Positions 1-64,000 of a stretch of DNA of 64,000 nucleotides are shown here, one piece after another. The notes under the pieces are model-generated. The model was not told where the DNA came from, did not search any database, and worked only from the letters and a program-made list of their open reading frames with translations. The stretch comes from Thiogranum sp. GTDB lineage: Bacteria; Pseudomonadota; Gammaproteobacteria; DSM-19610. The stretch lies in the NCBI GenBank assembly GCA_030148805.1, contig JASBSS010000018.1, positions 124,001-188,000 on the forward strand. The letters run 5' to 3'. Every line of letters starts with the position of its first letter. Positions within the stretch are counted from its first letter, which is position 1. The position numbers were made by a program, and so were the translations under genes.

Positions 1-404
1 TCGGTCAACTCGTCACCGACCTGCGGACCGACGAATTCAACCCGACGTTTTTCCACCGCCGGGTCGGCTCCGGCCAGCGCGGTCAGAACGTCCTCGCTGA
101 GCTTGGCGCTGGCTGTGTCGGCGCGCGGCGCGATGCGGATGAGCACATCGCGCGCCGTACCGAAGTGTTGCACCTGGACGTCGTTGAAACCGGCGTTCTC
201 CAACACGTCGCGGATGCCCCCGAGGTCGACCGCGTCGGGATAGGCGACCTCGATCAGGGTGCCGCCGGTGAAATCAATCCCAAAATCCAGACCCCGCATC
301 GCCAGGGTGACCAGGGAACCGATCACCAACGCCAATGACAACATCATGGCAATCTTGCGCTTGCCCATGAAGTCGATTTGCGTGCCCTTGTTGAGTATTT
401 GCAT
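1..404 (-). CDS. secF: Protein translocase subunit SecF (5' part, runs off the window)
   Basis: SecF forms the inner-membrane SecDF complex that uses the proton gradient to complete Sec-dependent export. About 134 residues are visible from the start codon at 404; the 3' end lies beyond base 1. The N-terminus begins MQILNKGTQIDFMGKRKI, followed by a hydrophobic first membrane segment and the family motif GLDFGIDFTGGTLIEV. The rest is the start of the periplasmic P1-like region. It begins 12 bases after the secD stop, the usual secD-secF order and spacing, so co-translation is likely. The partial state is only a window-edge effect. Confidence 0.95.
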   Translation of the reverse strand, partial: MQILNKGTQIDFMGKRKIAMMLSLALVIGSLVTLAMRGLDFGIDFTGGTLIEVAYPDAVDLGGIRDVLENAGFNDVQVQHFGTARDVLIRIAPRADTASAKLSEDVLTALAGADPAVEKRRVEFVGPQVGDELT

Positions 405-416
405 TGTGGATCCCAA

Positions 417-2270
417 TCAGATCGGCAGTCGTTTCAGACGTCGACCGCCGTAGGCCAGGTTGATAATCGCGCGGGTGCCCATGATGGCGGTGAACATCGA
501 GGTGAGAATACCCAGCGACAGGGTCACCGCGAACCCCTTGATCGGTCCGGTACCGAAGCTGAAGAGCACGACCGCTGCGATCAGGGTGGTGATATTGGCG
601 TCGGCGATCGTCGAGAACGCCTTGGCATAACCCGCGTGGATGCTGGCCTGGGGAGTGTTGCCATTGCGCAATTCCTCGCGGATGCGCTCGAAGATCAGGA
701 CATTGGCATCGACCGCCATGCCTACGGTCAACACGATACCGGCGATACCCGGCATGGTCAGTGTCGCCTGCAACAACGACAGCAGCGCGACGATCAGGAC
801 CAGGTTGAACGCCAGGGCCAGGTCGGCCACCAGGCCGAACACCTTGTAGTAGAGGGCCATGAACACCAGCACCACCAGGAATCCGATCACCACGGACTCG
901 AAGCCCTGCTCGATGTTCTCCGCGCCCAGGCTGGGGCCTACGGTGCGCTCCTCGATGATACGGATAGGCGCGGCCAGCGCCCCCGAGCGCAGCAGCAGCG
1001 CCAGTTCATGGGCTTCCTCCGGGCTGTCGAGACCGGTGGTCTGGAAATTCTTGCTGAAGACATCGCGGATGGTCGCGACACTGATGATCTCCTCGACCTT
1101 GTGGTTGCTCAACACCTGCTTGCCGTCAACCGTCCGCGACGTGGTCTTGTTTTCGATGAAGACCACCGCCATCGGCTTGCCGACATTTTCCTTGGTGAAG
1201 TCGAGCATCTTGCGCGCGCCCTTGCCGTCAAGCGTGACCGAGACCTGCGGACTGCCCGAATTGTTGTCAAAACCGGAGCGCGCGTTGATGATCTGATCGC
1301 CGGTGACGATCACCCGGTTTTTCAGCAGGTAATAACGACCGTCGCGGGATTTGTACAGGCGGGTACCGGGCGGCACCGCGCCCTTGCGGGCCGCCTCGAC
1401 ATCGTGCTGCGTATCCACGGCGCGATATTCCAGGGTGGCGGTGGCGCCGAGAATACGCTTGGCCGCAGCGGTATCCTGCACCCCGGGCAACTGTACCACC
1501 ACCCGGCTGTCGCCTTGCTGCTGGATAATCGGCTCGGCGACCCCCAGTTCGTTGATTCGGTTGCGCAAGGTGGTGATATTCTGCTGCAGCGCGAGTTTTC
1601 GGGTTTCACGCGTCTCGTTCTCGCTCAGGCTCGCCTCCAGCAGATAGGCACCCCCCTTGTCGACATCGCGCAACTGCAGATCGCGGTAAGCCTCGTGGAT
1701 AACATCACTGCCCTTGCTGCGATCCTCGGCGTTGCGGAACTTGAACACCAATGTCTGCTTGTCGATGCGGATGCTGATGTAGCGCACCTTGGCCTCACGC
1801 AGCACGGTACGCAAATCCGAGGAGTAACGTTCGAGCGCCTTGTGCACCGCGGCGTCCATATCGACTTCCATCAGGAAGTGCACGCCACCCCGCAGATCCA
1901 GCCCCAGATACATCGGCAATGCGTTGATGGCCTGCAGCCAGCCGGGCGTGGACGGCGCCAGATTGAGCGCGACAATATAATTTGCGCCGAGAGCCTCTTT
2001 GATGACATCGGCGGCACGCAACTGGTCTTCGGTATCGTGAAAACGAACCAGCAGGCGGTCTTCACTCCGCTCGACCGACTTGACCGTCAGTTTGTTATCC
2101 GCCAGCCGGGTCTCGACCACGCCTTCCAGGCTCTCGCCCAGGGCGGTTCCGCGCGAGGAGGAAATCTGCACCGCCGGGTCCTCGCCGTAAAGATTGGGCA
2201 AGGCGTAGATCACACCGACGATCAGCGTCAGACTTATAAGCAGATACTTCCACGCGGGATACTGGTTCAT
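417..2270 (-). CDS. secD: Protein translocase subunit SecD
   Basis: SecD partners SecF in proton-driven completion of protein export. The 617-residue product matches the usual length (about 615 in E. coli). It has an N-terminal membrane helix (about residues 9-28), a large periplasmic region containing the motif YLGLDLRGGVHFLMEVD, and a C-terminal block of membrane helices with the conserved GMAVDANVLIFERIREE loop. The start MNQYPAWKYLLISL fits the family. It lies 18 bases after yajC and 12 bases before secF in the standard queA-tgt-yajC-secD-secF arrangement. Confidence 0.98.
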   Translation of the reverse strand: MNQYPAWKYLLISLTLIVGVIYALPNLYGEDPAVQISSSRGTALGESLEGVVETRLADNKLTVKSVERSEDRLLVRFHDTEDQLRAADVIKEALGANYIVALNLAPSTPGWLQAINALPMYLGLDLRGGVHFLMEVDMDAAVHKALERYSSDLRTVLREAKVRYISIRIDKQTLVFKFRNAEDRSKGSDVIHEAYRDLQLRDVDKGGAYLLEASLSENETRETRKLALQQNITTLRNRINELGVAEPIIQQQGDSRVVVQLPGVQDTAAAKRILGATATLEYRAVDTQHDVEAARKGAVPPGTRLYKSRDGRYYLLKNRVIVTGDQIINARSGFDNNSGSPQVSVTLDGKGARKMLDFTKENVGKPMAVVFIENKTTSRTVDGKQVLSNHKVEEIISVATIRDVFSKNFQTTGLDSPEEAHELALLLRSGALAAPIRIIEERTVGPSLGAENIEQGFESVVIGFLVVLVFMALYYKVFGLVADLALAFNLVLIVALLSLLQATLTMPGIAGIVLTVGMAVDANVLIFERIREELRNGNTPQASIHAGYAKAFSTIADANITTLIAAVVLFSFGTGPIKGFAVTLSLGILTSMFTAIMGTRAIINLAYGGRRLKRLPI

Positions 2271-2288
2271 GTGTGTTCGTCTTCGGAT

Positions 2289-2621
2289 TTATTGGAGTTC
2301 TTTGCCGGTACCTTTTGGCATCAGCGTGGCGACCGCCTGCTTTTGCACCTTTACCTCGACATTGTCGGCGACCTTGAGCTGAACGAAATTTTCACCGACA
2401 TCAGTAATACGTCCCAGCAAGCCGCCGTTGGTGACCACTTCATCGCCCTTGGCCAACCCTTCGACCATTTTCTTGTGTTCTTTGGCACGCTTGGTCTGTG
2501 GACGGATCAGCAGGAAGTAGAACACCACGAAAATCAGGATGAGCGGGAGAAAGCTCATGATCGGATCGGGTTGCCCCTCGGCCGGAGCGGCGGCCAGGGC
2601 ATCGCTGATGAAGAAACTCAT
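2289..2621 (-). CDS. yajC: Sec translocon accessory protein YajC
   Basis: YajC is a small single-span inner-membrane protein that associates with SecDF. The product has 110 residues. A hydrophobic helix at about residues 23-42 contains LILIFVVFYFLLIRPQ, followed by the basic, conserved TKRAKEHKKMVEGLAKGDEVVTNGGLLGRI. It sits between tgt and secD on the same strand, 51 bases after the tgt stop, as in E. coli. Confidence 0.97.
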   Translation of the reverse strand: MSFFISDALAAAPAEGQPDPIMSFLPLILIFVVFYFLLIRPQTKRAKEHKKMVEGLAKGDEVVTNGGLLGRITDVGENFVQLKVADNVEVKVQKQAVATLMPKGTGKELQ

Positions 2622-2672
2622 AGATTCTTTCCCTTTGAACAGTAGCGCCTGTCAGGCTTTCAAAGCGCGCTA

Positions 2673-4831
<2,159 letters not shown>

Positions 4832-4900
4832 GGCGCGGCATCTTACCACAGCCCGGCGGACCCGCCGCCGCGCCGGAGGCGGCCGCCGGTGACAAGCGTA

Positions 4901-4928
4901 TTGCGCCGGCAAAAGGAATCCTTATACT
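4901..4928 (+). promoter_or_regulatory. Sigma70-type promoter of the tRNA-Leu gene
   Basis: TTGCGC (4901-4906) and TATACT (4923-4928) are separated by 16 bases. Transcription would start around 4935, a few bases before the mature tRNA. The -10 is close to consensus; the -35 matches three of six bases at its conserved end. Confidence 0.6.
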
Positions 4929-4941
4929 GGCCCGCTCCCTG

Positions 4942-5028
4942 GCCGGGGTGGCGGAACTGGTAGACGCGCCGGATTCAAAATCCGGTTCTGGCAACAGAGT
5001 GTGGGTTCGATTCCCACCCTCGGCACCA
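4942..5028 (+). tRNA. tRNA-Leu (anticodon CAA)
   Basis: An 87-nt type II tRNA with a long variable arm. The acceptor arms are GCCGGGG and CCTCGGC, followed by discriminator A and an encoded CCA. The anticodon stem CCGGA/TCCGG closes the loop TTCAAAA, giving anticodon CAA, which reads UUG leucine codons. The T arm is GTGGG-TTCGATT-CCCAC. It stands alone between queA (divergent) and the glycogen phosphorylase gene. Confidence 0.98.
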
Positions 5029-5199
5029 ACATCGACGGCGCCAAACGCCGCCGGTCCGACGATCGCGGCTACGCGTCGGGCGTTTCACTTACCGGCTTGA
5101 GATGGCTTGATATTTTGCCGCACCCTTGCGGGGCGTCGGGCGGCCACCGCGTCTGTTTTTGTGCACCCCATCGCCCATTTGGTGCGTTGCGCCGTGCAG

Positions 5200-5227
5200 T
5201 CGACAAGCGCGATCTTTAACCTATAAT
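5200..5227 (+). promoter_or_regulatory. Sigma70-type promoter for the alpha-glucan phosphorylase gene
   Basis: TCGACA (5200-5205, five of six to TTGACA) and a perfect TATAAT (5222-5227) have a 16-base spacer. The predicted start near 5234 leaves a leader of about 87 nt. The rest of the 292-base gap after the tRNA (5029-5199) shows only short GC-rich inverted repeats and no gene I can support. Confidence 0.75.
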
Positions 5228-5320
5228 CGCACCCTTGAGCTCTAGCGGCGCCCCCTCAACGGTTGCACCGTTCGCGCAGACTGGTCCTTTATTCATTCGT
5301 GCACCCATAGCGGAGATCTC

Positions 5321-7879
5321 ATGCCCGGAACGCGTTTTAGCCTGGAAGTCCAACCTGAAATCCCGGAGAAACTGCAGCGCCTGGTCGAATTGTCGAACGA
5401 TCTGTTATACAGCTGGGACCGCTCTGTGCGGGCATTGTTTTTCCGCCTCGATCCGGCCTTGTGGGAGAACAGCGGGCACAACCCCAAGGTGTTTCTGCGC
5501 CGGGTATCCCAGCAGCGCCTGGACGAAGCCGCGGACGATCGTATTTATATCGAGGCCTATAATCGCGCGCTGTCGGCCTACGATTCCTATCTGGCGGAAA
5601 GCCAACGTAAGAGCATCGACAAATACCTGCATCCGAAGAAGGATCTGGTGGCCTATTTCTGCGCCGAATTCGGGCTGCATGAAAGCCTGCCCATCTATTC
5701 CGGCGGTCTCGGTATTCTCGCCGGCGACCACTGCAAGGCGGCCAGCGACCTGTCGATTCCGTTCGTCGCCGTCGGCATGCTCTACCGCCAGGGCTATTTC
5801 ACCCAGACCATCGACGAGCACGGCAATCAGGTCGCCCATTACACCACCACCGATTTCGACAAGTTGCCGTTGCGCCCCGCCTGCGACGAACGCGGTCAGG
5901 AATTGCACGTCAAGGTGGAATTTCCCGGGCGCGATGTCCTGCTCAAGATCTGGGAGGCGCGCGCCGGGCATATCAAGTTGTACCTGCTCGACAGCGACCT
6001 GCCCAGCAACGAGGAGGCCGATCGCGCGATCACCTACCAGCTCTACGGTGGCGATATCAACACCCGTATCCAGCAGGAAATCGTCCTCGGTATCGGCGGC
6101 GTGCGCGCCCTGCGACTACTCGGTCTGCAGCCGAGCGCCTGGCACATCAACGAAGGGCACGCCGCGTTCCAGGCCCTGGAGCGCTGCCGCGAACTGGTCG
6201 CCGAAGGGCTGGACTTCGCCAGTGCCCTGGAGCAGGTGGCGGCGGCCACGGTGTTCACCACCCACACGCCGGTCCCGGCCGGCCATGATATTTTCGATCA
6301 CAGCCTGGTCTCCAGCTATTTCAGCGATTACGCCGAATCACTCGGCATCCCGATGGAGGATTTTCTCGCCCTGGGAACCAACGCCGCCAGCGAGGGCCGC
6401 TTCAATCAGACCATCCTGGCGCTGAGGGCCTCGCGTTTCCACAACGGCGTCAGTCGTATCCATGGCCAGGTGGCTTCGCGGATGGAAGCCTATGTGTGGC
6501 CGCAGATACCGATCAGCGAGAACCCCATCCGCCATGTGACCAATGGCGTGCATGTGCAAACCTTCCTGGCCTACGAATGGAGTAATCTGTACGACATGCG
6601 TTTCGGCCTGGAGTGGCGCAACGAACTGCTCAACGAGGAATACTGGGAGCGGATCGATGAAATCCCGGACCACAGTTTCTGGAGTTTACGCCAGTCGCTG
6701 AAATCGGAATTGCTGGCGGCGGTACGCCGCCGGGTGGTGCTGCAGTCGCGGCGAAACCGCTGCGGCGAGGCGCAGATCGATCGCATTACCCGGCTGTTGA
6801 GCCCGCACGAGGCGGATATCCTGACCATTGGCTTCGCCCGCCGCTTCGCCACCTACAAACGCGCCACGCTGTTGTTCTCGGATCCGGAGCGACTGGCGCG
6901 CCTGCTCAACGATCCCCAGCGTCCGGTACTGCTGATTTTCGCCGGCAAGGCCCATCCGAGCGACCAGCCCGGCCAGCAGCTGATCCGGGTGATCCACGAA
7001 TTTTCCCGCCGCCCCGAGTTCATGGGCAAGATCCTGCTGCTCGAGGGCTATGACCTGTCGTTGGGGCGCAAGCTGGTCTCGGGCGTGGATGTGTGGCTGA
7101 ACAATCCGGAATACCCGATGGAAGCCAGCGGCACCTCGGGACAAAAAGCCGGCATCAACGGCGTCATCAACCTCAGCGTTCTCGACGGTTGGTGGGGCGA
7201 GGGCTACAACGGCGAAAACGGCTGGGCGATCACTCCCCACGATCGCCATTACGACGCCGCCTTCCGCAACCAGGAAGAGGCCAACGAGCTGCTCGACATC
7301 CTCGAACACCAGGTGATTCCGCTGTACTACGATCGCAACGGCCATGGTTTTTCCGAAGGCTGGGTGCACATGTCGAAAGCGTCGATGAAATCCACCCTGC
7401 CGCTGTTCAACTCCCAGCGCATGGTCATGGATTACATTCGCAGCTTCTACGCGCCGGCGGCGGAGCAAGGGCGCAGCCTGGCGCGCAACCGCTACAAAGG
7501 GGCCCGCGAACTGGCTGCCTGGAAAAAGAAGATCCAGGCGCTATGGCCTCAGGTCACGCTGCGCCGCGTCGATGAAGCGCTCAGCGCGGTAAGCGCCGGC
7601 AGCCAGATCACCATCCAGGTGGCCGCCGGCCTGGGGGAACTGAGCCCCCAGGACGTGCGCCTGGAGTGCGTCATAGGCACGGAAGACGAGCATCATAATT
7701 TCCAGGCCAGCGACTACTTCGGCTTCACCCCCAGCGGCAAACTCGACAGCGGCGAGACCCTGTTCGAACTCAACATGGAGCCGCCCCTGCCCGGTCTGCA
7801 GCTGTACCAGATCCGCATCTATCCCTACAACCCGTTGCTCAGCCACCGCTTCGAGACCGGGTGCATGGTCTGGCTTTGA
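5321..7879 (+). CDS. glgP: Alpha-glucan (glycogen/maltodextrin) phosphorylase, GT35, DUF3417 type
   Basis: Phosphorolytic release of glucose-1-phosphate from alpha-1,4-glucans. The 852-residue product belongs to the shorter bacterial/archaeal phosphorylase branch that starts with a DUF3417-like domain (LQRLVELSNDLLYSWD near the N-terminus) rather than the E. coli GlgP/MalP branch. The PLP site lies in EASGTSGQKAGINGV, with the Schiff-base lysine at about K609. PIYSGGLGILAGDH and the WHINEGHAAF segment are typical glucan-phosphorylase motifs. It has its own promoter and converges on malQ with only 12 bases between the stops. Catabolic arm of the glycogen cluster; whether glycogen or maltodextrin is preferred cannot be read. 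Confidence 0.93.
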   Translation: MPGTRFSLEVQPEIPEKLQRLVELSNDLLYSWDRSVRALFFRLDPALWENSGHNPKVFLRRVSQQRLDEAADDRIYIEAYNRALSAYDSYLAESQRKSIDKYLHPKKDLVAYFCAEFGLHESLPIYSGGLGILAGDHCKAASDLSIPFVAVGMLYRQGYFTQTIDEHGNQVAHYTTTDFDKLPLRPACDERGQELHVKVEFPGRDVLLKIWEARAGHIKLYLLDSDLPSNEEADRAITYQLYGGDINTRIQQEIVLGIGGVRALRLLGLQPSAWHINEGHAAFQALERCRELVAEGLDFASALEQVAAATVFTTHTPVPAGHDIFDHSLVSSYFSDYAESLGIPMEDFLALGTNAASEGRFNQTILALRASRFHNGVSRIHGQVASRMEAYVWPQIPISENPIRHVTNGVHVQTFLAYEWSNLYDMRFGLEWRNELLNEEYWERIDEIPDHSFWSLRQSLKSELLAAVRRRVVLQSRRNRCGEAQIDRITRLLSPHEADILTIGFARRFATYKRATLLFSDPERLARLLNDPQRPVLLIFAGKAHPSDQPGQQLIRVIHEFSRRPEFMGKILLLEGYDLSLGRKLVSGVDVWLNNPEYPMEASGTSGQKAGINGVINLSVLDGWWGEGYNGENGWAITPHDRHYDAAFRNQEEANELLDILEHQVIPLYYDRNGHGFSEGWVHMSKASMKSTLPLFNSQRMVMDYIRSFYAPAAEQGRSLARNRYKGARELAAWKKKIQALWPQVTLRRVDEALSAVSAGSQITIQVAAGLGELSPQDVRLECVIGTEDEHHNFQASDYFGFTPSGKLDSGETLFELNMEPPLPGLQLYQIRIYPYNPLLSHRFETGCMVWL

Positions 7880-7891
7880 CCCGCGCCCGTT

Positions 7892-9361
7892 TCAGGGACG
7901 ACGGCCGTAGAGGTCGATCCAGTCGCGCAGGCGCTGACTCTGATGCGGCTGCAGCTGCTCCCAGTTGAAGCGCCAGCTCCAGTTGCCGTCGGCGACACCG
8001 GGCACGTTCATCCGGTGCGCCGCGTCCAGCTCCATCACATCTTGCAGCGGGATGACCGCCAGGCGCGCCACCGAGGCCAGCGCGGCGCGGATCAGCAGCG
8101 CGGGCATCGCTTCGTGCGAATCCCCGAGATAATGGCGGATCCGCTCGCGCTCGGGTTCTGACAACTCCTGATACCAACCGAGCGTGGTGTTGTTGTCGTG
8201 GGTTCCCGTGTAGACCACACTCAGCTCCTCGTGGTTGTGCGGCAGGTACGGATTATCCGCCGCCCCATCGAAGGCGAACTGCAGTATCTTCATTCCCGGC
8301 AGCTGGAACTCCTTGCGCAGGGCGGTCACCTCGGGGGTGATGACGCCCAGATCCTCCGCCACCAGCGGCAGCTCGCCGAACACCTGCCGCAGGACCTCGA
8401 AGAAACTCTCGCCCGGCCCCTTTACCCAGTGACCGTCGATGGCTGTCTCGGCCGCGGCGTCGATTTCCCAATAGGCCTCGAAACCGCGAAAATGGTCGAT
8501 GCGCACCAGGTCGAACATTTCCATTTGCGAACGGATGCGCTCCAGCCACCAGCCGAAACCGTCCTGCTTGAGCGCCTCCCAGCGGTACAATGGATTTCCC
8601 CAGCGCTGCCCGGTGGCGGAAAAATAATCCGGCGGCACGCCGGCCACCACCTGCAGTCGTCCCTGCTCGTCGACCGAAAACCATTCGCGATGCGCCCAGA
8701 CGTCGGCGCTGTCGTGGGCGACGAAAATAGGAATATCCCCGAACAACAGGATGCCGCGCTGGTTGGCGTACTGGCGCAGCTGGCGCCACTGGCGATAGAA
8801 CAGATACTGCTCGAAGCGCGCCTGGGCGAGGGGGCCGGCCAGGCGTCTGCGCTCCGCCTCGAGCGCGTCCCGGTCGCGCTCGCACACCGCCTGGGGCCAT
8901 TCATACCAGGCGCGTCCGTCGTAGGCGCCGCGCAACGCCTGGTACAGCGCAAAATCCTCCAGCCAGTGGGCGTGCTCGCGGACAAAACGCTTGAACGCTC
9001 TGCGCTCCTCGTCATCGGCACGGCGCTGAAATCCGTTCCAGGCGGCGGCCAGGCGTACGCTGCGCTGGGCGTCCAGATCTTGCCCCTCGTCCAGGGCGGC
9101 GCTGTCGAGCCAGCCGAGCTCCACCAGCGCCTGCAGGCTGATCAGACGGGGATTGCCGGCGTGTACGGAAGTACACTGATAGGGAGAACCATCCTCATGC
9201 GTCGGGCCCAACGGCAAGGTCTGCCACAATCCCACGCCGAGGTCGTGAAGAAAGTCGACGAAGTGATAGGCCTCACGGCCGAGGTCGCCGTTGGCCGGCG
9301 GGCCCGGCAACGAGGTAGGGTGCAGGAGTACGCCGGCGCGGCGTTGGCTGAACAAGTCCAT
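7892..9361 (-). CDS. malQ: 4-alpha-glucanotransferase (amylomaltase), GH77
   Basis: MalQ disproportionates alpha-1,4-glucans, extending short maltodextrins so that phosphorylase can use them. The product has 489 residues from MDLFSQRRAGVLLHPTSLPG. Motifs: HPTSLPGP, LPLGPTHEDGSPYQ, DIPIFVAHDSADVWAH, VRIDHFRGFEAYWEI (nucleophile Asp), VAEDLGVITPEV (acid/base Glu region) and YTGTHDNNTTLGW. The frame is open to 9454 but the upstream part overlaps the GH57 gene and is unlike the family; no strong ribosome site marks the ATG at 9361. It follows the GH57 gene by 28 bases in a glgC-GH57-malQ operon. Confidence 0.96.
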   Translation of the reverse strand: MDLFSQRRAGVLLHPTSLPGPPANGDLGREAYHFVDFLHDLGVGLWQTLPLGPTHEDGSPYQCTSVHAGNPRLISLQALVELGWLDSAALDEGQDLDAQRSVRLAAAWNGFQRRADDEERRAFKRFVREHAHWLEDFALYQALRGAYDGRAWYEWPQAVCERDRDALEAERRRLAGPLAQARFEQYLFYRQWRQLRQYANQRGILLFGDIPIFVAHDSADVWAHREWFSVDEQGRLQVVAGVPPDYFSATGQRWGNPLYRWEALKQDGFGWWLERIRSQMEMFDLVRIDHFRGFEAYWEIDAAAETAIDGHWVKGPGESFFEVLRQVFGELPLVAEDLGVITPEVTALRKEFQLPGMKILQFAFDGAADNPYLPHNHEELSVVYTGTHDNNTTLGWYQELSEPERERIRHYLGDSHEAMPALLIRAALASVARLAVIPLQDVMELDAAHRMNVPGVADGNWSWRFNWEQLQPHQSQRLRDWIDLYGRRP

Positions 9362-9389
9362 GTCGGGCTGGGGTATCTTAGCAAGACCT

Positions 9390-11099
9390 TCAGTTGCGCA
9401 GCTTGCCGTGCCGCATGGTGCCACCCATGGCGGGACTGCCGCTACCGTAAGCAAAACTGTGCGCCAGATACTCCGGCGGTTCCTGGCCGATCAACTGGTA
9501 CAGATTGGACAAATGCAGGCGAAACAAGGCCTCGAAATCGCTCACCGAATCGGCCGGATTGTAATCCCCGAACCACCAGAACCAATCGGAGCCTTCACAG
9601 ATGGCCAGTTGCAACTGCGCCGCCACGGCCTGATCGCCGTCGATGCGCCCGTCGGCGAGCGCACGATCGTAGGCGCGCTTGGCGTCGCCCAACATGTCCC
9701 AACCGCGGTTCTTGTCGCGATCGCCGATCCAGGTTGAAAAGCTGCCGTATACCCAGGAGCCGGCGACCAGTTGCGACAGATCCCCCAGTTCGACACCGGC
9801 ATCGAGACATTCCGAAAAGGTGCTCAGGCGCAGTCGCGGGTGAGCGACGAGCTTCTCATACAGGGTACGCAGAAAATAATAACCGTTCTCCGGAAAATGC
9901 TCCCACGCGTTTTCGCCATCGAGAACGATCGGCACGGCCAGTTTGCGCCCCCGATGGTTGCCGGCGATGTTTTCCAGATTGTGGATCAGGTTGGCAACCG
10001 CATCGTCGGCGTGCCAGGTGGAGTAATTGAAACCGATGTCATCCGACAGGTTGTCATCGCGAAAGAAACACACCAGCTGACCGCCGTTAATCCGGTATCC
10101 TTTGAGCAGCGCGTCGGAGGCACCCGCTCCCTGCTCGCCGGCGCTGGCGTGCAGGCTGTTGCGCAGCACCGTCTCACCGCTGGCCGCCCAGCGGAAACCC
10201 TGCGACTGCAGCAGCTCCAGCGCGCCCTGGCTGACCCCGCCTTCGGCCGGCCAGCAGCCGCTGGGGCGGCTGCGGAAATACTGCTCGAAGACGTTGATCC
10301 CTTCGCGCACGTGCCACAGCACCCGGGCCTCGCCGTCGGGGTAGTGTTGCAACTCGGGCAGATCGACATCCGGCATCGCTTCCTGGGCACAGGGAATGTC
10401 CAGCATCAATGGCGCGATAGGGTGGGCGTAGGGACTGACCGACAGCTCCACCTGCCCACGCGCGGCCAAAGCGGCATAGCGATCGATGATCCCCCCCAAC
10501 AATTCGCCGATCAGCACCAGCAGCTCGCGCCGGTCGTGGAGGGAGAAATTTCTGCCCTGTTCCTGCCAGCGCTGCACCCGCAGATCGTTGCGCCGCACCG
10601 TCTCGCCGATCCAGCCGAGGTGATACCAAAACAGCAGATCGGCGATGTACTGTTCGCTGATGTAGGCCAGATAGTCGCAGTGGCCCAGGAACGGGGCGGC
10701 CATTTCGGCCAACAATTTGAAAGGCGCAAACCGCTCGATGACGCGCTGGCGGTTGACGCGCAGACACGCATTGATCAGCTCCATGCGTCGCTCGGGATGC
10801 GATGGCAGCACCGGTGCCACCAGCGCCGCCAGCAGCGGGTCACGGATGGCTTTGTGATCGCGCAGATAACCGCGCACCTGGGCGGCATAGTCGTCGAGCT
10901 GCTCCAACAATACCGGGGCGAAGTTGATCACCGCGCGCGCCTCCGGAACCGCCTCGAGATGCGCCGCCATGTCGATATAGTCCTTGATGGCGTGGAGATA
11001 GGTCCAGGGGAGCTTGTATTCGCCGCTGATCAGGTCGCAGTATTGGGGTTGATGCATATGCCAGCACAACACCACCCGCAGCGGGGTGCTAGCGGACAT
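9390..11099 (-). CDS. GH57 family glucanohydrolase (alpha-amylase / amylopullulanase-like)
   Basis: A 569-residue glycoside hydrolase family 57 enzyme that should cleave or rearrange alpha-glucans. Family motif 1 appears as WHMHQPQY near the N-terminus. The nucleophile motif WPAEGGVS puts the catalytic Glu at about 286. The acid motif [15 protein letters not shown] puts the catalytic Asp at about 394. The start [20 protein letters not shown] at 11099 overlaps the glgC stop by 11 bases, so translation is coupled. The family includes hydrolases, branching enzymes and transferases; since a GH13 branching enzyme (glgB) is next door, an alpha-amylase or debranching-like role is more likely. No signal peptide, so cytoplasmic. 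Confidence 0.88.
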
Positions 11100-12357
11100 G
11101 GTGCAGCTCCTGACCCAGCATCTCCGGCGTGACCAGCACCACGCCACCCGGGGTCACGTGGTAGCGCTGGGTATCCTGCTCCAGATCCTCTCCAATCACG
11201 GTGCCGGGCGGCACGATACAGCCCTTGTCGATGACGGCGTTCTGTATCCGGCAGTGCCGGCCGATGCGCACATCGGGCAGAACCACCGCATGCTGGAGCA
11301 ACGCGTAGGAATTGACCTTCACGTTGGAAAACAACAACGAGTGCCGCACCGTGGCGCCGGAGATGACACAACCCCCGGAAACCATGGAATCGACCGCGGT
11401 GCCACGCCGGTCGTCGTTGTCGAAGACGAATTTCGCCGGTGGCATCTGTTCCTGGTAGGTCCAGATCGGCCAGTCCACATCGTAGAGATTCAGCTCCGGG
11501 GTGACACCAATCAGCTCCAGGTTCGCCGCCCAGAACGCATCCACCGTGCCCACGTCGCGCCAGTACGCCTGGCGACCGCTTTGCACGTCACGGAAGGGAT
11601 AGGTGAAAACCCGGTATTGGTTGATGATGGTCGGAATGATGTCGTGGCCAAAATCATGGCCGGAATTCAGGTTGTCGGCGTCCTTGATCAGCTGCTCGAA
11701 CAAAAAACGGGTGTTGAAGACATAGATCCCCATGGAGGCCAGCGCCAAATCGTCCTTGCCGGGCATGGGTTGCGGATTCTCGGGTTTTTCGTTGAATTCC
11801 CGCACCCGCCCGTCCGCGTCCGCGGTCATGATGCCGAAGGCGCGCGCCGACTCCAGGTCCACCTCCAGGCAGGCCACGGTCATGTCGGCGGAATTTTCCA
11901 CGTGCTGGGCGATCATGGGACCATAATCCATTTTGTAGATGTGATCCCCGGCCAGAATCAGCACGTACTCGGGGTTGTGGATACGGATGATGTCCAGATT
12001 CTGATAGATGGCGTCGGCCGTCCCCGCGTACCAGGACGACTGGATGCGCTGCTGGGCGGGCAACAGTTCGACAAATTCGCCGAACTCGCCGCGTAAGAAC
12101 CCCCAACCCCGCTGAATGTGCTGGATCAGGGAATGCGATTTGTACTGCGTCAATACCCCGACACGCCGAATGCCGGAATTCATGCAGTTGGAAAGCGGGA
12201 AATCGATGACCCGGAATTTGCCGCCGAAGGGAACCGCCGGCTTGGCGCGCCACAGGGTGAGTTGTTTCAGCCTTGAACCGCGCCCTCCTGCAAGTATCAG
12301 TGCCAGCGTGTCGCGGGTCAGGCGACTGACAAAACGCGGCGTGGACGCAGAACTCAT
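11089..12357 (-). CDS. glgC: Glucose-1-phosphate adenylyltransferase (ADP-glucose pyrophosphorylase)
   Basis: GlgC makes ADP-glucose, the committed step of bacterial glycogen synthesis. The product has 422 residues, normal for the family. The N-terminal nucleotidyltransferase domain has [37 protein letters not shown] and [17 protein letters not shown]. Other conserved segments are FNEKPENPQ and the C-terminal left-handed beta-helix with [21 protein letters not shown]. It is divergent from glgB across about 106 bases. A TATGCT -10-like hexamer (12394-12399, minus) and a perfect palindrome (12375-12389) lie upstream. No glycogen synthase (glgA) is in the window. Confidence 0.98.
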
Positions 12358-12374
12358 ACAACTCCCCTGTCGGC

Positions 12375-12389
12375 GTGACCTGCGGTCAC
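12375..12389. promoter_or_regulatory. Perfect 15-bp palindrome in the glgC-glgB divergent region
   Basis: The arms GTGACC and GGTCAC are separated by TGC. The site lies 17 bases upstream of the glgC start and would cover the start point predicted from the TATGCT -10 (12394-12399, minus). It may be an operator for glgC or both genes; a 6-bp hairpin in the glgC leader is the alternative. Confidence 0.4.
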
Positions 12390-12463
12390 ATGTAGCATAC
12401 CTGACTTCCTCTCGCGCCGCCTATGTTACCATCCTGGCCGCGACGTGAAATTTAACATCTTTT

Positions 12464-14689
12464 ATGAATCGAGACATAGCCTCTATGAGAGCGGGCAAAG
12501 CGCCTGGCAAAAACGGCGGCGGCGGACTGGCCGAACCCCTGCGGCGCCTGGTCGAAGCCAGACACCACGACCCCTTTCAGGTACTGGGACGGCAGCGGGA
12601 AAACGGCCGCGGTGTGGTGCGCGCCTTTCTTCCCTTTTGCGACGACGTACGCATTGTCGGAACCGGTCAGTGCCTGGCGCGAGTCGCTGACACCGATCTG
12701 TTCGAGTGGCACGGCGAGGGCGACGCTCTGGCGACGCACTACCAGCTAAGCTGGACCGAGCGGGACGGCACCCGGCGCACCGCTTATGACCCCTACACGT
12801 TCGCACCGCTGATCGGCGATCTCGATCTCCACCTGTTTGGCGAAGGCAAACATTTGCACGTCTGGCGGGTTTTCGGCGCGCATCTGTGCACCGTCGACGG
12901 TATTGCCGGCACCCGTTTCGCCGTCTGGGCCCCGGGCGCCGAGCGCGTCAGCGTGGTGGGCGACTGGAACCACTGGGACGGGCGCCGCCATCCCATGCGG
13001 GTACGCGGCAGCAGCGGTGTGTGGGAATTGTTCATCCCTGGCATCGACGCCCACACCTTATACAAATTCGAAATCCGCAACCGCCATCATGGGACGGTCC
13101 ACGTCAAATCCGACCCCTACGGCCGTGGGTTCGAACTGCGCCCGGGCACCGCCTCGGCGGTGCAGCCGCACCCCGGACACCAGTGGCAAGACGACGCCTG
13201 GATGCAGGCGCGGGCGCAACGCAACTGGCTGCACGAACCTATGTCCATCTACGAGGTTCACCTCGGCTCCTGGCAACGGGATCCCCAGGGCGGGTTCATA
13301 AACTATCGCACGCTGGCAGAATGGCTGGTCAACTATCTGCGCGAAACCGGCTTCACCCACATCGAACTCCTGCCGATCACCGAGCATCCGCTCGACGCCT
13401 CGTGGGGTTATCAGACCACCGGCTATTTCGCGCCGACAAGCCGTTTCGGTAGCCCGGACGACTTGCGCTACCTGGTCGACCACTGTCATCGCAACGGCAT
13501 CGGCGTCCTCCTCGACTGGGCGCCCGGCCACTTTCCCAAGGACGATTTCGCCCTGGCCCGCTTCGACGGCACTCCGCTGTACGAACACGAAGACCCGCGC
13601 CGGGGCGAGCACCGCGACTGGGGCACGCTGATTTTCAACTACGGGCGCAATGAAGTGCGCAATTTTCTCATCTCCAGCGCCATGTACTGGCTGGAGGAAA
13701 TGCACCTCGACGGACTGCGGGTGGACGCGGTCGCCTCGATGCTCTACCTGGACTATTCACGCGATCCGGGCGACTGGATGCCCAATGAGTACGGTGGCCG
13801 GGAGAATCTGGAAGCCATCCATTTTCTGCGCCATCTCAATCAGGTCACCCACGCCGAGCAGCCCGGCAGCCTGATCATCGCCGAGGAGTCCACCGCCTGG
13901 CCCCAGGTCACCCGACCGGTCGACGGCGGCGGCCTGGGTTTCAGTATGAAATGGAACATGGGCTGGATGCATGACACGCTCGACTACATGAGCAAAGAGC
14001 CGGTGCACCGGAAATTCCATCATCACGAACTGACCTTCGGCCTGTTGTACGCGTTCCACGAAAACTTCGTCCTGCCCTTCTCGCACGACGAGGTAGTACA
14101 CGGCAAAGGCTCGATGCTGGACAAAATGCCCGGCGATTCCTGGCAGCGCTTTGGCAATCTGCGTCTGCTCTACACCTTCATGTTCACCTATCCGGGAAAA
14201 AAGCTGTTGTTCATGGGCAGCGAATTCGGCCAGTATGCCGAGTGGAATTTCGACGCTTCGCTCGACTGGGAACTGCTGAAGCAGGAACGTCATGCTGGAC
14301 TGAAACACCTGGTGCACGATCTCAATCACCTGTATCGCGAGCAGCCGGCGCTCTATTACCATGACTTCCAGGCCGAGGGCTTTCACTGGATCGACTGCGA
14401 CGACGCCGATCAGTCGCTATTGAGCTACTACCGGCAGGGTAAAGACCAGATAGCGGTGGTGGTGCTGAATTTCACCCCCGTGCCGCGCAACGGCTTTCGT
14501 CTGGGCGTGCCGCAAGCGGGAGACTACCGCCTGCGCCTGAATTCCGATTCGAGTTATTACAGCGGCAGCAACATGCCGGTCTGGGCGCAGCACCAGGCCG
14601 AGGCGGTCAGCTGGATGCACCAGTCGCATTCCATCGTCATCGACCTGCCGCCCCTGGCCGGCCTGATACTGCTGAAAAACATCGATTGA
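12464..14689 (+). CDS. glgB: 1,4-alpha-glucan branching enzyme, GH13
   Basis: GlgB introduces alpha-1,6 branches into glycogen. The product has 741 residues, close to the E. coli enzyme. The layout is an N-terminal CBM48-type region ([22 protein letters not shown]), a GH13 barrel, then a C-terminal beta domain. The nucleophile is Asp421 in [17 protein letters not shown] and the acid is Glu474 in IIAEEST; the 53-residue spacing matches D405/E458 of E. coli. [12 protein letters not shown] is the third catalytic segment. A TATGTT hexamer near 12422 may be part of its promoter, but no convincing -35 is seen. Confidence 0.98.
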
Positions 14690-14764
14690 CTTGATTTAAG
14701 CGACGCATGCGCCTATTACCTCTGTAGCGAGTCGATTCCTTCGCCATCTCGCTCGGAGGTTGCC

Positions 14765-15556
14765 GTGCTTCAGATCCGTCCGCCCGCCGTGGCCGGGCTG
14801 TTCTATCCCGAACACCCCGAACCACTGCGACGGCAGATAGAATCGCTCCTGGGTGCCGCGGGCCCGGCCGGTGGCGGACGCCCGCGCGCCTTGGTGGTGC
14901 CTCATGCCGGCTACGTCTATTCGGGTCCGATAGCCGCCAGCGCCTACCGGCTGGTGCAGGGACTGCGCGGCGAAATCACCCGCGTGGTACTGCTGGGACC
15001 GGCCCACCGGGTGGCCTTCAAGGGCGTGGCTGCCTCCGCGATGAGCCACTTTGCCACGCCTTTGGGTCAGGTAGAGATCGATCACGACGCATTGCAGGCC
15101 TCGCCGCGCTTGCCTCAGCTGCGCGTTTTCGAAGCCGCCCACCGCGACGAGCACAGCCTCGAAGTCCAACTACCTTTCTTACAAATCTTACTCGGCCCGG
15201 ACTTTCGTCTGCTGCCGCTGCTGGTCGGCGACGCCGACGGCAAAACCGTGCTCGAAGTCGTCGAAGCGCTCTGGGGCGGTCCCGAAACACTGATTCTGGT
15301 CAGTTCCGACCTCAGCCACTATCACGACTACCGCAGTGCGCAACGACTCGACAGCGCCACCTCGCGGGCGATCGAGCGCCTCGACCCGAGCGCCATCGGC
15401 GCCGAGCAGGCCTGCGGCCGCAACCCGTTGCGCGGGCTGCTGCTGGCCGCGCGCCGGCACGGGCTGCGCGCCACCACGCTGGATCTGCGCAACTCCGGCG
15501 ACACCGCCGGCAACCGCGACCGGGTGGTCGGCTATGGCGCCTATGCCTTTGTCTGA
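14765..15556 (+). CDS. amrB: AmmeMemoRadiSam system protein B (Memo family)
   Basis: A 263-residue Memo-family protein starting at GTG 14765 behind a GGAGG ribosome site. Memo proteins are related to extradiol dioxygenases and use metal-binding histidines; candidate positions are in VPHAGYVYSG, LGPAHRVAFKG and SSDLSHYHDY. The family also has the DEHSLEVQLPFLQ segment. The gene overlaps the AMMECR1 gene, a pairing seen in many bacteria and archaea, usually with a radical SAM protein. The function of the system is unknown, and no radical SAM partner lies in this window. Confidence 0.9.
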   Translation: MLQIRPPAVAGLFYPEHPEPLRRQIESLLGAAGPAGGGRPRALVVPHAGYVYSGPIAASAYRLVQGLRGEITRVVLLGPAHRVAFKGVAASAMSHFATPLGQVEIDHDALQASPRLPQLRVFEAAHRDEHSLEVQLPFLQILLGPDFRLLPLLVGDADGKTVLEVVEALWGGPETLILVSSDLSHYHDYRSAQRLDSATSRAIERLDPSAIGAEQACGRNPLRGLLLAARRHGLRATTLDLRNSGDTAGNRDRVVGYGAYAFV

Positions 15557-16118
15557 AACGCAACGCAGCGTGCTGCTGGACGTCGCGCGCCGGGCGGTGC
15601 AACACGGGTTGGAGCACGGCAGGGCGATGACGCCCGAGCTGCGCGGCCAGCGCGCGCTCGCCGAGCAGGGCGCCAGCTTCGTCACCCTGCACTGCCGCCA
15701 GCGCCTGCGTGGTTGCATTGGCAGCCTGCAAGCCAGCCGCCCGCTGCTGCTCGATGTCGCCGCAAACGCCTATGCCGCGGCCTTCCAGGACCCGCGCTTC
15801 CCACCGCTGGGTGCGCAAGAGGAGCCCCATCTGCGCATCGGCGTCTCCGTGCTTTCGGCGCCGAGCCAGTTGCAATTTCACGACCAGCAGGACCTGCTGA
15901 ATCAACTGCGCCCGGGTATCGATGGACTGATTCTGGAGGCGCAGGGCCATCGGGGCACGTTCCTGCCGGCCGTGTGGCGGCAACTGGGCGACGCCGCGCA
16001 ATTCCTCGCGCAATTGAAAGTAAAAGCCGGCCTGAGGGAGGACTACTGGTCGGAGAGCGTGAAAATCTGGCGCTATACCACCGACAGCTTCGAGGAAAAT
16101 CAGCTGCCTGAGCCTTGA
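15543..16118 (+). CDS. amrA: AmmeMemoRadiSam system protein A (AMMECR1 domain)
   Basis: A product of about 191 residues from ATG 15543 (MPLSETQRSVLLDVARRAV); ATG 15534 is the alternative. It overlaps the end of amrB by 14 bases or more, which suggests coupling. The hallmark AMMECR1 motif LRGCIGS is present, followed by QDPRFPPLGAQEEPHLRIGVSVLS and GLREDYWSESVKIWRY. The family is cytoplasmic and of unknown biochemical role. The 3' end overlaps the end of the opposing pentapeptide-repeat gene by 19 bases. Confidence 0.9.
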   Translation: MPLSETQRSVLLDVARRAVQHGLEHGRAMTPELRGQRALAEQGASFVTLHCRQRLRGCIGSLQASRPLLLDVAANAYAAAFQDPRFPPLGAQEEPHLRIGVSVLSAPSQLQFHDQQDLLNQLRPGIDGLILEAQGHRGTFLPAVWRQLGDAAQFLAQLKVKAGLREDYWSESVKIWRYTTDSFEENQLPEP

Positions 16119-17020
16119 TGAGGCTGGTTGCAAACACCGACGGACCCGGGCAGACAGGGGCGATGGTCGATCCAGATGGCGTGACTGAGATCGGCCCCGG
16201 TCAGATCGGCGCCCTCGAGACGCGCGTCGCTCAGGTTCGCGTAGGCCAGATTGGCATGGTTGAAGTGGGCAAAGCGCAGATCTGCGCCGTGGGCGGCGAC
16301 GCCGACCAGGCGGGCGTGGCTGAGGTCGACATGACGCAGCCTGCCGCCGTTGAGGGAGGCGTACTCGAGATTGACGCCTTGCATGCTCGCACCGCTGAGA
16401 TCGGCGGCGTCCAGGCGCACGTTGCGCAGACTGGCACCCACCAGGTCGGCGCGGCGATATTGCTGTCCGGCGAGATCGCATCCGTTCCAGTTCACGCCGG
16501 GCCTGGCACCGGCAGAACATTCAGGCGGCGGCGGTGACGCTCGCAAGCTCTCCGCCAGGTAGCTTAGCGCCAGGCCCAGAACCACCAGCGCGGCGAGCGT
16601 CAAGGGATAACGATACAACCCCTGATGGCACTGGCTTTCGCGCAACAGCGCCGCGCGCAGCTCCCGGTAGCGCAGGCTATCCGCGCCCTCGCTGCGGCGA
16701 CGTTCCCGGCCACTGCGACGGTTGGCGACCCCCGGGGATGGCGGGCCCTGGCGGTCGCGGCGGTCGCGCGGCCGACGCTCGTCTTCGCGCAGTCTGGCCA
16801 TGAACAGCTGGTGCAGATTTTCCTCCGTCGGGGGTAGCTTCATCACCTCCGGGACGAGTTCCGGATGCTGCTCCAGGGAGCTCCACTCCCCCCCTTCCTG
16901 ACGCACTTCATCGCGTTGACGGATACGCCCCAACAAAATATAGCGGCTGATCTGCCGGTCGGGATAGGGCCCCCGAATCACCCCATCACGTCGTGTGTAC
17001 CACAATGTGCGTCGTTGCAT
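16100..17020 (-). CDS. GYF-like domain, membrane helix and pentapeptide-repeat protein
   Basis: A product of about 306 residues from ATG 17020 (MQRRTLWYTRRDGVIRGPY). Residues 6-57 resemble GYF_2/DUF4339-type domains, with the GP turn and W45. Residues 60-115 are highly charged and Arg-rich. Residues 139-157 form one membrane helix (LTLAALVVLGLALSYLAE). Residues 176-283 carry pentapeptide repeats such as ADLVGASLRN, ADLSGASMQG and ADLTGADLSH, which should fold into a right-handed quadrilateral helix. By charge the N-terminal half would be cytoplasmic and the repeat domain periplasmic. Function unknown. It converges on amrA and is divergent from the fliK-like gene. Confidence 0.8.
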   Translation of the reverse strand: MQRRTLWYTRRDGVIRGPYPDRQISRYILLGRIRQRDEVRQEGGEWSSLEQHPELVPEVMKLPPTEENLHQLFMARLREDERRPRDRRDRQGPPSPGVANRRSGRERRRSEGADSLRYRELRAALLRESQCHQGLYRYPLTLAALVVLGLALSYLAESLRASPPPPECSAGARPGVNWNGCDLAGQQYRRADLVGASLRNVRLDAADLSGASMQGVNLEYASLNGGRLRHVDLSHARLVGVAAHGADLRFAHFNHANLAYANLSDARLEGADLTGADLSHAIWIDHRPCLPGSVGVCNQPHQGSGS

Positions 17021-17120
17021 AACCCATTCCAATCTCAGCGCGTCGCCCGCGCGGCGGCGTTCACATCGCTGGCCAAATCCTGCACTATAGATAGCCGTTA
17101 CCATCCACTACGATGACTTT

Positions 17121-18596
17121 ATGGAACCCTCCGGCCCCACATCGGGCACCCCACCCCCGCTGCCCAGACTGACCGCCCAGGCGCCAGCGCCCTTGCAGGT
17201 GGGGCAACTGCTGCAAGCCAGCGTGGTGGAAAACAGCGCTGGAAGAATCCTGCTCGCCCTAGGTCATCGGCAGCTCAGTGCCGAGTCTTCACTGCCGTTC
17301 AAGACCGGTGAGGTGTTGACCCTGGAAGTGCGCAGCCTTGGCGCGCGGCCCGTATTGAAAGTGATCGCGAGCTTGCAGGAAAGCGCCAGCGCCCAAGCCA
17401 TCCGCAACCTGTTGCCGCGCTACGGGGCCAGTACCCCCCTGCTCGCCAGCCTGCCGCGTCTGACCCAGGCGGCCGCCGGCACCCTGCCGGCACCGCTGCA
17501 GGCCAGCGTAGCGGCCCTGTTGCGCGCCCTCCCGGATCGCGAAACGGTATCCCAACCCCGTGGACTGCGCGCCGCCATCGAGCGCTCGGGCAGTTTTCTG
17601 GAACAGAACCTGCTGTTGAGTGCGGCCCAGACACCGCGCCCGGTGACCCTCGAGAACGACTTCAAGGCGGCGCTGCTGCGCCTACAGGCCCTGTTGCGCG
17701 GGCTGTCGGGGGAGGCGGCGACCCGCAACCCGGCGCCACCGGCGCCCAGCCGCCCCGACCAGACCCGGGCGGCGCCCACCCCGCCGTCGCCGCCGACCTC
17801 CGGCAACGCCGGCAACGACGCCGATCCAGACGCCCCCCGCCCCGCCCCATCCGGCCCGGCGGCTCGGCCGGTCGGCAAGCCCGGCGCACCGCTCCCCCCA
17901 GCGTTGCAGCGCCTGGTACGCCAGGCGGCCAGCGCTGGCAGCACTCCGACGCGCCCGGCGACGGCATCGTTGCCGCCGGGCCCGGCCACCGGGGCTGGCA
18001 CCGCGGCTGCCCCGGCAGCGCCAAGCGGTGCGCTTGCGCCCCCCCCGCCGCCCCCCTTGCCCGGTGCCGTGCCCGCGGCCCAACCGGCGGTGCAAAGCAC
18101 GCTGGACTTTGCCGCCGGCCCGGGTCAGTGGCGCCTCGATTTGCTGCAACAGACCGAAGCGGCGCTGGCGCGTATCCATCTCAATCAACTCGCCAGCCTG
18201 CCGCGCGAGGGCGATCACCGGCTGATGGAATGGCTGTTCGATCTGCCGGTAAGACGGGCAGAAGAGATCGACCTGTGGTCGGTACGCCTGCGTCGAGAGA
18301 ACGAACCGCAGCAGCACAGCGAGGCGCCGGCGTCGGGCTGGTCGCTCCAACTGGCCTTCGACCTGCCCGGGCTCGGCCCGATGCAGGCGCAGATCAACCT
18401 GCGGGGCGAACGCGTCTCCACCCATTTCCGTACCACTCGGCCAGAGACCTTGCCGCTGGTGCGCGAGCACCTGCACGAGCTGCGCAGCTCGCTGCTCGCG
18501 GCGGGTCTCCAGATCGGGGAAATCGACTGTCGCCCCGGACGCCTCGACCCTGGGCCCGGCATACCGCCAGGCCCCTTGATAGACGAGAAAGCATGA
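17121..18596 (+). CDS. FliK-like flagellar hook-length control domain protein
   Basis: A 491-residue protein whose C-terminal third matches the FliK/Flg_hook domain (LQLAFDLPGLGPMQAQINLRG). The middle (about residues 195-320) is Pro/Ala-rich and looks unstructured, as in FliK proteins. A second, canonical fliK lies at 40926-42191 after fliJ, so this one is an extra copy. Its stop overlaps the start of a stand-alone FlhB C-terminal domain by four bases (ATGA), mirroring the FliK-FlhB functional pair. The upstream 100 bases hold overlapping TATA-like hexamers for both strands (17084-17091) and no clear -35. Confidence 0.8.
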   Translation: MEPSGPTSGTPPPLPRLTAQAPAPLQVGQLLQASVVENSAGRILLALGHRQLSAESSLPFKTGEVLTLEVRSLGARPVLKVIASLQESASAQAIRNLLPRYGASTPLLASLPRLTQAAAGTLPAPLQASVAALLRALPDRETVSQPRGLRAAIERSGSFLEQNLLLSAAQTPRPVTLENDFKAALLRLQALLRGLSGEAATRNPAPPAPSRPDQTRAAPTPPSPPTSGNAGNDADPDAPRPAPSGPAARPVGKPGAPLPPALQRLVRQAASAGSTPTRPATASLPPGPATGAGTAAAPAAPSGALAPPPPPPLPGAVPAAQPAVQSTLDFAAGPGQWRLDLLQQTEAALARIHLNQLASLPREGDHRLMEWLFDLPVRRAEEIDLWSVRLRRENEPQQHSEAPASGWSLQLAFDLPGLGPMQAQINLRGERVSTHFRTTRPETLPLVREHLHELRSSLLAAGLQIGEIDCRPGRLDPGPGIPPGPLIDEKA

Positions 18597-18877
18597 GCGA
18601 GAACCAGACCCGGACCGCCACCCTGGCCGTGGCGCTGCAATACGATGGCGAGCAGGCTCCGCGGGTGACGGCCAGCGGGCGCCACCGCGTGGCCGAAGAG
18701 ATCGTCCGGCTGGCGCGCCAGCATGATATCCCGCTACAGGAAAACGAACCGCTCGCGGGGCTGTTGGCGAAAGTGGAATTGGGCGAGGAGATTCCCGCCG
18801 CGCTCTATCTGGCCGTGGCGCAGGTTATTGCCTTTGCCTATCAATTGTCGGGGAAGACACCGCCGGAGAGAACCTAG
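18593..18877 (+). CDS. flhX: Stand-alone FlhB C-terminal domain protein (FlhX / EscU-YscU switch family)
   Basis: A 94-residue soluble protein matching the FlhB cytoplasmic domain downstream of the autocleavage site. Compare AVALQYDGEQAPRVTASGRHRVAEEIVRLARQHDIPLQENEPLAGLLAKVELGEEIPAALYLAVAQVIAF with the C-terminus of the full-length FlhB at 32876. It lacks the membrane part and the NPTH-type site. In other bacteria such proteins can replace the cleaved FlhB-CC fragment in substrate switching. Translationally coupled to the FliK-like gene; converges on the DUF2802 gene with nine bases between them. Confidence 0.88.
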   Translation: MSENQTRTATLAVALQYDGEQAPRVTASGRHRVAEEIVRLARQHDIPLQENEPLAGLLAKVELGEEIPAALYLAVAQVIAFAYQLSGKTPPERT

Positions 18878-18886
18878 TCGACGGGT

Positions 18887-19279
18887 TCAGGAAGCCCGCT
18901 GCATCATGATCAACAACTCGGCCTCGCCGCGGGTGAGCCCGCAGGTCTGCATCAACTCATCGATGTCCGCGCCATGGGTCACCAACTGACTGGCCTGCGA
19001 ATAGGGCCGCTCGACGGCCGTCTGCATATCCTGCCGATTCTGGCGCTCGACAATCCGCTGGACCTGCTGCTCGAGCCTGACGACGTGCTCGCCGGCACCC
19101 ATCGAGGCGCTGCACAGGGCGCCGATCTCCTGCTCCAGCTGCTGTAATTGCTCGCGCAGGTTGCGACCCTCGTCGACCAGATCGGCGGCCAGGAGCCGTG
19201 TCCGGCGCAGCCAATAACCCTGGTAGACGGTGGCAAGCCCGGCGAGCACACACACGGTAATCAATAGCGTCATGACCAT
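18887..19279 (-). CDS. DUF2802 family protein, last gene of the cheW operon
   Basis: A 130-residue protein. An N-terminal hydrophobic helix (VMTLLITVCVLAGLATVYQGYWL) is followed by a coiled-coil-like segment with Gln/Glu heptads (LREQLQQLEQEIGAL) and a C-terminal helix motif YSQASQLVTHGADIDELMQTCGLTRGEAELLIMM. That last part resembles a small helix-turn-helix-like unit common in DUF2802 proteins next to cheW. GAGG precedes ATG 19279 by seven bases. It begins nine bases after a small ORF. Function unknown; the location suggests a membrane-linked partner of the polar chemotaxis apparatus. Confidence 0.85.
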   Translation of the reverse strand: MVMTLLITVCVLAGLATVYQGYWLRRTRLLAADLVDEGRNLREQLQQLEQEIGALCSASMGAGEHVVRLEQQVQRIVERQNRQDMQTAVERPYSQASQLVTHGADIDELMQTCGLTRGEAELLIMMQRAS

Positions 19280-19288
19280 CCCTACACC

Positions 19289-19471
19289 TCAGGCGTATTC
19301 GTCGATGTGACCAGGAGAGCCATCATTGCCACGCCGCTCGCCCGACTTGTTGCCGGCGCCATCGCGCTCGCCGGGCTTGCGTTGCGGCGATTGCCTGTCG
19401 CGTTCCCGGCCTGTCGCCGGACGCGCCGGGGGGATACGGTAGGCGGGCTGCAGCTTGTCGATTTCGCCCAC
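19289..19471 (-). CDS. Small hydrophilic protein between cheW and the DUF2802 gene
   Basis: A 60-codon ORF beginning with GTG 19471, 37 bases after the cheW stop and ending nine bases before the DUF2802 gene. The product starts VGEIDKLQPAYRIPPARP, is rich in Arg, Gly, Pro and Asp, has no membrane segment and ends HIDEYA. The tight fit in the operon favours a real gene, and the ordered ends with a variable basic middle suggest a small docking or linker protein. No family assignment is possible from sequence alone. Confidence 0.55.
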   Translation of the reverse strand: MGEIDKLQPAYRIPPARPATGRERDRQSPQRKPGERDGAGNKSGERRGNDGSPGHIDEYA

Positions 19472-19508
19472 AGCGACATACCCCGGCTTCCGGTGCGAGA
19501 CGACCGAC

Positions 19509-19991
19509 CTACAGGTCGGCGATCTCGTCCCACTCCTGATCGGTGAGCAGCTTGTTCAGATCCACCAGAATCAACAGCTCGCCATCGCGGCTGGCCACGC
19601 CCTGGATATAGCGGCTGCTCTCGTCGCTGCCCACGTTGGGCGCCGACTCGACCTCCGACATGGGCAGGTCCACGACCTCGGCCACACAATCGACCAGAAT
19701 GCCGACGACGTGCCGGGCGCCCTCGATAATGACAATGCGTGTGGCGTCGGTGACTTCGGTGGATTCCAGACCGAGCCGGATACGGGTATCGATAACCGTC
19801 ACCACGTTGCCGCGTAGATTGATGATGCCAAGCACATAGTGGGGAGCGCCAGGAACCGGTGCGACTTCCGACACCCGCAGAACCTCTTGCACCTGCATCA
19901 CGTTGATGCCATAGGTTTCGTCCGCGAGACGGAACGTAACCCACTGAATGATTGAATCATTAGAGTTAGCTTGTGCTGCCGCCTTGGTCAT
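19509..19991 (-). CDS. cheW: Chemotaxis coupling protein CheW
   Basis: CheW bridges chemoreceptors and the CheA kinase. From ATG 19991 the product has 160 residues; GAGG lies seven bases upstream. The single CheW domain starts at IIQWVTFRLADETYGINVMQVQEVLRV and includes VPGAPHYVLGIINLRGNVVTVIDTR. The C-terminus has LLILVDLNKLLTDQEWDEI. It is preceded by a strong sigma54 promoter (20069-20084) and followed by a small ORF and the DUF2802 gene. It is therefore separately transcribed from the cheY-parP operon, although read-through from parP is possible. Confidence 0.96.
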   Translation of the reverse strand: MTKAAAQANSNDSIIQWVTFRLADETYGINVMQVQEVLRVSEVAPVPGAPHYVLGIINLRGNVVTVIDTRIRLGLESTEVTDATRIVIIEGARHVVGILVDCVAEVVDLPMSEVESAPNVGSDESSRYIQGVASRDGELLILVDLNKLLTDQEWDEIADL

Positions 19992-20068
19992 ATCCAAACC
20001 TCGTATCGATAGATTTCGGACCCCTGAGGCGTCAAATTCCCGACGACCCCGGAGCTATATTCAATAAA

Positions 20069-20084
20069 TGCACCTTTCATGCCA
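20069..20084 (-). promoter_or_regulatory. Sigma54 (RpoN) promoter of cheW
   Basis: On the minus strand the site reads TGGCAT-GAAAG-GTGCA, with GG and GC ten bases apart as sigma54 requires, preceded by TT and followed by TT. The expected start is near 20057, giving a leader of about 66 nt. It lies in the 98-base gap between parP and cheW. Confidence 0.75.
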
Positions 20085-20095
20085 AATAGAAGGCC

Positions 20096-20779
20096 TCAGT
20101 CTCCGTCTGCCGCCAGCAGTCGGGTCAGACCGGCGACATCGACCAGCGCACAGCGGCGCTGGCGCACGGTGCCCGCCAGCCAGGGCCGCTTGCCACCCTC
20201 GCCGCGCCAGTTGACGTCGGCGGGATCCAGAACGAAGCGCTCACCGACGCGCGCGCACGCCAGCGCCCAGTCGCCCCGGGCGCTGAGCAACAGCTGGCGA
20301 CAGCGGGGCGCGGGGTCAGTGGCCAATCCGGCCACGTGTTGCGGCGGTAAAATCAACCGTGCCGTGTCGATCACCTTGACCTGTCGACCCGCATGCGTGA
20401 CCAGGCCGGCAACGAGAGACGCGCACCCGGGCACGGGAACCAGGGAATCGGCGCCGCTGATCACCCCGGAGAGTTCGGCCACCGGCACTGCAAGCGCCAA
20501 CCCTGCCACCTCGAACAGGCGTACTTCGAAGGGTGCAGCGGGCGCCGTGGGCGCAGCAACACCCGCGCCCCCTGGCGACACCGCAGCGTCCACCGAGGAC
20601 GTTGTCGGCGTTGCCGCTCGGCTTTCCGCCGGGGCCGGAGATTCAGGCAGGACGTCGTCCGCGGGTGCTCCCTCCAGGGCCGCGCCGCGCGCGACGGGGG
20701 GGGCGAGCAGGTCCTGGAGATAGGCATCCAAGGCCTGACTCTGATCCACCATGGCGTGAGGGCGGTTGGGGGGCTTCAT
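20096..20779 (-). CDS. parP: CheW-domain protein of the ParP type (polar chemotaxis array protein)
   Basis: A 227-residue protein. The N-terminal half is Ala/Pro-rich and low complexity (about residues 25-80). The C-terminal half is a CheW-like domain (FEVRLFEVAGLALAVPVAELSGV, then AGLVTHAGRQVKVIDTARLILP). In Vibrio and Pseudomonas the gene at this position encodes ParP, which links the ATPase ParC to CheA arrays at the pole. Its start overlaps the parC stop by four bases. Divergence from cheW itself supports a scaffold rather than a plain coupling role; the ParP label rests on synteny and domain layout. Confidence 0.82.
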   Translation of the reverse strand: MKPPNRPHAMVDQSQALDAYLQDLLAPPVARGAALEGAPADDVLPESPAPAESRAATPTTSSVDAAVSPGGAGVAAPTAPAAPFEVRLFEVAGLALAVPVAELSGVISGADSLVPVPGCASLVAGLVTHAGRQVKVIDTARLILPPQHVAGLATDPAPRCRQLLLSARGDWALACARVGERFVLDPADVNWRGEGGKRPWLAGTVRQRRCALVDVAGLTRLLAADGD

Positions 20780-21588
20780 GACGCCACCGCCGTCGCTTCC
20801 GCCTCAAGGGGTTGATCGGCCCCCGCCAGCAACCACCGCAACAGCGAGGCATAGGCTTGCGCACCGCGCGCCGTGGGGTTGAAACCATTGATCGGCTGGC
20901 CCTCGCGGCTGGCTTCGCGAAACTGGGTATCGATCGGAATCACGCGCTGCCACAGGTGTTCCGGGTACTGGTCACGCAGGACCCGTAGCGCCTCGGTCGC
21001 GGCACGGGTACGTCGGTCAAAGAACGTGGGGATGATGCTGTAGGGCATCACCGAGCCGCGCGAGCGAGCGATCATGTGCAGCGTGGAGAGCATACGCTCA
21101 AGTCCCTTGAGCGCCAGAAACTCGGTCTGAACCGGAATCAGCAGCCGTTCGCAGGCCGCCAATGCATTGACCATCAAAACCCCCAGCATGGGCGGACAGT
21201 CCAACAGCACATAATCGAAGCGGGCCTCCAGCCCTGCCAGCGCCTGGCGCACCACCAGCCCCATGCCCCCTTGGGCGCCGAGCTGTCGGTCCAGGGTGGC
21301 CATGGCGGTGGAGGCCGGTATCAGCGAAAGGTTCGCCACGCCGGTCTCCCTGATCAGCGCGGGGACCGATAGGCTGTCATCGGCGTCGGCGCTGGCGGCA
21401 AACAGGGCGTAGGCGCTGCTTTGCGAATCGTCGGGATTGAGGCGGAAATAGGCACTGAGCGACCCTTGCGGATCAAGGTCCAGCAACAGCACCCGTTCGC
21501 CCTGCGCCGCCAGCAGCCCGCCCAGGCTGACGGCGGTGGTGGTCTTGCCGACCCCGCCTTTTTGATTGGAAACCGTCCACACCTTCAC
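20776..21588 (-). CDS. parC: ParA-family ATPase ParC, polar positioning of chemotaxis arrays
   Basis: A 270-residue ParA/Soj-like ATPase from GTG 21588 (VKVWTVSNQKGGVGKTTTAV). The deviant Walker A motif KGGVGKTT and the Walker B region DYVLLDCPPMLG are clear, as is LLLDLDPQGS. The start codon shares four bases (GTGA) with the motD stop, and the stop shares four bases with parP. In vibrios ParC localises chemotaxis arrays to the flagellated pole with ParP. No parB or parS lies nearby, so a chromosome-partition role is unlikely. Confidence 0.9.
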   Translation of the reverse strand: MKVWTVSNQKGGVGKTTTAVSLGGLLAAQGERVLLLDLDPQGSLSAYFRLNPDDSQSSAYALFAASADADDSLSVPALIRETGVANLSLIPASTAMATLDRQLGAQGGMGLVVRQALAGLEARFDYVLLDCPPMLGVLMVNALAACERLLIPVQTEFLALKGLERMLSTLHMIARSRGSVMPYSIIPTFFDRRTRAATEALRVLRDQYPEHLWQRVIPIDTQFREASREGQPINGFNPTARGAQAYASLLRWLLAGADQPLEAEATAVAS

Positions 21589-22589
21589 GGCCGCGCCTCC
21601 CCCGACGTCGCGACCAGTCCGGCCGTGGCCGCAGGCGGCGCGATGCCCGCCGCTCCCGGCTCCAACGGCTCGGGTGCGTTCTCTTCGCGCAAGGTCTGCA
21701 GGTGTTGCAGCCTCTCGCTCACCCGGGCATCGGTGCCCGACATGATCACCAGTACCACCCGGCGGTTGCGCGCGCGCCCTTGCGCCGTGGTGTTGGCCGC
21801 CACCGGGCGGTATTCCCCATACCCAATTGCCGCCATGCGTTGCGGGTCTATACCCAAACGGGTGAACAGATGCACCACGCTGGCGGCGCGCGCGGCCGAC
21901 AGCTCCCAGTTGGAACGGAACTCGAGCGTGTTGATAGGCACGTTGTCGGTGAATCCCTCGACGTGAATGATATTGGGTAACGGTTGCAACGTCCGTGCCA
22001 GTTCGCTCAGCACCGGCAACGACTGCGGCGACAGCTCTGCGTTGCCGGAGCTGAATAGAATGCTGGACTTTATCTCCACTTCTATCCACCGCTTGTCGCG
22101 CCGCACTTCGATCAACCCCTGATCCACCAGCTCCGCCATGGATTTCTCGATGCCGGCGGCCAGATTCTCGGACGCCTCGTCCAGCTCGCCTTGCTTGGCG
22201 GAGGACTGGGGTTCGGCTTGAGACTCGCTTTGCGCTCCCGGTTCGGTTGGTGTTTTCGCTCGGTGATCGGGTTCACGGCGTTCGGACGTCGGCTTTTCCG
22301 GCATTGGGACCTTGAACAGCTTGATCACGGGCTTGCTCGGATCCAGCGGTTTGTCGGACTGGACGGGCGAGCGCAGCAGTTGGCCGACCTGGATCGGCTC
22401 GAGACTGCGCGCGGGGTCGCGGAAGGCCGCGACAATCGCATCGGACAATACCCGGTATTTGCCTTCGTTGACCGAAGAAATCGAATACATCACGACAAAA
22501 AAGGCGAACAACAGGGTGATGAAATCCGCATACGAAACCAACCAGCGTTCGTGGTTCTCATGTTCTTCGCTGCGTTTCTTCCTCGCCAT
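21585..22589 (-). CDS. motD: Flagellar motor stator protein MotD (MotB/OmpA family)
   Basis: A 334-residue MotB-type stator subunit. The N-terminal helix holds WLVSYADFITLLFAFFVVMYSIS, with the proton-binding Asp in the conserved YADFIT. A charged linker rich in Glu, Pro and Lys (about residues 80-140) follows, then an OmpA-like peptidoglycan-binding domain (HVEGFTDNVPINTLEFRSNWELSAARA). The gene follows motC by ten bases and is coupled to parC. The MotC/MotD naming follows the Pseudomonas gene order cheB-motC-motD-parC. Proton rather than sodium use is likely but not proven. Confidence 0.93.
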   Translation of the reverse strand: MARKKRSEEHENHERWLVSYADFITLLFAFFVVMYSISSVNEGKYRVLSDAIVAAFRDPARSLEPIQVGQLLRSPVQSDKPLDPSKPVIKLFKVPMPEKPTSERREPDHRAKTPTEPGAQSESQAEPQSSAKQGELDEASENLAAGIEKSMAELVDQGLIEVRRDKRWIEVEIKSSILFSSGNAELSPQSLPVLSELARTLQPLPNIIHVEGFTDNVPINTLEFRSNWELSAARAASVVHLFTRLGIDPQRMAAIGYGEYRPVAANTTAQGRARNRRVVLVIMSGTDARVSERLQHLQTLREENAPEPLEPGAAGIAPPAATAGLVATSGEARP

Positions 22590-22599
22590 CTCGCACCTG

Positions 22600-23340
22600 C
22601 TACTGGAAGTAGCCCTGCAACTTGGTTTCGATATTGCGCGGATTTTCCCCTTCGGCGATGGATATCACGCCTTCCACGATCATTTCCCGGAACTGCGTCT
22701 GACTGTGTATCTGGCTCTTGAGCTTGTTGGCCATCGGCAAGAACAACAGATTGGCGAAACCCACGCCGTAGATGGTCGCGACGAAGGCGGTGGCGATGCC
22801 GCTGCCCAGCATCGAGGGATCGGCCAGGTTGTTCATGACATGTATCAGCCCCATCACGGCACCGATAATTCCGATGGTCGGGCTGTAGCCGCCCATGCCG
22901 TCGAATACCTTCGCCGCCTGGATATCCTGGTGTTCGCGGCTGTCGATCTCGACTTCGAGAATGCTGCGTATGATTTCGGGTTCGCTACCGTCGACCAGCA
23001 GTTGCAGGCCCTTGCGGGCAAAGGCGTCCTGTTCTTCCTCGGCGATCGCCTCCAGTCCCAACAGCCCTTCGCGGCGCGCGATGTTGCTCCAGTTGACGAT
23101 CTTCTCGGCGATCTCCTCCGGGTAAAGTTTCACCGGCAACAGCACCCAGATCGAGATTTTCATGGCGCGCACGAACGTCCGGATGGGCGTCTGGACCATC
23201 ACCGCGCCCAAGGTGCCTCCGGCGACAATGACAAAGGCGGTCAGCTGCACCAGCGAGGAGGTGTGGCCGCCTTCGAGCAGATTGCCGCCGAGAATGGCGA
23301 CCAGCGCCACCATGATGCCTACCAGGCTGAGTATATCCAT
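22600..23340 (-). CDS. motC: Flagellar motor stator protein MotC (MotA family)
   Basis: A 246-residue MotA/TolQ/ExbB-family protein from ATG 23340 (MDILSLVGIMVALVAILGGN). It has four predicted membrane helices, two near the N-terminus and two after residue 145 (GGYSPTIGIIGAVMGLIHVM and a following LGSGIATAFVATIYGVGFANLLFLP). The cytoplasmic loop carries the charged residues that contact FliG. It starts two bases before the cheB stop in an operon with motD. Confidence 0.95.
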   Translation of the reverse strand: MDILSLVGIMVALVAILGGNLLEGGHTSSLVQLTAFVIVAGGTLGAVMVQTPIRTFVRAMKISIWVLLPVKLYPEEIAEKIVNWSNIARREGLLGLEAIAEEEQDAFARKGLQLLVDGSEPEIIRSILEVEIDSREHQDIQAAKVFDGMGGYSPTIGIIGAVMGLIHVMNNLADPSMLGSGIATAFVATIYGVGFANLLFLPMANKLKSQIHSQTQFREMIVEGVISIAEGENPRNIETKLQGYFQ

Positions 23341-23342
23341 GC

Positions 23343-24413
23343 TCAACCACCTGCCGTCTGTACCAGCGAAGGACCGATATCGCACAGCGGCATCACCAGG
23401 TCGCTCAGACCGGCCTCGGCAACCGCCATCGGCATCCCATAGATGACACTGCTGGCCTCATCCTGACTCCAGATGGTGGCGCCCTGGCTTTTCAGCACGC
23501 GGGCGCCTTCGCGCCCGTCCGCCCCCATGCCGGTCAGCACCAGCCCCAGTACCTTGGCGCCGCAGACCGCGGCGATCGAGCTGAAGCTGACGTCCGCGCA
23601 AGGCTTGTAGTGCATCTCGGGACGTCCGTCCTCAATATGGATGATCAGCTTGCCGGCCTGCTGCGAGAAAGTCATTTGACGGCCACCGGGCGCGATGTAA
23701 ACGTGGCCGCCGCGCAGCTGATCGCCCTCGGCGGCCTCTTTGACACTCACCGCGCATTGCTGGTCGAGGCGTTGGGCGAAAGCCGGCGTGAACGAGGCCG
23801 GCATATGTTGCACCACCACGACGGGCGCACGAAAATTCGCCGGCAGGCGGGTCAGCACCTGCGTCAGCGCTACCGGCCCGCCGGTGGAACTGGCGATGGC
23901 GACAACGTCGAACTGGACCCGCCTGGCACGCGCCAGCAGCGGACCGTTGGCGAGCGCCACGCCCGCCGCCGGCTTGGCCGCCGTCTCGGAGATGACGGCG
24001 CGGGCCCCCACCGGCTGGCGCCGCGCGACGGCGTGAATACGCCGGCGCAACAGCATCTTGACCTGTTCGCGGTCGGCGGCGATCTCGTCGAATTTCTTGG
24101 GCAGGAAATCGACCGCGCCGGCATCGAGCGCGTCGAGCGTGGCGCTCGCGCCCTCCCGGGTCAGCGAAGAAAACATCAGTACCGGCGTCGGGTGACTGGC
24201 CATGATGTGGCGCACGGCGGTGATGCCGTCCATCACGGGCATTTCGATATCCATGGTGACGACATCGGGTTTCAGACGGGCCACCTGATCCACGGCCTCC
24301 CGCCCATTGCCCGCGGTGCCCACGACCTGGATGCGGGCGTCGGCTTCCAGCATCTCCACGATGCGGCGGCGGAAAAACCCCGAGTCGTCCACCACCAACA
24401 CTCGGGTCACCAT
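23343..24413 (-). CDS. cheB: Chemotaxis protein-glutamate methylesterase CheB
   Basis: CheB demethylates receptor glutamates and deamidates glutamines when phosphorylated by CheA. The product has 356 residues from ATG 24413 (MVTRVLVVDDSGFF). The receiver domain has the phospho-Asp in VTMDIEMPVMDG. The C-terminal methylesterase has the catalytic triad regions IASSTGGPVAL (Ser), VVQHMPASFT (His) and TGMGADGREGA (Asp). A GTG two codons upstream is another possible start. It lies 124 bases after cheA; a 26-codon ORF occupies part of that gap. Confidence 0.97.
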   Translation of the reverse strand: MVTRVLVVDDSGFFRRRIVEMLEADARIQVVGTAGNGREAVDQVARLKPDVVTMDIEMPVMDGITAVRHIMASHPTPVLMFSSLTREGASATLDALDAGAVDFLPKKFDEIAADREQVKMLLRRRIHAVARRQPVGARAVISETAAKPAAGVALANGPLLARARRVQFDVVAIASSTGGPVALTQVLTRLPANFRAPVVVVQHMPASFTPAFAQRLDQQCAVSVKEAAEGDQLRGGHVYIAPGGRQMTFSQQAGKLIIHIEDGRPEMHYKPCADVSFSSIAAVCGAKVLGLVLTGMGADGREGARVLKSQGATIWSQDEASSVIYGMPMAVAEAGLSDLVMPLCDIGPSLVQTAGG

Positions 24414-24449
24414 ACACACCGGCCCGTTGCTACGTCGTGTTCAGACACC

Positions 24450-24530
24450 TCAGAAACGGCGACGGGGTCTGTAGTGCCGTGGTTCCTGTCGGGTGTTGTC
24501 TTGGCTGGCCATTTGAGGGTCACTGTTCAT
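24450..24530 (-). CDS. Possible 26-residue peptide between cheA and cheB
   Basis: An ATG six bases after the cheA stop opens a frame that ends 36 bases before cheB. The peptide begins MNSDPQMASQDNTR and ends in a very basic YRPRRRF. The AGG of a possible ribosome site abuts the ATG with no spacer, so initiation would rely on termination-reinitiation from cheA. It is too short to judge from coding statistics, and I list it as a candidate only. Confidence 0.2.
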   Translation of the reverse strand: MNSDPQMASQDNTRQEPRHYRPRRRF

Positions 24531-24536
24531 CCTTGG

Positions 24537-26567
24537 TTACAGATGCCGCGCGTAGGCTTTCATCAGGCTCGGCACATCCAGAATCAGCGCGATACGCCCG
24601 TCGCCGGTGATGGTGGCCCCGGCGAACCCGGCCAGACCTTGCAAAAAGGCGCCGAGCGGTTTGATCACGACCTCTTCCTGGCCCACCAACTGCTCGACCA
24701 CGAAGCCGACCTTCTGGCTGCCTACATGCACCACGACCACGTGGCTGACCGTCTCGGCGGCTTGCTGGGAGCCGGCCGAGACCAGCCAGTCGCGGAGAAA
24801 ATACAAGGGCAGGGCTTTTTGTCTCACCATGACGCACAACTGTCCGTCGACAGTGTTGGTGCGGGTCTCATCGAGGTCGAAGATCTCGCTCACGCTGCCC
24901 AACGGCAAGGCAAAGGGCTGCTCGCCGATCTTGACCATCAAGGTCGGCATGATCGCCAGGGTCAACGGCACCCGAATCATAAGGCGAGTGCCCTTGCCCA
25001 GCTCGGAATCGATTTCGACCGTACCGTTGAGCTGGCCGATGCGGGTTTTGACCACATCCATGCCCACGCCGCGCCCGGACACGTCCGAGATTTCCTCCTT
25101 GGTGGAAAAACCGGCGGCAAAGATCAGGTTGTAGGCATCGCGATCGTCGAGTCGCGCCGCGGCTTCGGCGTCCATGAGCCCTTTTTCCACGGCTTTCTCC
25201 CGCAGTTTCACCGGATCCATGCCTTTGCCATCGTCTTCTATCGACAGCAGGATATGGTCGCCTTCCTGCTCGGCGGCCAGAATCACCGTACCCGCACGCG
25301 CTTTGCCCGCCGCCTGCCGCTGCTGGGGATCCTCGATCCCATGATCGACGGCGTTGCGCACCAGGTGCACCAGCGGATCGGCGAGCGCCTCGACCAGATT
25401 CTTGTCCAGGTCGGTTTCCTCACCCTGGAGTTCCAGATTCACCTCTTTGTGGAGGCTGCGCGCCAGGTCGCGTACCACGCGCGGGAAGCGACCGAAGACC
25501 TTCTTGATCGGTTGCATACGCGTTTTCATCACCGCGTTCTGCAAATCGGCGGTGACCACGTCCAGGTTGGAAATGGCCTTCGACATATCCTCGTTGGCCA
25601 TCGATTCCTTGAGGGTGGCCAGGCGGTTGCGCGCGAGCACCAGCTCGCCGACCATATTCATGATGTCATCCAGGCGCTTGGTATCGACGCGCACGGTCGC
25701 CTCGGCCTTGGCCGGGGTCACCGCAGCCTTGACCGGCTCGGCGGCTGCGCCGGATACCGCCGCTGGCGCCTCGACGACCGGCGGCGGCTTGACCGGCGCT
25801 GCCGGAGCCGGCGCCTGCCCGCTACCGTGCAGTTGGTCGAGCAGCGCCTCGAACTCGTCCTCGGTGATGTCATCGGAACCGCCAGCGGCGGCCGCCGCCG
25901 TCTCGCCCGCCTCGGATGCCGCGACCGCGGGCCCCTTGCCGGAGCCATGGAGACGATCCAGCAGCGCCTCGAATTCGTCCTCGGTGATATCGTCGGCACC
26001 GGAAACGGTTTCGGCGTGCTCACCGGCGGCCTCGGGCGGCGCGGCAGCTTCCAGCATCGCCTCGAATTCAGCATCCGCGTCGCCTGGCTGAGCGATCTCG
26101 CGGGGCGTCTCAGCGCCCGGCTCTGCGAGCTCCCTTGGGGTCTCAGCGCCCGGCTGGGGGGCGGAGGTGGCGCCACTCCCGGCAACCGCCAGCTGTTCCA
26201 GGGTCTGCAACAGGGCGGGGTCCGCCGGGGTCGGCATACTGCCCGCCTGCACCTGCGCGAACATGCTGTTGACGATATCCAGAACCTGAAGCACCGTATC
26301 CATCAGTTCGGTGTCGACGTTGCGTTCTCCGTTGCGCAGGACATTGAACACATCCTCGGCGCGATGGCAGACCTCGACCAATCCGTCCAGACTGAGAAAG
26401 CTGGCCCCGCCCTTGATGGTATGAAAACCGCGAAACACCGCGTTCAGCAGGTCGACATCCGCCGGACGTTGTTCCAACTCGACCAGTTCCTCGTTCAGCC
26501 GCTCCAAAATCTCTCCGGCCTCGACCAGGAAGTCCTGAAGAATCTCATCCTCGGCGTCAATGCTCAT
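24537..26567 (-). CDS. cheA: Chemotaxis histidine kinase CheA
   Basis: CheA autophosphorylates in response to receptors and phosphorylates CheY and CheB. The product has 676 residues. The P1 domain has the phospho-His at residue 49 (FHTIKGGASFLSL). A long Ala/Glu/Pro-rich linker replaces a clear P2 domain and contains an exact-spaced duplication of DDITEDEFEALLD-LHGSG at residues 192-210 and 232-250. The P3 dimerisation region starts near VDTKRLDDIMNMVGELVLARN. The P4 kinase has LVHLVRNAVDHGIE (N box) and SGRGVGMDVVK (G box). The P5 CheW-like domain ends the protein. It follows cheZ by 12 bases. Confidence 0.98.
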   Translation of the reverse strand: MSIDAEDEILQDFLVEAGEILERLNEELVELEQRPADVDLLNAVFRGFHTIKGGASFLSLDGLVEVCHRAEDVFNVLRNGERNVDTELMDTVLQVLDIVNSMFAQVQAGSMPTPADPALLQTLEQLAVAGSGATSAPQPGAETPRELAEPGAETPREIAQPGDADAEFEAMLEAAAPPEAAGEHAETVSGADDITEDEFEALLDRLHGSGKGPAVAASEAGETAAAAAGGSDDITEDEFEALLDQLHGSGQAPAPAAPVKPPPVVEAPAAVSGAAAEPVKAAVTPAKAEATVRVDTKRLDDIMNMVGELVLARNRLATLKESMANEDMSKAISNLDVVTADLQNAVMKTRMQPIKKVFGRFPRVVRDLARSLHKEVNLELQGEETDLDKNLVEALADPLVHLVRNAVDHGIEDPQQRQAAGKARAGTVILAAEQEGDHILLSIEDDGKGMDPVKLREKAVEKGLMDAEAAARLDDRDAYNLIFAAGFSTKEEISDVSGRGVGMDVVKTRIGQLNGTVEIDSELGKGTRLMIRVPLTLAIMPTLMVKIGEQPFALPLGSVSEIFDLDETRTNTVDGQLCVMVRQKALPLYFLRDWLVSAGSQQAAETVSHVVVVHVGSQKVGFVVEQLVGQEEVVIKPLGAFLQGLAGFAGATITGDGRIALILDVPSLMKAYARHL

Positions 26568-26579
26568 TCTCGCCCCCTC

Positions 26580-27350
26580 CTAGAAACCCAAACTCGACAG
26601 CAGATCGTCGACTTCGTCCTGTCCCGATACCGATTCGCTGGGCTCGTTTACTCCGGGCACCTGCGGCCCCAGCCCTTGCATCATGTCCTTAGCCTGCGCT
26701 TTGTTTTTCGTGCCGCCTGGTTCGTGTCTTCCGTCATGTTCCACGCTTCCGGACAGGCGGATCAGTTCGACCAGATTGTCCTCGACCTCCTGAACCAGAT
26801 TGATCACCCTGCGGATGATCTGGCCGGTGAGATCCTGAAAACCCTGTGCCATCATCACTTCGGAAAGGTTGCCGTGGATTTGTCCCGCGTGATCGCAAGT
26901 GACCCCGAGAAAGTGGTCGATCTCCCGGCTCATGCTGCGGAACTCGTTGACATTCATGTCCTTGTTGCGGAACCGCTCCCACTTTTCGCGCAGATTGTTG
27001 GCACTGGCCTGCAATTGCTCGGCAATGGGCAAGGTCCCTTCCACCGCCGTGAGCGTCCGATTGGCCGAGTCCTCCGTCATGGTGATAACGTGATTGAGGC
27101 GCGCCTTGGCGTCGGGAATGTCGGATTCGGCCAACGACTGCATGCGCGAGTCCAGGGCGAAACTGGTCAGCGAGTCGTGCAACTGACGCGTCATTTTTCC
27201 CAATTCGCGGAACAGGCTTTGCTCCCGTATCCGTCCCAATTCCTCGATCACCTGCTCGGCTGCCACCACATTCCCGGCCTCGAGCTCGGCCACCAATGCG
27301 CGTGCCTGATCCAACAGGAGATCGTTATTTTTGCTTTCTGCCGCTTCCAT
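26580..27350 (-). CDS. cheZ: CheY-P phosphatase CheZ
   Basis: CheZ dephosphorylates CheY-P. The 256-residue, mostly helical product has a long helical hairpin and the catalytic segment MMAQGFQDLTGQIIRRV, whose Gln is the active-site residue in the family. The C-terminus QDEVDDLLSSLGF is the conserved CheY-binding helix. It lies two bases after cheY and twelve before cheA, so all are in one operon. Confidence 0.97.
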   Translation of the reverse strand: MEAAESKNNDLLLDQARALVAELEAGNVVAAEQVIEELGRIREQSLFRELGKMTRQLHDSLTSFALDSRMQSLAESDIPDAKARLNHVITMTEDSANRTLTAVEGTLPIAEQLQASANNLREKWERFRNKDMNVNEFRSMSREIDHFLGVTCDHAGQIHGNLSEVMMAQGFQDLTGQIIRRVINLVQEVEDNLVELIRLSGSVEHDGRHEPGGTKNKAQAKDMMQGLGPQVPGVNEPSESVSGQDEVDDLLSSLGF

Positions 27351-27352
27351 GC

Positions 27353-27736
27353 CTACCCCGCTGTGGCTGCAACGCGCTCAAAGATCTTATCGATCTTCTC
27401 CTTCAAGGTGACAGCAGTGAACGGTTTGACGATATACCCGTTCACGCCGGCCTGGGCGGCTTCGATGATCTGATCGCGTTTCGATTCAGCCGTCACCATC
27501 AGCACCGGCAACGAAGCCAGCTTGGCATCCGCGCGCACCGCCTTGAGCAGATCGATACCCGTCATTCCCGGCATGTTCCAGTCGGTGACGAGGAAATCGA
27601 AATTGCCGTTCTGCAGCATCGGCAAGGCGCTGTTGCCGTCGTCGGCTTCCTGGGTATTGTTGAAACCCAGATCGCGCAAAAGGTTTTTGATGATTCGCCT
27701 CATTGTGGAAAAATCGTCCACAATCAGAATCTTCAT
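27353..27736 (-). CDS. cheY: Chemotaxis response regulator CheY
   Basis: Single-domain response regulator that binds FliM and reverses the motor when phosphorylated. The product has 127 residues from ATG 27736 ([20 protein letters not shown]), nearly all receiver domain. The phospho-Asp lies in [11 protein letters not shown], the Thr switch in VLMVTAES and the conserved Lys in YIVKPF. First gene of the cheY-Z-A-B-motC-D-parC-P operon, with a sigma28 promoter at 27786-27812 just after fliA. Confidence 0.98.
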
Positions 27737-27785
27737 GTCCTTATCCAAAATCGCCTCCCACAACGGGATTGTTCAACCCAGTAAT

Positions 27786-27812
27786 GTTTCGGCATCTCGC
27801 CGGGGTTCTTTG
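27786..27812 (-). promoter_or_regulatory. Sigma28 (FliA) promoter of the cheY operon
   Basis: On the minus strand CAAAGAAC, an 11-base spacer and GCCGAAAC match the sigma28 consensus TAAAGTTT-N11-GCCGATAA. The -35 box ends three bases after the fliA stop codon. Transcription would start near 27778, about 42 nt before cheY. Confidence 0.7.
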
Positions 27813-27814
27813 AC

Positions 27815-28546
27815 TCAATCGCTGGTCCATTCGGTCATCCGCGCCCGCAAACGAATCAGGGCCTGCCCGTGAATCTGGCAAACCCGGGACTCGCTGACAC
27901 CAAGAACCTCGCCGATTTCGCGCAAATTCAGCTCCTCGTCGTAGTACATGGCCATCACCAGGCGCTCGCGCTCGGGCAGATTGGCGATAGCGCGCGCCAG
28001 CGCGGCCTTGAAGTCGTCGCTGTGCAGACTGTCCAGCGGTTCGTTACGTCGCGGATCGGCCGGCGGCTGGGGATGGTCCTCACCGTTGGCACCGCCGTCG
28101 TCGATACTGAACACCCGGCAGCCGGTGGCGTCCTGCAGCACTCGGTGATACTCGTTGAGATCCATGCCCAACTTGGCGGCGACTTCGACATCGCGGGCAT
28201 CCCGACCTTCCTGATTCTCGATCTCGCGTACGGCTTCGGCCACCTGACGCGCCTTGCGGTGCACCGAGCGCGGTGTCCAGTCGGTACGGCGGATCTCGTC
28301 GAGCATCGCCCCGCGGATGCGGATGCCCGCATAAGTCTCGAAACTCGCGCCCTGCGAAGCATCGTAATTACGCGAGGCCTCGAGCAAACCGATCATGCCG
28401 GCCTGGATCAGGTCGTCGGCCTGGACACTCGGCGGCAGGCGGCTCATCAGATGGTAGGCGATTCGCTTGACCAGTGCGGCGTGCTTGGACACCAGGTCAT
28501 CGCTGTCTAGTTCGGGGTTGGTCACGTACATAGCGGCTCCATTCAT
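27815..28546 (-). CDS. fliA: RNA polymerase sigma factor FliA (sigma28)
   Basis: Sigma28 transcribes late flagellar and chemotaxis genes. The product has 243 residues from ATG 28546 (MNGAAMYVTNPEL), which overlaps the fleN stop by four bases; GGAG lies nine bases upstream. ATG 28531 (MYVTN) is an alternative with GGAG five bases upstream. Region 2 contains DDLIQAGMIGLLEASRNYD, and region 4 contains the helix-turn-helix LREIGEVLGVSESRVCQIHGQALIRLR. No flgM is in the window. Cognate promoters occur upstream of cheY and fliC. Confidence 0.97.
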   Translation of the reverse strand: MNGAAMYVTNPELDSDDLVSKHAALVKRIAYHLMSRLPPSVQADDLIQAGMIGLLEASRNYDASQGASFETYAGIRIRGAMLDEIRRTDWTPRSVHRKARQVAEAVREIENQEGRDARDVEVAAKLGMDLNEYHRVLQDATGCRVFSIDDGGANGEDHPQPPADPRRNEPLDSLHSDDFKAALARAIANLPERERLVMAMYYDEELNLREIGEVLGVSESRVCQIHGQALIRLRARMTEWTSD

Positions 28547-29430
28547 ACCGGTATCTCCATGTGTCCATTGCGCGACTGGATCAGACGTTCGACGAAAAAC
28601 TCCAGATGTCCACCCGCCGCCGACGGAACCGGCCATTTCTCCGTCTTCTGCGCCAGGGTCCGGAAAGCGACCGACGAGCGGCTGCGCGGATAGGCCTGCA
28701 CCACGGCACGCTGTTTTCGCACCGCTTTACGCAGATAATCGTCGTGCGGCACCACTCCCATGAACTCCAGGGTAACGTCAAGATAACGGTCGGTTACTCT
28801 TGATATTTTGTTGTACAAATCTCTTCCCTCCTGGGCACTTTGAACCTGGTTGGCGAGGACGCGAAAACGGCTGATGCCGTACTCCGCGCTCAGCACCTTG
28901 ATCAGCGCATAGGCATCGGTAATCGATGCCGGTTCGTCACACACCACCACCACCACTTCCTGGGCCGCGCGGCTGAAGCTGGTGACGCTTTCGTTGATTC
29001 CGGCCGCGGTGTCGATAATCAGCGTGTCCACCGGATGGTTGAGCTCGCTGAACGCACGTATCAGGCCGGCGTTTTCCATCGTGTCCAACTCGGCCAGCCG
29101 CTTGACCCCGGAGGCCGCCGGCACCACCATGATCCCCGCCGGCCCCTGGATGATGACCTCCTCCAGCGTCCGTTGACCGTCGATGACGTGCGACAGATTG
29201 CTTACCGGATGCAAACCCAGCAGCACATCGACATTGGCCAGTCCGAGGTCGGCATCCATCAACATGACGCGCTTGCCGGCATCGGACATCGCCACCGCCA
29301 GATTGACCGAGACGTTGGTCTTGCCGACCCCGCCTTTGCCGCTGGTCACGGCGATGACTCTTACCGGTTCGGGCTTGGCCATGCGTCTCAATCCAGCAGC
29401 CTGATCCACTCGCAACTCAGACAAGAACAT
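28543..29430 (-). CDS. flhG: Flagellar number regulator FlhG (FleN), MinD-like ATPase
   Basis: FleN/FlhG limits the number of polar flagella and in Pseudomonas antagonises FleQ. The product has about 295 residues from ATG 29430 (MFLSELRVDQAAGLRRM). The deviant Walker A is SGKGGVGKTNVSVNLA, with MLMDADLGLANVDVLLGL and LIIDTAAGINESV (Walker B). The N-terminal helix with DQAAGLR resembles the DQA motif that FlhG uses to stimulate the FlhF GTPase. GGAGG lies 11 bases upstream of the ATG; a TTG six codons earlier is also possible. It overlaps flhF by 14 bases and fliA by four. Confidence 0.96.
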   Translation of the reverse strand: MFLSELRVDQAAGLRRMAKPEPVRVIAVTSGKGGVGKTNVSVNLAVAMSDAGKRVMLMDADLGLANVDVLLGLHPVSNLSHVIDGQRTLEEVIIQGPAGIMVVPAASGVKRLAELDTMENAGLIRAFSELNHPVDTLIIDTAAGINESVTSFSRAAQEVVVVVCDEPASITDAYALIKVLSAEYGISRFRVLANQVQSAQEGRDLYNKISRVTDRYLDVTLEFMGVVPHDDYLRKAVRKQRAVVQAYPRSRSSVAFRTLAQKTEKWPVPSAAGGHLEFFVERLIQSRNGHMEIPV

Positions 29431-30652
29431 TCGCTTGCATGCCTCCAAAGCGTTCGGCCATGGCGGAATCCGCCGGCAACTGGCACGCCCGCCCCAGCTC
29501 GTCCGCCGCCTTCACCAGCCCTTCGGCCCGCGCCGGCTGCAGATCCTCCGGAACGCGTTGCCCATTGGTGATGAACATCAACGGCAGATGCTGGCGGATA
29601 ACGGTCGAAAGCACACCACCCAGGCTGACCGCCTCGTCGAGCTTGGTCACGACGGCGCCGTCGATAGCCACCTCGGAGAACGCCCGGATGGTTTCCTCCA
29701 GAACGCTGGCGTGCAGCGTGGCCGACAACACCAGCAACGTCCGAATGGGCACCCCGGTATCGACCAGCGTGGCGAACTGCTCGGTCAAACGCACATCGCG
29801 CTGACTCATGCCGGCGGTGTCGATCAGCACCAGACGTTTGTCGGCAAGGCTGTTCAACACCGAGCGCAGTTCCTTGTGATCGGAGGCGACCTGTACCGGC
29901 ACGCCCAGCAGACGTCCGTAGGTGATCAGCTGTTCGTGGGCACCGATGCGGTAACTGTCGGTGGTCACCAGGGCGACATGGCGACGCCCGTGTCGCAGTA
30001 CGTAACGCGCAGCCAGCTTGGCGACACTGGTGGTCTTGCCGACCCCGGTGGAGCCGACCAGGGCGACAACGCCGCCGTGATCCAGAAAATCGTTGTCGGC
30101 GATAGGCAGCGTGGCGGAGAGTTCATCCAGGGCCAGTTGCCAGGCATGGTCGCTGTCGCGCGCCCTGAGCGCTGGTGCCGAGACCTTTTCCACCAGCGTG
30201 GCATCCAGCTCCATGGCGCTCAGCCGACGCATCACCTCGGCGTGCAGCGGGCTGCGCCGTGCCCGATCACTCCAGGCGAGGTGTGCCAGCTGGTTTTCCA
30301 ACAGGCCGCGCAACTGACGGATCTCCTCGCGCATGGACACGATGGCCGGATCCTGCACCCAGTCGGCCGGCAGACCAGCACCTCGCTTGGGCGACGGGGC
30401 CGTCTCCTCGGGCACTGGGGATGGTTCTTTATGCTGAGGCGCAACCGCCGCCGGGCACGCATCGGCCGCCGGGTTGGCAGCGGCCGGGACGGGAGTGTCG
30501 AACACCGATTCGTCGTAATCGGTCGCGGCGATGATTTCGATACCGCCTTCGACCTGGCGGTTGGAGAGGATGACCGCGTCGGGACCCTGCTCGTCGCGTA
30601 CCCGTTTGATCGCCTGACGCATGTCCGGCGCAAAAAAGCGTTTCACTTTCAT
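29417..30652 (-). CDS. flhF: Flagellar biosynthesis GTPase FlhF
   Basis: FlhF is an SRP-family GTPase that places the first flagellar components at the pole. The product has 411 residues from ATG 30652 (MKVKRFFAPDMRQAIKRV). The N-terminal B domain is basic and includes a Pro/Ala linker (about residues 55-100). The NG domain has G1 VALVGSTGVGKTTSVAK, VALVTTDSYRIGAHEQL, LVLIDTAGMSQRD (G3) and AVVTKLDEAVSLGG (G4). It follows flhA by 61 bases and overlaps flhG. Confidence 0.97.
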   Translation of the reverse strand: MKVKRFFAPDMRQAIKRVRDEQGPDAVILSNRQVEGGIEIIAATDYDESVFDTPVPAAANPAADACPAAVAPQHKEPSPVPEETAPSPKRGAGLPADWVQDPAIVSMREEIRQLRGLLENQLAHLAWSDRARRSPLHAEVMRRLSAMELDATLVEKVSAPALRARDSDHAWQLALDELSATLPIADNDFLDHGGVVALVGSTGVGKTTSVAKLAARYVLRHGRRHVALVTTDSYRIGAHEQLITYGRLLGVPVQVASDHKELRSVLNSLADKRLVLIDTAGMSQRDVRLTEQFATLVDTGVPIRTLLVLSATLHASVLEETIRAFSEVAIDGAVVTKLDEAVSLGGVLSTVIRQHLPLMFITNGQRVPEDLQPARAEGLVKAADELGRACQLPADSAMAERFGGMQANVLV

Positions 30653-30713
30653 TCCCACACCCCGCTGATCGGTAAAGCGTCCAGACTTGTTTCCTTATTG
30701 TTTCGCGCCGTTG

Positions 30714-32840
30714 TCATGCCGCCGGGCTCCTGTCGTTCCGTACACCGAGACTCGGCGTGTCTGTGCCAATATTGGCTACCACTTTGATCTGCTTGTTGTC
30801 CGGTATTTCGTTGTAGGCCAGTACCCGCAGCATCGGGATGCTGTGGCGCACCAGCTTCGCCAACCAGGGCCGAAGCGGCGGTGTCACCAGCAGGATCGCC
30901 GGTTGCCCCGAGGCTTCTTGCCGCTGGGCGCTCTCGGCCAGGGAACGGTGCATCCGTTCCGCCAGGCCGGGTTCGATGCCGGCACCGCCTTCGGAGACTG
31001 CCTGAACCGACGATTGCAATAACTGTTCCAGAGAAGGATCGAGCGTGATGACCGGCACTTCGCCTTCCATCCCATTGATATGCTGGATAATTGATCGCCC
31101 CAGGGAAACGCGCACCGCCGCCGTCAAAGCGCCAGGATCTTGACTCCTGGCGCCGGTCTCGGCCAGGGTTTCGGCGATTGTGCGCATGTCGCGGATCGGA
31201 ATCCGTTCTTCGAGGAGGTTCTGCAGCACCCTCAGCACCACGCCGATGGACAGCGTCTTGGGCACCAGATCCTCCACCAGTTTGGGCGTGCTCTTGGCGA
31301 GCACATCGAGCAGCTGCTGGACCTCCTCGTGACCGATCAGTTCGTGGGCGTGCGCCTGCAGCAGTTCGCTCAGGTGGGTTGCCACCACGGTGCTGGAATC
31401 GACGACCGTGTAGCCGAGGGTGCGCGCGTTGTCGCGCTCGGCCGAGGGGATCCACACCGCGGGCAGACCAAAGGCCGGGTCCTGGGTCTCGATGCCCTGC
31501 AGCGTCCCGTACACCCGCCCCGGATTGATCGCCAGATCGCGATCCGGGTAGATCTCCGCCTCGCCCACCGGCACGCCCATCAGCAGGATCCGGTAAGCGT
31601 TCGGCGCCAACTCCAGGTTATCGCGAATGTGCACGGGCTGAACCAGGAATCCCAGTTCCTGGGACAGCTTTTTGCGCACCCCTTTGATCCGATCCATCAT
31701 CTGCCCCCCCTGCGAGCGGTCCACCAGCGGGATCAAGCGGTAACCCACCTCCAGGCCGATGATGTCGACGGCACCGACATCGTCCCAGCTCAGATCGCGT
31801 GCCTCCGCCGGCACGGGGTCTTCGGCGACCGGCTCTTCGACCGCCGGAGCCGGTTGTTGCTGGCGCTTCCACGTGTAGTAAGCGCCGCCGCCGGCGGCCG
31901 CGGCCAGGGAAAGGAACGCCAGATTGGGCATGCCCGGAATCAATCCCATGAAACCGATGATGCCCCCCGATACGGCCAACACCATCGGGTTGCCGAACAT
32001 CTGCTGGAGGACCTGCTCCGACATCTTGTTCTCGCTGGACACGCGGGTGACGATGATTGCGGTCGCCGAGGACAGCACCAACGACGGTATTTGTGCCACC
32101 AGGCCGTCACCGATGGTCAGCAGCGTATAGTTGTGCATGGCATCGCCGATGTTCAGCCCGAACTGCAGCGTGCCGATGGCCAGACCGCCGATGATGTTGA
32201 TGAACAGGATCAGGATGCCGGCGATGGCGTCGCCGCGGACGAACTTGCTGGCGCCGTCCATCGCGCCATAGAAATCGGCTTCGCGGGAAATGTCATCGCG
32301 CCGTGTGCGCGCCTCGTCCTGGGTAATGAGGCCGGCGTTGAGATCCGCGTCAATGGCCATCTGCTTGCCCGGCATGGCATCCAGGGTGAAGCGCGCGCTG
32401 ACCTCGGAGACGCGGCCCGCGCCCTTGGTGACCACCACGAAGTTGATAATGACCAGGATGGCGAATACCACCAGACCGACGGCATAGTTGCCGCCGACGA
32501 CGAACTCGCCAAACGACTCGATGACTTTCCCGGCCGAACCGGTCCCGGTGTGCCCGTTGAGCAGCACCACCCGGGTGGAGGCCACGTTGAGCGCCAGGCG
32601 CAACAACGTGGTGACCAGCAGGACGGTCGGAAATATGCCGAAATCCAGCGGTCGCAGCGAGTAAATGGCCACCATCAGCACCACCAGCGACAAGGTGATG
32701 TTGAACGTGAAAAGCATATCCAGCGCAAACGGCGGCAACGGCACAATGACCATCGCCAGCATCAACACCATCAGTATCGGCGCGCCCAAGCCCTGCCGGC
32801 TGATCGCCCGCAGACCCGGAATTACGTTTTCAGTAGCCAT
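30714..32840 (-). CDS. flhA: Flagellar type III export protein FlhA
   Basis: FlhA is the membrane core of the export gate and the docking platform for chaperone-substrate complexes. The product has 708 residues. The N-terminal half has eight membrane helices and the conserved cytoplasmic FHIPEP-type loop around residues 140-215 (DAMPGKQMAIDADLNAGLI). The C-terminal cytoplasmic domain includes PAVWIPSAERDNARTLGY and RMHRSLAESAQRQ. It follows flhB by 35 bases. I see no good sigma54 site directly upstream, so it is probably read from the fliL promoter. Confidence 0.98.
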   Translation of the reverse strand: MATENVIPGLRAISRQGLGAPILMVLMLAMVIVPLPPFALDMLFTFNITLSLVVLMVAIYSLRPLDFGIFPTVLLVTTLLRLALNVASTRVVLLNGHTGTGSAGKVIESFGEFVVGGNYAVGLVVFAILVIINFVVVTKGAGRVSEVSARFTLDAMPGKQMAIDADLNAGLITQDEARTRRDDISREADFYGAMDGASKFVRGDAIAGILILFINIIGGLAIGTLQFGLNIGDAMHNYTLLTIGDGLVAQIPSLVLSSATAIIVTRVSSENKMSEQVLQQMFGNPMVLAVSGGIIGFMGLIPGMPNLAFLSLAAAAGGGAYYTWKRQQQPAPAVEEPVAEDPVPAEARDLSWDDVGAVDIIGLEVGYRLIPLVDRSQGGQMMDRIKGVRKKLSQELGFLVQPVHIRDNLELAPNAYRILLMGVPVGEAEIYPDRDLAINPGRVYGTLQGIETQDPAFGLPAVWIPSAERDNARTLGYTVVDSSTVVATHLSELLQAHAHELIGHEEVQQLLDVLAKSTPKLVEDLVPKTLSIGVVLRVLQNLLEERIPIRDMRTIAETLAETGARSQDPGALTAAVRVSLGRSIIQHINGMEGEVPVITLDPSLEQLLQSSVQAVSEGGAGIEPGLAERMHRSLAESAQRQEASGQPAILLVTPPLRPWLAKLVRHSIPMLRVLAYNEIPDNKQIKVVANIGTDTPSLGVRNDRSPAA

Positions 32841-32875
32841 AAGTACACCTTTGCTCGCTTGCGGCGCGCCCTGAA

Positions 32876-34051
32876 TCAGTCAGTGGATGGGCCGCGTTCG
32901 GGGCCGGTACGGGTACCCGGCCCTTGGAAAAACTCATCCGACACTTCCAGCTTGTCGGGACGCACCGGTATCGGTCCGCCGGAGGCACTGGCCTTGAGCT
33001 GGAAGATGTAGGCGAGGATCTGCGCCACGGCCAGATACAACCCGGCCGGGACCTCGTGATCGATCTCGGTGCTGTAATACAGCGCGCGCGCCAGGGGCGG
33101 CGCTTCATACAAGGGAACCTTGTTGGCCACCGCCACGGTACGGATCTGGCTGGCGACCAGCTCGACGCCCTTGGCCACCACCACCGGCGCGGCCATCTTC
33201 TGCGGATCGTATTTCAAGGCCACCGCGTAATGGCTCGGGTTGGTGATCACCACGTCGGCGCGCGGGATCTCCTCCATCATCCGCCGCTGCGCAAGCTCAC
33301 GCTGCAACTGACGAATGCGTGCCTTGACCTCCGGCTTGCCTTCCGTGTTTTTATGCTCGTCGCGCACTTCCTGGCGGGTCATGCGCATGTTCTTGGCGTG
33401 GTCCCACAACTGAAACGGAACGTCGATCGCGGCAATGAGCAGCAAGGACGCACTGAGCACAATGAAGGAATGGGAAAGAATACTGCCGGTATGCACCAGG
33501 CCGGCATCCACGTTCTCTCGGCCCAACAACATGAGCTCCGGCAGGTAGTACCACAGCAGGCCCGCGCCCACGGCGCCGACAAGCAGAAACTTCGCCAGCG
33601 CCTTGACCACCTCCACCAGACCGCGAACATTGAACAGGCGCTTCATGCCTTTCAAGGGATTGATCTTCTCCGGCTTGAAGGCCATCGCCTCGGCACTGAA
33701 GGCCCAGCCACCGAGGGCGACCGGGGCGGCAAAAGCGGTGATTACCATCACCAGCAGGAAGGGCACCATCAGCAAGGCGGCGTCACCGGCGGCGCTGACC
33801 AGCGCTGCGAGCACCGCGTTGCTGTCGAACACCTTCGCCCGTTCGATCACCAGCCCGTCGTGCATGAGCTGGCCGACCTGCTCGACCATCGACCCGCCCA
33901 TCAACGCCAGGGCGATCGCGGCGACCAGCAACATCGCCATGGTGGTCAGTTCGCGGGATCGGGGCACCTGGCCTTTCTTGCGCGCCTCTTCCAGGCGCTT
34001 GGGTGTCGCCTGTTCTGTCTTCTCCTGACCGTCTTCGTTCTCCTGAGCCAT
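32876..34051 (-). CDS. flhB: Flagellar type III export switch protein FlhB
   Basis: FlhB controls the switch from rod/hook to filament export. The product has 391 residues from ATG 34051 (MAQENEDGQEKTEQATPKRL). Four membrane helices precede the cytoplasmic domain. The autocleavage site usually reads NPTH; here it is NPSH (VVITNPSHYAVAL), a conservative Thr-to-Ser change. The C-terminus ends in a Pro/Gly-rich tail. It starts one base after the fliR stop. A separate FlhB C-terminal paralogue (flhX) lies at 18593-18877. Confidence 0.97.
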   Translation of the reverse strand: MAQENEDGQEKTEQATPKRLEEARKKGQVPRSRELTTMAMLLVAAIALALMGGSMVEQVGQLMHDGLVIERAKVFDSNAVLAALVSAAGDAALLMVPFLLVMVITAFAAPVALGGWAFSAEAMAFKPEKINPLKGMKRLFNVRGLVEVVKALAKFLLVGAVGAGLLWYYLPELMLLGRENVDAGLVHTGSILSHSFIVLSASLLLIAAIDVPFQLWDHAKNMRMTRQEVRDEHKNTEGKPEVKARIRQLQRELAQRRMMEEIPRADVVITNPSHYAVALKYDPQKMAAPVVVAKGVELVASQIRTVAVANKVPLYEAPPLARALYYSTEIDHEVPAGLYLAVAQILAYIFQLKASASGGPIPVRPDKLEVSDEFFQGPGTRTGPERGPSTD

Positions 34052-34052
34052 A

Positions 34053-34847
34053 TCAGGTGCTCCCAGTGCCCAGCGCCGAGGCCGCCAGCAGGGCTTCCTC
34101 CAGCATCTGCCGTAGTTCGGGCAGCAGGCTGGAGAGCGCGAAGACAAGAACGACAAATCCCAGCATCAGCGTCATGGGGAAGCCGACGCCGAAGATATTC
34201 AGTTGCGGCGCCGATCGGCTGATGACCCCGAAGGAAAGATTGACCAGCAAAATCGCGGCGACCGCGGGCAGCGCCACCTTCACCGCGTCACCAAACATGC
34301 GCACGCCCCAGTGAGCCACGGCGCGGAAATCCTCTCGCGAAAGCGAGTCGACACCTATCGGGAGCGAATGGAAGCTATCGACCAGAACCCGCAACAATGC
34401 CAAGTGGCCGTTGAGCGATAAAAACAACAAAGTTGCGACGACCAGATAATACTGGCCTATGACCGGTACGCTGACGCCGTTTTGCGGGTCGACCATTTGC
34501 GCAAAACCCAGGCCCATGCCCATGGCGATGGTCTGTCCGGCGATCACCAGCGTGGCCAGAACCAGCTGCAGGCTGAATCCGATCGCCAGCCCGATCAACA
34601 GCTGCTGCGCGGTGATCAGGGCGCTGGCCGCGGATAACGGATCGACCGGCGGAACCTTTGGAATCAGGGGCAGAACCACCCAGGTCAGCAACAACGCGAC
34701 AATCAGCCGTACCCGCAACGGTACGATGCGGGCACCAAAAATGGGCGCTATGGTCAGCATCGCGGCGATCCGCGTGAACGGCCACACCAGCGAGCCCGCC
34801 CACGAGGCGATATCGGCGCTGGTCAGAAGCATGGCCGCGTTGCTCAT
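34053..34847 (-). CDS. fliR: Flagellar export gate protein FliR
   Basis: FliR is part of the FliPQR export pore. The 264-residue product is strongly hydrophobic with about six membrane helices, including ALLLTWVVLPLIPKVPPVD and VLATLVIAGQTIAMGMGLGFA. MVDPQNGVSVPVIGQYY is typical of the family. It follows fliQ by five bases and precedes flhB by one base. Confidence 0.97.
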   Translation of the reverse strand: MSNAAMLLTSADIASWAGSLVWPFTRIAAMLTIAPIFGARIVPLRVRLIVALLLTWVVLPLIPKVPPVDPLSAASALITAQQLLIGLAIGFSLQLVLATLVIAGQTIAMGMGLGFAQMVDPQNGVSVPVIGQYYLVVATLLFLSLNGHLALLRVLVDSFHSLPIGVDSLSREDFRAVAHWGVRMFGDAVKVALPAVAAILLVNLSFGVISRSAPQLNIFGVGFPMTLMLGFVVLVFALSSLLPELRQMLEEALLAASALGTGST

Positions 34848-34852
34848 CAGCG

Positions 34853-35122
34853 CTAGCCGATCAGATCCGGAATGCTTTCGATCAGGCGGGTGGTGAAGCT
34901 GAGCAGCGTGTTCAACAACGCCGGACCGGCCAGCATCAGTACCAGGCCGACCACGATCAGCTTGGGTACGAAGGTCAGGGTCATTTCGTTGATCTGGGTG
35001 GCCGCCTGCAGCATACCCACCAGCAGACCCACCACCAGTGCGGAAAGTAGCAGGGGTGCCGAGAGCAAGGCGGTGACTTCCATCGCCTGGGTTCCGATAT
35101 CAAGAACGGTTTCCGGGGTCAT
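34853..35122 (-). CDS. fliQ: Flagellar export gate protein FliQ
   Basis: FliQ is the small subunit of the FliPQR pore. The 89-residue product has two membrane helices (SAPLLLSALVVGLLVGMLQAA and IVVGLVLMLAGPALL) joined by the conserved TQINEMTLTFVPK loop. It lies nine bases after fliP and five before fliR. Confidence 0.97.
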   Translation of the reverse strand: MTPETVLDIGTQAMEVTALLSAPLLLSALVVGLLVGMLQAATQINEMTLTFVPKLIVVGLVLMLAGPALLNTLLSFTTRLIESIPDLIG

Positions 35123-35131
35123 AGCGCTCTC

Positions 35132-35875
35132 CTATACCGTGAAACTGGACGCCAGGGTGCCCATGATCAGCGACCAGCCGTCGATGAGCACAAACAGCAT
35201 GATCTTGAAGGGCAGCGATATGATCATCGGCGATAGCATCATCATGCCCATCGACATCAACAGGGTGGCGATCACCAGGTCGATGATGAGAAAGGGGATC
35301 AGGATCAAGAAACCGATCTGAAAGGCCGTCTTCAACTCGCTGGTCACGAACGCCGGCATCAACAGGGAAAAGGGTACGTCCTCGGGGCCGGCAAACGGTT
35401 TGGCGTGGGAGATATCGGCGAACAGCGCCAGATCATCGTCGCGTGTTTGCGCCAGCATGAAGTGACGGAAGGGAACCGCGGCGTGCTGCAACGCCTCCTG
35501 GGCGGGCATCTGCTCGTCGAGATAAGGCTCGAGGGCGCTGTCGTAGACCTTGTCGAATACCGGCATCATGATGAACAGGCTGAGAAACAGCGCCAGGCCC
35601 ACCAGCACCTGATTGGACGGGGATGACTGCGTGCCCAGGGCCTGGCGCAGGATCGCCAGCACGATGATGACGCGGGTGAACGAGGTCATCATCATCAGCG
35701 CCGCGGGTAGCAGACTGAGCGCCGTCATGAACAGCAGCACCTGGATGGTGACAGTATAGGTCTCGGAGCCGTCTTTCCCCGGCTCGACCTTGAGGGCGGC
35801 GAGACCGGGTTCGGCCACGGCCAGGACCGGCGAGAGGCTCAGCAGGACACTTATCCAGAACAACAACCGTTTCAT
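35132..35875 (-). CDS. fliP: Flagellar export gate protein FliP
   Basis: FliP forms the main ring of the export pore. The 247-residue product starts with a cleavable signal-like segment ([18 protein letters not shown]), then has four membrane helices with [19 protein letters not shown] and [20 protein letters not shown]. The start overlaps the fliO stop by four bases (ATGA). Confidence 0.98.
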
Positions 35876-36351
35876 GAGGACTTTCCCTTGTTGAGGACCC
35901 GTGCGAGCTGTTCGGAAAAGCCACCGACGGCGCCCGGCTCGCGTGCCGGCAACGGCTGGTCGAGGACATGCAGCGTCTGTACCCGGCCCGGAGCGACCCC
36001 CAGCAGCAACTGGGTTTCTCCCGCCTGGATCAATACCACGCGTTCGCGGGCACCCAGCGACAGTCCGCCGACGATGCGCAGTCCGCCACCGGCGGCCTGG
36101 AAACGTCCGCTACGCTTCATCAGCCAGGCCAGCCCCAGGATCAACCCCAGAACCAGTAGCATCCCCAGCGTCAGCTGCCACAGGCTGGCCATCGCCAGCG
36201 GATCGTTGGCGCTCGCCATGTCCGCGGCGGCGCGTTTGGCCGACGCGCCCGAGGATCCCAAGGCCGCGGATTCTTCGGCGGCCTGCGCCCAGCGGTGGAT
36301 GAACAACAAGGCAACCACTACCAGACCATGGCTGAATCGACCGAGCGACAT
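35872..36351 (-). CDS. fliO: Flagellar export protein FliO
   Basis: FliO assists assembly of the FliP ring. The 159-residue product has an N-terminal hydrophobic stretch that may be a signal ([15 protein letters not shown]), a membrane helix near residues 57-76 ([21 protein letters not shown]), and a small cytoplasmic domain with [21 protein letters not shown]. It lies seven bases after fliN and overlaps fliP by four bases. Confidence 0.93.
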
Positions 36352-36358
36352 AGGCGAC

Positions 36359-36775
36359 CTACTTGAGTTTCTTGACGCGTTCGGCCGGACTGATCACGTC
36401 GGTCAACCGGATGCCGAACTTCTCGTTGACCACGACGACTTCGCCGTGCGCTACCAGGGTGCCGTTGACCAGTACGTCCATCGGCTCGCCGGCCAGTCGA
36501 TCCAGTTCCACCACCGACCCCTGATTCAGTTGCAACAGGTTGCGGATGCTGATGTGGGTACGACCGATCTCCATGGAGATGGTCACGGGAATGTCCAGGA
36601 TCACATCGAGGTTGGCCTCGTCCCCGGCCGGTCCGCCGGAGGTGTCTTCAAGGTTCTCGAATTCCGCAGCCGGTGGCTCGGCCACCGCCGTGGCGCCGTC
36701 GGCGTCCGACTGCTCGGCCATCGCCGCCGCCCAATCGGCGTCCGCGGCGCCTGAATTTTCTTTTTCATCACTCAT
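36359..36775 (-). CDS. fliN: Flagellar motor switch protein FliN
   Basis: FliN forms the lower C-ring and helps dock FliH-FliI. The 138-residue product has an acidic, Ala-rich N-terminal extension (residues 1-55) and a SpoA domain with DVILDIPVTISMEIGRTHISI and VDVLVNGTLVAHGEVVVVNEKFGIRL-type segments. It is 18 bases after fliM in the same operon. Confidence 0.97.
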   Translation of the reverse strand: MSDEKENSGAADADWAAAMAEQSDADGATAVAEPPAAEFENLEDTSGGPAGDEANLDVILDIPVTISMEIGRTHISIRNLLQLNQGSVVELDRLAGEPMDVLVNGTLVAHGEVVVVNEKFGIRLTDVISPAERVKKLK

Positions 36776-36793
36776 CGGCTTCTCCTGCCATGC

Positions 36794-37777
36794 CTAGGCT
36801 TCAGTTTGATCGGGTGCGATCTTGTGCAAGATCTTCACCGCCCGACTGCCGTTGTGCAGACCGAATCTGCCACGAAATACCGGCGTCGATTCGGCTTCCA
36901 GCGTCACCAGATCGGGGATGTCGATCGGGATGACATCGCCGGGACGCAGTCGGTTGATTTCGCGCAACGACAGCGTGGTTTCCACCAGCGTGCTGCTCAG
37001 GGTCACGCGCGCCTGCTTCATTTCGTCGCGGATCGAACGCGTCCAGCGCTCGTCCCGATCCGAGCGATCGCTTTGCACCCCGGCATCCAGCAGATCGCGG
37101 ATCGGCTCGACCATCGAATACGGCATCGTGACGTGCAAATCGCCGCCCCCGCCCTCGAGCTCGATACGAAAGGTATTGACCACCACCACCTCGGTGGGGC
37201 TGACGATATTGGCAAAGTGGGGATTGACCTCCGAGCCCTGATAGTCGAAGGTCACGTCGATGACAGGCTTCCACGCCTGCATCAGATCCTTGAAGGCGAT
37301 ATCCAGAACCATCTGGATGACACGCAATTCGGTGGGCGTGAATTCACGACCCTCGATCTTGGTATGGAAACGCCCGCCGCCACCGAAGAAATTGTCCACC
37401 AGCGCGAACACCAGCTTGGGCTCCAGCACGAACAACGAAGTACCGCGCAGCGGGTGCACGCGTACCAGATTCAGGCTGGTGGGAACGAACAGGCTGTGCA
37501 CGTACTCGGCGAACTTGAGCATCTGCACGCCTGAGACCGATATCTCCCCGGCACGACGCAGCATATTGAACAGGCTGATACGGAAGTAACGCGCAAAACG
37601 CTCGTTGATCATCTCCAGCGTGGGCATGCGCCCACGCACGATGCGATCCTGACTGGTGAAGTCGTAACCGCGTACCTCGCCTTCGGGAAGATCCTCGTCG
37701 GTTTCGGTCTCTACGTCGCCGCCGCTGACACCGTGCAGCAGCGCGTCGATTTCGTCTTGTGAGAGAAGATCATTCAC
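36794..37777 (-). CDS. fliM: Flagellar motor switch protein FliM
   Basis: FliM links FliG and FliN in the C-ring and binds CheY-P. The 327-residue product begins with the CheY-binding peptide LLSQDEIDALLHGV. The middle domain has GGRFHTKIEGREFTPTE and the FliG-binding region near FFGGGG. The C-terminal SpoA domain ends the protein. It lies eight bases after fliL. Confidence 0.98.
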   Translation of the reverse strand: MNDLLSQDEIDALLHGVSGGDVETETDEDLPEGEVRGYDFTSQDRIVRGRMPTLEMINERFARYFRISLFNMLRRAGEISVSGVQMLKFAEYVHSLFVPTSLNLVRVHPLRGTSLFVLEPKLVFALVDNFFGGGGRFHTKIEGREFTPTELRVIQMVLDIAFKDLMQAWKPVIDVTFDYQGSEVNPHFANIVSPTEVVVVNTFRIELEGGGGDLHVTMPYSMVEPIRDLLDAGVQSDRSDRDERWTRSIRDEMKQARVTLSSTLVETTLSLREINRLRPGDVIPIDIPDLVTLEAESTPVFRGRFGLHNGSRAVKILHKIAPDQTEA

Positions 37778-37785
37778 CGGGCGAC

Positions 37786-38343
37786 CTACTGCATGACAAA
37801 ACTGGTGAAGAACACGTTTTCCACCGCGACACTGCCGGTTTCCTGCTTCATGACCTTGCGGATCTCGGCGAGCGCCTCGGAGCGCAGCTGCTCCTTGCCC
37901 TCGCGGGTGTTCAGGACCACCGGGTCCTGGTTGCTGAACAACATCACCAGGCTGTTGCGTATCAGCGGGCGTTGCTCCTTGATCCGCTCGACCATGTCGG
38001 GGTCGCGGGTCCCCACCTCGAGGGTGATCTGCAAAAACCGGATGTCCGAATCGCCGCTGAAGTTGACCACGAATGGGGGATCCATGGGCACATAGTTGAG
38101 CGGAGCCTTGAGCTTGGCGGTCTTGTCCTTTTCCGACGCCTTGGCCGGCGCGGCTTCCTCAGCGACGCCGCCGCTGTCGCTCTCTCCGGAAAGCATGCCC
38201 GTAAGAAACAAGGTGGCTGTGGCGGAAATGCCCAGAAACACGATCGCCACGCCAATGATGATCAAGAGCTTGGATTTGGATTTACCTTCGGAGACCGCGG
38301 TCTCGGCGTCGCTATCCAGGTCCAAATTATCTTCCAGTGCCAT
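37786..38343 (-). CDS. fliL: Flagellar basal body-associated protein FliL
   Basis: FliL surrounds the stators and supports torque. The product has 185 residues from ATG 38343 (MALEDNLDLDSDAETAV), with AAGGGG seven bases upstream. A cytoplasmic acidic tail is followed by one membrane helix (LLIIIGVAIVFLGISATATLFL, about residues 26-47) and a periplasmic domain that ends FFTSFVMQ. First gene of the long fliL-M-N-O-P-Q-R-flhB-A-F-G-fliA run, with a sigma54 promoter at 38379-38394. Confidence 0.96.
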   Translation of the reverse strand: MALEDNLDLDSDAETAVSEGKSKSKLLIIIGVAIVFLGISATATLFLTGMLSGESDSGGVAEEAAPAKASEKDKTAKLKAPLNYVPMDPPFVVNFSGDSDIRFLQITLEVGTRDPDMVERIKEQRPLIRNSLVMLFSNQDPVVLNTREGKEQLRSEALAEIRKVMKQETGSVAVENVFFTSFVMQ

Positions 38344-38378
38344 GTAAATCCCCTTCGATGCTGACTGCATGAGGGGAT

Positions 38379-38394
38379 AGCAAGACATATGCCA
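38379..38394 (-). promoter_or_regulatory. Sigma54 promoter of the fliL operon
   Basis: On the minus strand the site reads TGGCAT-ATGTC-TTGCT, with the GG and GC ten bases apart and five of six bases of the -24 box matched. The start would be near 38367, about 24 nt before fliL. An A/T-rich tract lies just upstream. Confidence 0.85.
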
Positions 38395-38406
38395 CCCGAC
38401 AGATGG

Positions 38407-38440
38407 AAAATTAATTTATATATTTCAATAAGATATTTTT
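38407..38440. promoter_or_regulatory. A/T-rich tract with an IHF-like site upstream of the fliL promoter
   Basis: 32 of 34 bases are A or T in an otherwise GC-rich region. Positions 38423-38435 (TTTCAATAAGATA) match the IHF consensus WATCAANNNNTTR at all but two specified positions. It is placed 13 bases upstream of the -24 box, where a bend for an enhancer-binding protein such as FleQ would be expected. The other bases of the 135-base gap to the next gene show no clear terminator. Confidence 0.45.
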
Positions 38441-38523
38441 CCCGATTAGGGGAGCGTCGAAGATTTGACTAGAACAGCCGAAAGGTTAGCCAGAACATTG
38501 GCTGGATGGCGCTCGACGCTGAA

Positions 38524-40803
38524 TCAGTGCGCGCTCAGCGACAACCATTCGCCGAAGCCCTCGTTGGGCAACGGCTTGCTGATATGGAAGCCCTGCAACA
38601 GGTCGCAACCCAGCTCCAGCAGCATTTGCCGGATCGCCTCCTGCTCCACGCCCTCGGCGACCACCTGGCATTCCAGGTTGTGGCCCAATTCGATGATCGA
38701 GCGCACCACCGCCGCGTCGCGGGGATTGATCAGCATGTCTTCCAAAAAGGAACGATCGATTTTCAAGGTATCGATGGGCAGGCGCTTGAGGTATGACAGG
38801 GAGGAATAACCCGTGCCGAAGTCGTCGATGGCGATGGAGACCCCCAGCTTACTGAGCTGATCGAGCGTCCGCGCGCCGGCCTCGAGATCGGTCATCAGGC
38901 TGCCTTCGGTGATCTCGATTTCCAGATTCTCCCCCGCGACACCGGCTTTCGTCAGGGCCTGACGGATACGCCCGACCAGGCCGGGCGACTGGAAGGAACG
39001 CGCCGACACATTCACCGAGACCGGCATCGGCCTGCCGTCGAGCGACCAGAGCTTGCTCTGCGACAAGGCCGTGTGGAGTACCCAGTCGGTAATCGGCGCG
39101 ATCATCCCCAATTGCTCCGCCACCGGGATGAAACGTTTCGGCAGGACCAGCCCCTGCTGCGGATGGCGCCAGCGCAGCAGGGCTTCGGCCCCGCGAATTT
39201 CGCCGCTGGCGATATCGATCTTGGGTTGATAGTGCAGTTCGAACTCGTCGCGCTCCAGCGCGCCGTGCAACTGGCCCGAGAACTGCAAATGCTCACTGGC
39301 CGACGACTGCTGGGCATCCGACTCATAAAACAGATAAGGCGCCGAATTCCACTTGGCCCGATACATGGCGCTGTCGGCGTGACTGGCCAGGGTGTGGGCA
39401 TCCTCGCCGTGCTGGGGATAAACGGCGATGCCGATGGCGCTACTCAGGCAGAGCTCACGCTGCTGGTAACTGAACGGTGCGCTCAGCGCGCCGATCACCT
39501 CGCTGGCCACCCGCTCCACGGCGCGCTCGGCGTCCTGCAGGAAGGGCAAAATGATGCCGAATTCGTCGCTCCCGAGCCGCGCCAGGGTGTCGGTGTCGCG
39601 CAGCAACTTCTGCAACCGCCGGGCGATCTGACGCAGCAGCTCGTCACCGGCCTGATTGCCCAGCGAGTCGTTGTACATCTTGAACTGGTTGATGTCGAGC
39701 ACCAGTACCGCCACGGCCGCGCCCGGATTGCGCCGCGCAACCGCCAGCGCCGAACCCAGGCGGTCGTACCACAGCGCCCGATTCGCCAGCCCGGTGATCT
39801 CGTCCTGCGTGGACAACTGCTCCAGGCGTTCGCGGTCACTGTGCAGGTCGGAAACATCCTCCATCAGGCAGTGGACCCGCAGCACCCGCCCGCGGCGATT
39901 GGCCATGGGGTAAAACGCCATGCGAAACCAGCGATCGTCGCGTTCGTCGCTCTCACAGGGCTGCATCAAAACCTCGAGCTGCACGCTTTCGTTGTCGATG
40001 ACCTGCTGCCAGGCGGTCAGCACCCGCTCGCGCTCGCTGCCGTGGATGCGGTAAAAACAGGGTATCGGCGCCTCCAACTCGCGCTGACAGAAAGCTCGCG
40101 CGCCCGGGCTGGCGTAGCTGATGCTGTTGTTCTCGATATCCACCGTCCACAGCAATTGGGGAATGTTGCCGAGAATTTCGCTGGCGAGCAGCTGTTCGGC
40201 ATCGAGGGTATCGCGTTGGTCGGTAAGCTGATCGACCGCGGCGCGCCAATACGCCTCCGTCATCACCGCCAGATCGCGGAAAATGAGTTTGATCAACGCG
40301 GTCTCCACCGCGTCCCGGTCCTGATCGTCGATTTGCGGATCGCTGGCCACCAGGTGTTGCAGGTGGTCGAGGAACAGCCGATAGGCCCCAAGTGTCCACA
40401 CGGGTTTCACCCCGCGTCGATAATGCGCCCGCCCGATGTATTCCGAACGCCGTGTGGCCTGTTCGTCGATCTGGCCGCCGAGCAATTCGAGTTTATGGCC
40501 AAGCATGGCGCGTACCAGCTCGCCGACATTGCCGCCGTCGCGCTCGAAGGCGTACATCACATCGGCGATATCCGGATTATCGAAGAGGTAGTTGTAACTG
40601 ATTTCGGCGAAACCGGCCGCACCCTGCACCAGGACCGCCTGGTAACGTTGCAGCAGTCGGGTATCGGCGTCGTTCAATTGCAGGACGTAATTGAACTCCT
40701 TGCCAGCAATCGGAGTCGGGGTTCTTCTTCTTGCTCCTGCTCGCCGTCGCTCCTCTTTTGGACGCCCACGCTTTTTCTGGGGTGTTGGCATCGCCACATC
40801 CAC
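38524..40803 (-). CDS. Globin-coupled sensor with PAS, GGDEF and EAL domains (c-di-GMP enzyme)
   Basis: A 759-residue soluble protein from GTG 40803; ATG 40791 is an alternative start. Residues 9-27 are very basic and contain an AT-hook-like RGRP core. Residues about 35-195 form a protoglobin-type sensor domain with the proximal heme His127 in IGRAHYRRGV. A PAS-like region covers about 200-320. The GGDEF domain has the signature GSDEF (411-415) in place of GGDEF, with an intact RxxD inhibition site (RDTD, 402-405). The EAL domain is complete: EAL 540-542, SVNVSARSF, EITE, DDFGTGYSS and EGVE. It most likely hydrolyses c-di-GMP, with the cyclase doubtful. It sits between fliK and fliL. Confidence 0.9.
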   Translation of the reverse strand: MDVAMPTPQKKRGRPKEERRRAGARRRTPTPIAGKEFNYVLQLNDADTRLLQRYQAVLVQGAAGFAEISYNYLFDNPDIADVMYAFERDGGNVGELVRAMLGHKLELLGGQIDEQATRRSEYIGRAHYRRGVKPVWTLGAYRLFLDHLQHLVASDPQIDDQDRDAVETALIKLIFRDLAVMTEAYWRAAVDQLTDQRDTLDAEQLLASEILGNIPQLLWTVDIENNSISYASPGARAFCQRELEAPIPCFYRIHGSERERVLTAWQQVIDNESVQLEVLMQPCESDERDDRWFRMAFYPMANRRGRVLRVHCLMEDVSDLHSDRERLEQLSTQDEITGLANRALWYDRLGSALAVARRNPGAAVAVLVLDINQFKMYNDSLGNQAGDELLRQIARRLQKLLRDTDTLARLGSDEFGIILPFLQDAERAVERVASEVIGALSAPFSYQQRELCLSSAIGIAVYPQHGEDAHTLASHADSAMYRAKWNSAPYLFYESDAQQSSASEHLQFSGQLHGALERDEFELHYQPKIDIASGEIRGAEALLRWRHPQQGLVLPKRFIPVAEQLGMIAPITDWVLHTALSQSKLWSLDGRPMPVSVNVSARSFQSPGLVGRIRQALTKAGVAGENLEIEITEGSLMTDLEAGARTLDQLSKLGVSIAIDDFGTGYSSLSYLKRLPIDTLKIDRSFLEDMLINPRDAAVVRSIIELGHNLECQVVAEGVEQEAIRQMLLELGCDLLQGFHISKPLPNEGFGEWLSLSAH

Positions 40804-40925
40804 TCATTGTTATAATTGTGGGTAAAAGGTAGCACAGCCAGATCCCTAAACACAATCAGTCTGTTAGGCGGGTTTTCCCCGGACGGTGCCGACCCCCGGC
40901 AAGCAACCGGTTGATTTGTCATCGT

Positions 40926-42191
40926 TTAGGCGAAGAGATCCAACCGACCGCTGCCCAGGAACGCCGCCAGCGGCGTCTGCTTGACGCTTTCGACAGGCAA
41001 TGGCTCGTCGCTATCGCCACCACCGCTCCAGTTCGCCGCGGCGCCATCCTCGGCGCGCCGCTGGCCGCTGAACGCGCCACCGGAAATATCGACGTTGATC
41101 AGCTGCACGCCGGAGGCTTCAAACATGTCGCGCAGGCGTGGCAAGCTCGCCTCTAGCGCTTCGCGCACCCCGGCATGATGGGCGTTGAACTGTATCGAGG
41201 CCTGATCGTTCTGTACCTGTACCCGCACCTCCATCGGCCCCAGATGCGCAGGGTTCAGCTTCACCTGCGCCCCCTGCAGCTTCTGACTTGCCAGCCACTG
41301 GATCCGTTCGCTCAGTGCCTGATCCCAATCAGCTTGTCCGAAAGGCGTGTTCAACGTCATGACGGGTACGGCTACCGCGGCATTCGGCTGCGATCCGGTC
41401 GCCGCGGACACCGGCGCCGTGGCGGCGACCGGGCTGCTATCGGCACTCGGCGTGCGGGATGTATCCGGACTCAAACGCCTCAGTGTCGCCATCAGCGCGG
41501 CCAACTCCGGGGCTCGTGCCTGCGCACCGTCGTTGCCGGGCGCAGGCAACTGCTGAGAGAAGAGCATGGGATCAGCCGCGACCCGCGGATCACGCGGCGG
41601 TGTGGCGCCGGAGTCCCCGGTGGGCGAGAGCGTATCGGCTCGCGGCGGCGGGGCGGCTCGGGCGGCCGCGCCAGCGGCATCGCCGCTCACGGCGCGCAGC
41701 GGCCGCCCTTCACCCGGGTTTTCCGCCACCGTCACGCCCGCCAGCGCAGTGGCGACTTCAGGCGGTAAAACAGCCTGCAATCCGGGTTGTTGCGCCACCA
41801 AGGGCTGCAAAATCAGGGCGAGTTGCTGCGCCGGCGATTGGTCGGACAACTGCGCGCCGGCTGCCATGAGTTGTTTCACGCTGGCGCCGAGGCGCTCGAC
41901 GAACCGTTTCATATCGATGCCGCTGGCGGCAACCTTTTCCAGCGTTGCTTCCAGCAAGGGCAACAATTTGCCGCCTTGCGGCAAGCTTTGCAGGTCGGCA
42001 AGCACCGCCTGTGCATCCTCCGCGACCGCGGGGGCGGGCGTCGATTGACTCGCGACCACCTGGTCCCAGACCCCGGGGAACCCCGACGGCGAGCCGCTAT
42101 CAAGCTGAATTAGTTCACTATTTTCTCCCCCACCCGAAACTGCGGCAGGGGCTGCAAAGGTGATCGGCAAACTGGTTGAGGGCGGATTCAT
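40926..42191 (-). CDS. fliK: Flagellar hook-length control protein FliK
   Basis: FliK measures hook length and triggers the FlhB switch. The 421-residue product has a low-complexity Ala/Pro/Ser-rich N-terminal and central part and a conserved C-terminal domain (GAQVKLNPAHLGPMEVRVQVQNDQASIQF, then REALEASLPRLRDMFEASGVQLINVDIS). It lies 60 bases after fliJ. The 122 bases between its stop and the next gene hold several GC-rich inverted repeats and no clear T-run terminator. Confidence 0.93.
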   Translation of the reverse strand: MNPPSTSLPITFAAPAAVSGGGENSELIQLDSGSPSGFPGVWDQVVASQSTPAPAVAEDAQAVLADLQSLPQGGKLLPLLEATLEKVAASGIDMKRFVERLGASVKQLMAAGAQLSDQSPAQQLALILQPLVAQQPGLQAVLPPEVATALAGVTVAENPGEGRPLRAVSGDAAGAAARAAPPPRADTLSPTGDSGATPPRDPRVAADPMLFSQQLPAPGNDGAQARAPELAALMATLRRLSPDTSRTPSADSSPVAATAPVSAATGSQPNAAVAVPVMTLNTPFGQADWDQALSERIQWLASQKLQGAQVKLNPAHLGPMEVRVQVQNDQASIQFNAHHAGVREALEASLPRLRDMFEASGVQLINVDISGGAFSGQRRAEDGAAANWSGGGDSDEPLPVESVKQTPLAAFLGSGRLDLFA

Positions 42192-42251
42192 TCCAACTCC
42201 CGTATCGCGTCAAGTCGTCTACGGAAGTACAGAGCAATGGCCGTGCCAGAT

Positions 42252-42686
42252 TCACTTGGGCGGCGGTCGCAGCGAACGCTCGTCCTGCTCGCGTTGTTCG
42301 CGCTTTTCCTGCTGGCGCTGCTCCTGCTCGCGATAACGGCTGACCACTTTGTCGATCGCCTGGCTGTGACTGCGCGACTCGACCCACTGCTGGCGGGCCT
42401 GCTCGTGCTGGCTTTGGTAACGCGCCACCACGGCTTCCTGCTGCCGGACCGCCTCACCGAGCCGGCTCAGGAACACCCGGTAATCGCGCAGTCGCGTGGC
42501 GTCCAGGCCGGTCCCGCCGCTGGCGGCGAAATCGGCGGCATACTGCTCACGATAGCCGCGCAGCTGCTCGAGCTTGGCCAACTGGGCATTGAGCTGCTGC
42601 TGGCTTTGCCCGAGTCTGTCCATCGCCTCGCGCTCACGCCCGCGGGCGACATGTTGAACCGGTTGCATACGTTTGGATCGGGTCAT
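42252..42686 (-). CDS. fliJ: Flagellar export chaperone FliJ
   Basis: FliJ is the coiled-coil stalk of the FliHIJ ATPase. The product has about 144 residues from ATG 42686 (MTRSKRMQPVQHVARGRERE). It is nearly all helical and rich in Gln, Arg and Glu (QQLNAQLAKLEQLRGYREQY), with a basic Pro tail. The frame is open upstream to 42770, where it overlaps fliI, but the extension is unlike the family. It follows fliI by 80 bases. Confidence 0.92.
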   Translation of the reverse strand: MTRSKRMQPVQHVARGREREAMDRLGQSQQQLNAQLAKLEQLRGYREQYAADFAASGGTGLDATRLRDYRVFLSRLGEAVRQQEAVVARYQSQHEQARQQWVESRSHSQAIDKVVSRYREQEQRQQEKREQREQDERSLRPPPK

Positions 42687-42766
42687 GGTTGGCACGTCGA
42701 AATAATAGCTCCGTGAAAGATTGTCGGCAAAACCGGCCGGGGAATTAGTCTCAGTTCTTCCACCCG

Positions 42767-44119
42767 TCACCCCGCTTTGGCTCCCAGCGCGGATCTGAGA
42801 CCGTTCAGACTGGCGTTCCAGTCAACCCGGTCACGCATATGTTGCTGCAAAAAGGCGCTCAGGGCCGGCTGCATGGCGATCGCCTCGTCAATGCTGGCGT
42901 TGCTTCCCGGTTGGTACGCGCCGACACTGATCAGGTCGCGATTCTGCCGATAGGTCGACCAGAGCTGACGGAAACGGCGTACCGCCTGGTCGTGCTCCGG
43001 GGAAACGACTTCCACCATTACCCGGCTGATGGACGCTTCGATGTCGATCGCCGGATAGTGCCCGGCCTCGGCCAGTTCGCGCGACAGCACCACGTGTCCG
43101 TCGAGTATCGCGCGCGCGGCGTCGGCAATCGGGTCGTTCTGGTCGTCACCTTCGGCCAGTACGGTGTAGAAGGCGGTGATCGAACCGCCGCGGTCGCCGG
43201 TGCCGGCGCGCTCCACCAGTTGCGGCAAACGCGCGAACACCGAGGGTGGGTAACCTTTGGTCGCCGGCGGTTCGCCGATCGCCAGGGCCACCTCGCGCTG
43301 TGCCTGGGCAAAGCGGGTCAGTGAATCCATCAGCAGCAGTACCTGCTTGCCCTGGTCACGGAAATACTCGGCGACGCTGGTGGCGAGCATGGCGCCGTGC
43401 ATGCGCATCAGCGGTGAGTTGTCCGCCGGTGTCGCCACCACCACCGAACGCGCCAGGCCCTGGGGGCCGAGAATGTTCTCGACGAATTCCTTGACCTCGC
43501 GGCCGCGCTCGCCGATAAGACCGACGACGATCACGTCGGCGTTGGTATAGCGCGTCATCATGCCGAGCAACACGCTTTTGCCGACGCCACTGCCGGCGAA
43601 CAAACCCATGCGTTGACCGCGCCCGACACTGAGCAGCGCATTGATCGCCGCCACCCCGACGTCCAGGGGCTCCCGGATCGGGGGACGCGACAACGGATTG
43701 ATGGGCCGACCGGTCAACGGCACCCGCCGTTCGCTATGCAACGGACCCTTGTTGTCCAGAGGATGACCCGCGCCGTCCAGCACGCGTCCGAGCAACTGCT
43801 CTCCCACCGGGACTTCGCACACACCGTGCGTGGGCACCACCCGCGCATTCGGGCCCAGGCCGTGCAGCCCGCCGATGGGCATCAGATACAGCTTGTCATC
43901 GTGAAACCCGACCACCTCGGCCTCGATGGCGGCTTGCTGCGCGGTTTCTATGACGCAACGCCCCCCGATCGCCGCCTGGCACCCCACCGCCTCGAGGGTC
44001 AGGCCGACCATGCGCGTCAGTTTGCCCGCGACCACCAGCGGTTGGGGCTCGCCGGCGCGCTTCAGATAAGGCCGCAAGCGCTGCTCCCACAATTGGCTGC
44101 GCGACGCCGGGGCGGTCAT
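42767..44119 (-). CDS. fliI: Flagellum-specific ATPase FliI
   Basis: FliI is the hexameric ATPase of flagellar export. The 450-residue product has the Walker A motif [15 protein letters not shown], Walker [20 protein letters not shown], the catalytic Glu region [13 protein letters not shown], and a C-terminal helical domain. It overlaps fliH by four bases. Confidence 0.98.
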
Positions 44120-44739
44120 TCGGCACCGTCGCTGCTGCGCTCGCCACCCAGCACATGACTGATGACGGCGTTGAGTCTGCTCTCGACACTGGCGTCGATT
44201 TGCGAAGTATCACTGATTACGCGACAACCGCCGCGGCTTTGCACGGGATCGTCCACGATTTTCAGTTGAGCCTCTTCCTGATCCCGCACCAGCGTCTCCC
44301 GGATCAGGGCGGCGTCCTCGGGATGCAGCGCCAGGCGCACGTTGCGCGTCGCCACCGGCAGCGCCGCCAGCGCCTCGCGCACCACCGCGATCACCTGCTC
44401 GGGTTCGCTCTTGAGTTCACGCCGCACCAGTTGCCGCGCCACCAGCATCGCCAGCTCGGTCAGCTGCCGCTCCACCGCCGCGTCGAGCTCGGCGAGCGGC
44501 TGGTCGAGCAACTGGACGATCGTGGTCAGCTTGTGGATCTGATCCTGCAGCTGCTTGAGCCCGGCCGCCTTGCCTTCCTCGAGCCCTTGACGGAAACCTT
44601 CCTCGCGCGCCCGTTTGTGGATGGCCTCCAGTTGACGGGCGGTCAATGGCCTGGCCTTGGCCTCACCCTGCTGCTTGACCTCCGGCACCAGCCAGGTCTG
44701 GCAGTCGGTCAGCTCCTCACCGCGAATCACCCTAGACAA
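44116..44739 (-). CDS. fliH: Flagellar export regulator FliH
   Basis: FliH dimers hold and inhibit FliI and tether it to the C-ring. I start it at TTG 44739 (then [20 protein letters not shown]), which has AGGGAG nine bases upstream; GTG 44730 and GTG 44760 are alternatives. The product of about 207 residues has helical glycine-containing repeats ([20 protein letters not shown]) and a C-terminal FliI-binding domain (QRQL-like helix, then [12 protein letters not shown] and [20 protein letters not shown]). It overlaps fliG by eight bases with this start and fliI by four. Confidence 0.93.
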
Positions 44740-45739
44740 ACTGTTCCGCTCCCTTGCCACCGAGCACGATTTCGCCGGATTCGGACATGCGACGGGCGAC
44801 GGCGAGAATTTCCTTCTGCGCGCCTTCGACCTCGCTCAAACGCACCGGCCCCTTGTTCTCCAGATCGTCGCGCATCATTTCCGCCGCGCGCTTGGACATA
44901 TTGTTGAAAATCTTTTCCTTCATCGTCTCGTCGGCACCTTTTAGCGCCAATATCAGGGTCTCGGAGGAAACCTCGCGTAAAAGCGCCTGGATGCCGCGAT
45001 CGTCGACATCGACAAGATTGTCGAAGACGAACATCAGATCCTGGATCTGCTGGCCCAGCTCGGCATCGGCGTCCTTGATCGCCTCCATGATCTCCCCTTC
45101 CATCGAGCTGTCGACGAAATTGAGAATATCGGCGGCCGCCTTGACGCCGCCGACACTGGATGACTGCACGTTCTGGTTGCCCTGGAACTGGCGCTCGAGA
45201 ATTTCGTCCAGCTCCTGCAGCGCGGAAGGCTGGATGCCGTCCAGAGTGGCGATCCGCAGCAGCACGTCGTGACGGGTACGCTCGGGGAAATAACGGATGA
45301 CCTCGGCGGCGTGATCGTTGTCCAGGTAAGAGAGGACGATGGCCTGGATCTGCGGATGTTCCAGCCGGATCAACTCGGCCACGGCGCGCGCGTCCATCCA
45401 CTTGAGCGCCTCCAGACCCTTGGTGCTGCTACCGAGCAGGATGCGATCCATCAGACCCTTGGCTTTGTCCTCGCCGAGCGCCTCGACCATGACGGTGCGT
45501 ATGTAGTCTTCAGCGCCCACGCCCAGGGCGGTTTGTTCCTGAACCGTCTCCGAGAAGCTCTGCAGCACCTGAGAGACCTGTTCACGCGGCACGTTGGTCA
45601 TCGTCGCCATGGCCGAACCGACCCGCTGTACCTCCTTGGGCCCCATGTGCTTGAGCACCTCGGCGGCGCTTTCCTCACCCAGCGTCAGCAGCAACACGGC
45701 GGCGCGGCTGGTGCCGTTGAGTTTGTTCCCCTCAACCAT
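44732..45739 (-). CDS. fliG: Flagellar motor switch protein FliG
   Basis: FliG forms the upper C-ring and contacts the stators. The 335-residue product has the N-terminal FliF-binding region (SRAAVLLLTLGEESAAEVLKHM), the middle EHPQIQAIVLSYL motif, and a C-terminal torque helix with charged residues (DDRGIQALLREVSSETLILALKG). It overlaps fliF by eight bases. Confidence 0.98.
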   Translation of the reverse strand: MVEGNKLNGTSRAAVLLLTLGEESAAEVLKHMGPKEVQRVGSAMATMTNVPREQVSQVLQSFSETVQEQTALGVGAEDYIRTVMVEALGEDKAKGLMDRILLGSSTKGLEALKWMDARAVAELIRLEHPQIQAIVLSYLDNDHAAEVIRYFPERTRHDVLLRIATLDGIQPSALQELDEILERQFQGNQNVQSSSVGGVKAAADILNFVDSSMEGEIMEAIKDADAELGQQIQDLMFVFDNLVDVDDRGIQALLREVSSETLILALKGADETMKEKIFNNMSKRAAEMMRDDLENKGPVRLSEVEGAQKEILAVARRMSESGEIVLGGKGAEQFV

Positions 45740-47372
45740 CTTCGCCTACCCAGTTCTTGACCACCTGCGCCACGCGTTTGGGATCCTCACGCACGATGTT
45801 GCGGGCGGTATCCAGGTGCTGTTCGTAGCCTCCACCGGCCGGGGCTTGCAAGCGCGCCTGCTGCGCGCCCGCCCCGGAGAGACTGACCTGATCATCGCCC
45901 ACGCCCCCGCCCGCCGTCGCCGGCATCAGATGGTTGGGCCCGACCGCGGCACCTTTCTCCGCCAGACTGCGCATGATGGGCCGCAGTACACCGAAGATCA
46001 GCAACAACACCCCGAGCGCGCCCACGGCCTGTTTGCCGAGGTTCCACACCCACGGTTGCTCCAGCAATGAAGGCTCGGGCAAGGCTTCAGCCTCGGGCGG
46101 AGGGACAAACGAGGAGTTGATGATGTTGACGGTATCCCCGCGCGTCGCGTCGAAACCCACCGCCTCCTTCACCAGGGTGGTGAAACGCGTCAGCTCGTCG
46201 GCACTCCAGGCCTTGCTGACCACCTCACCGGCGTCGTCTACCTCCTGCTTGTTGTCGATAACCACGGCGATCGACAAACGTCGCACCGTACCGGTGGCCA
46301 GCTTGGTATGACTGACGGTCTTGTCGAGTTCATAATTGCGCACGCTGCGCGAACTGCTGTTGCGCGGCGCCTGCGTCCCCGCCTGATCCGCGCCCGGGCC
46401 CTGCCCCGGCGCGGCCAGCTGGCCGTTCTCAGGCGGCTGGTTGCTCAGTGCGCCGGGTATGCCCGAGGCCTGCGCGCCGCCCGAGGAGCTGTCCTTGCTG
46501 ATCTGCTCGCTGCGCAGTGCCGGCAGGTCAGGGTTGAAACTTTCCTGGGTACGCTCGGTTATGGTGAAGTCGAGATCAGCGTTGACACTGGCTTTTACCC
46601 GCCCGCTACCGACGATGGGTTCGAGCAATTGCCGAATACGATCGGCGTAGGTCGCTTCCAGCTTGCGGTTGTAGGAAAACTGAGTGGAGGTCTGCGCCAT
46701 CCCCTTATCCGTGGCGCCGCTGCTCAACAGCTTGCCCGCCTGGTCGACGACGGTGACATTCTCCGGTTTCAAGTGCGGCACGCTGGATGACACCAGGTGC
46801 ACGATGGCGGCGATCTGCTCTTCATCCAGGCTGCGACCGGAATACAGATCGACCATCACCGACGCCGTCGGCGCCGAACGGTCGCGCAGGAACACGGAAC
46901 GCTTGGGTATTGCCAGATGAACCCGTGCCCCCTCCACGTTACGCAAGGTGGCGATGGTACGCCCCAATTCCCCTTCCAGCGCGCGCTGATAGCGTGCCGT
47001 TTCGATGAACTGGCTGGTACCGAAACCCTGGTCCTTCTGCAGCATCTCGAACCCCATGGCGTTGCCTTCGGGCAGTCCGTCCTTGGCCAGCTCCATACGC
47101 GCGTGCTGCAGTTTGGCGCTCTCCACCAACACCGCCCCGGTGGCCTCCTCGACTTTGAACTGGATTCCCGTTTTCTGCAGCGCGTCGACGACCTGACCAG
47201 CGTCCTTGGCGCTCAAGTTGGCATACAACACCGTATAGTTCGGCTGCTGTGACCACAGCACCACCGCCACACCCAGCGCCACGCTGGCCGCCAGGCCGAT
47301 CATCAAACCGATCTGGCGCATTGCCGGGAGACTCTGAAAGCCTTGCGCAGTTTCTGCTTTTACCAGTGCCAT
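45732..47372 (-). CDS. fliF: Flagellar MS-ring protein FliF
   Basis: FliF builds the MS ring. The 546-residue product has an N-terminal membrane helix (IGLMIGLAASVALGVAVVLW, about 26-46), a periplasmic YscJ-like ring domain (NYTVLYANLSAKDAGQVV, then RVHLAIPKRSVFLRD) and a second membrane helix near residue 450 (AVGALGVLLLIFGVLRPIMR). The C-terminal tail holds the FliG-binding helix. It follows fliE by 19 bases. Confidence 0.98.
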   Translation of the reverse strand: MALVKAETAQGFQSLPAMRQIGLMIGLAASVALGVAVVLWSQQPNYTVLYANLSAKDAGQVVDALQKTGIQFKVEEATGAVLVESAKLQHARMELAKDGLPEGNAMGFEMLQKDQGFGTSQFIETARYQRALEGELGRTIATLRNVEGARVHLAIPKRSVFLRDRSAPTASVMVDLYSGRSLDEEQIAAIVHLVSSSVPHLKPENVTVVDQAGKLLSSGATDKGMAQTSTQFSYNRKLEATYADRIRQLLEPIVGSGRVKASVNADLDFTITERTQESFNPDLPALRSEQISKDSSSGGAQASGIPGALSNQPPENGQLAAPGQGPGADQAGTQAPRNSSSRSVRNYELDKTVSHTKLATGTVRRLSIAVVIDNKQEVDDAGEVVSKAWSADELTRFTTLVKEAVGFDATRGDTVNIINSSFVPPPEAEALPEPSLLEQPWVWNLGKQAVGALGVLLLIFGVLRPIMRSLAEKGAAVGPNHLMPATAGGGVGDDQVSLSGAGAQQARLQAPAGGGYEQHLDTARNIVREDPKRVAQVVKNWVGEDG

Positions 47373-47391
47373 AGCTTCGTCCTACCCGTTA

Positions 47392-47721
47392 TCAAACCGG
47401 CATGCTCATGATGTCCTGATAAGCGCTCACCAGGCGATTCCTGACCTCGGTCATCGCCTGAAACGCAACCCCCGCTTTCTGCAACGCCACCATCACCTCG
47501 GCGACGTCCACGTTCGGGTCCCCGGCGCTGAACGCGGCGGAGAGTTTGCCCGCGGCTTTCTGCGTGTCATTCACCTGGTCGATGGATTGCTTGAGCAAGG
47601 CGGAGAAATCCGCGCCCGAAGACCCGGTGGCTTGCGGTCCCTGCGCGGCCTCGCCCTGAGCGGCGGCGGCAAGGCGACGCATTTCCGCCAAAACCTGATT
47701 GATGCTGCTGATGTCGCTCAT
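47392..47721 (-). CDS. fliE: Flagellar hook-basal body protein FliE
   Basis: FliE joins the MS ring to the rod. The 109-residue product from ATG 47721 (MSDISSINQVLAEMRRL) has the conserved C-terminus VMVALQKAGVAFQAMTEVRNRLVSAYQDIMSMPV, which here starts near residue 75. It begins 11 bases after the fleR stop, so it is probably cotranscribed with fleSR; I see no convincing sigma54 site in the gap. Confidence 0.96.
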   Translation of the reverse strand: MSDISSINQVLAEMRRLAAAAQGEAAQGPQATGSSGADFSALLKQSIDQVNDTQKAAGKLSAAFSAGDPNVDVAEVMVALQKAGVAFQAMTEVRNRLVSAYQDIMSMPV

Positions 47722-47732
47722 TTCCTCACTCC

Positions 47733-49073
47733 TCAAGCCGGGACGGCTATACCCTGCTCACGCATTCTCGCCAGTTTGTAGCGCAGCGTGCGCGGACTGA
47801 TGCCCAGGCGCTCGGCCGCGGCCTTGCGACTTCCCAGATCGCGCAGCGCGTCGAGAATCAATTCGAACTCGCGCGATTTCAAGCCGCCTTCGAGCCGCTC
47901 CTGCGGGGCGGCCGACTCCGCTTCGCGCTCCGTGTCCGGGACGGCGATCACGGGATCCTGTTCAAAACACAGATCCGCCGCCTCGATCTGCTCCCCGTTG
48001 AGCAGAATCAACGCCCGCTGGATTACATTGTCGAGTTCGCGCACGTTGCCCGGCCAGGCGTGGGACAGCATGAGCGCCTTGGCCTGCTCGGAAAAATGCG
48101 GCACCACCCGTCCGTCAGGGCAGTATTTGCGCAACAGGCGGTTGGCCAGAGGCAGGATATCGGCCTGGCGACGACGCAAGGGGTCCAGATGCAAGGGGAA
48201 CACGTTCAGGCGATAAAAAAGGTCTTCGCGGAAACGGCCGGCGGCCACCTCTTCGCGCATGCTGCGATTCGTGGTCGCCAGCACACGCACATCCAGGGGG
48301 ATGATATCCTTGCCGCCGAGCCGTTCGACTTCGCGCTCCTGCAGGACCCGCAGCAGTTTCGCCTGCAGGCCGAGATCCATCTCCGAAATCTCATCCAGCA
48401 GCAGGGTACCGCCCTGGGCTTGTTCGAATTTCCCCGCGCGGGCCTGATAAGCGCCGGTGAAGGCCCCCTTTTCATACCCGAACAGCGAGGCCTCGAGCAT
48501 GTTCTCGGGAATCGCGGCGCAGTTGATGGCCACGAACGGCCCGTTCGCACGGCCCGAGTGCCGGTGGATCATCTGCGCGAACACCTCCTTGCCGACGCCG
48601 GACTCGCCGCTGATCATGACGGTGGCGTCGGTGGCGGCCACCCGGCGGGCCAGACTCACCAGCTTGCGCGTGGCGGGGTCCTCAGCAACCAGTAGTTGTT
48701 CGTCGTCGGATTGGGGCAGGTACAGGCGGATCATGTTCGCCAGCACTTCGGCTTCAAACGGTTTGACCAAATAATCGGCGGCGCCGGCGCGCATCGCATC
48801 GACGGCTTTTTCAATCGTGCCATAGGCGGTCATCAGGACCACGGGCAATTCAGGCACGGCGGCTTTGAGCTTTTGCAACAGCTCGTAGCCGTCCCCGCCC
48901 GCCATCTGCACGTCACTGACGACCAGATCATAAGCGCTGCGTTCGACCAGTTGCAGCGCCTGAGATCCGTTTTCGGCGGCCTCCACCCCAAACCCCGCAA
49001 GTTCGACCGTCGCGCACAGCGCTTGGCGCAGGTCGGCATCATCTTCGACAATAAGCACAGTCGGTTGACTCAT
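47733..49073 (-). CDS. fleR: Sigma54-dependent response regulator FleR (FlrC)
   Basis: FleR activates RpoN-dependent middle flagellar genes after phosphorylation by FleS. The 446-residue product has a receiver domain with phospho-Asp in VVSDVQMAGGDG, an AAA+ domain with Walker A ISGESGVGKEVFAQMI, the sigma54-contact loop KGAFTGAYQARAGKF and LLLDEISEMDLGLQ, and a C-terminal Fis-type HTH (RKAAAERLGISPRTLRYKLARM). Start ATG 49073 shares a base with the fleS stop. Confidence 0.97.
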   Translation of the reverse strand: MSQPTVLIVEDDADLRQALCATVELAGFGVEAAENGSQALQLVERSAYDLVVSDVQMAGGDGYELLQKLKAAVPELPVVLMTAYGTIEKAVDAMRAGAADYLVKPFEAEVLANMIRLYLPQSDDEQLLVAEDPATRKLVSLARRVAATDATVMISGESGVGKEVFAQMIHRHSGRANGPFVAINCAAIPENMLEASLFGYEKGAFTGAYQARAGKFEQAQGGTLLLDEISEMDLGLQAKLLRVLQEREVERLGGKDIIPLDVRVLATTNRSMREEVAAGRFREDLFYRLNVFPLHLDPLRRRQADILPLANRLLRKYCPDGRVVPHFSEQAKALMLSHAWPGNVRELDNVIQRALILLNGEQIEAADLCFEQDPVIAVPDTEREAESAAPQERLEGGLKSREFELILDALRDLGSRKAAAERLGISPRTLRYKLARMREQGIAVPA

Positions 49074-50005
49074 CAAACACACCTCGAACTGGCAATCGCT
49101 GCCTTTTGTTGGTTCTTCAAACGCTCACTCGGGAGCTGCTGCGACGCCTGCAGGCGCGGCAGCCGGATAACGAAACGGGCACCACCCTGGCAGTCGGCAT
49201 CCAGCTCGATGTCACCCTGATGCGCGTCGATCACCGCGCGCACCACGGCCAACCCCAGGCCGGTACCGTTGCTGCGGGTGGTGAAAAACGGCTCGAAAAT
49301 TCGGTCTTGCAACTCAGGCGGGATTCCCGGTCCGTTGTCCTGCAGCGTCAACACCCAAACGTCCGCCTGTTGGTCGATCGTCCAGGTCAGTTGCGCGCCC
49401 GGGCCGCAGGCGTCCAGGGCGTTGCTGACCAGATTCCCCAGGACGCTGGCCAGCATCTGCGGCTCGGCCTGGAGCAGTGCGGCAGGCTCGCCGCCGATCA
49501 CCCGCCAGTCCGCGCGCGCGCTTTCCAGGCGCGGCAGCAGCGTCTGCCGGACTTGATCGAGCAGGCCTTTCAGCTCGATCTGTTCCTCGCCGCCCTGGCC
49601 GCCACGGGCGAACACCAACATGTCGTTGACCATGTGATCCAGGTGACGCAGACCCACCAGCAGACGATCCACGAAGCACGCGCGTTGCTGTGCGGGCAAT
49701 TCGGATTGTTTCAGCTGCGAGGCATAGAGCAGGGCCGTGGAGAGCGGGGTGCGCACCTGATGCGCCAGGCGGGCAGTCATCTCCCCCATGCTGGAGAGGC
49801 GACGGCGGCGTGAAGCTTCCTGTTGCAGGCCGCGGATTTCGTCAAGCAGTTGCTGGCGTTCGGCGCGCGCCGCGGCCAGTTCGCGGTTCAGACCCGAGAC
49901 CTGCTGCTGCAACGCGGTATAGGAGCCGGTGAGCTGCTGCGACACTTGATTGAACAGCGCAAAGGCGTCCTGCAATTGTTGTTTGCTGGCGGCGGCCTGA
50001 CTCAT
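49073..50005 (-). CDS. fleS: Sensor histidine kinase FleS (FlrB)
   Basis: FleS phosphorylates FleR. The 310-residue product has no membrane segment, so it is cytoplasmic. A coiled-coil/PAS-like N-terminus precedes the dimerisation box SSMGEMTARLAHQVRTPLST with the phospho-His. The kinase domain has NLVSNALDA (N box), LQDNGPGIPPELQDRIFEPFFTT-type G1/F boxes and GTGLGLAVVRAVI (G2). It has its own sigma54 promoter and is coupled to fleR. Confidence 0.95.
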   Translation of the reverse strand: MSQAAASKQQLQDAFALFNQVSQQLTGSYTALQQQVSGLNRELAAARAERQQLLDEIRGLQQEASRRRRLSSMGEMTARLAHQVRTPLSTALLYASQLKQSELPAQQRACFVDRLLVGLRHLDHMVNDMLVFARGGQGGEEQIELKGLLDQVRQTLLPRLESARADWRVIGGEPAALLQAEPQMLASVLGNLVSNALDACGPGAQLTWTIDQQADVWVLTLQDNGPGIPPELQDRIFEPFFTTRSNGTGLGLAVVRAVIDAHQGDIELDADCQGGARFVIRLPRLQASQQLPSERLKNQQKAAIASSRCV

Positions 50006-50058
50006 GGACCGGCTTACTCCTGCTTCGGTTACGGGGCGTTGACGCCCACAGCAACTTA

Positions 50059-50074
50059 AGCAAGGAGCATGCCT
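50059..50074 (-). promoter_or_regulatory. Sigma54 promoter of fleSR
   Basis: On the minus strand the site reads AGGCAT-GCTCC-TTGCT, with GG and GC ten bases apart. Transcription would start near 50047 and give a leader of about 42 nt, in which a GGGCG-TCAA-CGCCC hairpin can form. This fits the known FleQ/RpoN control of fleSR in Pseudomonas. Confidence 0.78.
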
Positions 50075-50128
50075 GGAGAGATATTAGTTTTTAATTCAGT
50101 CAGTTGGAGAACGGAAGGCGGACAGGCG

Positions 50129-51577
50129 TCAAACTCCCGTCGCGCTGTCGGAGCGCTGCAGGCCGTACTTGCGTAATTTTTCCACCAGCGTGGTGCGGCG
50201 CATCCCCAGACGCTTGGCGGCCTGGGCGACCACCCCGTTGGCGTCATCCAGGGCCTGCTTGATGAAACCGACCTCCAGATTGCTCAGGTGCTCCTTGAGA
50301 TCCAGACCGTCACGCGGCAACCGCGGCTCGGCATCGAGCTGGTACTGCATCGGCTGGGCGCTGCTCAGCAACTCTTCGCCAAAGCGCGGACCCTCGCCCG
50401 GCAGCGAATCGGACTGGAACTTGTCGGGCAGATCGCCGACGTCGACCACCCCGAAGGGGTACAGGATGGCCAGCCGTTCGATGAGGTTGGCCAGTTCACG
50501 CACATTTCCCGGCCAGTTGTATTCGCACAGCGCGAGAATGGCGCCCTGCGTCAGGCGGACGGAACCGCGCTTCTCGTGTTCGATACGACGAATCAATTCG
50601 TTGACCAACAGCGGGATATCCTCCACCCGGTCGCGCAGCGGAGGCATTTCGATAGGAAACACATTGAGCCGGTAGAACAGATCCTCGCGGAACTTCCCCA
50701 GGGTGATCGCTTCTTCGAGGTTGCGATGGGTGGCGGCGATGATACGCACATCCGCCTCGATACTCTTGTTGCTGCCTACCCGCTCGAAGGTTCGCTCCTG
50801 CAGGACACGCAGCAGCTTGACCTGCATGTTAAGGCTCATATCGCCGATTTCATCGAGAAACAAGGTGCCCTTCTCGGCCAACTCGAAACGGCCCTGGCGG
50901 GCGCTGATCGCGCCGGTGAAAGCGCCTTTTTCGTGCCCGAAGAGTTCCGACTCGAGCAAATCGCCGGGGATCGCACCGCAGTTGACCGGTACGAAGGCAT
51001 GGTCGCGGCGGTTCGAATAATAATGGAGATTGCGCGCCACGACTTCCTTGCCGGTGCCCGACTCACCGAGAATCAGCACGTTGGCCTCGGAATTGGCCAC
51101 CTGCTGGATCATTTTGCGCACCAGCTGGACTGCGCGGCTGGTGCCGACCAGACTGCGGAACAGATCGACCGGCCGCTGATGGCGGCCGTCCGAGCGGGTC
51201 TCGCGATAGACTTCCGCCTGGTGCAACGCACTGGTCAGCTGGGTGTAGTGCGCGGGCAGCTCCACCCGCCCAAGGATGCAGGACGCCGGCTCGATGGCCA
51301 CGGTAAGCTCTTTGTTTTTCTCGGAAAGCAGAAAAATCGGCAGATGTTCGTCGAGGTCGTGCACCTCTTTGAGCTGTTTTTGCAGGGCCTTGTCGTTGGT
51401 GCAGGAGCCCACCAACACCGCCAGGATTTCCTCGGCATCGTCAATGCTGGACTTCCAGTGCCCGCAGTCCGGCGTCAGGACCGGCTCGTAGTTGATGAAG
51501 CGCAAAACGGATTCCAACTCGCGGCCGCGATCAGGGTCGGCTTCGATAATAAGTACCTTAGGCTCGCTGATTGCCAC
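50129..51577 (-). CDS. fleQ: Master flagellar regulator FleQ (FlrA), sigma54 activator
   Basis: FleQ starts the flagellar cascade with RpoN. The 482-residue product begins at GTG 51577 with GGGGAG about seven bases upstream. The N-terminal receiver-like domain lacks a phospho-Asp (ILAVLVGSC at that position). LFRSLVG near residues 139-145 matches the LFRS motif linked to c-di-GMP binding in P. aeruginosa FleQ. The AAA+ domain has LGESGTGKEVVARNLHY, EKGAFTGAISARQGRF and LFLDEIGDMSLN. The C-terminal HTH is AAKRLGMRRTTLVEKLRKYGL. A sigma70 promoter with a palindrome lies upstream. Confidence 0.96.
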   Translation of the reverse strand: MAISEPKVLIIEADPDRGRELESVLRFINYEPVLTPDCGHWKSSIDDAEEILAVLVGSCTNDKALQKQLKEVHDLDEHLPIFLLSEKNKELTVAIEPASCILGRVELPAHYTQLTSALHQAEVYRETRSDGRHQRPVDLFRSLVGTSRAVQLVRKMIQQVANSEANVLILGESGTGKEVVARNLHYYSNRRDHAFVPVNCGAIPGDLLESELFGHEKGAFTGAISARQGRFELAEKGTLFLDEIGDMSLNMQVKLLRVLQERTFERVGSNKSIEADVRIIAATHRNLEEAITLGKFREDLFYRLNVFPIEMPPLRDRVEDIPLLVNELIRRIEHEKRGSVRLTQGAILALCEYNWPGNVRELANLIERLAILYPFGVVDVGDLPDKFQSDSLPGEGPRFGEELLSSAQPMQYQLDAEPRLPRDGLDLKEHLSNLEVGFIKQALDDANGVVAQAAKRLGMRRTTLVEKLRKYGLQRSDSATGV

Positions 51578-51643
51578 CTGACTGTCTCCCCTCGGTTTTT
51601 GCTATGGTCGGTTCACGGGGCGGTACTTGCCTGAACCGGGCTC

Positions 51644-51666
51644 GAGTGTTTAACAGTTAAGCACTC
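51644..51666. promoter_or_regulatory. 23-bp near-perfect palindrome over the fleQ -10
   Basis: The half-sites GAGTGTTTAAC and GTTAAGCACTC flank one central A and pair at 10 of 11 positions. The right half contains the fleQ -10 hexamer, so a bound protein would block initiation. The size and symmetry fit a dimeric HTH repressor. Confidence 0.5.
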
Positions 51667-51683
51667 TTCAGCGGGATTGTCAA
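51655..51683 (-). promoter_or_regulatory. Sigma70 promoter of fleQ
   Basis: On the minus strand a perfect TTGACA (51678-51683) and TTAACT (51655-51660) are separated by 17 bases. The start would be near 51648, giving a leader of about 70 nt. That leader holds an inverted repeat CGGTTCA/TGAACCG (51609-51615 and 51632-51638). Confidence 0.75.
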
Positions 51684-51693
51684 AATATTGTCA
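51676..51693. repeat. Direct repeat ATTGTCA with 11-bp period at the fleQ -35
   Basis: ATTGTCA occurs at 51676-51682 and 51687-51693, one helical turn apart. The first copy includes the complement of the fleQ -35 box. It could be a regulator site or a duplicated -35. The other bases of this 300-base gap, 51694-51868, show nothing I can name. Confidence 0.35.
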
Positions 51694-51868
51694 TCGCGCC
51701 CACGAATGCCGGGCTGGGAGATACCCGACTGATTCAACATAAAATATTCCCGTTGAAGGCGAGTGTTCGGCGCTCCCGTCAGTGGCCTGGCGGGCAAGAA
51801 GCGGTGGCTGGGAACGCCGGATCGGACCGGCTCAGATTCCTCGACGAGCCCAATCGCCAGAAGAACCC

Positions 51869-51888
51869 GCGCCCCTTCTATGGGGCGC
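51869..51888 (-). terminator. Hairpin at the end of fliT
   Basis: The 7-bp arms GCGCCCC and GGGGCGC close a 6-base loop that includes the fliT stop codon. In the transcribed direction it is followed by GGGTTCTTCT, only a weak U-run, so termination may be partial. It separates fliDST from fleQ. Confidence 0.5.
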
Positions 51889-52195
51889 AGGTGGCGTAGG
51901 CAAGATGGGCTGCCGCGCCTTTTTTATTCTGTTGCAGTTCCGCCCCCAAAGCATCTCGGTGCGACCGACCCAATTCGGTAAGCTCCTGGTTCAGGCGCAG
52001 GATCAGTTGGATGAGCGCGGTTTCGGCCGCCGCGTGGCCGCCGCCGGCCGTATCCCGAAAGCAGTTCATCACCTGTTCACGCCGTTGCGCTTCAAGCTCG
52101 GCCACGCGCTCCCAACCGCCGCAACGCGCGTGCTCGAGCATTTGCCGGCTCAGGTCGACAATCTGGCCCAGATCCGCGCGCCGCTGGTCATTCAT
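51878..52195 (-). CDS. fliT: FliT-like flagellar export chaperone
   Basis: A helical protein of about 105 residues from ATG 52195 (MNDQRRADLGQIVDLSRQML); GTG 52204 is an alternative. It has the Trp-containing segment GGWERVAELEAQRREQV seen in FliT proteins, which bind FliD. It follows fliS by 15 bases in the fliD-fliS-fliT order. Sequence similarity in this family is weak, so the call leans on position. Confidence 0.78.
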   Translation of the reverse strand: MNDQRRADLGQIVDLSRQMLEHARCGGWERVAELEAQRREQVMNCFRDTAGGGHAAAETALIQLILRLNQELTELGRSHRDALGAELQQNKKGAAAHLAYATCAP

Positions 52196-52210
52196 CAGGC
52201 TCACCCCCGC

Positions 52211-52645
52211 TCAGGCCGCCGGCAGCCCGGTGCTGGCACCGCCGCTGGGACGCTCGGTACCGGCGATGGCATCCCAGGCTCCCTTGATCTGCCTTAACAG
52301 GTCGCTGACCTCGTCCAGGATCTTCACGTCGTTCTCCAGATTCGCCAACACCAGGCGACGCACCATGTAGTCATAGAGGTCGTCGAGATTCTGCGCGATC
52401 TCGCCACCCATATCCTTGTCCAGACTCAGTCGCAGGCCATCGATGATCGAGATCGCCCAGGTGATATGCTCGGCCTTCGGTCCCAGCCGCTGCTCCACCA
52501 TCAGGTTGCGGGCGATTTGAATTTTCTCCAACGCGCCGTCCATCAGCATCTGGATCAGGCGGTGGGGGCTCGCTCCCTCGATTTTGCTTTGCGCGTTCGC
52601 CTGTTGATATTGTTTTAATGCGGCCCGTGCTCCCGAATACGTCAT
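52211..52645 (-). CDS. fliS: Flagellin export chaperone FliS
   Basis: FliS binds the C-terminal helices of flagellin and prevents premature polymerisation. The 144-residue product has the family start ALKQYQQANAQSKIEGASPHRLIQMLMDGAL and the segment GGEIAQNLDDLYDYMVRRL. It follows fliD by about 61 bases, where a small CGCCGC-AGCA-GCGGCG hairpin lies. Confidence 0.96.
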   Translation of the reverse strand: MTYSGARAALKQYQQANAQSKIEGASPHRLIQMLMDGALEKIQIARNLMVEQRLGPKAEHITWAISIIDGLRLSLDKDMGGEIAQNLDDLYDYMVRRLVLANLENDVKILDEVSDLLRQIKGAWDAIAGTERPSGGASTGLPAA

Positions 52646-52706
52646 TGCTTTTTACTCCAGCCAAGATTGGCAATTCGTCCTAATTCGCCGCTGCTGCGGC
52701 GGCCCT

Positions 52707-54752
52707 TTAATTCCTGTTCGTCCTCGTGCTGCCGATCACCGGCAGCGAAGCCAGCTGATTGTTGAGGAAGTTGCTGGTCGACTGTAACTGACTGACCAGT
52801 ACATCCATGGCATTGAACTGTTTGCGGATGCGGTCTTCAAAGCTCGCCAGTCGCCGCGACAACGCCTCACGGTCGTTGTTGATTCTCTCGATACGCTGGT
52901 TCAACCCGTCTTTGACCGAGCTGAATATTCCGTCGGCGACCAGGACGCCGGAGAGAAAGTCATCCAGTTGAGCGGCGTACCCACGGGTGAAGTTCACCAG
53001 CCCGCGATCGCCCAGCGCACCGCCCTGGATCTCCAGCGCCAGTCCGGCCGCCGCGCCCGAGCCCTTGAGCGTCTGACCGGAGCCGATGCCTTCGACACCG
53101 CCGATGGTCCCTTTCACATCGACCCCGTCGCTCGACGTCGGCGTCGAACCAAACAGACCGGTGGCGGCGTTGCCACCGGTGACCGCCACCTTGGAGGCCG
53201 AGCCGAACCGGTTCGAGGTCACGCTCAACTCGCCGGCCGTCGCCGCCACGGTCACCGAGACCCCGTTGTCCTTGAAAGCGGTCGTGGCGTTGAGCTTCGA
53301 TTGCAGCTCCGCGACCAGCGCCGGGACCGTATAGGTGCCCGCCTGCAAGGTCACCGAACTCGTCACGCCGTCTACTGACAGGGACAGGCTGTCGTTGACC
53401 CCGGCAGTGATGGTCAGATTGGCGGCCACGCCTGCCTGCGCGACCAGCGCGCCCTGGGTGGCCAGCTGCGTGACGTTGAGCGCGTACTCGCCGGGTTGGG
53501 TACTGTCGTTGGAGCCGGTATAGCGGATCAGGGAATCGTTGACCTGACCAAAGGCGGCGAACATACCGGTGACCACGTCAGGATTGGTGTTGATGACCTC
53601 CTCGAGGCGGGTGTTGTCCAGCACCAGGGTGCCGTCGCCGGAGTTACGCGAAATCCCGATATCCGCGAGAATCGAGAAAGCGTCGGTGGCTCCCGCCACC
53701 GGCGTTGAAATCGTCCGGTTGAGCTGCGATTCCAGACTGCGCAATATGGAGTCGCCGTTGAGCGTGCCCGCCTGATTGGTGGCCGGATCGTAGGAAGATA
53801 GATCGTTGATGGTCCCCACCAGCGCATTGTACTTGCCGACGAAATCGCGGATGTTGCCGGCGATGACCGTGGCGTCGTTGGCCACGGTCAGCGTGGCGCT
53901 GCTGTTGCCCCCCTGCAGCAGGTTGACGGTCAAGCCGTCCAGCGTATTGCTCAGCTCGTTGCTCGGGCTGGTGATGTCGATGCCATTGACTTTCAGTACC
54001 GCGTCCTGGGCGGCGCTGGTTTCCACCAGATTGCTGGAGGTGCGATTGAAGCTGAACAACGACAAGCCTCCCACGGCGTCGTTGTTGTCGCCATCGTCGT
54101 CGGCCACCGTGATTTCCAGGCCGTTGGCCTTGCCGGTATCGTTGACGCTGAACGTCAGGCGGTAGTGGGTGCCGTCAAAAACCGTCGCGGCGGTGACCCC
54201 GATATCGGCCTGATTGATCGCGTCGCGAATGCCGGAAAGACTGCCGTCGGTGATCTTCACCGTTTTCGAAACCTTGTCCGGATTCGGTTCGAACGACGGG
54301 GTGGTGAAGGTATCCGTGGCGGCGTCGTAGTTGGTGACGCCGAACTTGAAGGTGATGCTGCCGGTGCCGACGACGTCGCTCAAAGACGTGAACTGCGCGC
54401 CGGGGAGCTGTGAATCGCTCACCAGGGTTTGCGCCTTCGCCAGTTGCGTGATATCCAGGTTGTAGCTGCCCGGTGCGGCGGCGCTGGTCGCTTTGGCGCT
54501 GACCACGCTGGGATCACTGGAGGTCGCCGACTTGTTCAGAAACGACGACGCGCTGGTCAGCGCGCCAAGGCTGGTCTTGAACGCATCGAAGGCCCCCTTC
54601 AAGGTGCCATAGGCGGTCAGTTTAGCCTGCGCCTCGGCCTCGCGCTTGTCCAGACGCTGCGTTGCGGGCTGCCCCTCGGCCGCCACCAGCTGACTTACCA
54701 GGCTGGTAATATCCAGGCCGGAGCCCAGGCCGGAAGCGGTAATGGTCGCCAT
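52707..54752 (-). CDS. fliD: Flagellar filament cap / hook-associated protein 2, FliD
   Basis: FliD caps the filament and helps flagellin fold at the tip. The 681-residue product is longer than the 450-480 residues common in enterics. The N-terminal domain has GLGSGLDITSLVSQLVAAEG. Insertions with flagellin-IN-like repeats fill the middle (ALNVTQLATQGALVAQAG and similar). The C-terminal coiled coil has DGLNQRIERINNDREALSRRLASFEDRIRKQF. It has a sigma54 promoter upstream and fliS/fliT downstream. Confidence 0.96.
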   Translation of the reverse strand: MATITASGLGSGLDITSLVSQLVAAEGQPATQRLDKREAEAQAKLTAYGTLKGAFDAFKTSLGALTSASSFLNKSATSSDPSVVSAKATSAAAPGSYNLDITQLAKAQTLVSDSQLPGAQFTSLSDVVGTGSITFKFGVTNYDAATDTFTTPSFEPNPDKVSKTVKITDGSLSGIRDAINQADIGVTAATVFDGTHYRLTFSVNDTGKANGLEITVADDDGDNNDAVGGLSLFSFNRTSSNLVETSAAQDAVLKVNGIDITSPSNELSNTLDGLTVNLLQGGNSSATLTVANDATVIAGNIRDFVGKYNALVGTINDLSSYDPATNQAGTLNGDSILRSLESQLNRTISTPVAGATDAFSILADIGISRNSGDGTLVLDNTRLEEVINTNPDVVTGMFAAFGQVNDSLIRYTGSNDSTQPGEYALNVTQLATQGALVAQAGVAANLTITAGVNDSLSLSVDGVTSSVTLQAGTYTVPALVAELQSKLNATTAFKDNGVSVTVAATAGELSVTSNRFGSASKVAVTGGNAATGLFGSTPTSSDGVDVKGTIGGVEGIGSGQTLKGSGAAAGLALEIQGGALGDRGLVNFTRGYAAQLDDFLSGVLVADGIFSSVKDGLNQRIERINNDREALSRRLASFEDRIRKQFNAMDVLVSQLQSTSNFLNNQLASLPVIGSTRTNRN

Positions 54753-54797
54753 GTAAATCCTCGTCGCTGCGTGATGGAACCTGTTTCTATGGCTTAA

Positions 54798-54813
54798 AGC
54801 AAATTCGGGGCCA
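54798..54813 (-). promoter_or_regulatory. Sigma54 promoter of fliDST
   Basis: On the minus strand TGGCCC-CGAAT-TTGCT has the GG and GC ten bases apart, with one mismatch to the -24 box. The start would be near 54787, about 35 nt before fliD. It lies in the 63-base gap after flaG. Confidence 0.72.
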
Positions 54814-54815
54814 GA

Positions 54816-55256
54816 CTAGATAGTCGCCTTCAACAACAACCCGTCGGTACTGTTGTCGCTGCTGCGAAGTTCTTCGAGGCGCCGTGCGCGGGCTATCACC
54901 TCTTCCGGCGGTAGCTGCCGGATGATTTCCTTAGTCTCTGAATCGACGACGGAAATAATGGTTGCCCCAAGATCCAGATCGACCCTGAACTGAAGGTCGC
55001 GCTGAAGATTCTGTACATAGGAATTAATATTGCTGACTGCTCGCTGCAATTCGCTATCCTCGTCCGCCTGGCCGGCGGGCGGCAATTTTTGCCCATTGAG
55101 TGAACCAACTTGCCCGTTGCGGTTGGCCGCTTTGTCGCCGAGAAGCGCGGGCACCGATGGCCGAGGCGAAGCGGGAGAAGAAGAGCCGGCCTGGGTGTTA
55201 ATACCTTCCTGGCCTCCCATCCCCGGGACAATCGCTAAGGATATATCGGTAGCCAT
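54816..55256 (-). CDS. flaG: FlaG family flagellar protein
   Basis: FlaG proteins influence filament length in several bacteria. The 146-residue product has a Ser/Pro-rich N-terminal half and a conserved C-terminal FlaG domain (AVSNINSYVQNLQRDLQFRVDLDLG, then ATIISVVDSETKEIIRQLPP). It lies between fliC and fliD. A terminator hairpin and a sigma54-like element lie just upstream. Confidence 0.93.
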   Translation of the reverse strand: MATDISLAIVPGMGGQEGINTQAGSSSPASPRPSVPALLGDKAANRNGQVGSLNGQKLPPAGQADEDSELQRAVSNINSYVQNLQRDLQFRVDLDLGATIISVVDSETKEIIRQLPPEEVIARARRLEELRSSDNSTDGLLLKATI

Positions 55257-55290
55257 GGCCTGTCGTACCTCAAAACCATTGGTTCGGAAT

Positions 55291-55314
55291 GCGCCCGGGG
55301 AACCCCCCGGGCGC
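55291..55314 (-). terminator. Strong hairpin terminator after fliC
   Basis: GCGCCCGGGG and CCCCGGGCGC form a perfect 10-bp stem with a 4-base loop, beginning 14 bases after the fliC stop codon. It is followed by ATTCC, a very short U-run. It probably sets the fliC transcript end while allowing some read-through to flaG. Confidence 0.75.
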
Positions 55315-55327
55315 TTCCGCTATGCCA
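55312..55327 (-). promoter_or_regulatory. Possible sigma54 promoter of flaG overlapping the fliC terminator
   Basis: On the minus strand TGGCAT-AGCGG-AAGCG has a good -24 box and GG/GC ten bases apart, but the -12 lacks the TT of TTGC. It starts right after the fliC stop and would initiate near 55300, inside the terminator stem. Confidence 0.35.
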
Positions 55328-55328
55328 C

Positions 55329-57491
55329 TTACTGCAGCAGCGACAATGCCAGCTGCGGCAGACCATTGGCCTGGGCCAGAATCGCGACACCTGCCTGCTG
55401 CAGGATCTGATTCCGGGTCAGGTTGGCCGTTTCGGCCGCGAAGTCCGCGTCCTGAACACGGCTGCGGGCAGCGCTCAGGTTTTCGGAGGTCGCACTCAGG
55501 TTGGCGATGGTCGAACCCAGACGGTTCTGCACCGCACCCAGATCGGAACGGATACCGGAGACCTGCGCCAGGGCGCCGTCGACCAGCGAGATCGCCTTGT
55601 TGGCGCCATCAACCGTGGTGAGATCGATGGTGTTGATCGCGCTCAAGGTCGGCGTCGCCGAGGCCAAACCGGATTTCGCCAGGCCACCGATATTGTTCTC
55701 GGTAATGGAGAAGATCTCCGAGGAGTTCAGCGAGATGGTCCCGCGGCCGACCAGCGCCGTGGTCGCACCATCGGTACCCGCCGTCGCCGTTCCGCCGACC
55801 AACGCGTTCGCGGTACCGGTGGAAACCGGCTCGGTCACCGCCAGGTTGCTGACACCGGAACCCAGCAGATCGGAGGTCAGGGTCACCACATTGGTGCCCG
55901 CCGCGGTGATGTTGGTGTTACCCAGCGACTGCTGGTTGTTGATGGCCGCCGCCAACAAACCACCGGCGTTGGCATCGGACGTACCCAGCGCCACCGCGAC
56001 GTTGCCCGCGCCGACCGGCGTACCGCCGGTGAAGACGAACTCGTAGGTCACGCCGGCGACATTGACGGTGTCACCCACCGCGACGCCCGCGCCCGTGGTG
56101 ACCGCATTGTTGATCGTCGGGTCGGTAGCACCGGCGACGGACTGGGTCAGGCTGATGTTGCTGGTGGTGCTGGTGACGAAGTCCGAGGTCAGCGTCAGCA
56201 CGCCGCTGCCGTTGTCCGCCACGGAGGCCTGAGCATTGAAGGCCGCGTTGGCGTTCAGCTGGGTGAACAACGCCGTGGCGTTTGCCGCACCCGAACCGGC
56301 ACCCGCTGCGGTTGCCGCACCGAGGGAGATATTACCGCCGGCGGTGGTGCCACCGGCCGCCGTCCCCGAGTCGAACTCGAAGGTCTGAGCGTTGACGGTA
56401 AAGGTGTCGTTATCCGCGACAACCGTAGAGTCGGTGAAGGTGATCGAGGACTGGCCCTGCACACCGTTGGCGAAGGTGATGGTGTTGGTGGACGCCGTGG
56501 CGGTGCCGTCGCGCACTTCCAGACCCGAGGCGTTTTCCAGGCGGTTGGCACCCGCGTTACCGTTGGCGCCGGTAATGGCGATGTCGGCACCGGTGGCCGA
56601 AGACAGCGTCAAGCGCCCGGTGGTGCTGTCGGCCGTGGCGGTCACGCCGGTCTGGTTGCTGACCGCGTTGATCGCCGCCGCCAGGTTGGCGCCCTGCTGG
56701 GCCACGTCCAGCGAACCGGCCGTGCCGCCGATGTTCACCCCGTTGATGACCAGATCGCCCGACTGCAGGCTCTGGTTCGCCCGCAGGTCGTTGGCGCTGG
56801 TCACGGAACTGTTGCTCGCCGTCGCGGTGACGCCGGTCTGGTTGGAGACATTGTTGATGGCCGCGGCCTTGGCTTCGGCCGAACCGCTGGTGGTGGCACC
56901 GACGTCGACGCCGTTGATGACCAGGTCGCCGGCGGCCAGGTTCGCACCCGTGACCGCGGCGGCACCCAGGCCCTGATAGGAGCCCAGGCTGTCGATGGAG
57001 GCGTTGCCCACGCTGATGGAGATCGTCTGGTTGGCGTTGGCGCCGACCTGGAACTGGGCGGCCTGGAAGGAGCCGTCGAGCACGTTCTGACCGTTGAACT
57101 GCGTGGTGGTGGCGATACGGCTCAGCTCCGCCAGCAGCTGGCTGGATTCCGCATTCAGCGCGTCGCGGTCGGAGGCCGAGTTGGTGGAGTTGGCCGACTG
57201 GATGGCCAGCTCACGGATACGCTGCAACAGGTTGCCGCTTTCGCTCAGCGCGCCTTCGGCCACCTGCGACAGCGAAATACCGTCGTTGGCGTTACGCACC
57301 GCCTGATTGAGACCCCGAATCTGGGAAGTGAAACGCTCGGAAATCGCCAGACCGGCGGCGTCGTCGCGCGCGCTGTTGATGCGCAGGCCGGAGGACAGAC
57401 GCTGCAGCGAAGTCGCCAGCGAATCCTGAGAGGAAGACAAGTTGCGCTGCGCATTGAGCGAGGCAACGTTCGTGTTGATACCTAAAGCCAT
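55329..57491 (-). CDS. fliC: Flagellin
   Basis: Filament subunit. From ATG 57491 ([18 protein letters not shown]) the product has 720 residues, larger than the typical 280-500. The N-terminal D0/D1 region (1-165) has [22 protein letters not shown] and the C-terminal D1/D0 region (about 600-720) has [21 protein letters not shown]. The central part holds four related modules at about 187-225, 245-308, 358-450 and 472-553, rich in Ala, Gly, Thr and Asn and nearly free of charge. The first two share [11 protein letters not shown] at 215-225 and 277-287. A sigma28 promoter lies upstream. Confidence 0.98.
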
Positions 57492-57595
57492 GTTAACTCT
57501 CCTCAACCCTGGCCGGCTCGGCGGCCGCGCCACGGATTAGGTTAATTTTCAGCGGATATACTTCGGCAACGAAATATTTACCGCTCCCGACATTC

Positions 57596-57622
57596 GTAGC
57601 GGCCCTGGAGAGAAAATCTTTA
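57596..57622 (-). promoter_or_regulatory. Sigma28 (FliA) promoter of fliC
   Basis: On the minus strand TAAAGATT, an 11-base spacer and GCCGCTAC match TAAAGTTT-N11-GCCGATAA. The start near 57588 gives a leader of about 97 nt. Confidence 0.8.
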
Positions 57623-57726
57623 AGCTTCGGAGCAGCTTCCGCCGACCTCGGCCCGGCAGGGGTCGGAGCGCCCGCGATCCCGTGCAAGTGCATGATAAAA
57701 ATGCTCAAATTTCATGCGGCGGAGAA

Positions 57727-57735
57727 TGTTAGAAT
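57727..57735 (+). promoter_or_regulatory. Extended -10 element of the PPTase gene
   Basis: TGT precedes TAGAAT (57730-57735), an extended -10 of sigma70 type; no good -35 is seen. The start near 57742 leaves a leader of about 196 nt. The 446-base gap 57492-57937 holds this element, the fliC promoter and no gene I accept. Confidence 0.4.
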
Positions 57736-57937
57736 GGCGCCTGCAAGCGCCCCTGGGGTCGCCGCACGAGACACTGCCCGCGCGTCCGGACCGCAGCGAC
57801 CCGAGCGGCCCAACCTCAGCGCCAGCGGGTCGGCGACAAGACGGATTGGCCAGCGCCTGCCGCCCGCCCCGGTAGCGCCGAGACCGGTCCGAGGGTCCGA
57901 GTGAAGGCGCAGCGAGAACTACAGGATTGCCATCGGC

Positions 57938-58702
57938 ATGAGTGCCCCATCACCCCGACACGAAGCGCTGCTGCAACAGACGCATATCTGGTATCTGGAC
58001 CCCGATGCGCCGATCGAGGGCGGTGACGCGGCCGCACTCCACGCCACCCTTTCGGCCCGGGAACAGGCGCAATACCGGCGTTTCCACTCCCCATGCCACG
58101 CCCAGCGTTATCTGCTTTCGCACGCCATGCTGCGGCAGGTGCTATCCCATTACGTGGCTACGCCGCCGGCCGAGCTGGCATTCCGCCGCGGGCCCCACGG
58201 CAAACCGGGGCTCGCCCCGGTGGGCACGGCGCCGCTGGAATTCAATCTGACCCACACCGTTGGCCTGGCCGCCTGTGTGGTGACCCGGGGGCGCGCCTGC
58301 GGCATCGACGCCGAACAGCTCGCCCAGCGCCGGGACCCCCTGGGGGTGGCCCGGCGTATGTTCTCGGCCGCGGAAGTGGCCGAGTTGGCGCGGCTGGAAG
58401 GACCGCGGCGACTGGAATATTTCTATACCCGCTGGACACTGCGCGAAGCCTACGTCAAGGCACGGGGCCTGGGCCTGTCGTTTCCGATGCGCCGCCTTCA
58501 ATTCGCCCTCAGCGATGAAAGCATCGATCTGACCGTGGCGCCCGAACTGAACCGGGAGGGACAGGACTGGGACTTTCGCCTGTTACGGCCGCGCCCGGAC
58601 CATCTGCTGGCGGTGGCTGAACAACGCCTGCGCGCGGCAGGAAGCGAACTGATCGTGCGGGAGTGGCGTTTCGACGCCCCCGGCCTGGCGGCTGGGTCTT
58701 AG
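57938..58702 (+). CDS. 4'-phosphopantetheinyl transferase (Sfp type)
   Basis: Transfers phosphopantetheine from CoA to a serine of a carrier protein. The 254-residue product has the Sfp-type motifs: FNLTHTVGLAACVV, the metal-binding GIDAEQ, and FYTRWTLREAYVKARGLGL, where Arg replaces the first Lys of the usual W-KEA-K. It is the only plus-strand gene among flagellar genes, and its stop overlaps the flgL stop on the other strand by three bases. No carrier protein, polyketide or peptide synthase is in the window. The substrate is unknown; a link to flagellin modification or to general lipid/siderophore synthesis is speculative. Confidence 0.92.
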   Translation: MSAPSPRHEALLQQTHIWYLDPDAPIEGGDAAALHATLSAREQAQYRRFHSPCHAQRYLLSHAMLRQVLSHYVATPPAELAFRRGPHGKPGLAPVGTAPLEFNLTHTVGLAACVVTRGRACGIDAEQLAQRRDPLGVARRMFSAAEVAELARLEGPRRLEYFYTRWTLREAYVKARGLGLSFPMRRLQFALSDESIDLTVAPELNREGQDWDFRLLRPRPDHLLAVAEQRLRAAGSELIVREWRFDAPGLAAGS

Positions 58703-59601
58703 AGGAAGTTGAACAGGTTCAGGTTCTGCACCCGGACGAAAGCCTGCTGAGCCGCCTGCAGAGTGACGCTTTGCTGGCTCAGCCGGGTCGCCGCTTCGCT
58801 GAAGTCGAGGTCCTCGACGTTGGAACGGACACTCTCGAGCTGCTCCAGGGTGGCGGCGTTGATGCTCTTCTGACTGTCCAGCGCGTTCAGCCTGGCACCG
58901 GCGGTGGCGCGGAACCCCACCAGGTGCTCCATCGCCGCGTCGAGCTGAGCGAGACTGGCGCTATCGGGCGCGTTGGCCTCCAGATCGTTGGCCAGATTAT
59001 TCAAGGTCGAGAACACGTCCTCGTAGCCCCCGGCGGCCGTCGGGATCTTCATGAACACCTCCAGCCCCGAGTCGCCATCGGCGATCCGTCGGGATGGCCC
59101 GACCTGGAGCTGGCGCTGGCCCTGGTCGCCGGCATAGCTGAAGGTTCCGGCGCCGTCGCTGGAAAACGGGGGATTGCGTTGCTGAAAGCCGGCGAAGAGA
59201 AACCCGCCGCTGCCATCACGCCGGTTCGCCAGGGCGAGGACCTCCTCGCCGATCTGGCGGATCTCGCCGGCAATGGCTTTACGGTCGAGCAGACCGTTGG
59301 TGTCGTTGAGCCCCTGCACCGTCAGTTCGCGCGCCCGCTGCAAGGCGTCACCGACCGAACCGAGCGTGCTGTCCTCCAACCCGAGGCGGGCGCTGGCCTG
59401 ATCGATATTCTTCTGGAATTGCGCGGTCAGTTTGGCCGTCTCGGACAGCCCCAACAGCTGCGCCGCGCCACTGGGGTCGTCGGAGGGGGCGTTGATACGC
59501 TTGCCGCTGGACAGCTGTAGCTGCGTCTTGGCCAGCTGCGTCTGTTGCTCAAGAATGGAATTCACGCCCTGTCGAAACATCTGCAAGGTACCGATACGCA
59601 T
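58699..59601 (-). CDS. flgL: Flagellar hook-filament junction protein FlgL (HAP3)
   Basis: FlgL joins FlgK to the flagellin filament. The 300-residue product resembles a short flagellin: N-terminal MRIGTLQMFRQGVNSILEQQTQLAKTQLQLSSGKRI and C-terminal FSEAATRLSQQSVTLQAAQQAFVRVQNLNLFNFL-type helices. It lies three bases after flgK and converges on the PPTase gene with overlapping stops. Confidence 0.97.
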   Translation of the reverse strand: MRIGTLQMFRQGVNSILEQQTQLAKTQLQLSSGKRINAPSDDPSGAAQLLGLSETAKLTAQFQKNIDQASARLGLEDSTLGSVGDALQRARELTVQGLNDTNGLLDRKAIAGEIRQIGEEVLALANRRDGSGGFLFAGFQQRNPPFSSDGAGTFSYAGDQGQRQLQVGPSRRIADGDSGLEVFMKIPTAAGGYEDVFSTLNNLANDLEANAPDSASLAQLDAAMEHLVGFRATAGARLNALDSQKSINAATLEQLESVRSNVEDLDFSEAATRLSQQSVTLQAAQQAFVRVQNLNLFNFL

Positions 59602-59603
59602 GA

Positions 59604-61541
59604 CTATCTCCCGATGGCGCTGAGCAAGGTCTGGAACGTCGTCTCGGCGGTGGAGATCACCTGGGCGACCGCCTGGTAAGCCTGCTGGAAGCGCAACAGG
59701 TTAGCGGCCTCTTCGTCCAGATTTACACCGGAAACCGCGTCGCGCGACTCCTGCGCCTGAGTCAGGAGCGCGGCCTGCGCCTCGGCGGTGACCTGGGCGC
59801 TGCGTGTCTGGGTGCCCAATTGACCGACCAATTGGCCATAGGCGCCCTGAAAACTGGCGGCCCCACCTTCCATCGTATTCGCCGTCTGCAATCCGGCGAG
59901 CCGCAGAGCGTTGCCGTTGTCCCCGCTGGCGCCGGCATTGTCGGCCAGGCGGAAGGCGTCGCCGTCCTGCGGCGTGCCGGTCACCGAGAAGCTGACGCCC
60001 GCCACCGTAAAGGTGCTGCCGCTGTCGGTGGCGGGATCATAAGCAATGGCACCGGTGGCGTCGCCCGAATAGAGGAACTGCTGCCCGGCGGCGTCGTAGG
60101 TCAGGGTGATGCCGCTGGAAAGCCGGACAAAGCTGGCATCGACACCCTGCAGCTTGAAGGCGGCGTCGCCGGCGTTGGTGGGCAGGCCGTTGGCGTTGGT
60201 GGCCTCGATCACTTTCACCGGCGAGGCCGCGGCGACCGCGCGAGCGCTGTCGATCAGCAGGTCGCTACCGGCACTACCGCCGCGGGTGGGTTTCACCAGA
60301 AAGCGATCACCCGCGGCGGCACCGGCGGACACCACCAGCCGCAGTCCGTCGGCCACAAAGGGATCGGCCGGGGTTCCGGTTCCACTCATGGGAACCACCT
60401 GTCCGGAGACCGCGTCGGTCAGCGACCAGGCGCCGCCGGAGTAGGCCAACACATAATCCTTGGTGGTCAACTGATCGACATTGGCAGGATCCAGGCTCGC
60501 CGCGACCGACGCCGAACCGGAATTACGCGCGCTGGCGGAAACCTCGGGTTGCGCGAAGCTGAAAAAGTCGCCGCCCATGCTGTTGTTCAGGTCCATACCG
60601 AGCCGGTGCTGGGCGTTGAAGGTCACCGCCAGGGTGGTCGCCACGCGTCCAAGGGCGTTCTGCGCCGGATTGAGCACCTGGTCGCGAACGTCGAGCACCG
60701 CGCCCAATCTGCCGCCGCTCAGGTTGCCGGTGATCACCGTATCGGCATTCGGGCCGGCGATGGCGACCTCCACGCGCTGGGCGTCGAAATCATTGGTCAC
60801 CGCCTTCAGCGGCGTGGCGAGAAAACGCGTGACCAGCGGCTGGCCGCTGCCGACGAACACGTTCACCGCGCCGTCGTCCTGCTCTACCGTGCGCACCGAG
60901 ACCAGGGCCGAGAGTTTGGTGATGAGAGTATCGCGCTTGTCCAGCAGGTCGTTGGGGATCTGCCCCGTCCCCTGACCGGATGAATCGACAATGGCGCGGT
61001 TGGCCTCCGCGATGGCGCTGGTCAGCCCGTTGATATCCTTGGTGAGGTTGGCGATGCCGCCGTTGATTTCCGCGCGCATCGCGTCGAGCTGGCCGTTGAG
61101 GTTGTGGAAGCGACTGGTCAGCGATTCGCCCTCCGAGAGCAGCAACTGGCGCGAGGGGATGGACGCGGGGTCGTTGGAAACCTCGTGCACGGCCGCGAAA
61201 AAACTCTCCAGCCCGGCGTTGAGACCGGCCTTGGTGTCGCCGAGCAGATTGGAGATGCGGGCGGAGAACTGCGCCAGACTGTCATATTGCGCGCTGGTGC
61301 TGGTGCTCGAGCGCAGCCGGTCGACGGCGAATTGGTCGAACATCCGGCTGATGCTCTCGATCTGCACCCCGTTGCCGATGTAACCCTGCCCGTTGAAACT
61401 CGGTTGCAGCGTGCCGAGTTCCACCCGCTGACGGGAAAAACCGTCGGTATTGGCGTTATTGATATTGTGTCCGGCCACCGAAATGGCGCGCTGGAACACC
61501 TGCAGCCCGGATGCGGCTGTGCCTAGCAACCCTACGGCCAT
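59604..61541 (-). CDS. flgK: Flagellar hook-associated protein 1, FlgK
   Basis: FlgK is the first hook-filament junction protein. The 645-residue product has the flagellar rod/hook N-terminal signature SGLQVFQRAISVAGHNINNANTDGFSRQ and the C-terminal EEAANLLRFQQAYQAVAQVISTAETTFQTLL. A central insertion makes it longer than the E. coli protein (547). It follows flgJ by 55 bases. Confidence 0.97.
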   Translation of the reverse strand: MAVGLLGTAASGLQVFQRAISVAGHNINNANTDGFSRQRVELGTLQPSFNGQGYIGNGVQIESISRMFDQFAVDRLRSSTSTSAQYDSLAQFSARISNLLGDTKAGLNAGLESFFAAVHEVSNDPASIPSRQLLLSEGESLTSRFHNLNGQLDAMRAEINGGIANLTKDINGLTSAIAEANRAIVDSSGQGTGQIPNDLLDKRDTLITKLSALVSVRTVEQDDGAVNVFVGSGQPLVTRFLATPLKAVTNDFDAQRVEVAIAGPNADTVITGNLSGGRLGAVLDVRDQVLNPAQNALGRVATTLAVTFNAQHRLGMDLNNSMGGDFFSFAQPEVSASARNSGSASVAASLDPANVDQLTTKDYVLAYSGGAWSLTDAVSGQVVPMSGTGTPADPFVADGLRLVVSAGAAAGDRFLVKPTRGGSAGSDLLIDSARAVAAASPVKVIEATNANGLPTNAGDAAFKLQGVDASFVRLSSGITLTYDAAGQQFLYSGDATGAIAYDPATDSGSTFTVAGVSFSVTGTPQDGDAFRLADNAGASGDNGNALRLAGLQTANTMEGGAASFQGAYGQLVGQLGTQTRSAQVTAEAQAALLTQAQESRDAVSGVNLDEEAANLLRFQQAYQAVAQVISTAETTFQTLLSAIGR

Positions 61542-61596
61542 ATGCTCATCTCCCCGCGCTCGGCCTGACGAAACGACTCAATGATGGCGACATCCA

Positions 61597-62532
61597 TCAA
61601 CCCCACGGCTCCTGCCCCGTGTCCACGGAGCCGCCGAGCGCATCGCGCAACCGGGCTCCGTTCATAATGGTCTGTATTTTCCGGTGGTACTCCGGGTCGG
61701 TGGCGTAACCGGCACGCGAAAGTTCGCGCGTGAACGCCGCCGGATCCGCCGCCTGGTCTAAGGCCTGGTGGTAACGCGGATTCGACTGGAGAAAATTCAC
61801 ATAATCCGAAAAACCCGCCGCCAGTGAGTCATAAGCACGAAACGGCGCGCGCTCCCTGCGCATCAAACCGTCCCGGAACTCGACGGTATCGGTCAAGGCC
61901 CGCTCACCCTGCCAGTCGCTGCCGGCTTTGATACCGAACAGATTGAAGCTGTTGCTCCCGTCGGGGTGACGAATCATGCGCTGCCCCCAACCGGTCTCCA
62001 GCGCGGCCTGGGCGATCAGAACCTGTGGCGTCGTCCCCAGTTCAGCCGCCGCCTCGCTGGCGTGCGGCAGCAAATCGCGCACGAAGTCCTCCGGCGACTG
62101 CGGCTGCCAATCCTTGTCCACGCCGGCGCTCGCCAGCGGAAGCTGAGCGGCACTGGCGTCAAGACGTCGGTGTGGGGTTATTGCGCCGGCGCTCGCCGCG
62201 CCCCCGTGCGCGGTATTGGCGCCATCGGAGCCGGCGCGCGTCAACTGACGCACCATCATATCGGCAAGGCCCAGACTTCCGCTCTTGCTCAGATCCAGCG
62301 CGATCTGCTGGTCGTACATGGACTGATAGGTTTTTACGTGCTCGCTGTCCATGATGCCTTCGCCCAGGCTTGCCTCGCGCATGCTCTTGAGCATCATCTG
62401 GATGAACAAGGCCTCGAACTGGCCGGCGACCTTGCGCAAGCTCTGCTTGTCGTTGTTGGCCGCCTCGGCGCGTAACTGCGACAGACCTTGAAAGTCGGTA
62501 TAGACGTCGGCGTATTGGGAAGCGATATCCAT
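61597..62532 (-). CDS. flgJ: Peptidoglycan hydrolase and rod-capping protein FlgJ
   Basis: FlgJ opens the cell wall for the rod and guides its assembly. The 311-residue product has an N-terminal rod-binding domain (KVAGQFEALFIQMMLKSMREA) and a C-terminal GH73 glucosaminidase with the catalytic Glu in AQAALETGWGQRM and the segment NSFNLFGIKAG. It lies 16 bases after flgI. Confidence 0.97.
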   Translation of the reverse strand: MDIASQYADVYTDFQGLSQLRAEAANNDKQSLRKVAGQFEALFIQMMLKSMREASLGEGIMDSEHVKTYQSMYDQQIALDLSKSGSLGLADMMVRQLTRAGSDGANTAHGGAASAGAITPHRRLDASAAQLPLASAGVDKDWQPQSPEDFVRDLLPHASEAAAELGTTPQVLIAQAALETGWGQRMIRHPDGSNSFNLFGIKAGSDWQGERALTDTVEFRDGLMRRERAPFRAYDSLAAGFSDYVNFLQSNPRYHQALDQAADPAAFTRELSRAGYATDPEYHRKIQTIMNGARLRDALGGSVDTGQEPWG

Positions 62533-62548
62533 GGCGATGCGACCGGGC

Positions 62549-63649
62549 CTAGATCACCACCAACTCGGCGCGCAACGCACCGGCCTGTTTCAGCGCCTGC
62601 AAAATGGCCACGATGTCGGCCGGCGTGGCGCCAACCCGGTTCACGCCGTCGACGATGTCCTGCAAGGTCACGATCGGCGGAATCATGAACGTATGGTTGC
62701 CCTTGAACTCGGCGCTGAGATCGCTTTGCTGGGTGACCACCGTCTGACCGCCGGTGGCGAAGGCGCCGGGCTGACTGGCCTGCTGATTCTCGGTGACCGT
62801 CACCACCAGGGTGCCGTGCGAAACCGCCGCCGGCATGATGCGCACGTTGGCGCCGATGACGACGGTGCCGGTACGCGAATTCACCACCACCCGCGCCGCC
62901 GCTTCGCCGGGGTTGACGACAATGTTTTCCACCAGCGAGGCGAAGGCCACCCGCTGCGTGGGCTCGGAGGGGGCGCTCACCCGGATCGAAACGGCGTCCA
63001 CGGCGCTGGCGATCCCCGGTCCGACGGTCTCGTTGATCGCCTTCACCAACCGGTTGGCGGTGGTGAAATCCGAGCGGTTCAGATTGAGCGTGAACGAGTC
63101 GCCCTGCATGAAGGGATTGGGCACCACCCGCTCGACGGTGGCGCCATTGGGGATGGTGCCGACGCTGGGCACGTTGACGGTGATGTTGGAACCGTCCGAA
63201 CCCGAGGCGTTCAGACCGCTGACCAGCAGATCACCCTGGGCCACGGCGTACACGCGACCGTCGGCGCCCTTGAGGGGCGACATCAACAACGAGCCGCCGC
63301 GCAGGCTCTTGGCGTTGCCGATGGAGGAAACGGTGACATCGATCGTCTGACCAACCTTGGCAAAAGCCGGGAGATTGGCGTGAATCGCCACGGCCGCGAT
63401 ATTTTTCAGCCGCGGATTGGAACCCGGAGGCAGGACGATGCCGAACTGCTTCAACATGTTCTGCAGCGACTGCACCGTGAACGGCGTCTGGCTGGTCTGG
63501 TCTCCACTGCCGTCCAGGCCGACCACCAGGCCATATCCGACCAGCTGGTTGTCGCGCACACCGGCGACGTGCGCCAGGTCCTTGATACGTTCGGCGTTGG
63601 CCAGGCCGGAGAGCAGCAGCAGGCCCACGAAGATCCATAAATTACGCAT
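62549..63649 (-). CDS. flgI: Flagellar P-ring protein FlgI
   Basis: FlgI forms the periplasmic P ring. The product has 366 residues from ATG 63649 with a signal peptide ([19 protein letters not shown], cleavage before ERIKDL). The mature part has [20 protein letters not shown] and the C-terminal [30 protein letters not shown]-type helix. It starts 23 bases after the flgH stop. Confidence 0.98.
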
Positions 63650-63672
63650 GTAAACGCTCCGCTCCCTTCGCA

Positions 63673-64000
63673 TCAGAATGGCCAGATGGGGCTGTTGAAA
63701 AAGCGCGCCAGCCAACCCATGCTGTTGCTGTCGTGCATGAAGCCCTTGCCGCTGTAGGCAATGCGCGCATCACCTATCTGGGTAGACAGAATCGTGTTGT
63801 TGGGGTTGATATCCTGCGGACGGACAATACCCGAGATGCGGATATATTCCTCACCCTGGTTGAGGGTCAGCCATTTTTCGCCCCGCACCACCAGATTGCC
63901 GTTTGGCAGGACGTCGGCGATGGTAACGGTGATGGCGCCGCTCAGACTGTTGCTCTGGCTGGAATCGGCCTCGCCGTCGAAGGCGCGCGACGCCGACAAG
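63673..64000 (-). CDS. flgH: Flagellar L-ring protein FlgH (3' part, start beyond the window)
   Basis: FlgH forms the outer-membrane L ring. About 109 C-terminal residues are visible, with the conserved [35 protein letters not shown] and [17 protein letters not shown]. The lipoprotein signal is off the window edge. It leads the flgH-I-J-K-L run; upstream flg genes are expected beyond 64000. Confidence 0.97.

Follow-up and report, generated by a model that had tools for sequence, protein, structure and literature searches.

What is a c-di-GMP enzyme with a globin at its N-terminus doing inside a flagellar gene cluster? The question is raised by one open reading frame (ORF) in the 64,000-nucleotide stretch of a Thiogranum sp. 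contig analysed here (henceforth the window), which encodes a globin-PAS-GGDEF-EAL protein (38524..40803; like all the features given below, on the minus strand). As stated in a preliminary description made from the DNA alone, the gene lies between fliK (40926..42191), upstream, and fliL (37786..38388), downstream. From sequence comparisons we consider that the product is probably (about 0.6) a soluble, haem-containing, gas-gated globin-coupled c-di-GMP phosphodiesterase whose dedicated role is flagellar control.

Domain architecture

The ORF, whose place and strand were borne out by an ORF check, spans 759 amino acids from a GTG and likely 755 from an ATG at 40791. Pfam placed a protoglobin domain (PF11563, residues 40–188, E 4.6e-17, above the cut-off) at its N-terminus, fused to a signalling output made of GGDEF (332–485, E 1.1e-42) and EAL (511–744, E 2.8e-79) domains, together with a weak PAS_4 match (256–321, E 1.5e-4, just under the cut-off). 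Among 37 homologues the same domains were matched in 36 (Protoglobin), 34 (PAS_4), 37 (GGDEF) and 36 (EAL) sequences. Modelling of the N-terminal region (mean pLDDT 88) left the first 20 residues disordered and predicted, after them, the globin, then a helix some 53 residues long and finally a PAS fold (39838..40155) that resembles sensor PAS/LOV domains with Z scores of about 12–13, so that the PAS region of the preliminary description is upheld by both the weak match and the fold. This domain carries a PIPC motif (residues 242–245 from the ATG) common to flagellar and non-flagellar homologues; its second proline (244) is invariant in 37 sequences and the whole motif within a set of 11, and a cofactor or structural role is possible. 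A full-length model was confident for the individual domains, with MorA, RmcA, RbdA and DosP as the closest structures, and gave a pTM of 0.41, for which reason the arrangement of the domains in it is not reliable.

The globin (40240..40686) has the features expected of a globin-coupled sensor. His127 (His123 from the ATG; 40423..40425) is aligned with the proximal (F8) haem ligand of HemAT and AfGcHK, Tyr70 occupies the distal (B10) position, and the modelled fold matches the globins of other globin-coupled sensors (Z 19.6 for those of Thermosynechococcus and Geobacter, 18.4 for AfGcHK, 18.2 for HemAT, 16.9 for BpeGReg and 16.0 for DosC). The protoglobin with His127 proposed at the outset is thus supported by Pfam, alignment and fold.

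Both output domains can be read in some detail. In the GGDEF domain (39349..39810; Pfam and model) no match to the canonical GG[D/E]EF A-site is found in the window protein, which has GSDEF instead (residues 411–415; 39559..39573), with an RxxD I-site (RDTD) five residues upstream, exactly the altered signature and intact inhibitory site noted before. GSDEF recurs in the three closest relatives, and most members of the genus have a plain GGDEF. As the catalytic aspartate and glutamate are retained in GSDEF, cyclase activity may persist. The EAL domain (38572..39273; Pfam and model) had been called complete, and all ten catalytic residues checked are indeed present (E540, L542, R544, N598, E633, D660, D661, K681, E717 and Q737).

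Flagellar neighbourhood and distribution

The association with fliK is constant, the latter being directly upstream in all 16 genus and family relatives whose contigs reach that far. Downstream, fliL was found in 11 relatives, two of them with extra DNA in between (positions 5158–7856 of L050 and 4361–5469 of L051). For another genome (G004) the fetched stretch contained no fliL, and fliM lay far off on the same chromosome. The junction between the gene and fliL seems to be a recurrent site of breakage or insertion, with insertions in L050 and L051 and a split cluster in G004.

The gene was present in 16/16 same-genus genomes with fliM; the only one without fliM (G007, 82% complete) also lacked the gene. 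Named records carrying it come from Thiogranum, Thiohalobacter and unclassified gammaproteobacterial MAGs. The class was sampled with 369 genomes; matches at E <= 1e-15 came from 31 of these, and about 20 of the matches are full-length relatives. Several lie in flagellar clusters and show either the fliK-X-fliL arrangement (L133, L134, L136 and L138) or a second one, fleQ-X-flhG-fliA (L132, L135, L078 and L080), where flhG (fleN) and fliA were named through their homologues in the window, a ParA/MinD-type ATPase and a sigma-70 factor. In L140 the gene is beside flhG and the contig ends there, so only that side is visible, and in L129 and L075, which belong to a separate lineage, only the fliL side can be seen. 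With the gene between fleQ and flhG/fleN in four relatives and beside flhG in a fifth, a link to FleQ/FleN is favoured.

The cluster in the window has its own candidate c-di-GMP receptor, a FleQ (50129..51577) that matches the solved Pseudomonas aeruginosa protein at E 5.5e-170. The LFRS motif previously ascribed to it was recovered by alignment with P. aeruginosa FleQ, in the sequence DLFRSLVGTS. The genome also encodes dozens of GGDEF/EAL c-di-GMP enzymes and 15 PilZ matches, which makes FleQ only one possible target; the position of a gene may point to a target and does not prove it. Two other globin-bearing proteins were seen in the same genome. One is a 355-residue globin-GGDEF protein with GGEEF (L155:1429-2496, contig C13), possibly an oxygen-regulated cyclase that opposes the globin phosphodiesterase. 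The other is a large sensor with a globin and multiple PAS domains (L157:1-2064, contig C25; frame of about 1050 aa), whose N-terminus is likewise a basic tail, some 40 residues long.

The gene may have its own promoter. Alignment of the upstream region showed a conserved block, GATTGTatTTA-N10-TGTGnTAaC, and a conserved leader, ACAAnTATAACAA, within intergenic DNA that otherwise diverges. In the window these correspond to the promoter-like block GATTGTNNTTA-N10-TGTGNTA (40830..40857), conserved 5' of the gene across the genus and present as a single copy in the genome, and to the 5' leader element ACAANTATAACAA (40807..40819). A scan of the upstream region with the sigma-70 consensus did not call the block, which looks like the gene's promoter by virtue of its conservation.

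Phylogeny and substitution pattern

A tree of 42 sequences was split by a branch with SH-aLRT support of 100 into 25 flagellar-cluster members on one side and 15 non-flagellar members plus L075 and L129 on the other; some inner placements are unsure owing to the long branches of L133, L136 and L138. All 25 members of the clade, from several families, are found in flagellar clusters in one of the two arrangements (fliK-X-fliL or fleQ-X-flhG/fleN).

The two sides differ in which sites have changed. By Fitch counts the letters of the A-site changed about 10 times in the flagellar clade vs 0 outside, including the catalytic position (GGDQF, GGDRF), and the proximal histidine 4 times vs 0, whereas the ten checked EAL residues show no change in the clade. 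Total branch lengths are nearly the same (8.78 in the clade vs 8.59 outside); were changes proportional to branch length, the probability of 10/10 falling in one half would be ~0.001 (the motif letters are not fully independent) and that of 4/4 ~0.065. We used substitutions per branch length because a sign test of A-site change against location had only 3 independent pairs. On this evidence, constraint on the cyclase and haem sites has been relaxed in the flagellar clade while the phosphodiesterase is kept, a clade-wide pattern that supports the reading of the predicted cyclase site as dispensable and the phosphodiesterase as the conserved output.

The window protein is itself an intermediate, with an altered A-site that keeps its D and E, and with its histidine in place. 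The latter is retained in the window protein and in 20/25 clade members, and the distal tyrosine throughout the clade wherever the region is readable. The replacements are to Tyr (L045 and L133), Arg (L080) or Leu (L135 and L140), and these five proteins are candidate haem-free globin sensors. Given that the ligand was lost in four lineages, the role of the clade does not depend on haem sensing, and a response to oxygen should not be extended to all its members.

The basic N-terminal tail

Translation most likely starts at the ATG of MPTP (40789..40791), four codons inside the GTG ORF. This start has a GGA 7 nt upstream, and an ATG beginning MPTP (or MPAP or MPKP) is kept in most genus members after a conserved TGGATTTGGC-type stretch. 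It leaves a tail of 31 residues (40699..40791) with a net charge of +10, predicted to be disordered (pLDDT about 42 over the first ~20). The preliminary description had allowed for a tail that vanished if translation began further downstream; the conserved ATG retains it. Moreover, pN/pS in the tail is about 0.35 (0.39 in its core) vs 0.07–0.13 in the domains, and its indels are multiples of three that keep the frame, so that the tail must be translated. Together with the conserved MPTP start and its GGA, these values led us to reject a start-site artefact.

The same description had stressed an AT-hook-like RGRP core, and this is present (40759..40770; residues 12–15 of the ORF, within KKRGRPK). 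However, among the tails compared [RK]GRP occurs only in the window protein and its three closest relatives (L039, L040 and L041); other genus members have RGRS, RGRL, STRS, SART, RRRT, RRRP, RRQP and so on. Shuffling the residues of the window tail also produced [RK]GRP in about 5% of the permutations, so chance could account for the motif, which is probably a coincidence. We therefore rejected the AT-hook as a conserved feature, and a literature search found no relevant papers on AT-hooks together with GGDEF. What did stand when homologues were compared, as had been proposed, was the basic character of the tail. Its net charge ranges from +2 to +10 in the flagellar clade vs −3 to +4 in other homologues, positive in every readable clade member (median +8 vs 0 outside), a comparison that is approximate since the start codons of distant homologues were chosen by eye. 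In the sequences aligned, the conserved properties of the tail are positive charge and length, and the genus keeps it basic and disordered.

Comparison with known systems

Globin-coupled c-di-GMP enzymes are already known, and globin-coupled cyclases and phosphodiesterases are listed in a review of c-di-GMP sensing (PMC8846402); the flagellar subfamily described here is distinct. The nearest parallel is DcpG of Paenibacillus dendritiformis, which likewise joins a globin sensor to GGDEF and EAL domains. It hydrolyses c-di-GMP with O2 bound and synthesises it with NO bound (PMC10882959), and gas-dependent turnover of c-di-GMP would be the expected function here as well. From DcpG as described, the window protein is set apart by a PAS domain between globin and GGDEF, the basic N-terminal tail, an altered A-site and a gene fixed in the flagellar cluster. 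Escherichia coli DosC, BpeGReg and PccGCS share the globin fold, proximal histidine and distal tyrosine, but they are cyclases without an EAL domain, which is the conserved output in our protein. P. aeruginosa RmcA (PA0575), RbdA (PA0861) and MorA have the GGDEF-EAL core (PAS-GGDEF-EAL in RbdA), with 31–46% identity to the solved structures. These three have no globin, and their genes are not known to lie in the flagellar cluster. E. coli DosP (PdeO) likewise couples a haem domain that senses O2 to a GGDEF-EAL phosphodiesterase (22–23% identity over the full model); its haem is in a PAS domain, whereas that of the window protein would be in the globin. Xanthomonas XC_2226 was considered as a precedent for a GGDEF-EAL protein in a flagellar cluster and rejected, as the paper gives a phenotype in pilus motility and no information on a cluster or a globin. 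A literature search of incomplete coverage found no paper that describes a globin enzyme as a fixed part of a flagellar cluster.

Proposed mechanism and alternatives

The preliminary description had envisaged an oxygen-gated phosphodiesterase tuning FleQ. A globin sensor coupled to an EAL domain and the tie to flagella, through synteny and co-occurrence, are both borne out; beyond these we infer haem binding, gas gating, the direction of the activity, FleQ as the target and the role of the tail. Binding of O2 (or NO/CO) to the haem would shift the signalling helix and the PAS domain, so that the GGDEF domain, which like that of RbdA or RmcA would serve mainly as a relay that binds GTP/c-di-GMP, would hold the EAL dimer differently and alter the rate of the phosphodiesterase. 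The enzyme would lower the c-di-GMP that acts on the flagellar system, plausibly through FleQ (with FleN) and possibly through PilZ-type brakes, and flagellar output would then track oxygen. Since relatives occupy flagellar clusters in several other families, the enzyme probably tunes swimming to oxygen. Expression would probably be from its own promoter and not solely from the fliE-K operon. Rather than acting as a sequence-specific AT-hook, the tail would probably serve localisation, by directing the enzyme to acidic lipids of the membrane, to a partner at the pole or to nucleic acids of any kind.

The strongest competitor, to which we give a minority but substantial share of probability, is a true dual enzyme like DcpG, with GGDEF and EAL domains both active and the sign of the output switched by different gases. 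Besides DcpG itself, where O2 favours hydrolysis and NO synthesis, the canonical GGDEF and RxxD sites of most genus members speak for it, as does GSDEF, which keeps the metal/catalytic D and E; an imperfect GSDEF site has been described in a Pseudomonas fluorescens enzyme, which a mutation close by probably made more active (PMC4395868). Against it is the history of the clade, in which the A-site was repeatedly changed, even to GGDQF and GGDRF, and the EAL site never. The same history bears on the haem: replacement of the proximal histidine in four lineages, and a conserved PIPC that suggests a role of its own for the PAS domain, would suit a globin fold acting as a non-haem or protein-interaction module in an enzyme that answers another signal through the PAS domain or a partner. 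We regard this as quite unlikely for the window protein, which has kept the histidine like most of its clade, along with the distal tyrosine wherever it can be read.

The flagellar tie could also be incidental, the protein setting the global c-di-GMP pool like other GGDEF-EAL enzymes, as the dozens of such enzymes in the genome and the location of nearly all homologues outside the clade away from flagellar clusters might suggest. A clade confined to such clusters, in two different places and in several families, and the joint absence of the gene and fliM make this improbable too. Least probable of all, in our judgement, is that the tail binds DNA, as an AT-hook or in another way, and so places the phosphodiesterase at flagellar promoters to lower c-di-GMP locally around FleQ: KKRGRPK does resemble an AT-hook core and the charge of the tail is positive across the readable clade, but RGRP is confined to four close sequences, the motif turns up in 5% of shuffled tails, and basic tails have many other roles. 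A broader extension of the gas-gated phosphodiesterase reading is highly speculative, namely that members of the clade are flagellum-dedicated enzymes which their basic tail holds close to FleQ/FleN, on flagellar DNA or at the flagellated pole, where they would control a local c-di-GMP pool read by FleQ; in some lineages the globin would have come to use a haem-free signal.

Implications

Motility is under the control of both oxygen and c-di-GMP. The two would, if the reading is true, be wired together directly by an oxygen-type sensor and a phosphodiesterase encoded within the flagellar cluster itself, which in one subfamily means between fleQ and fleN. The clade also offers a natural series, with the cyclase site intact, altered or lost, the haem ligand kept or lost and the EAL site always kept, which would be useful for studying the conversion of GGDEF domains into regulators and the question of local c-di-GMP pools.
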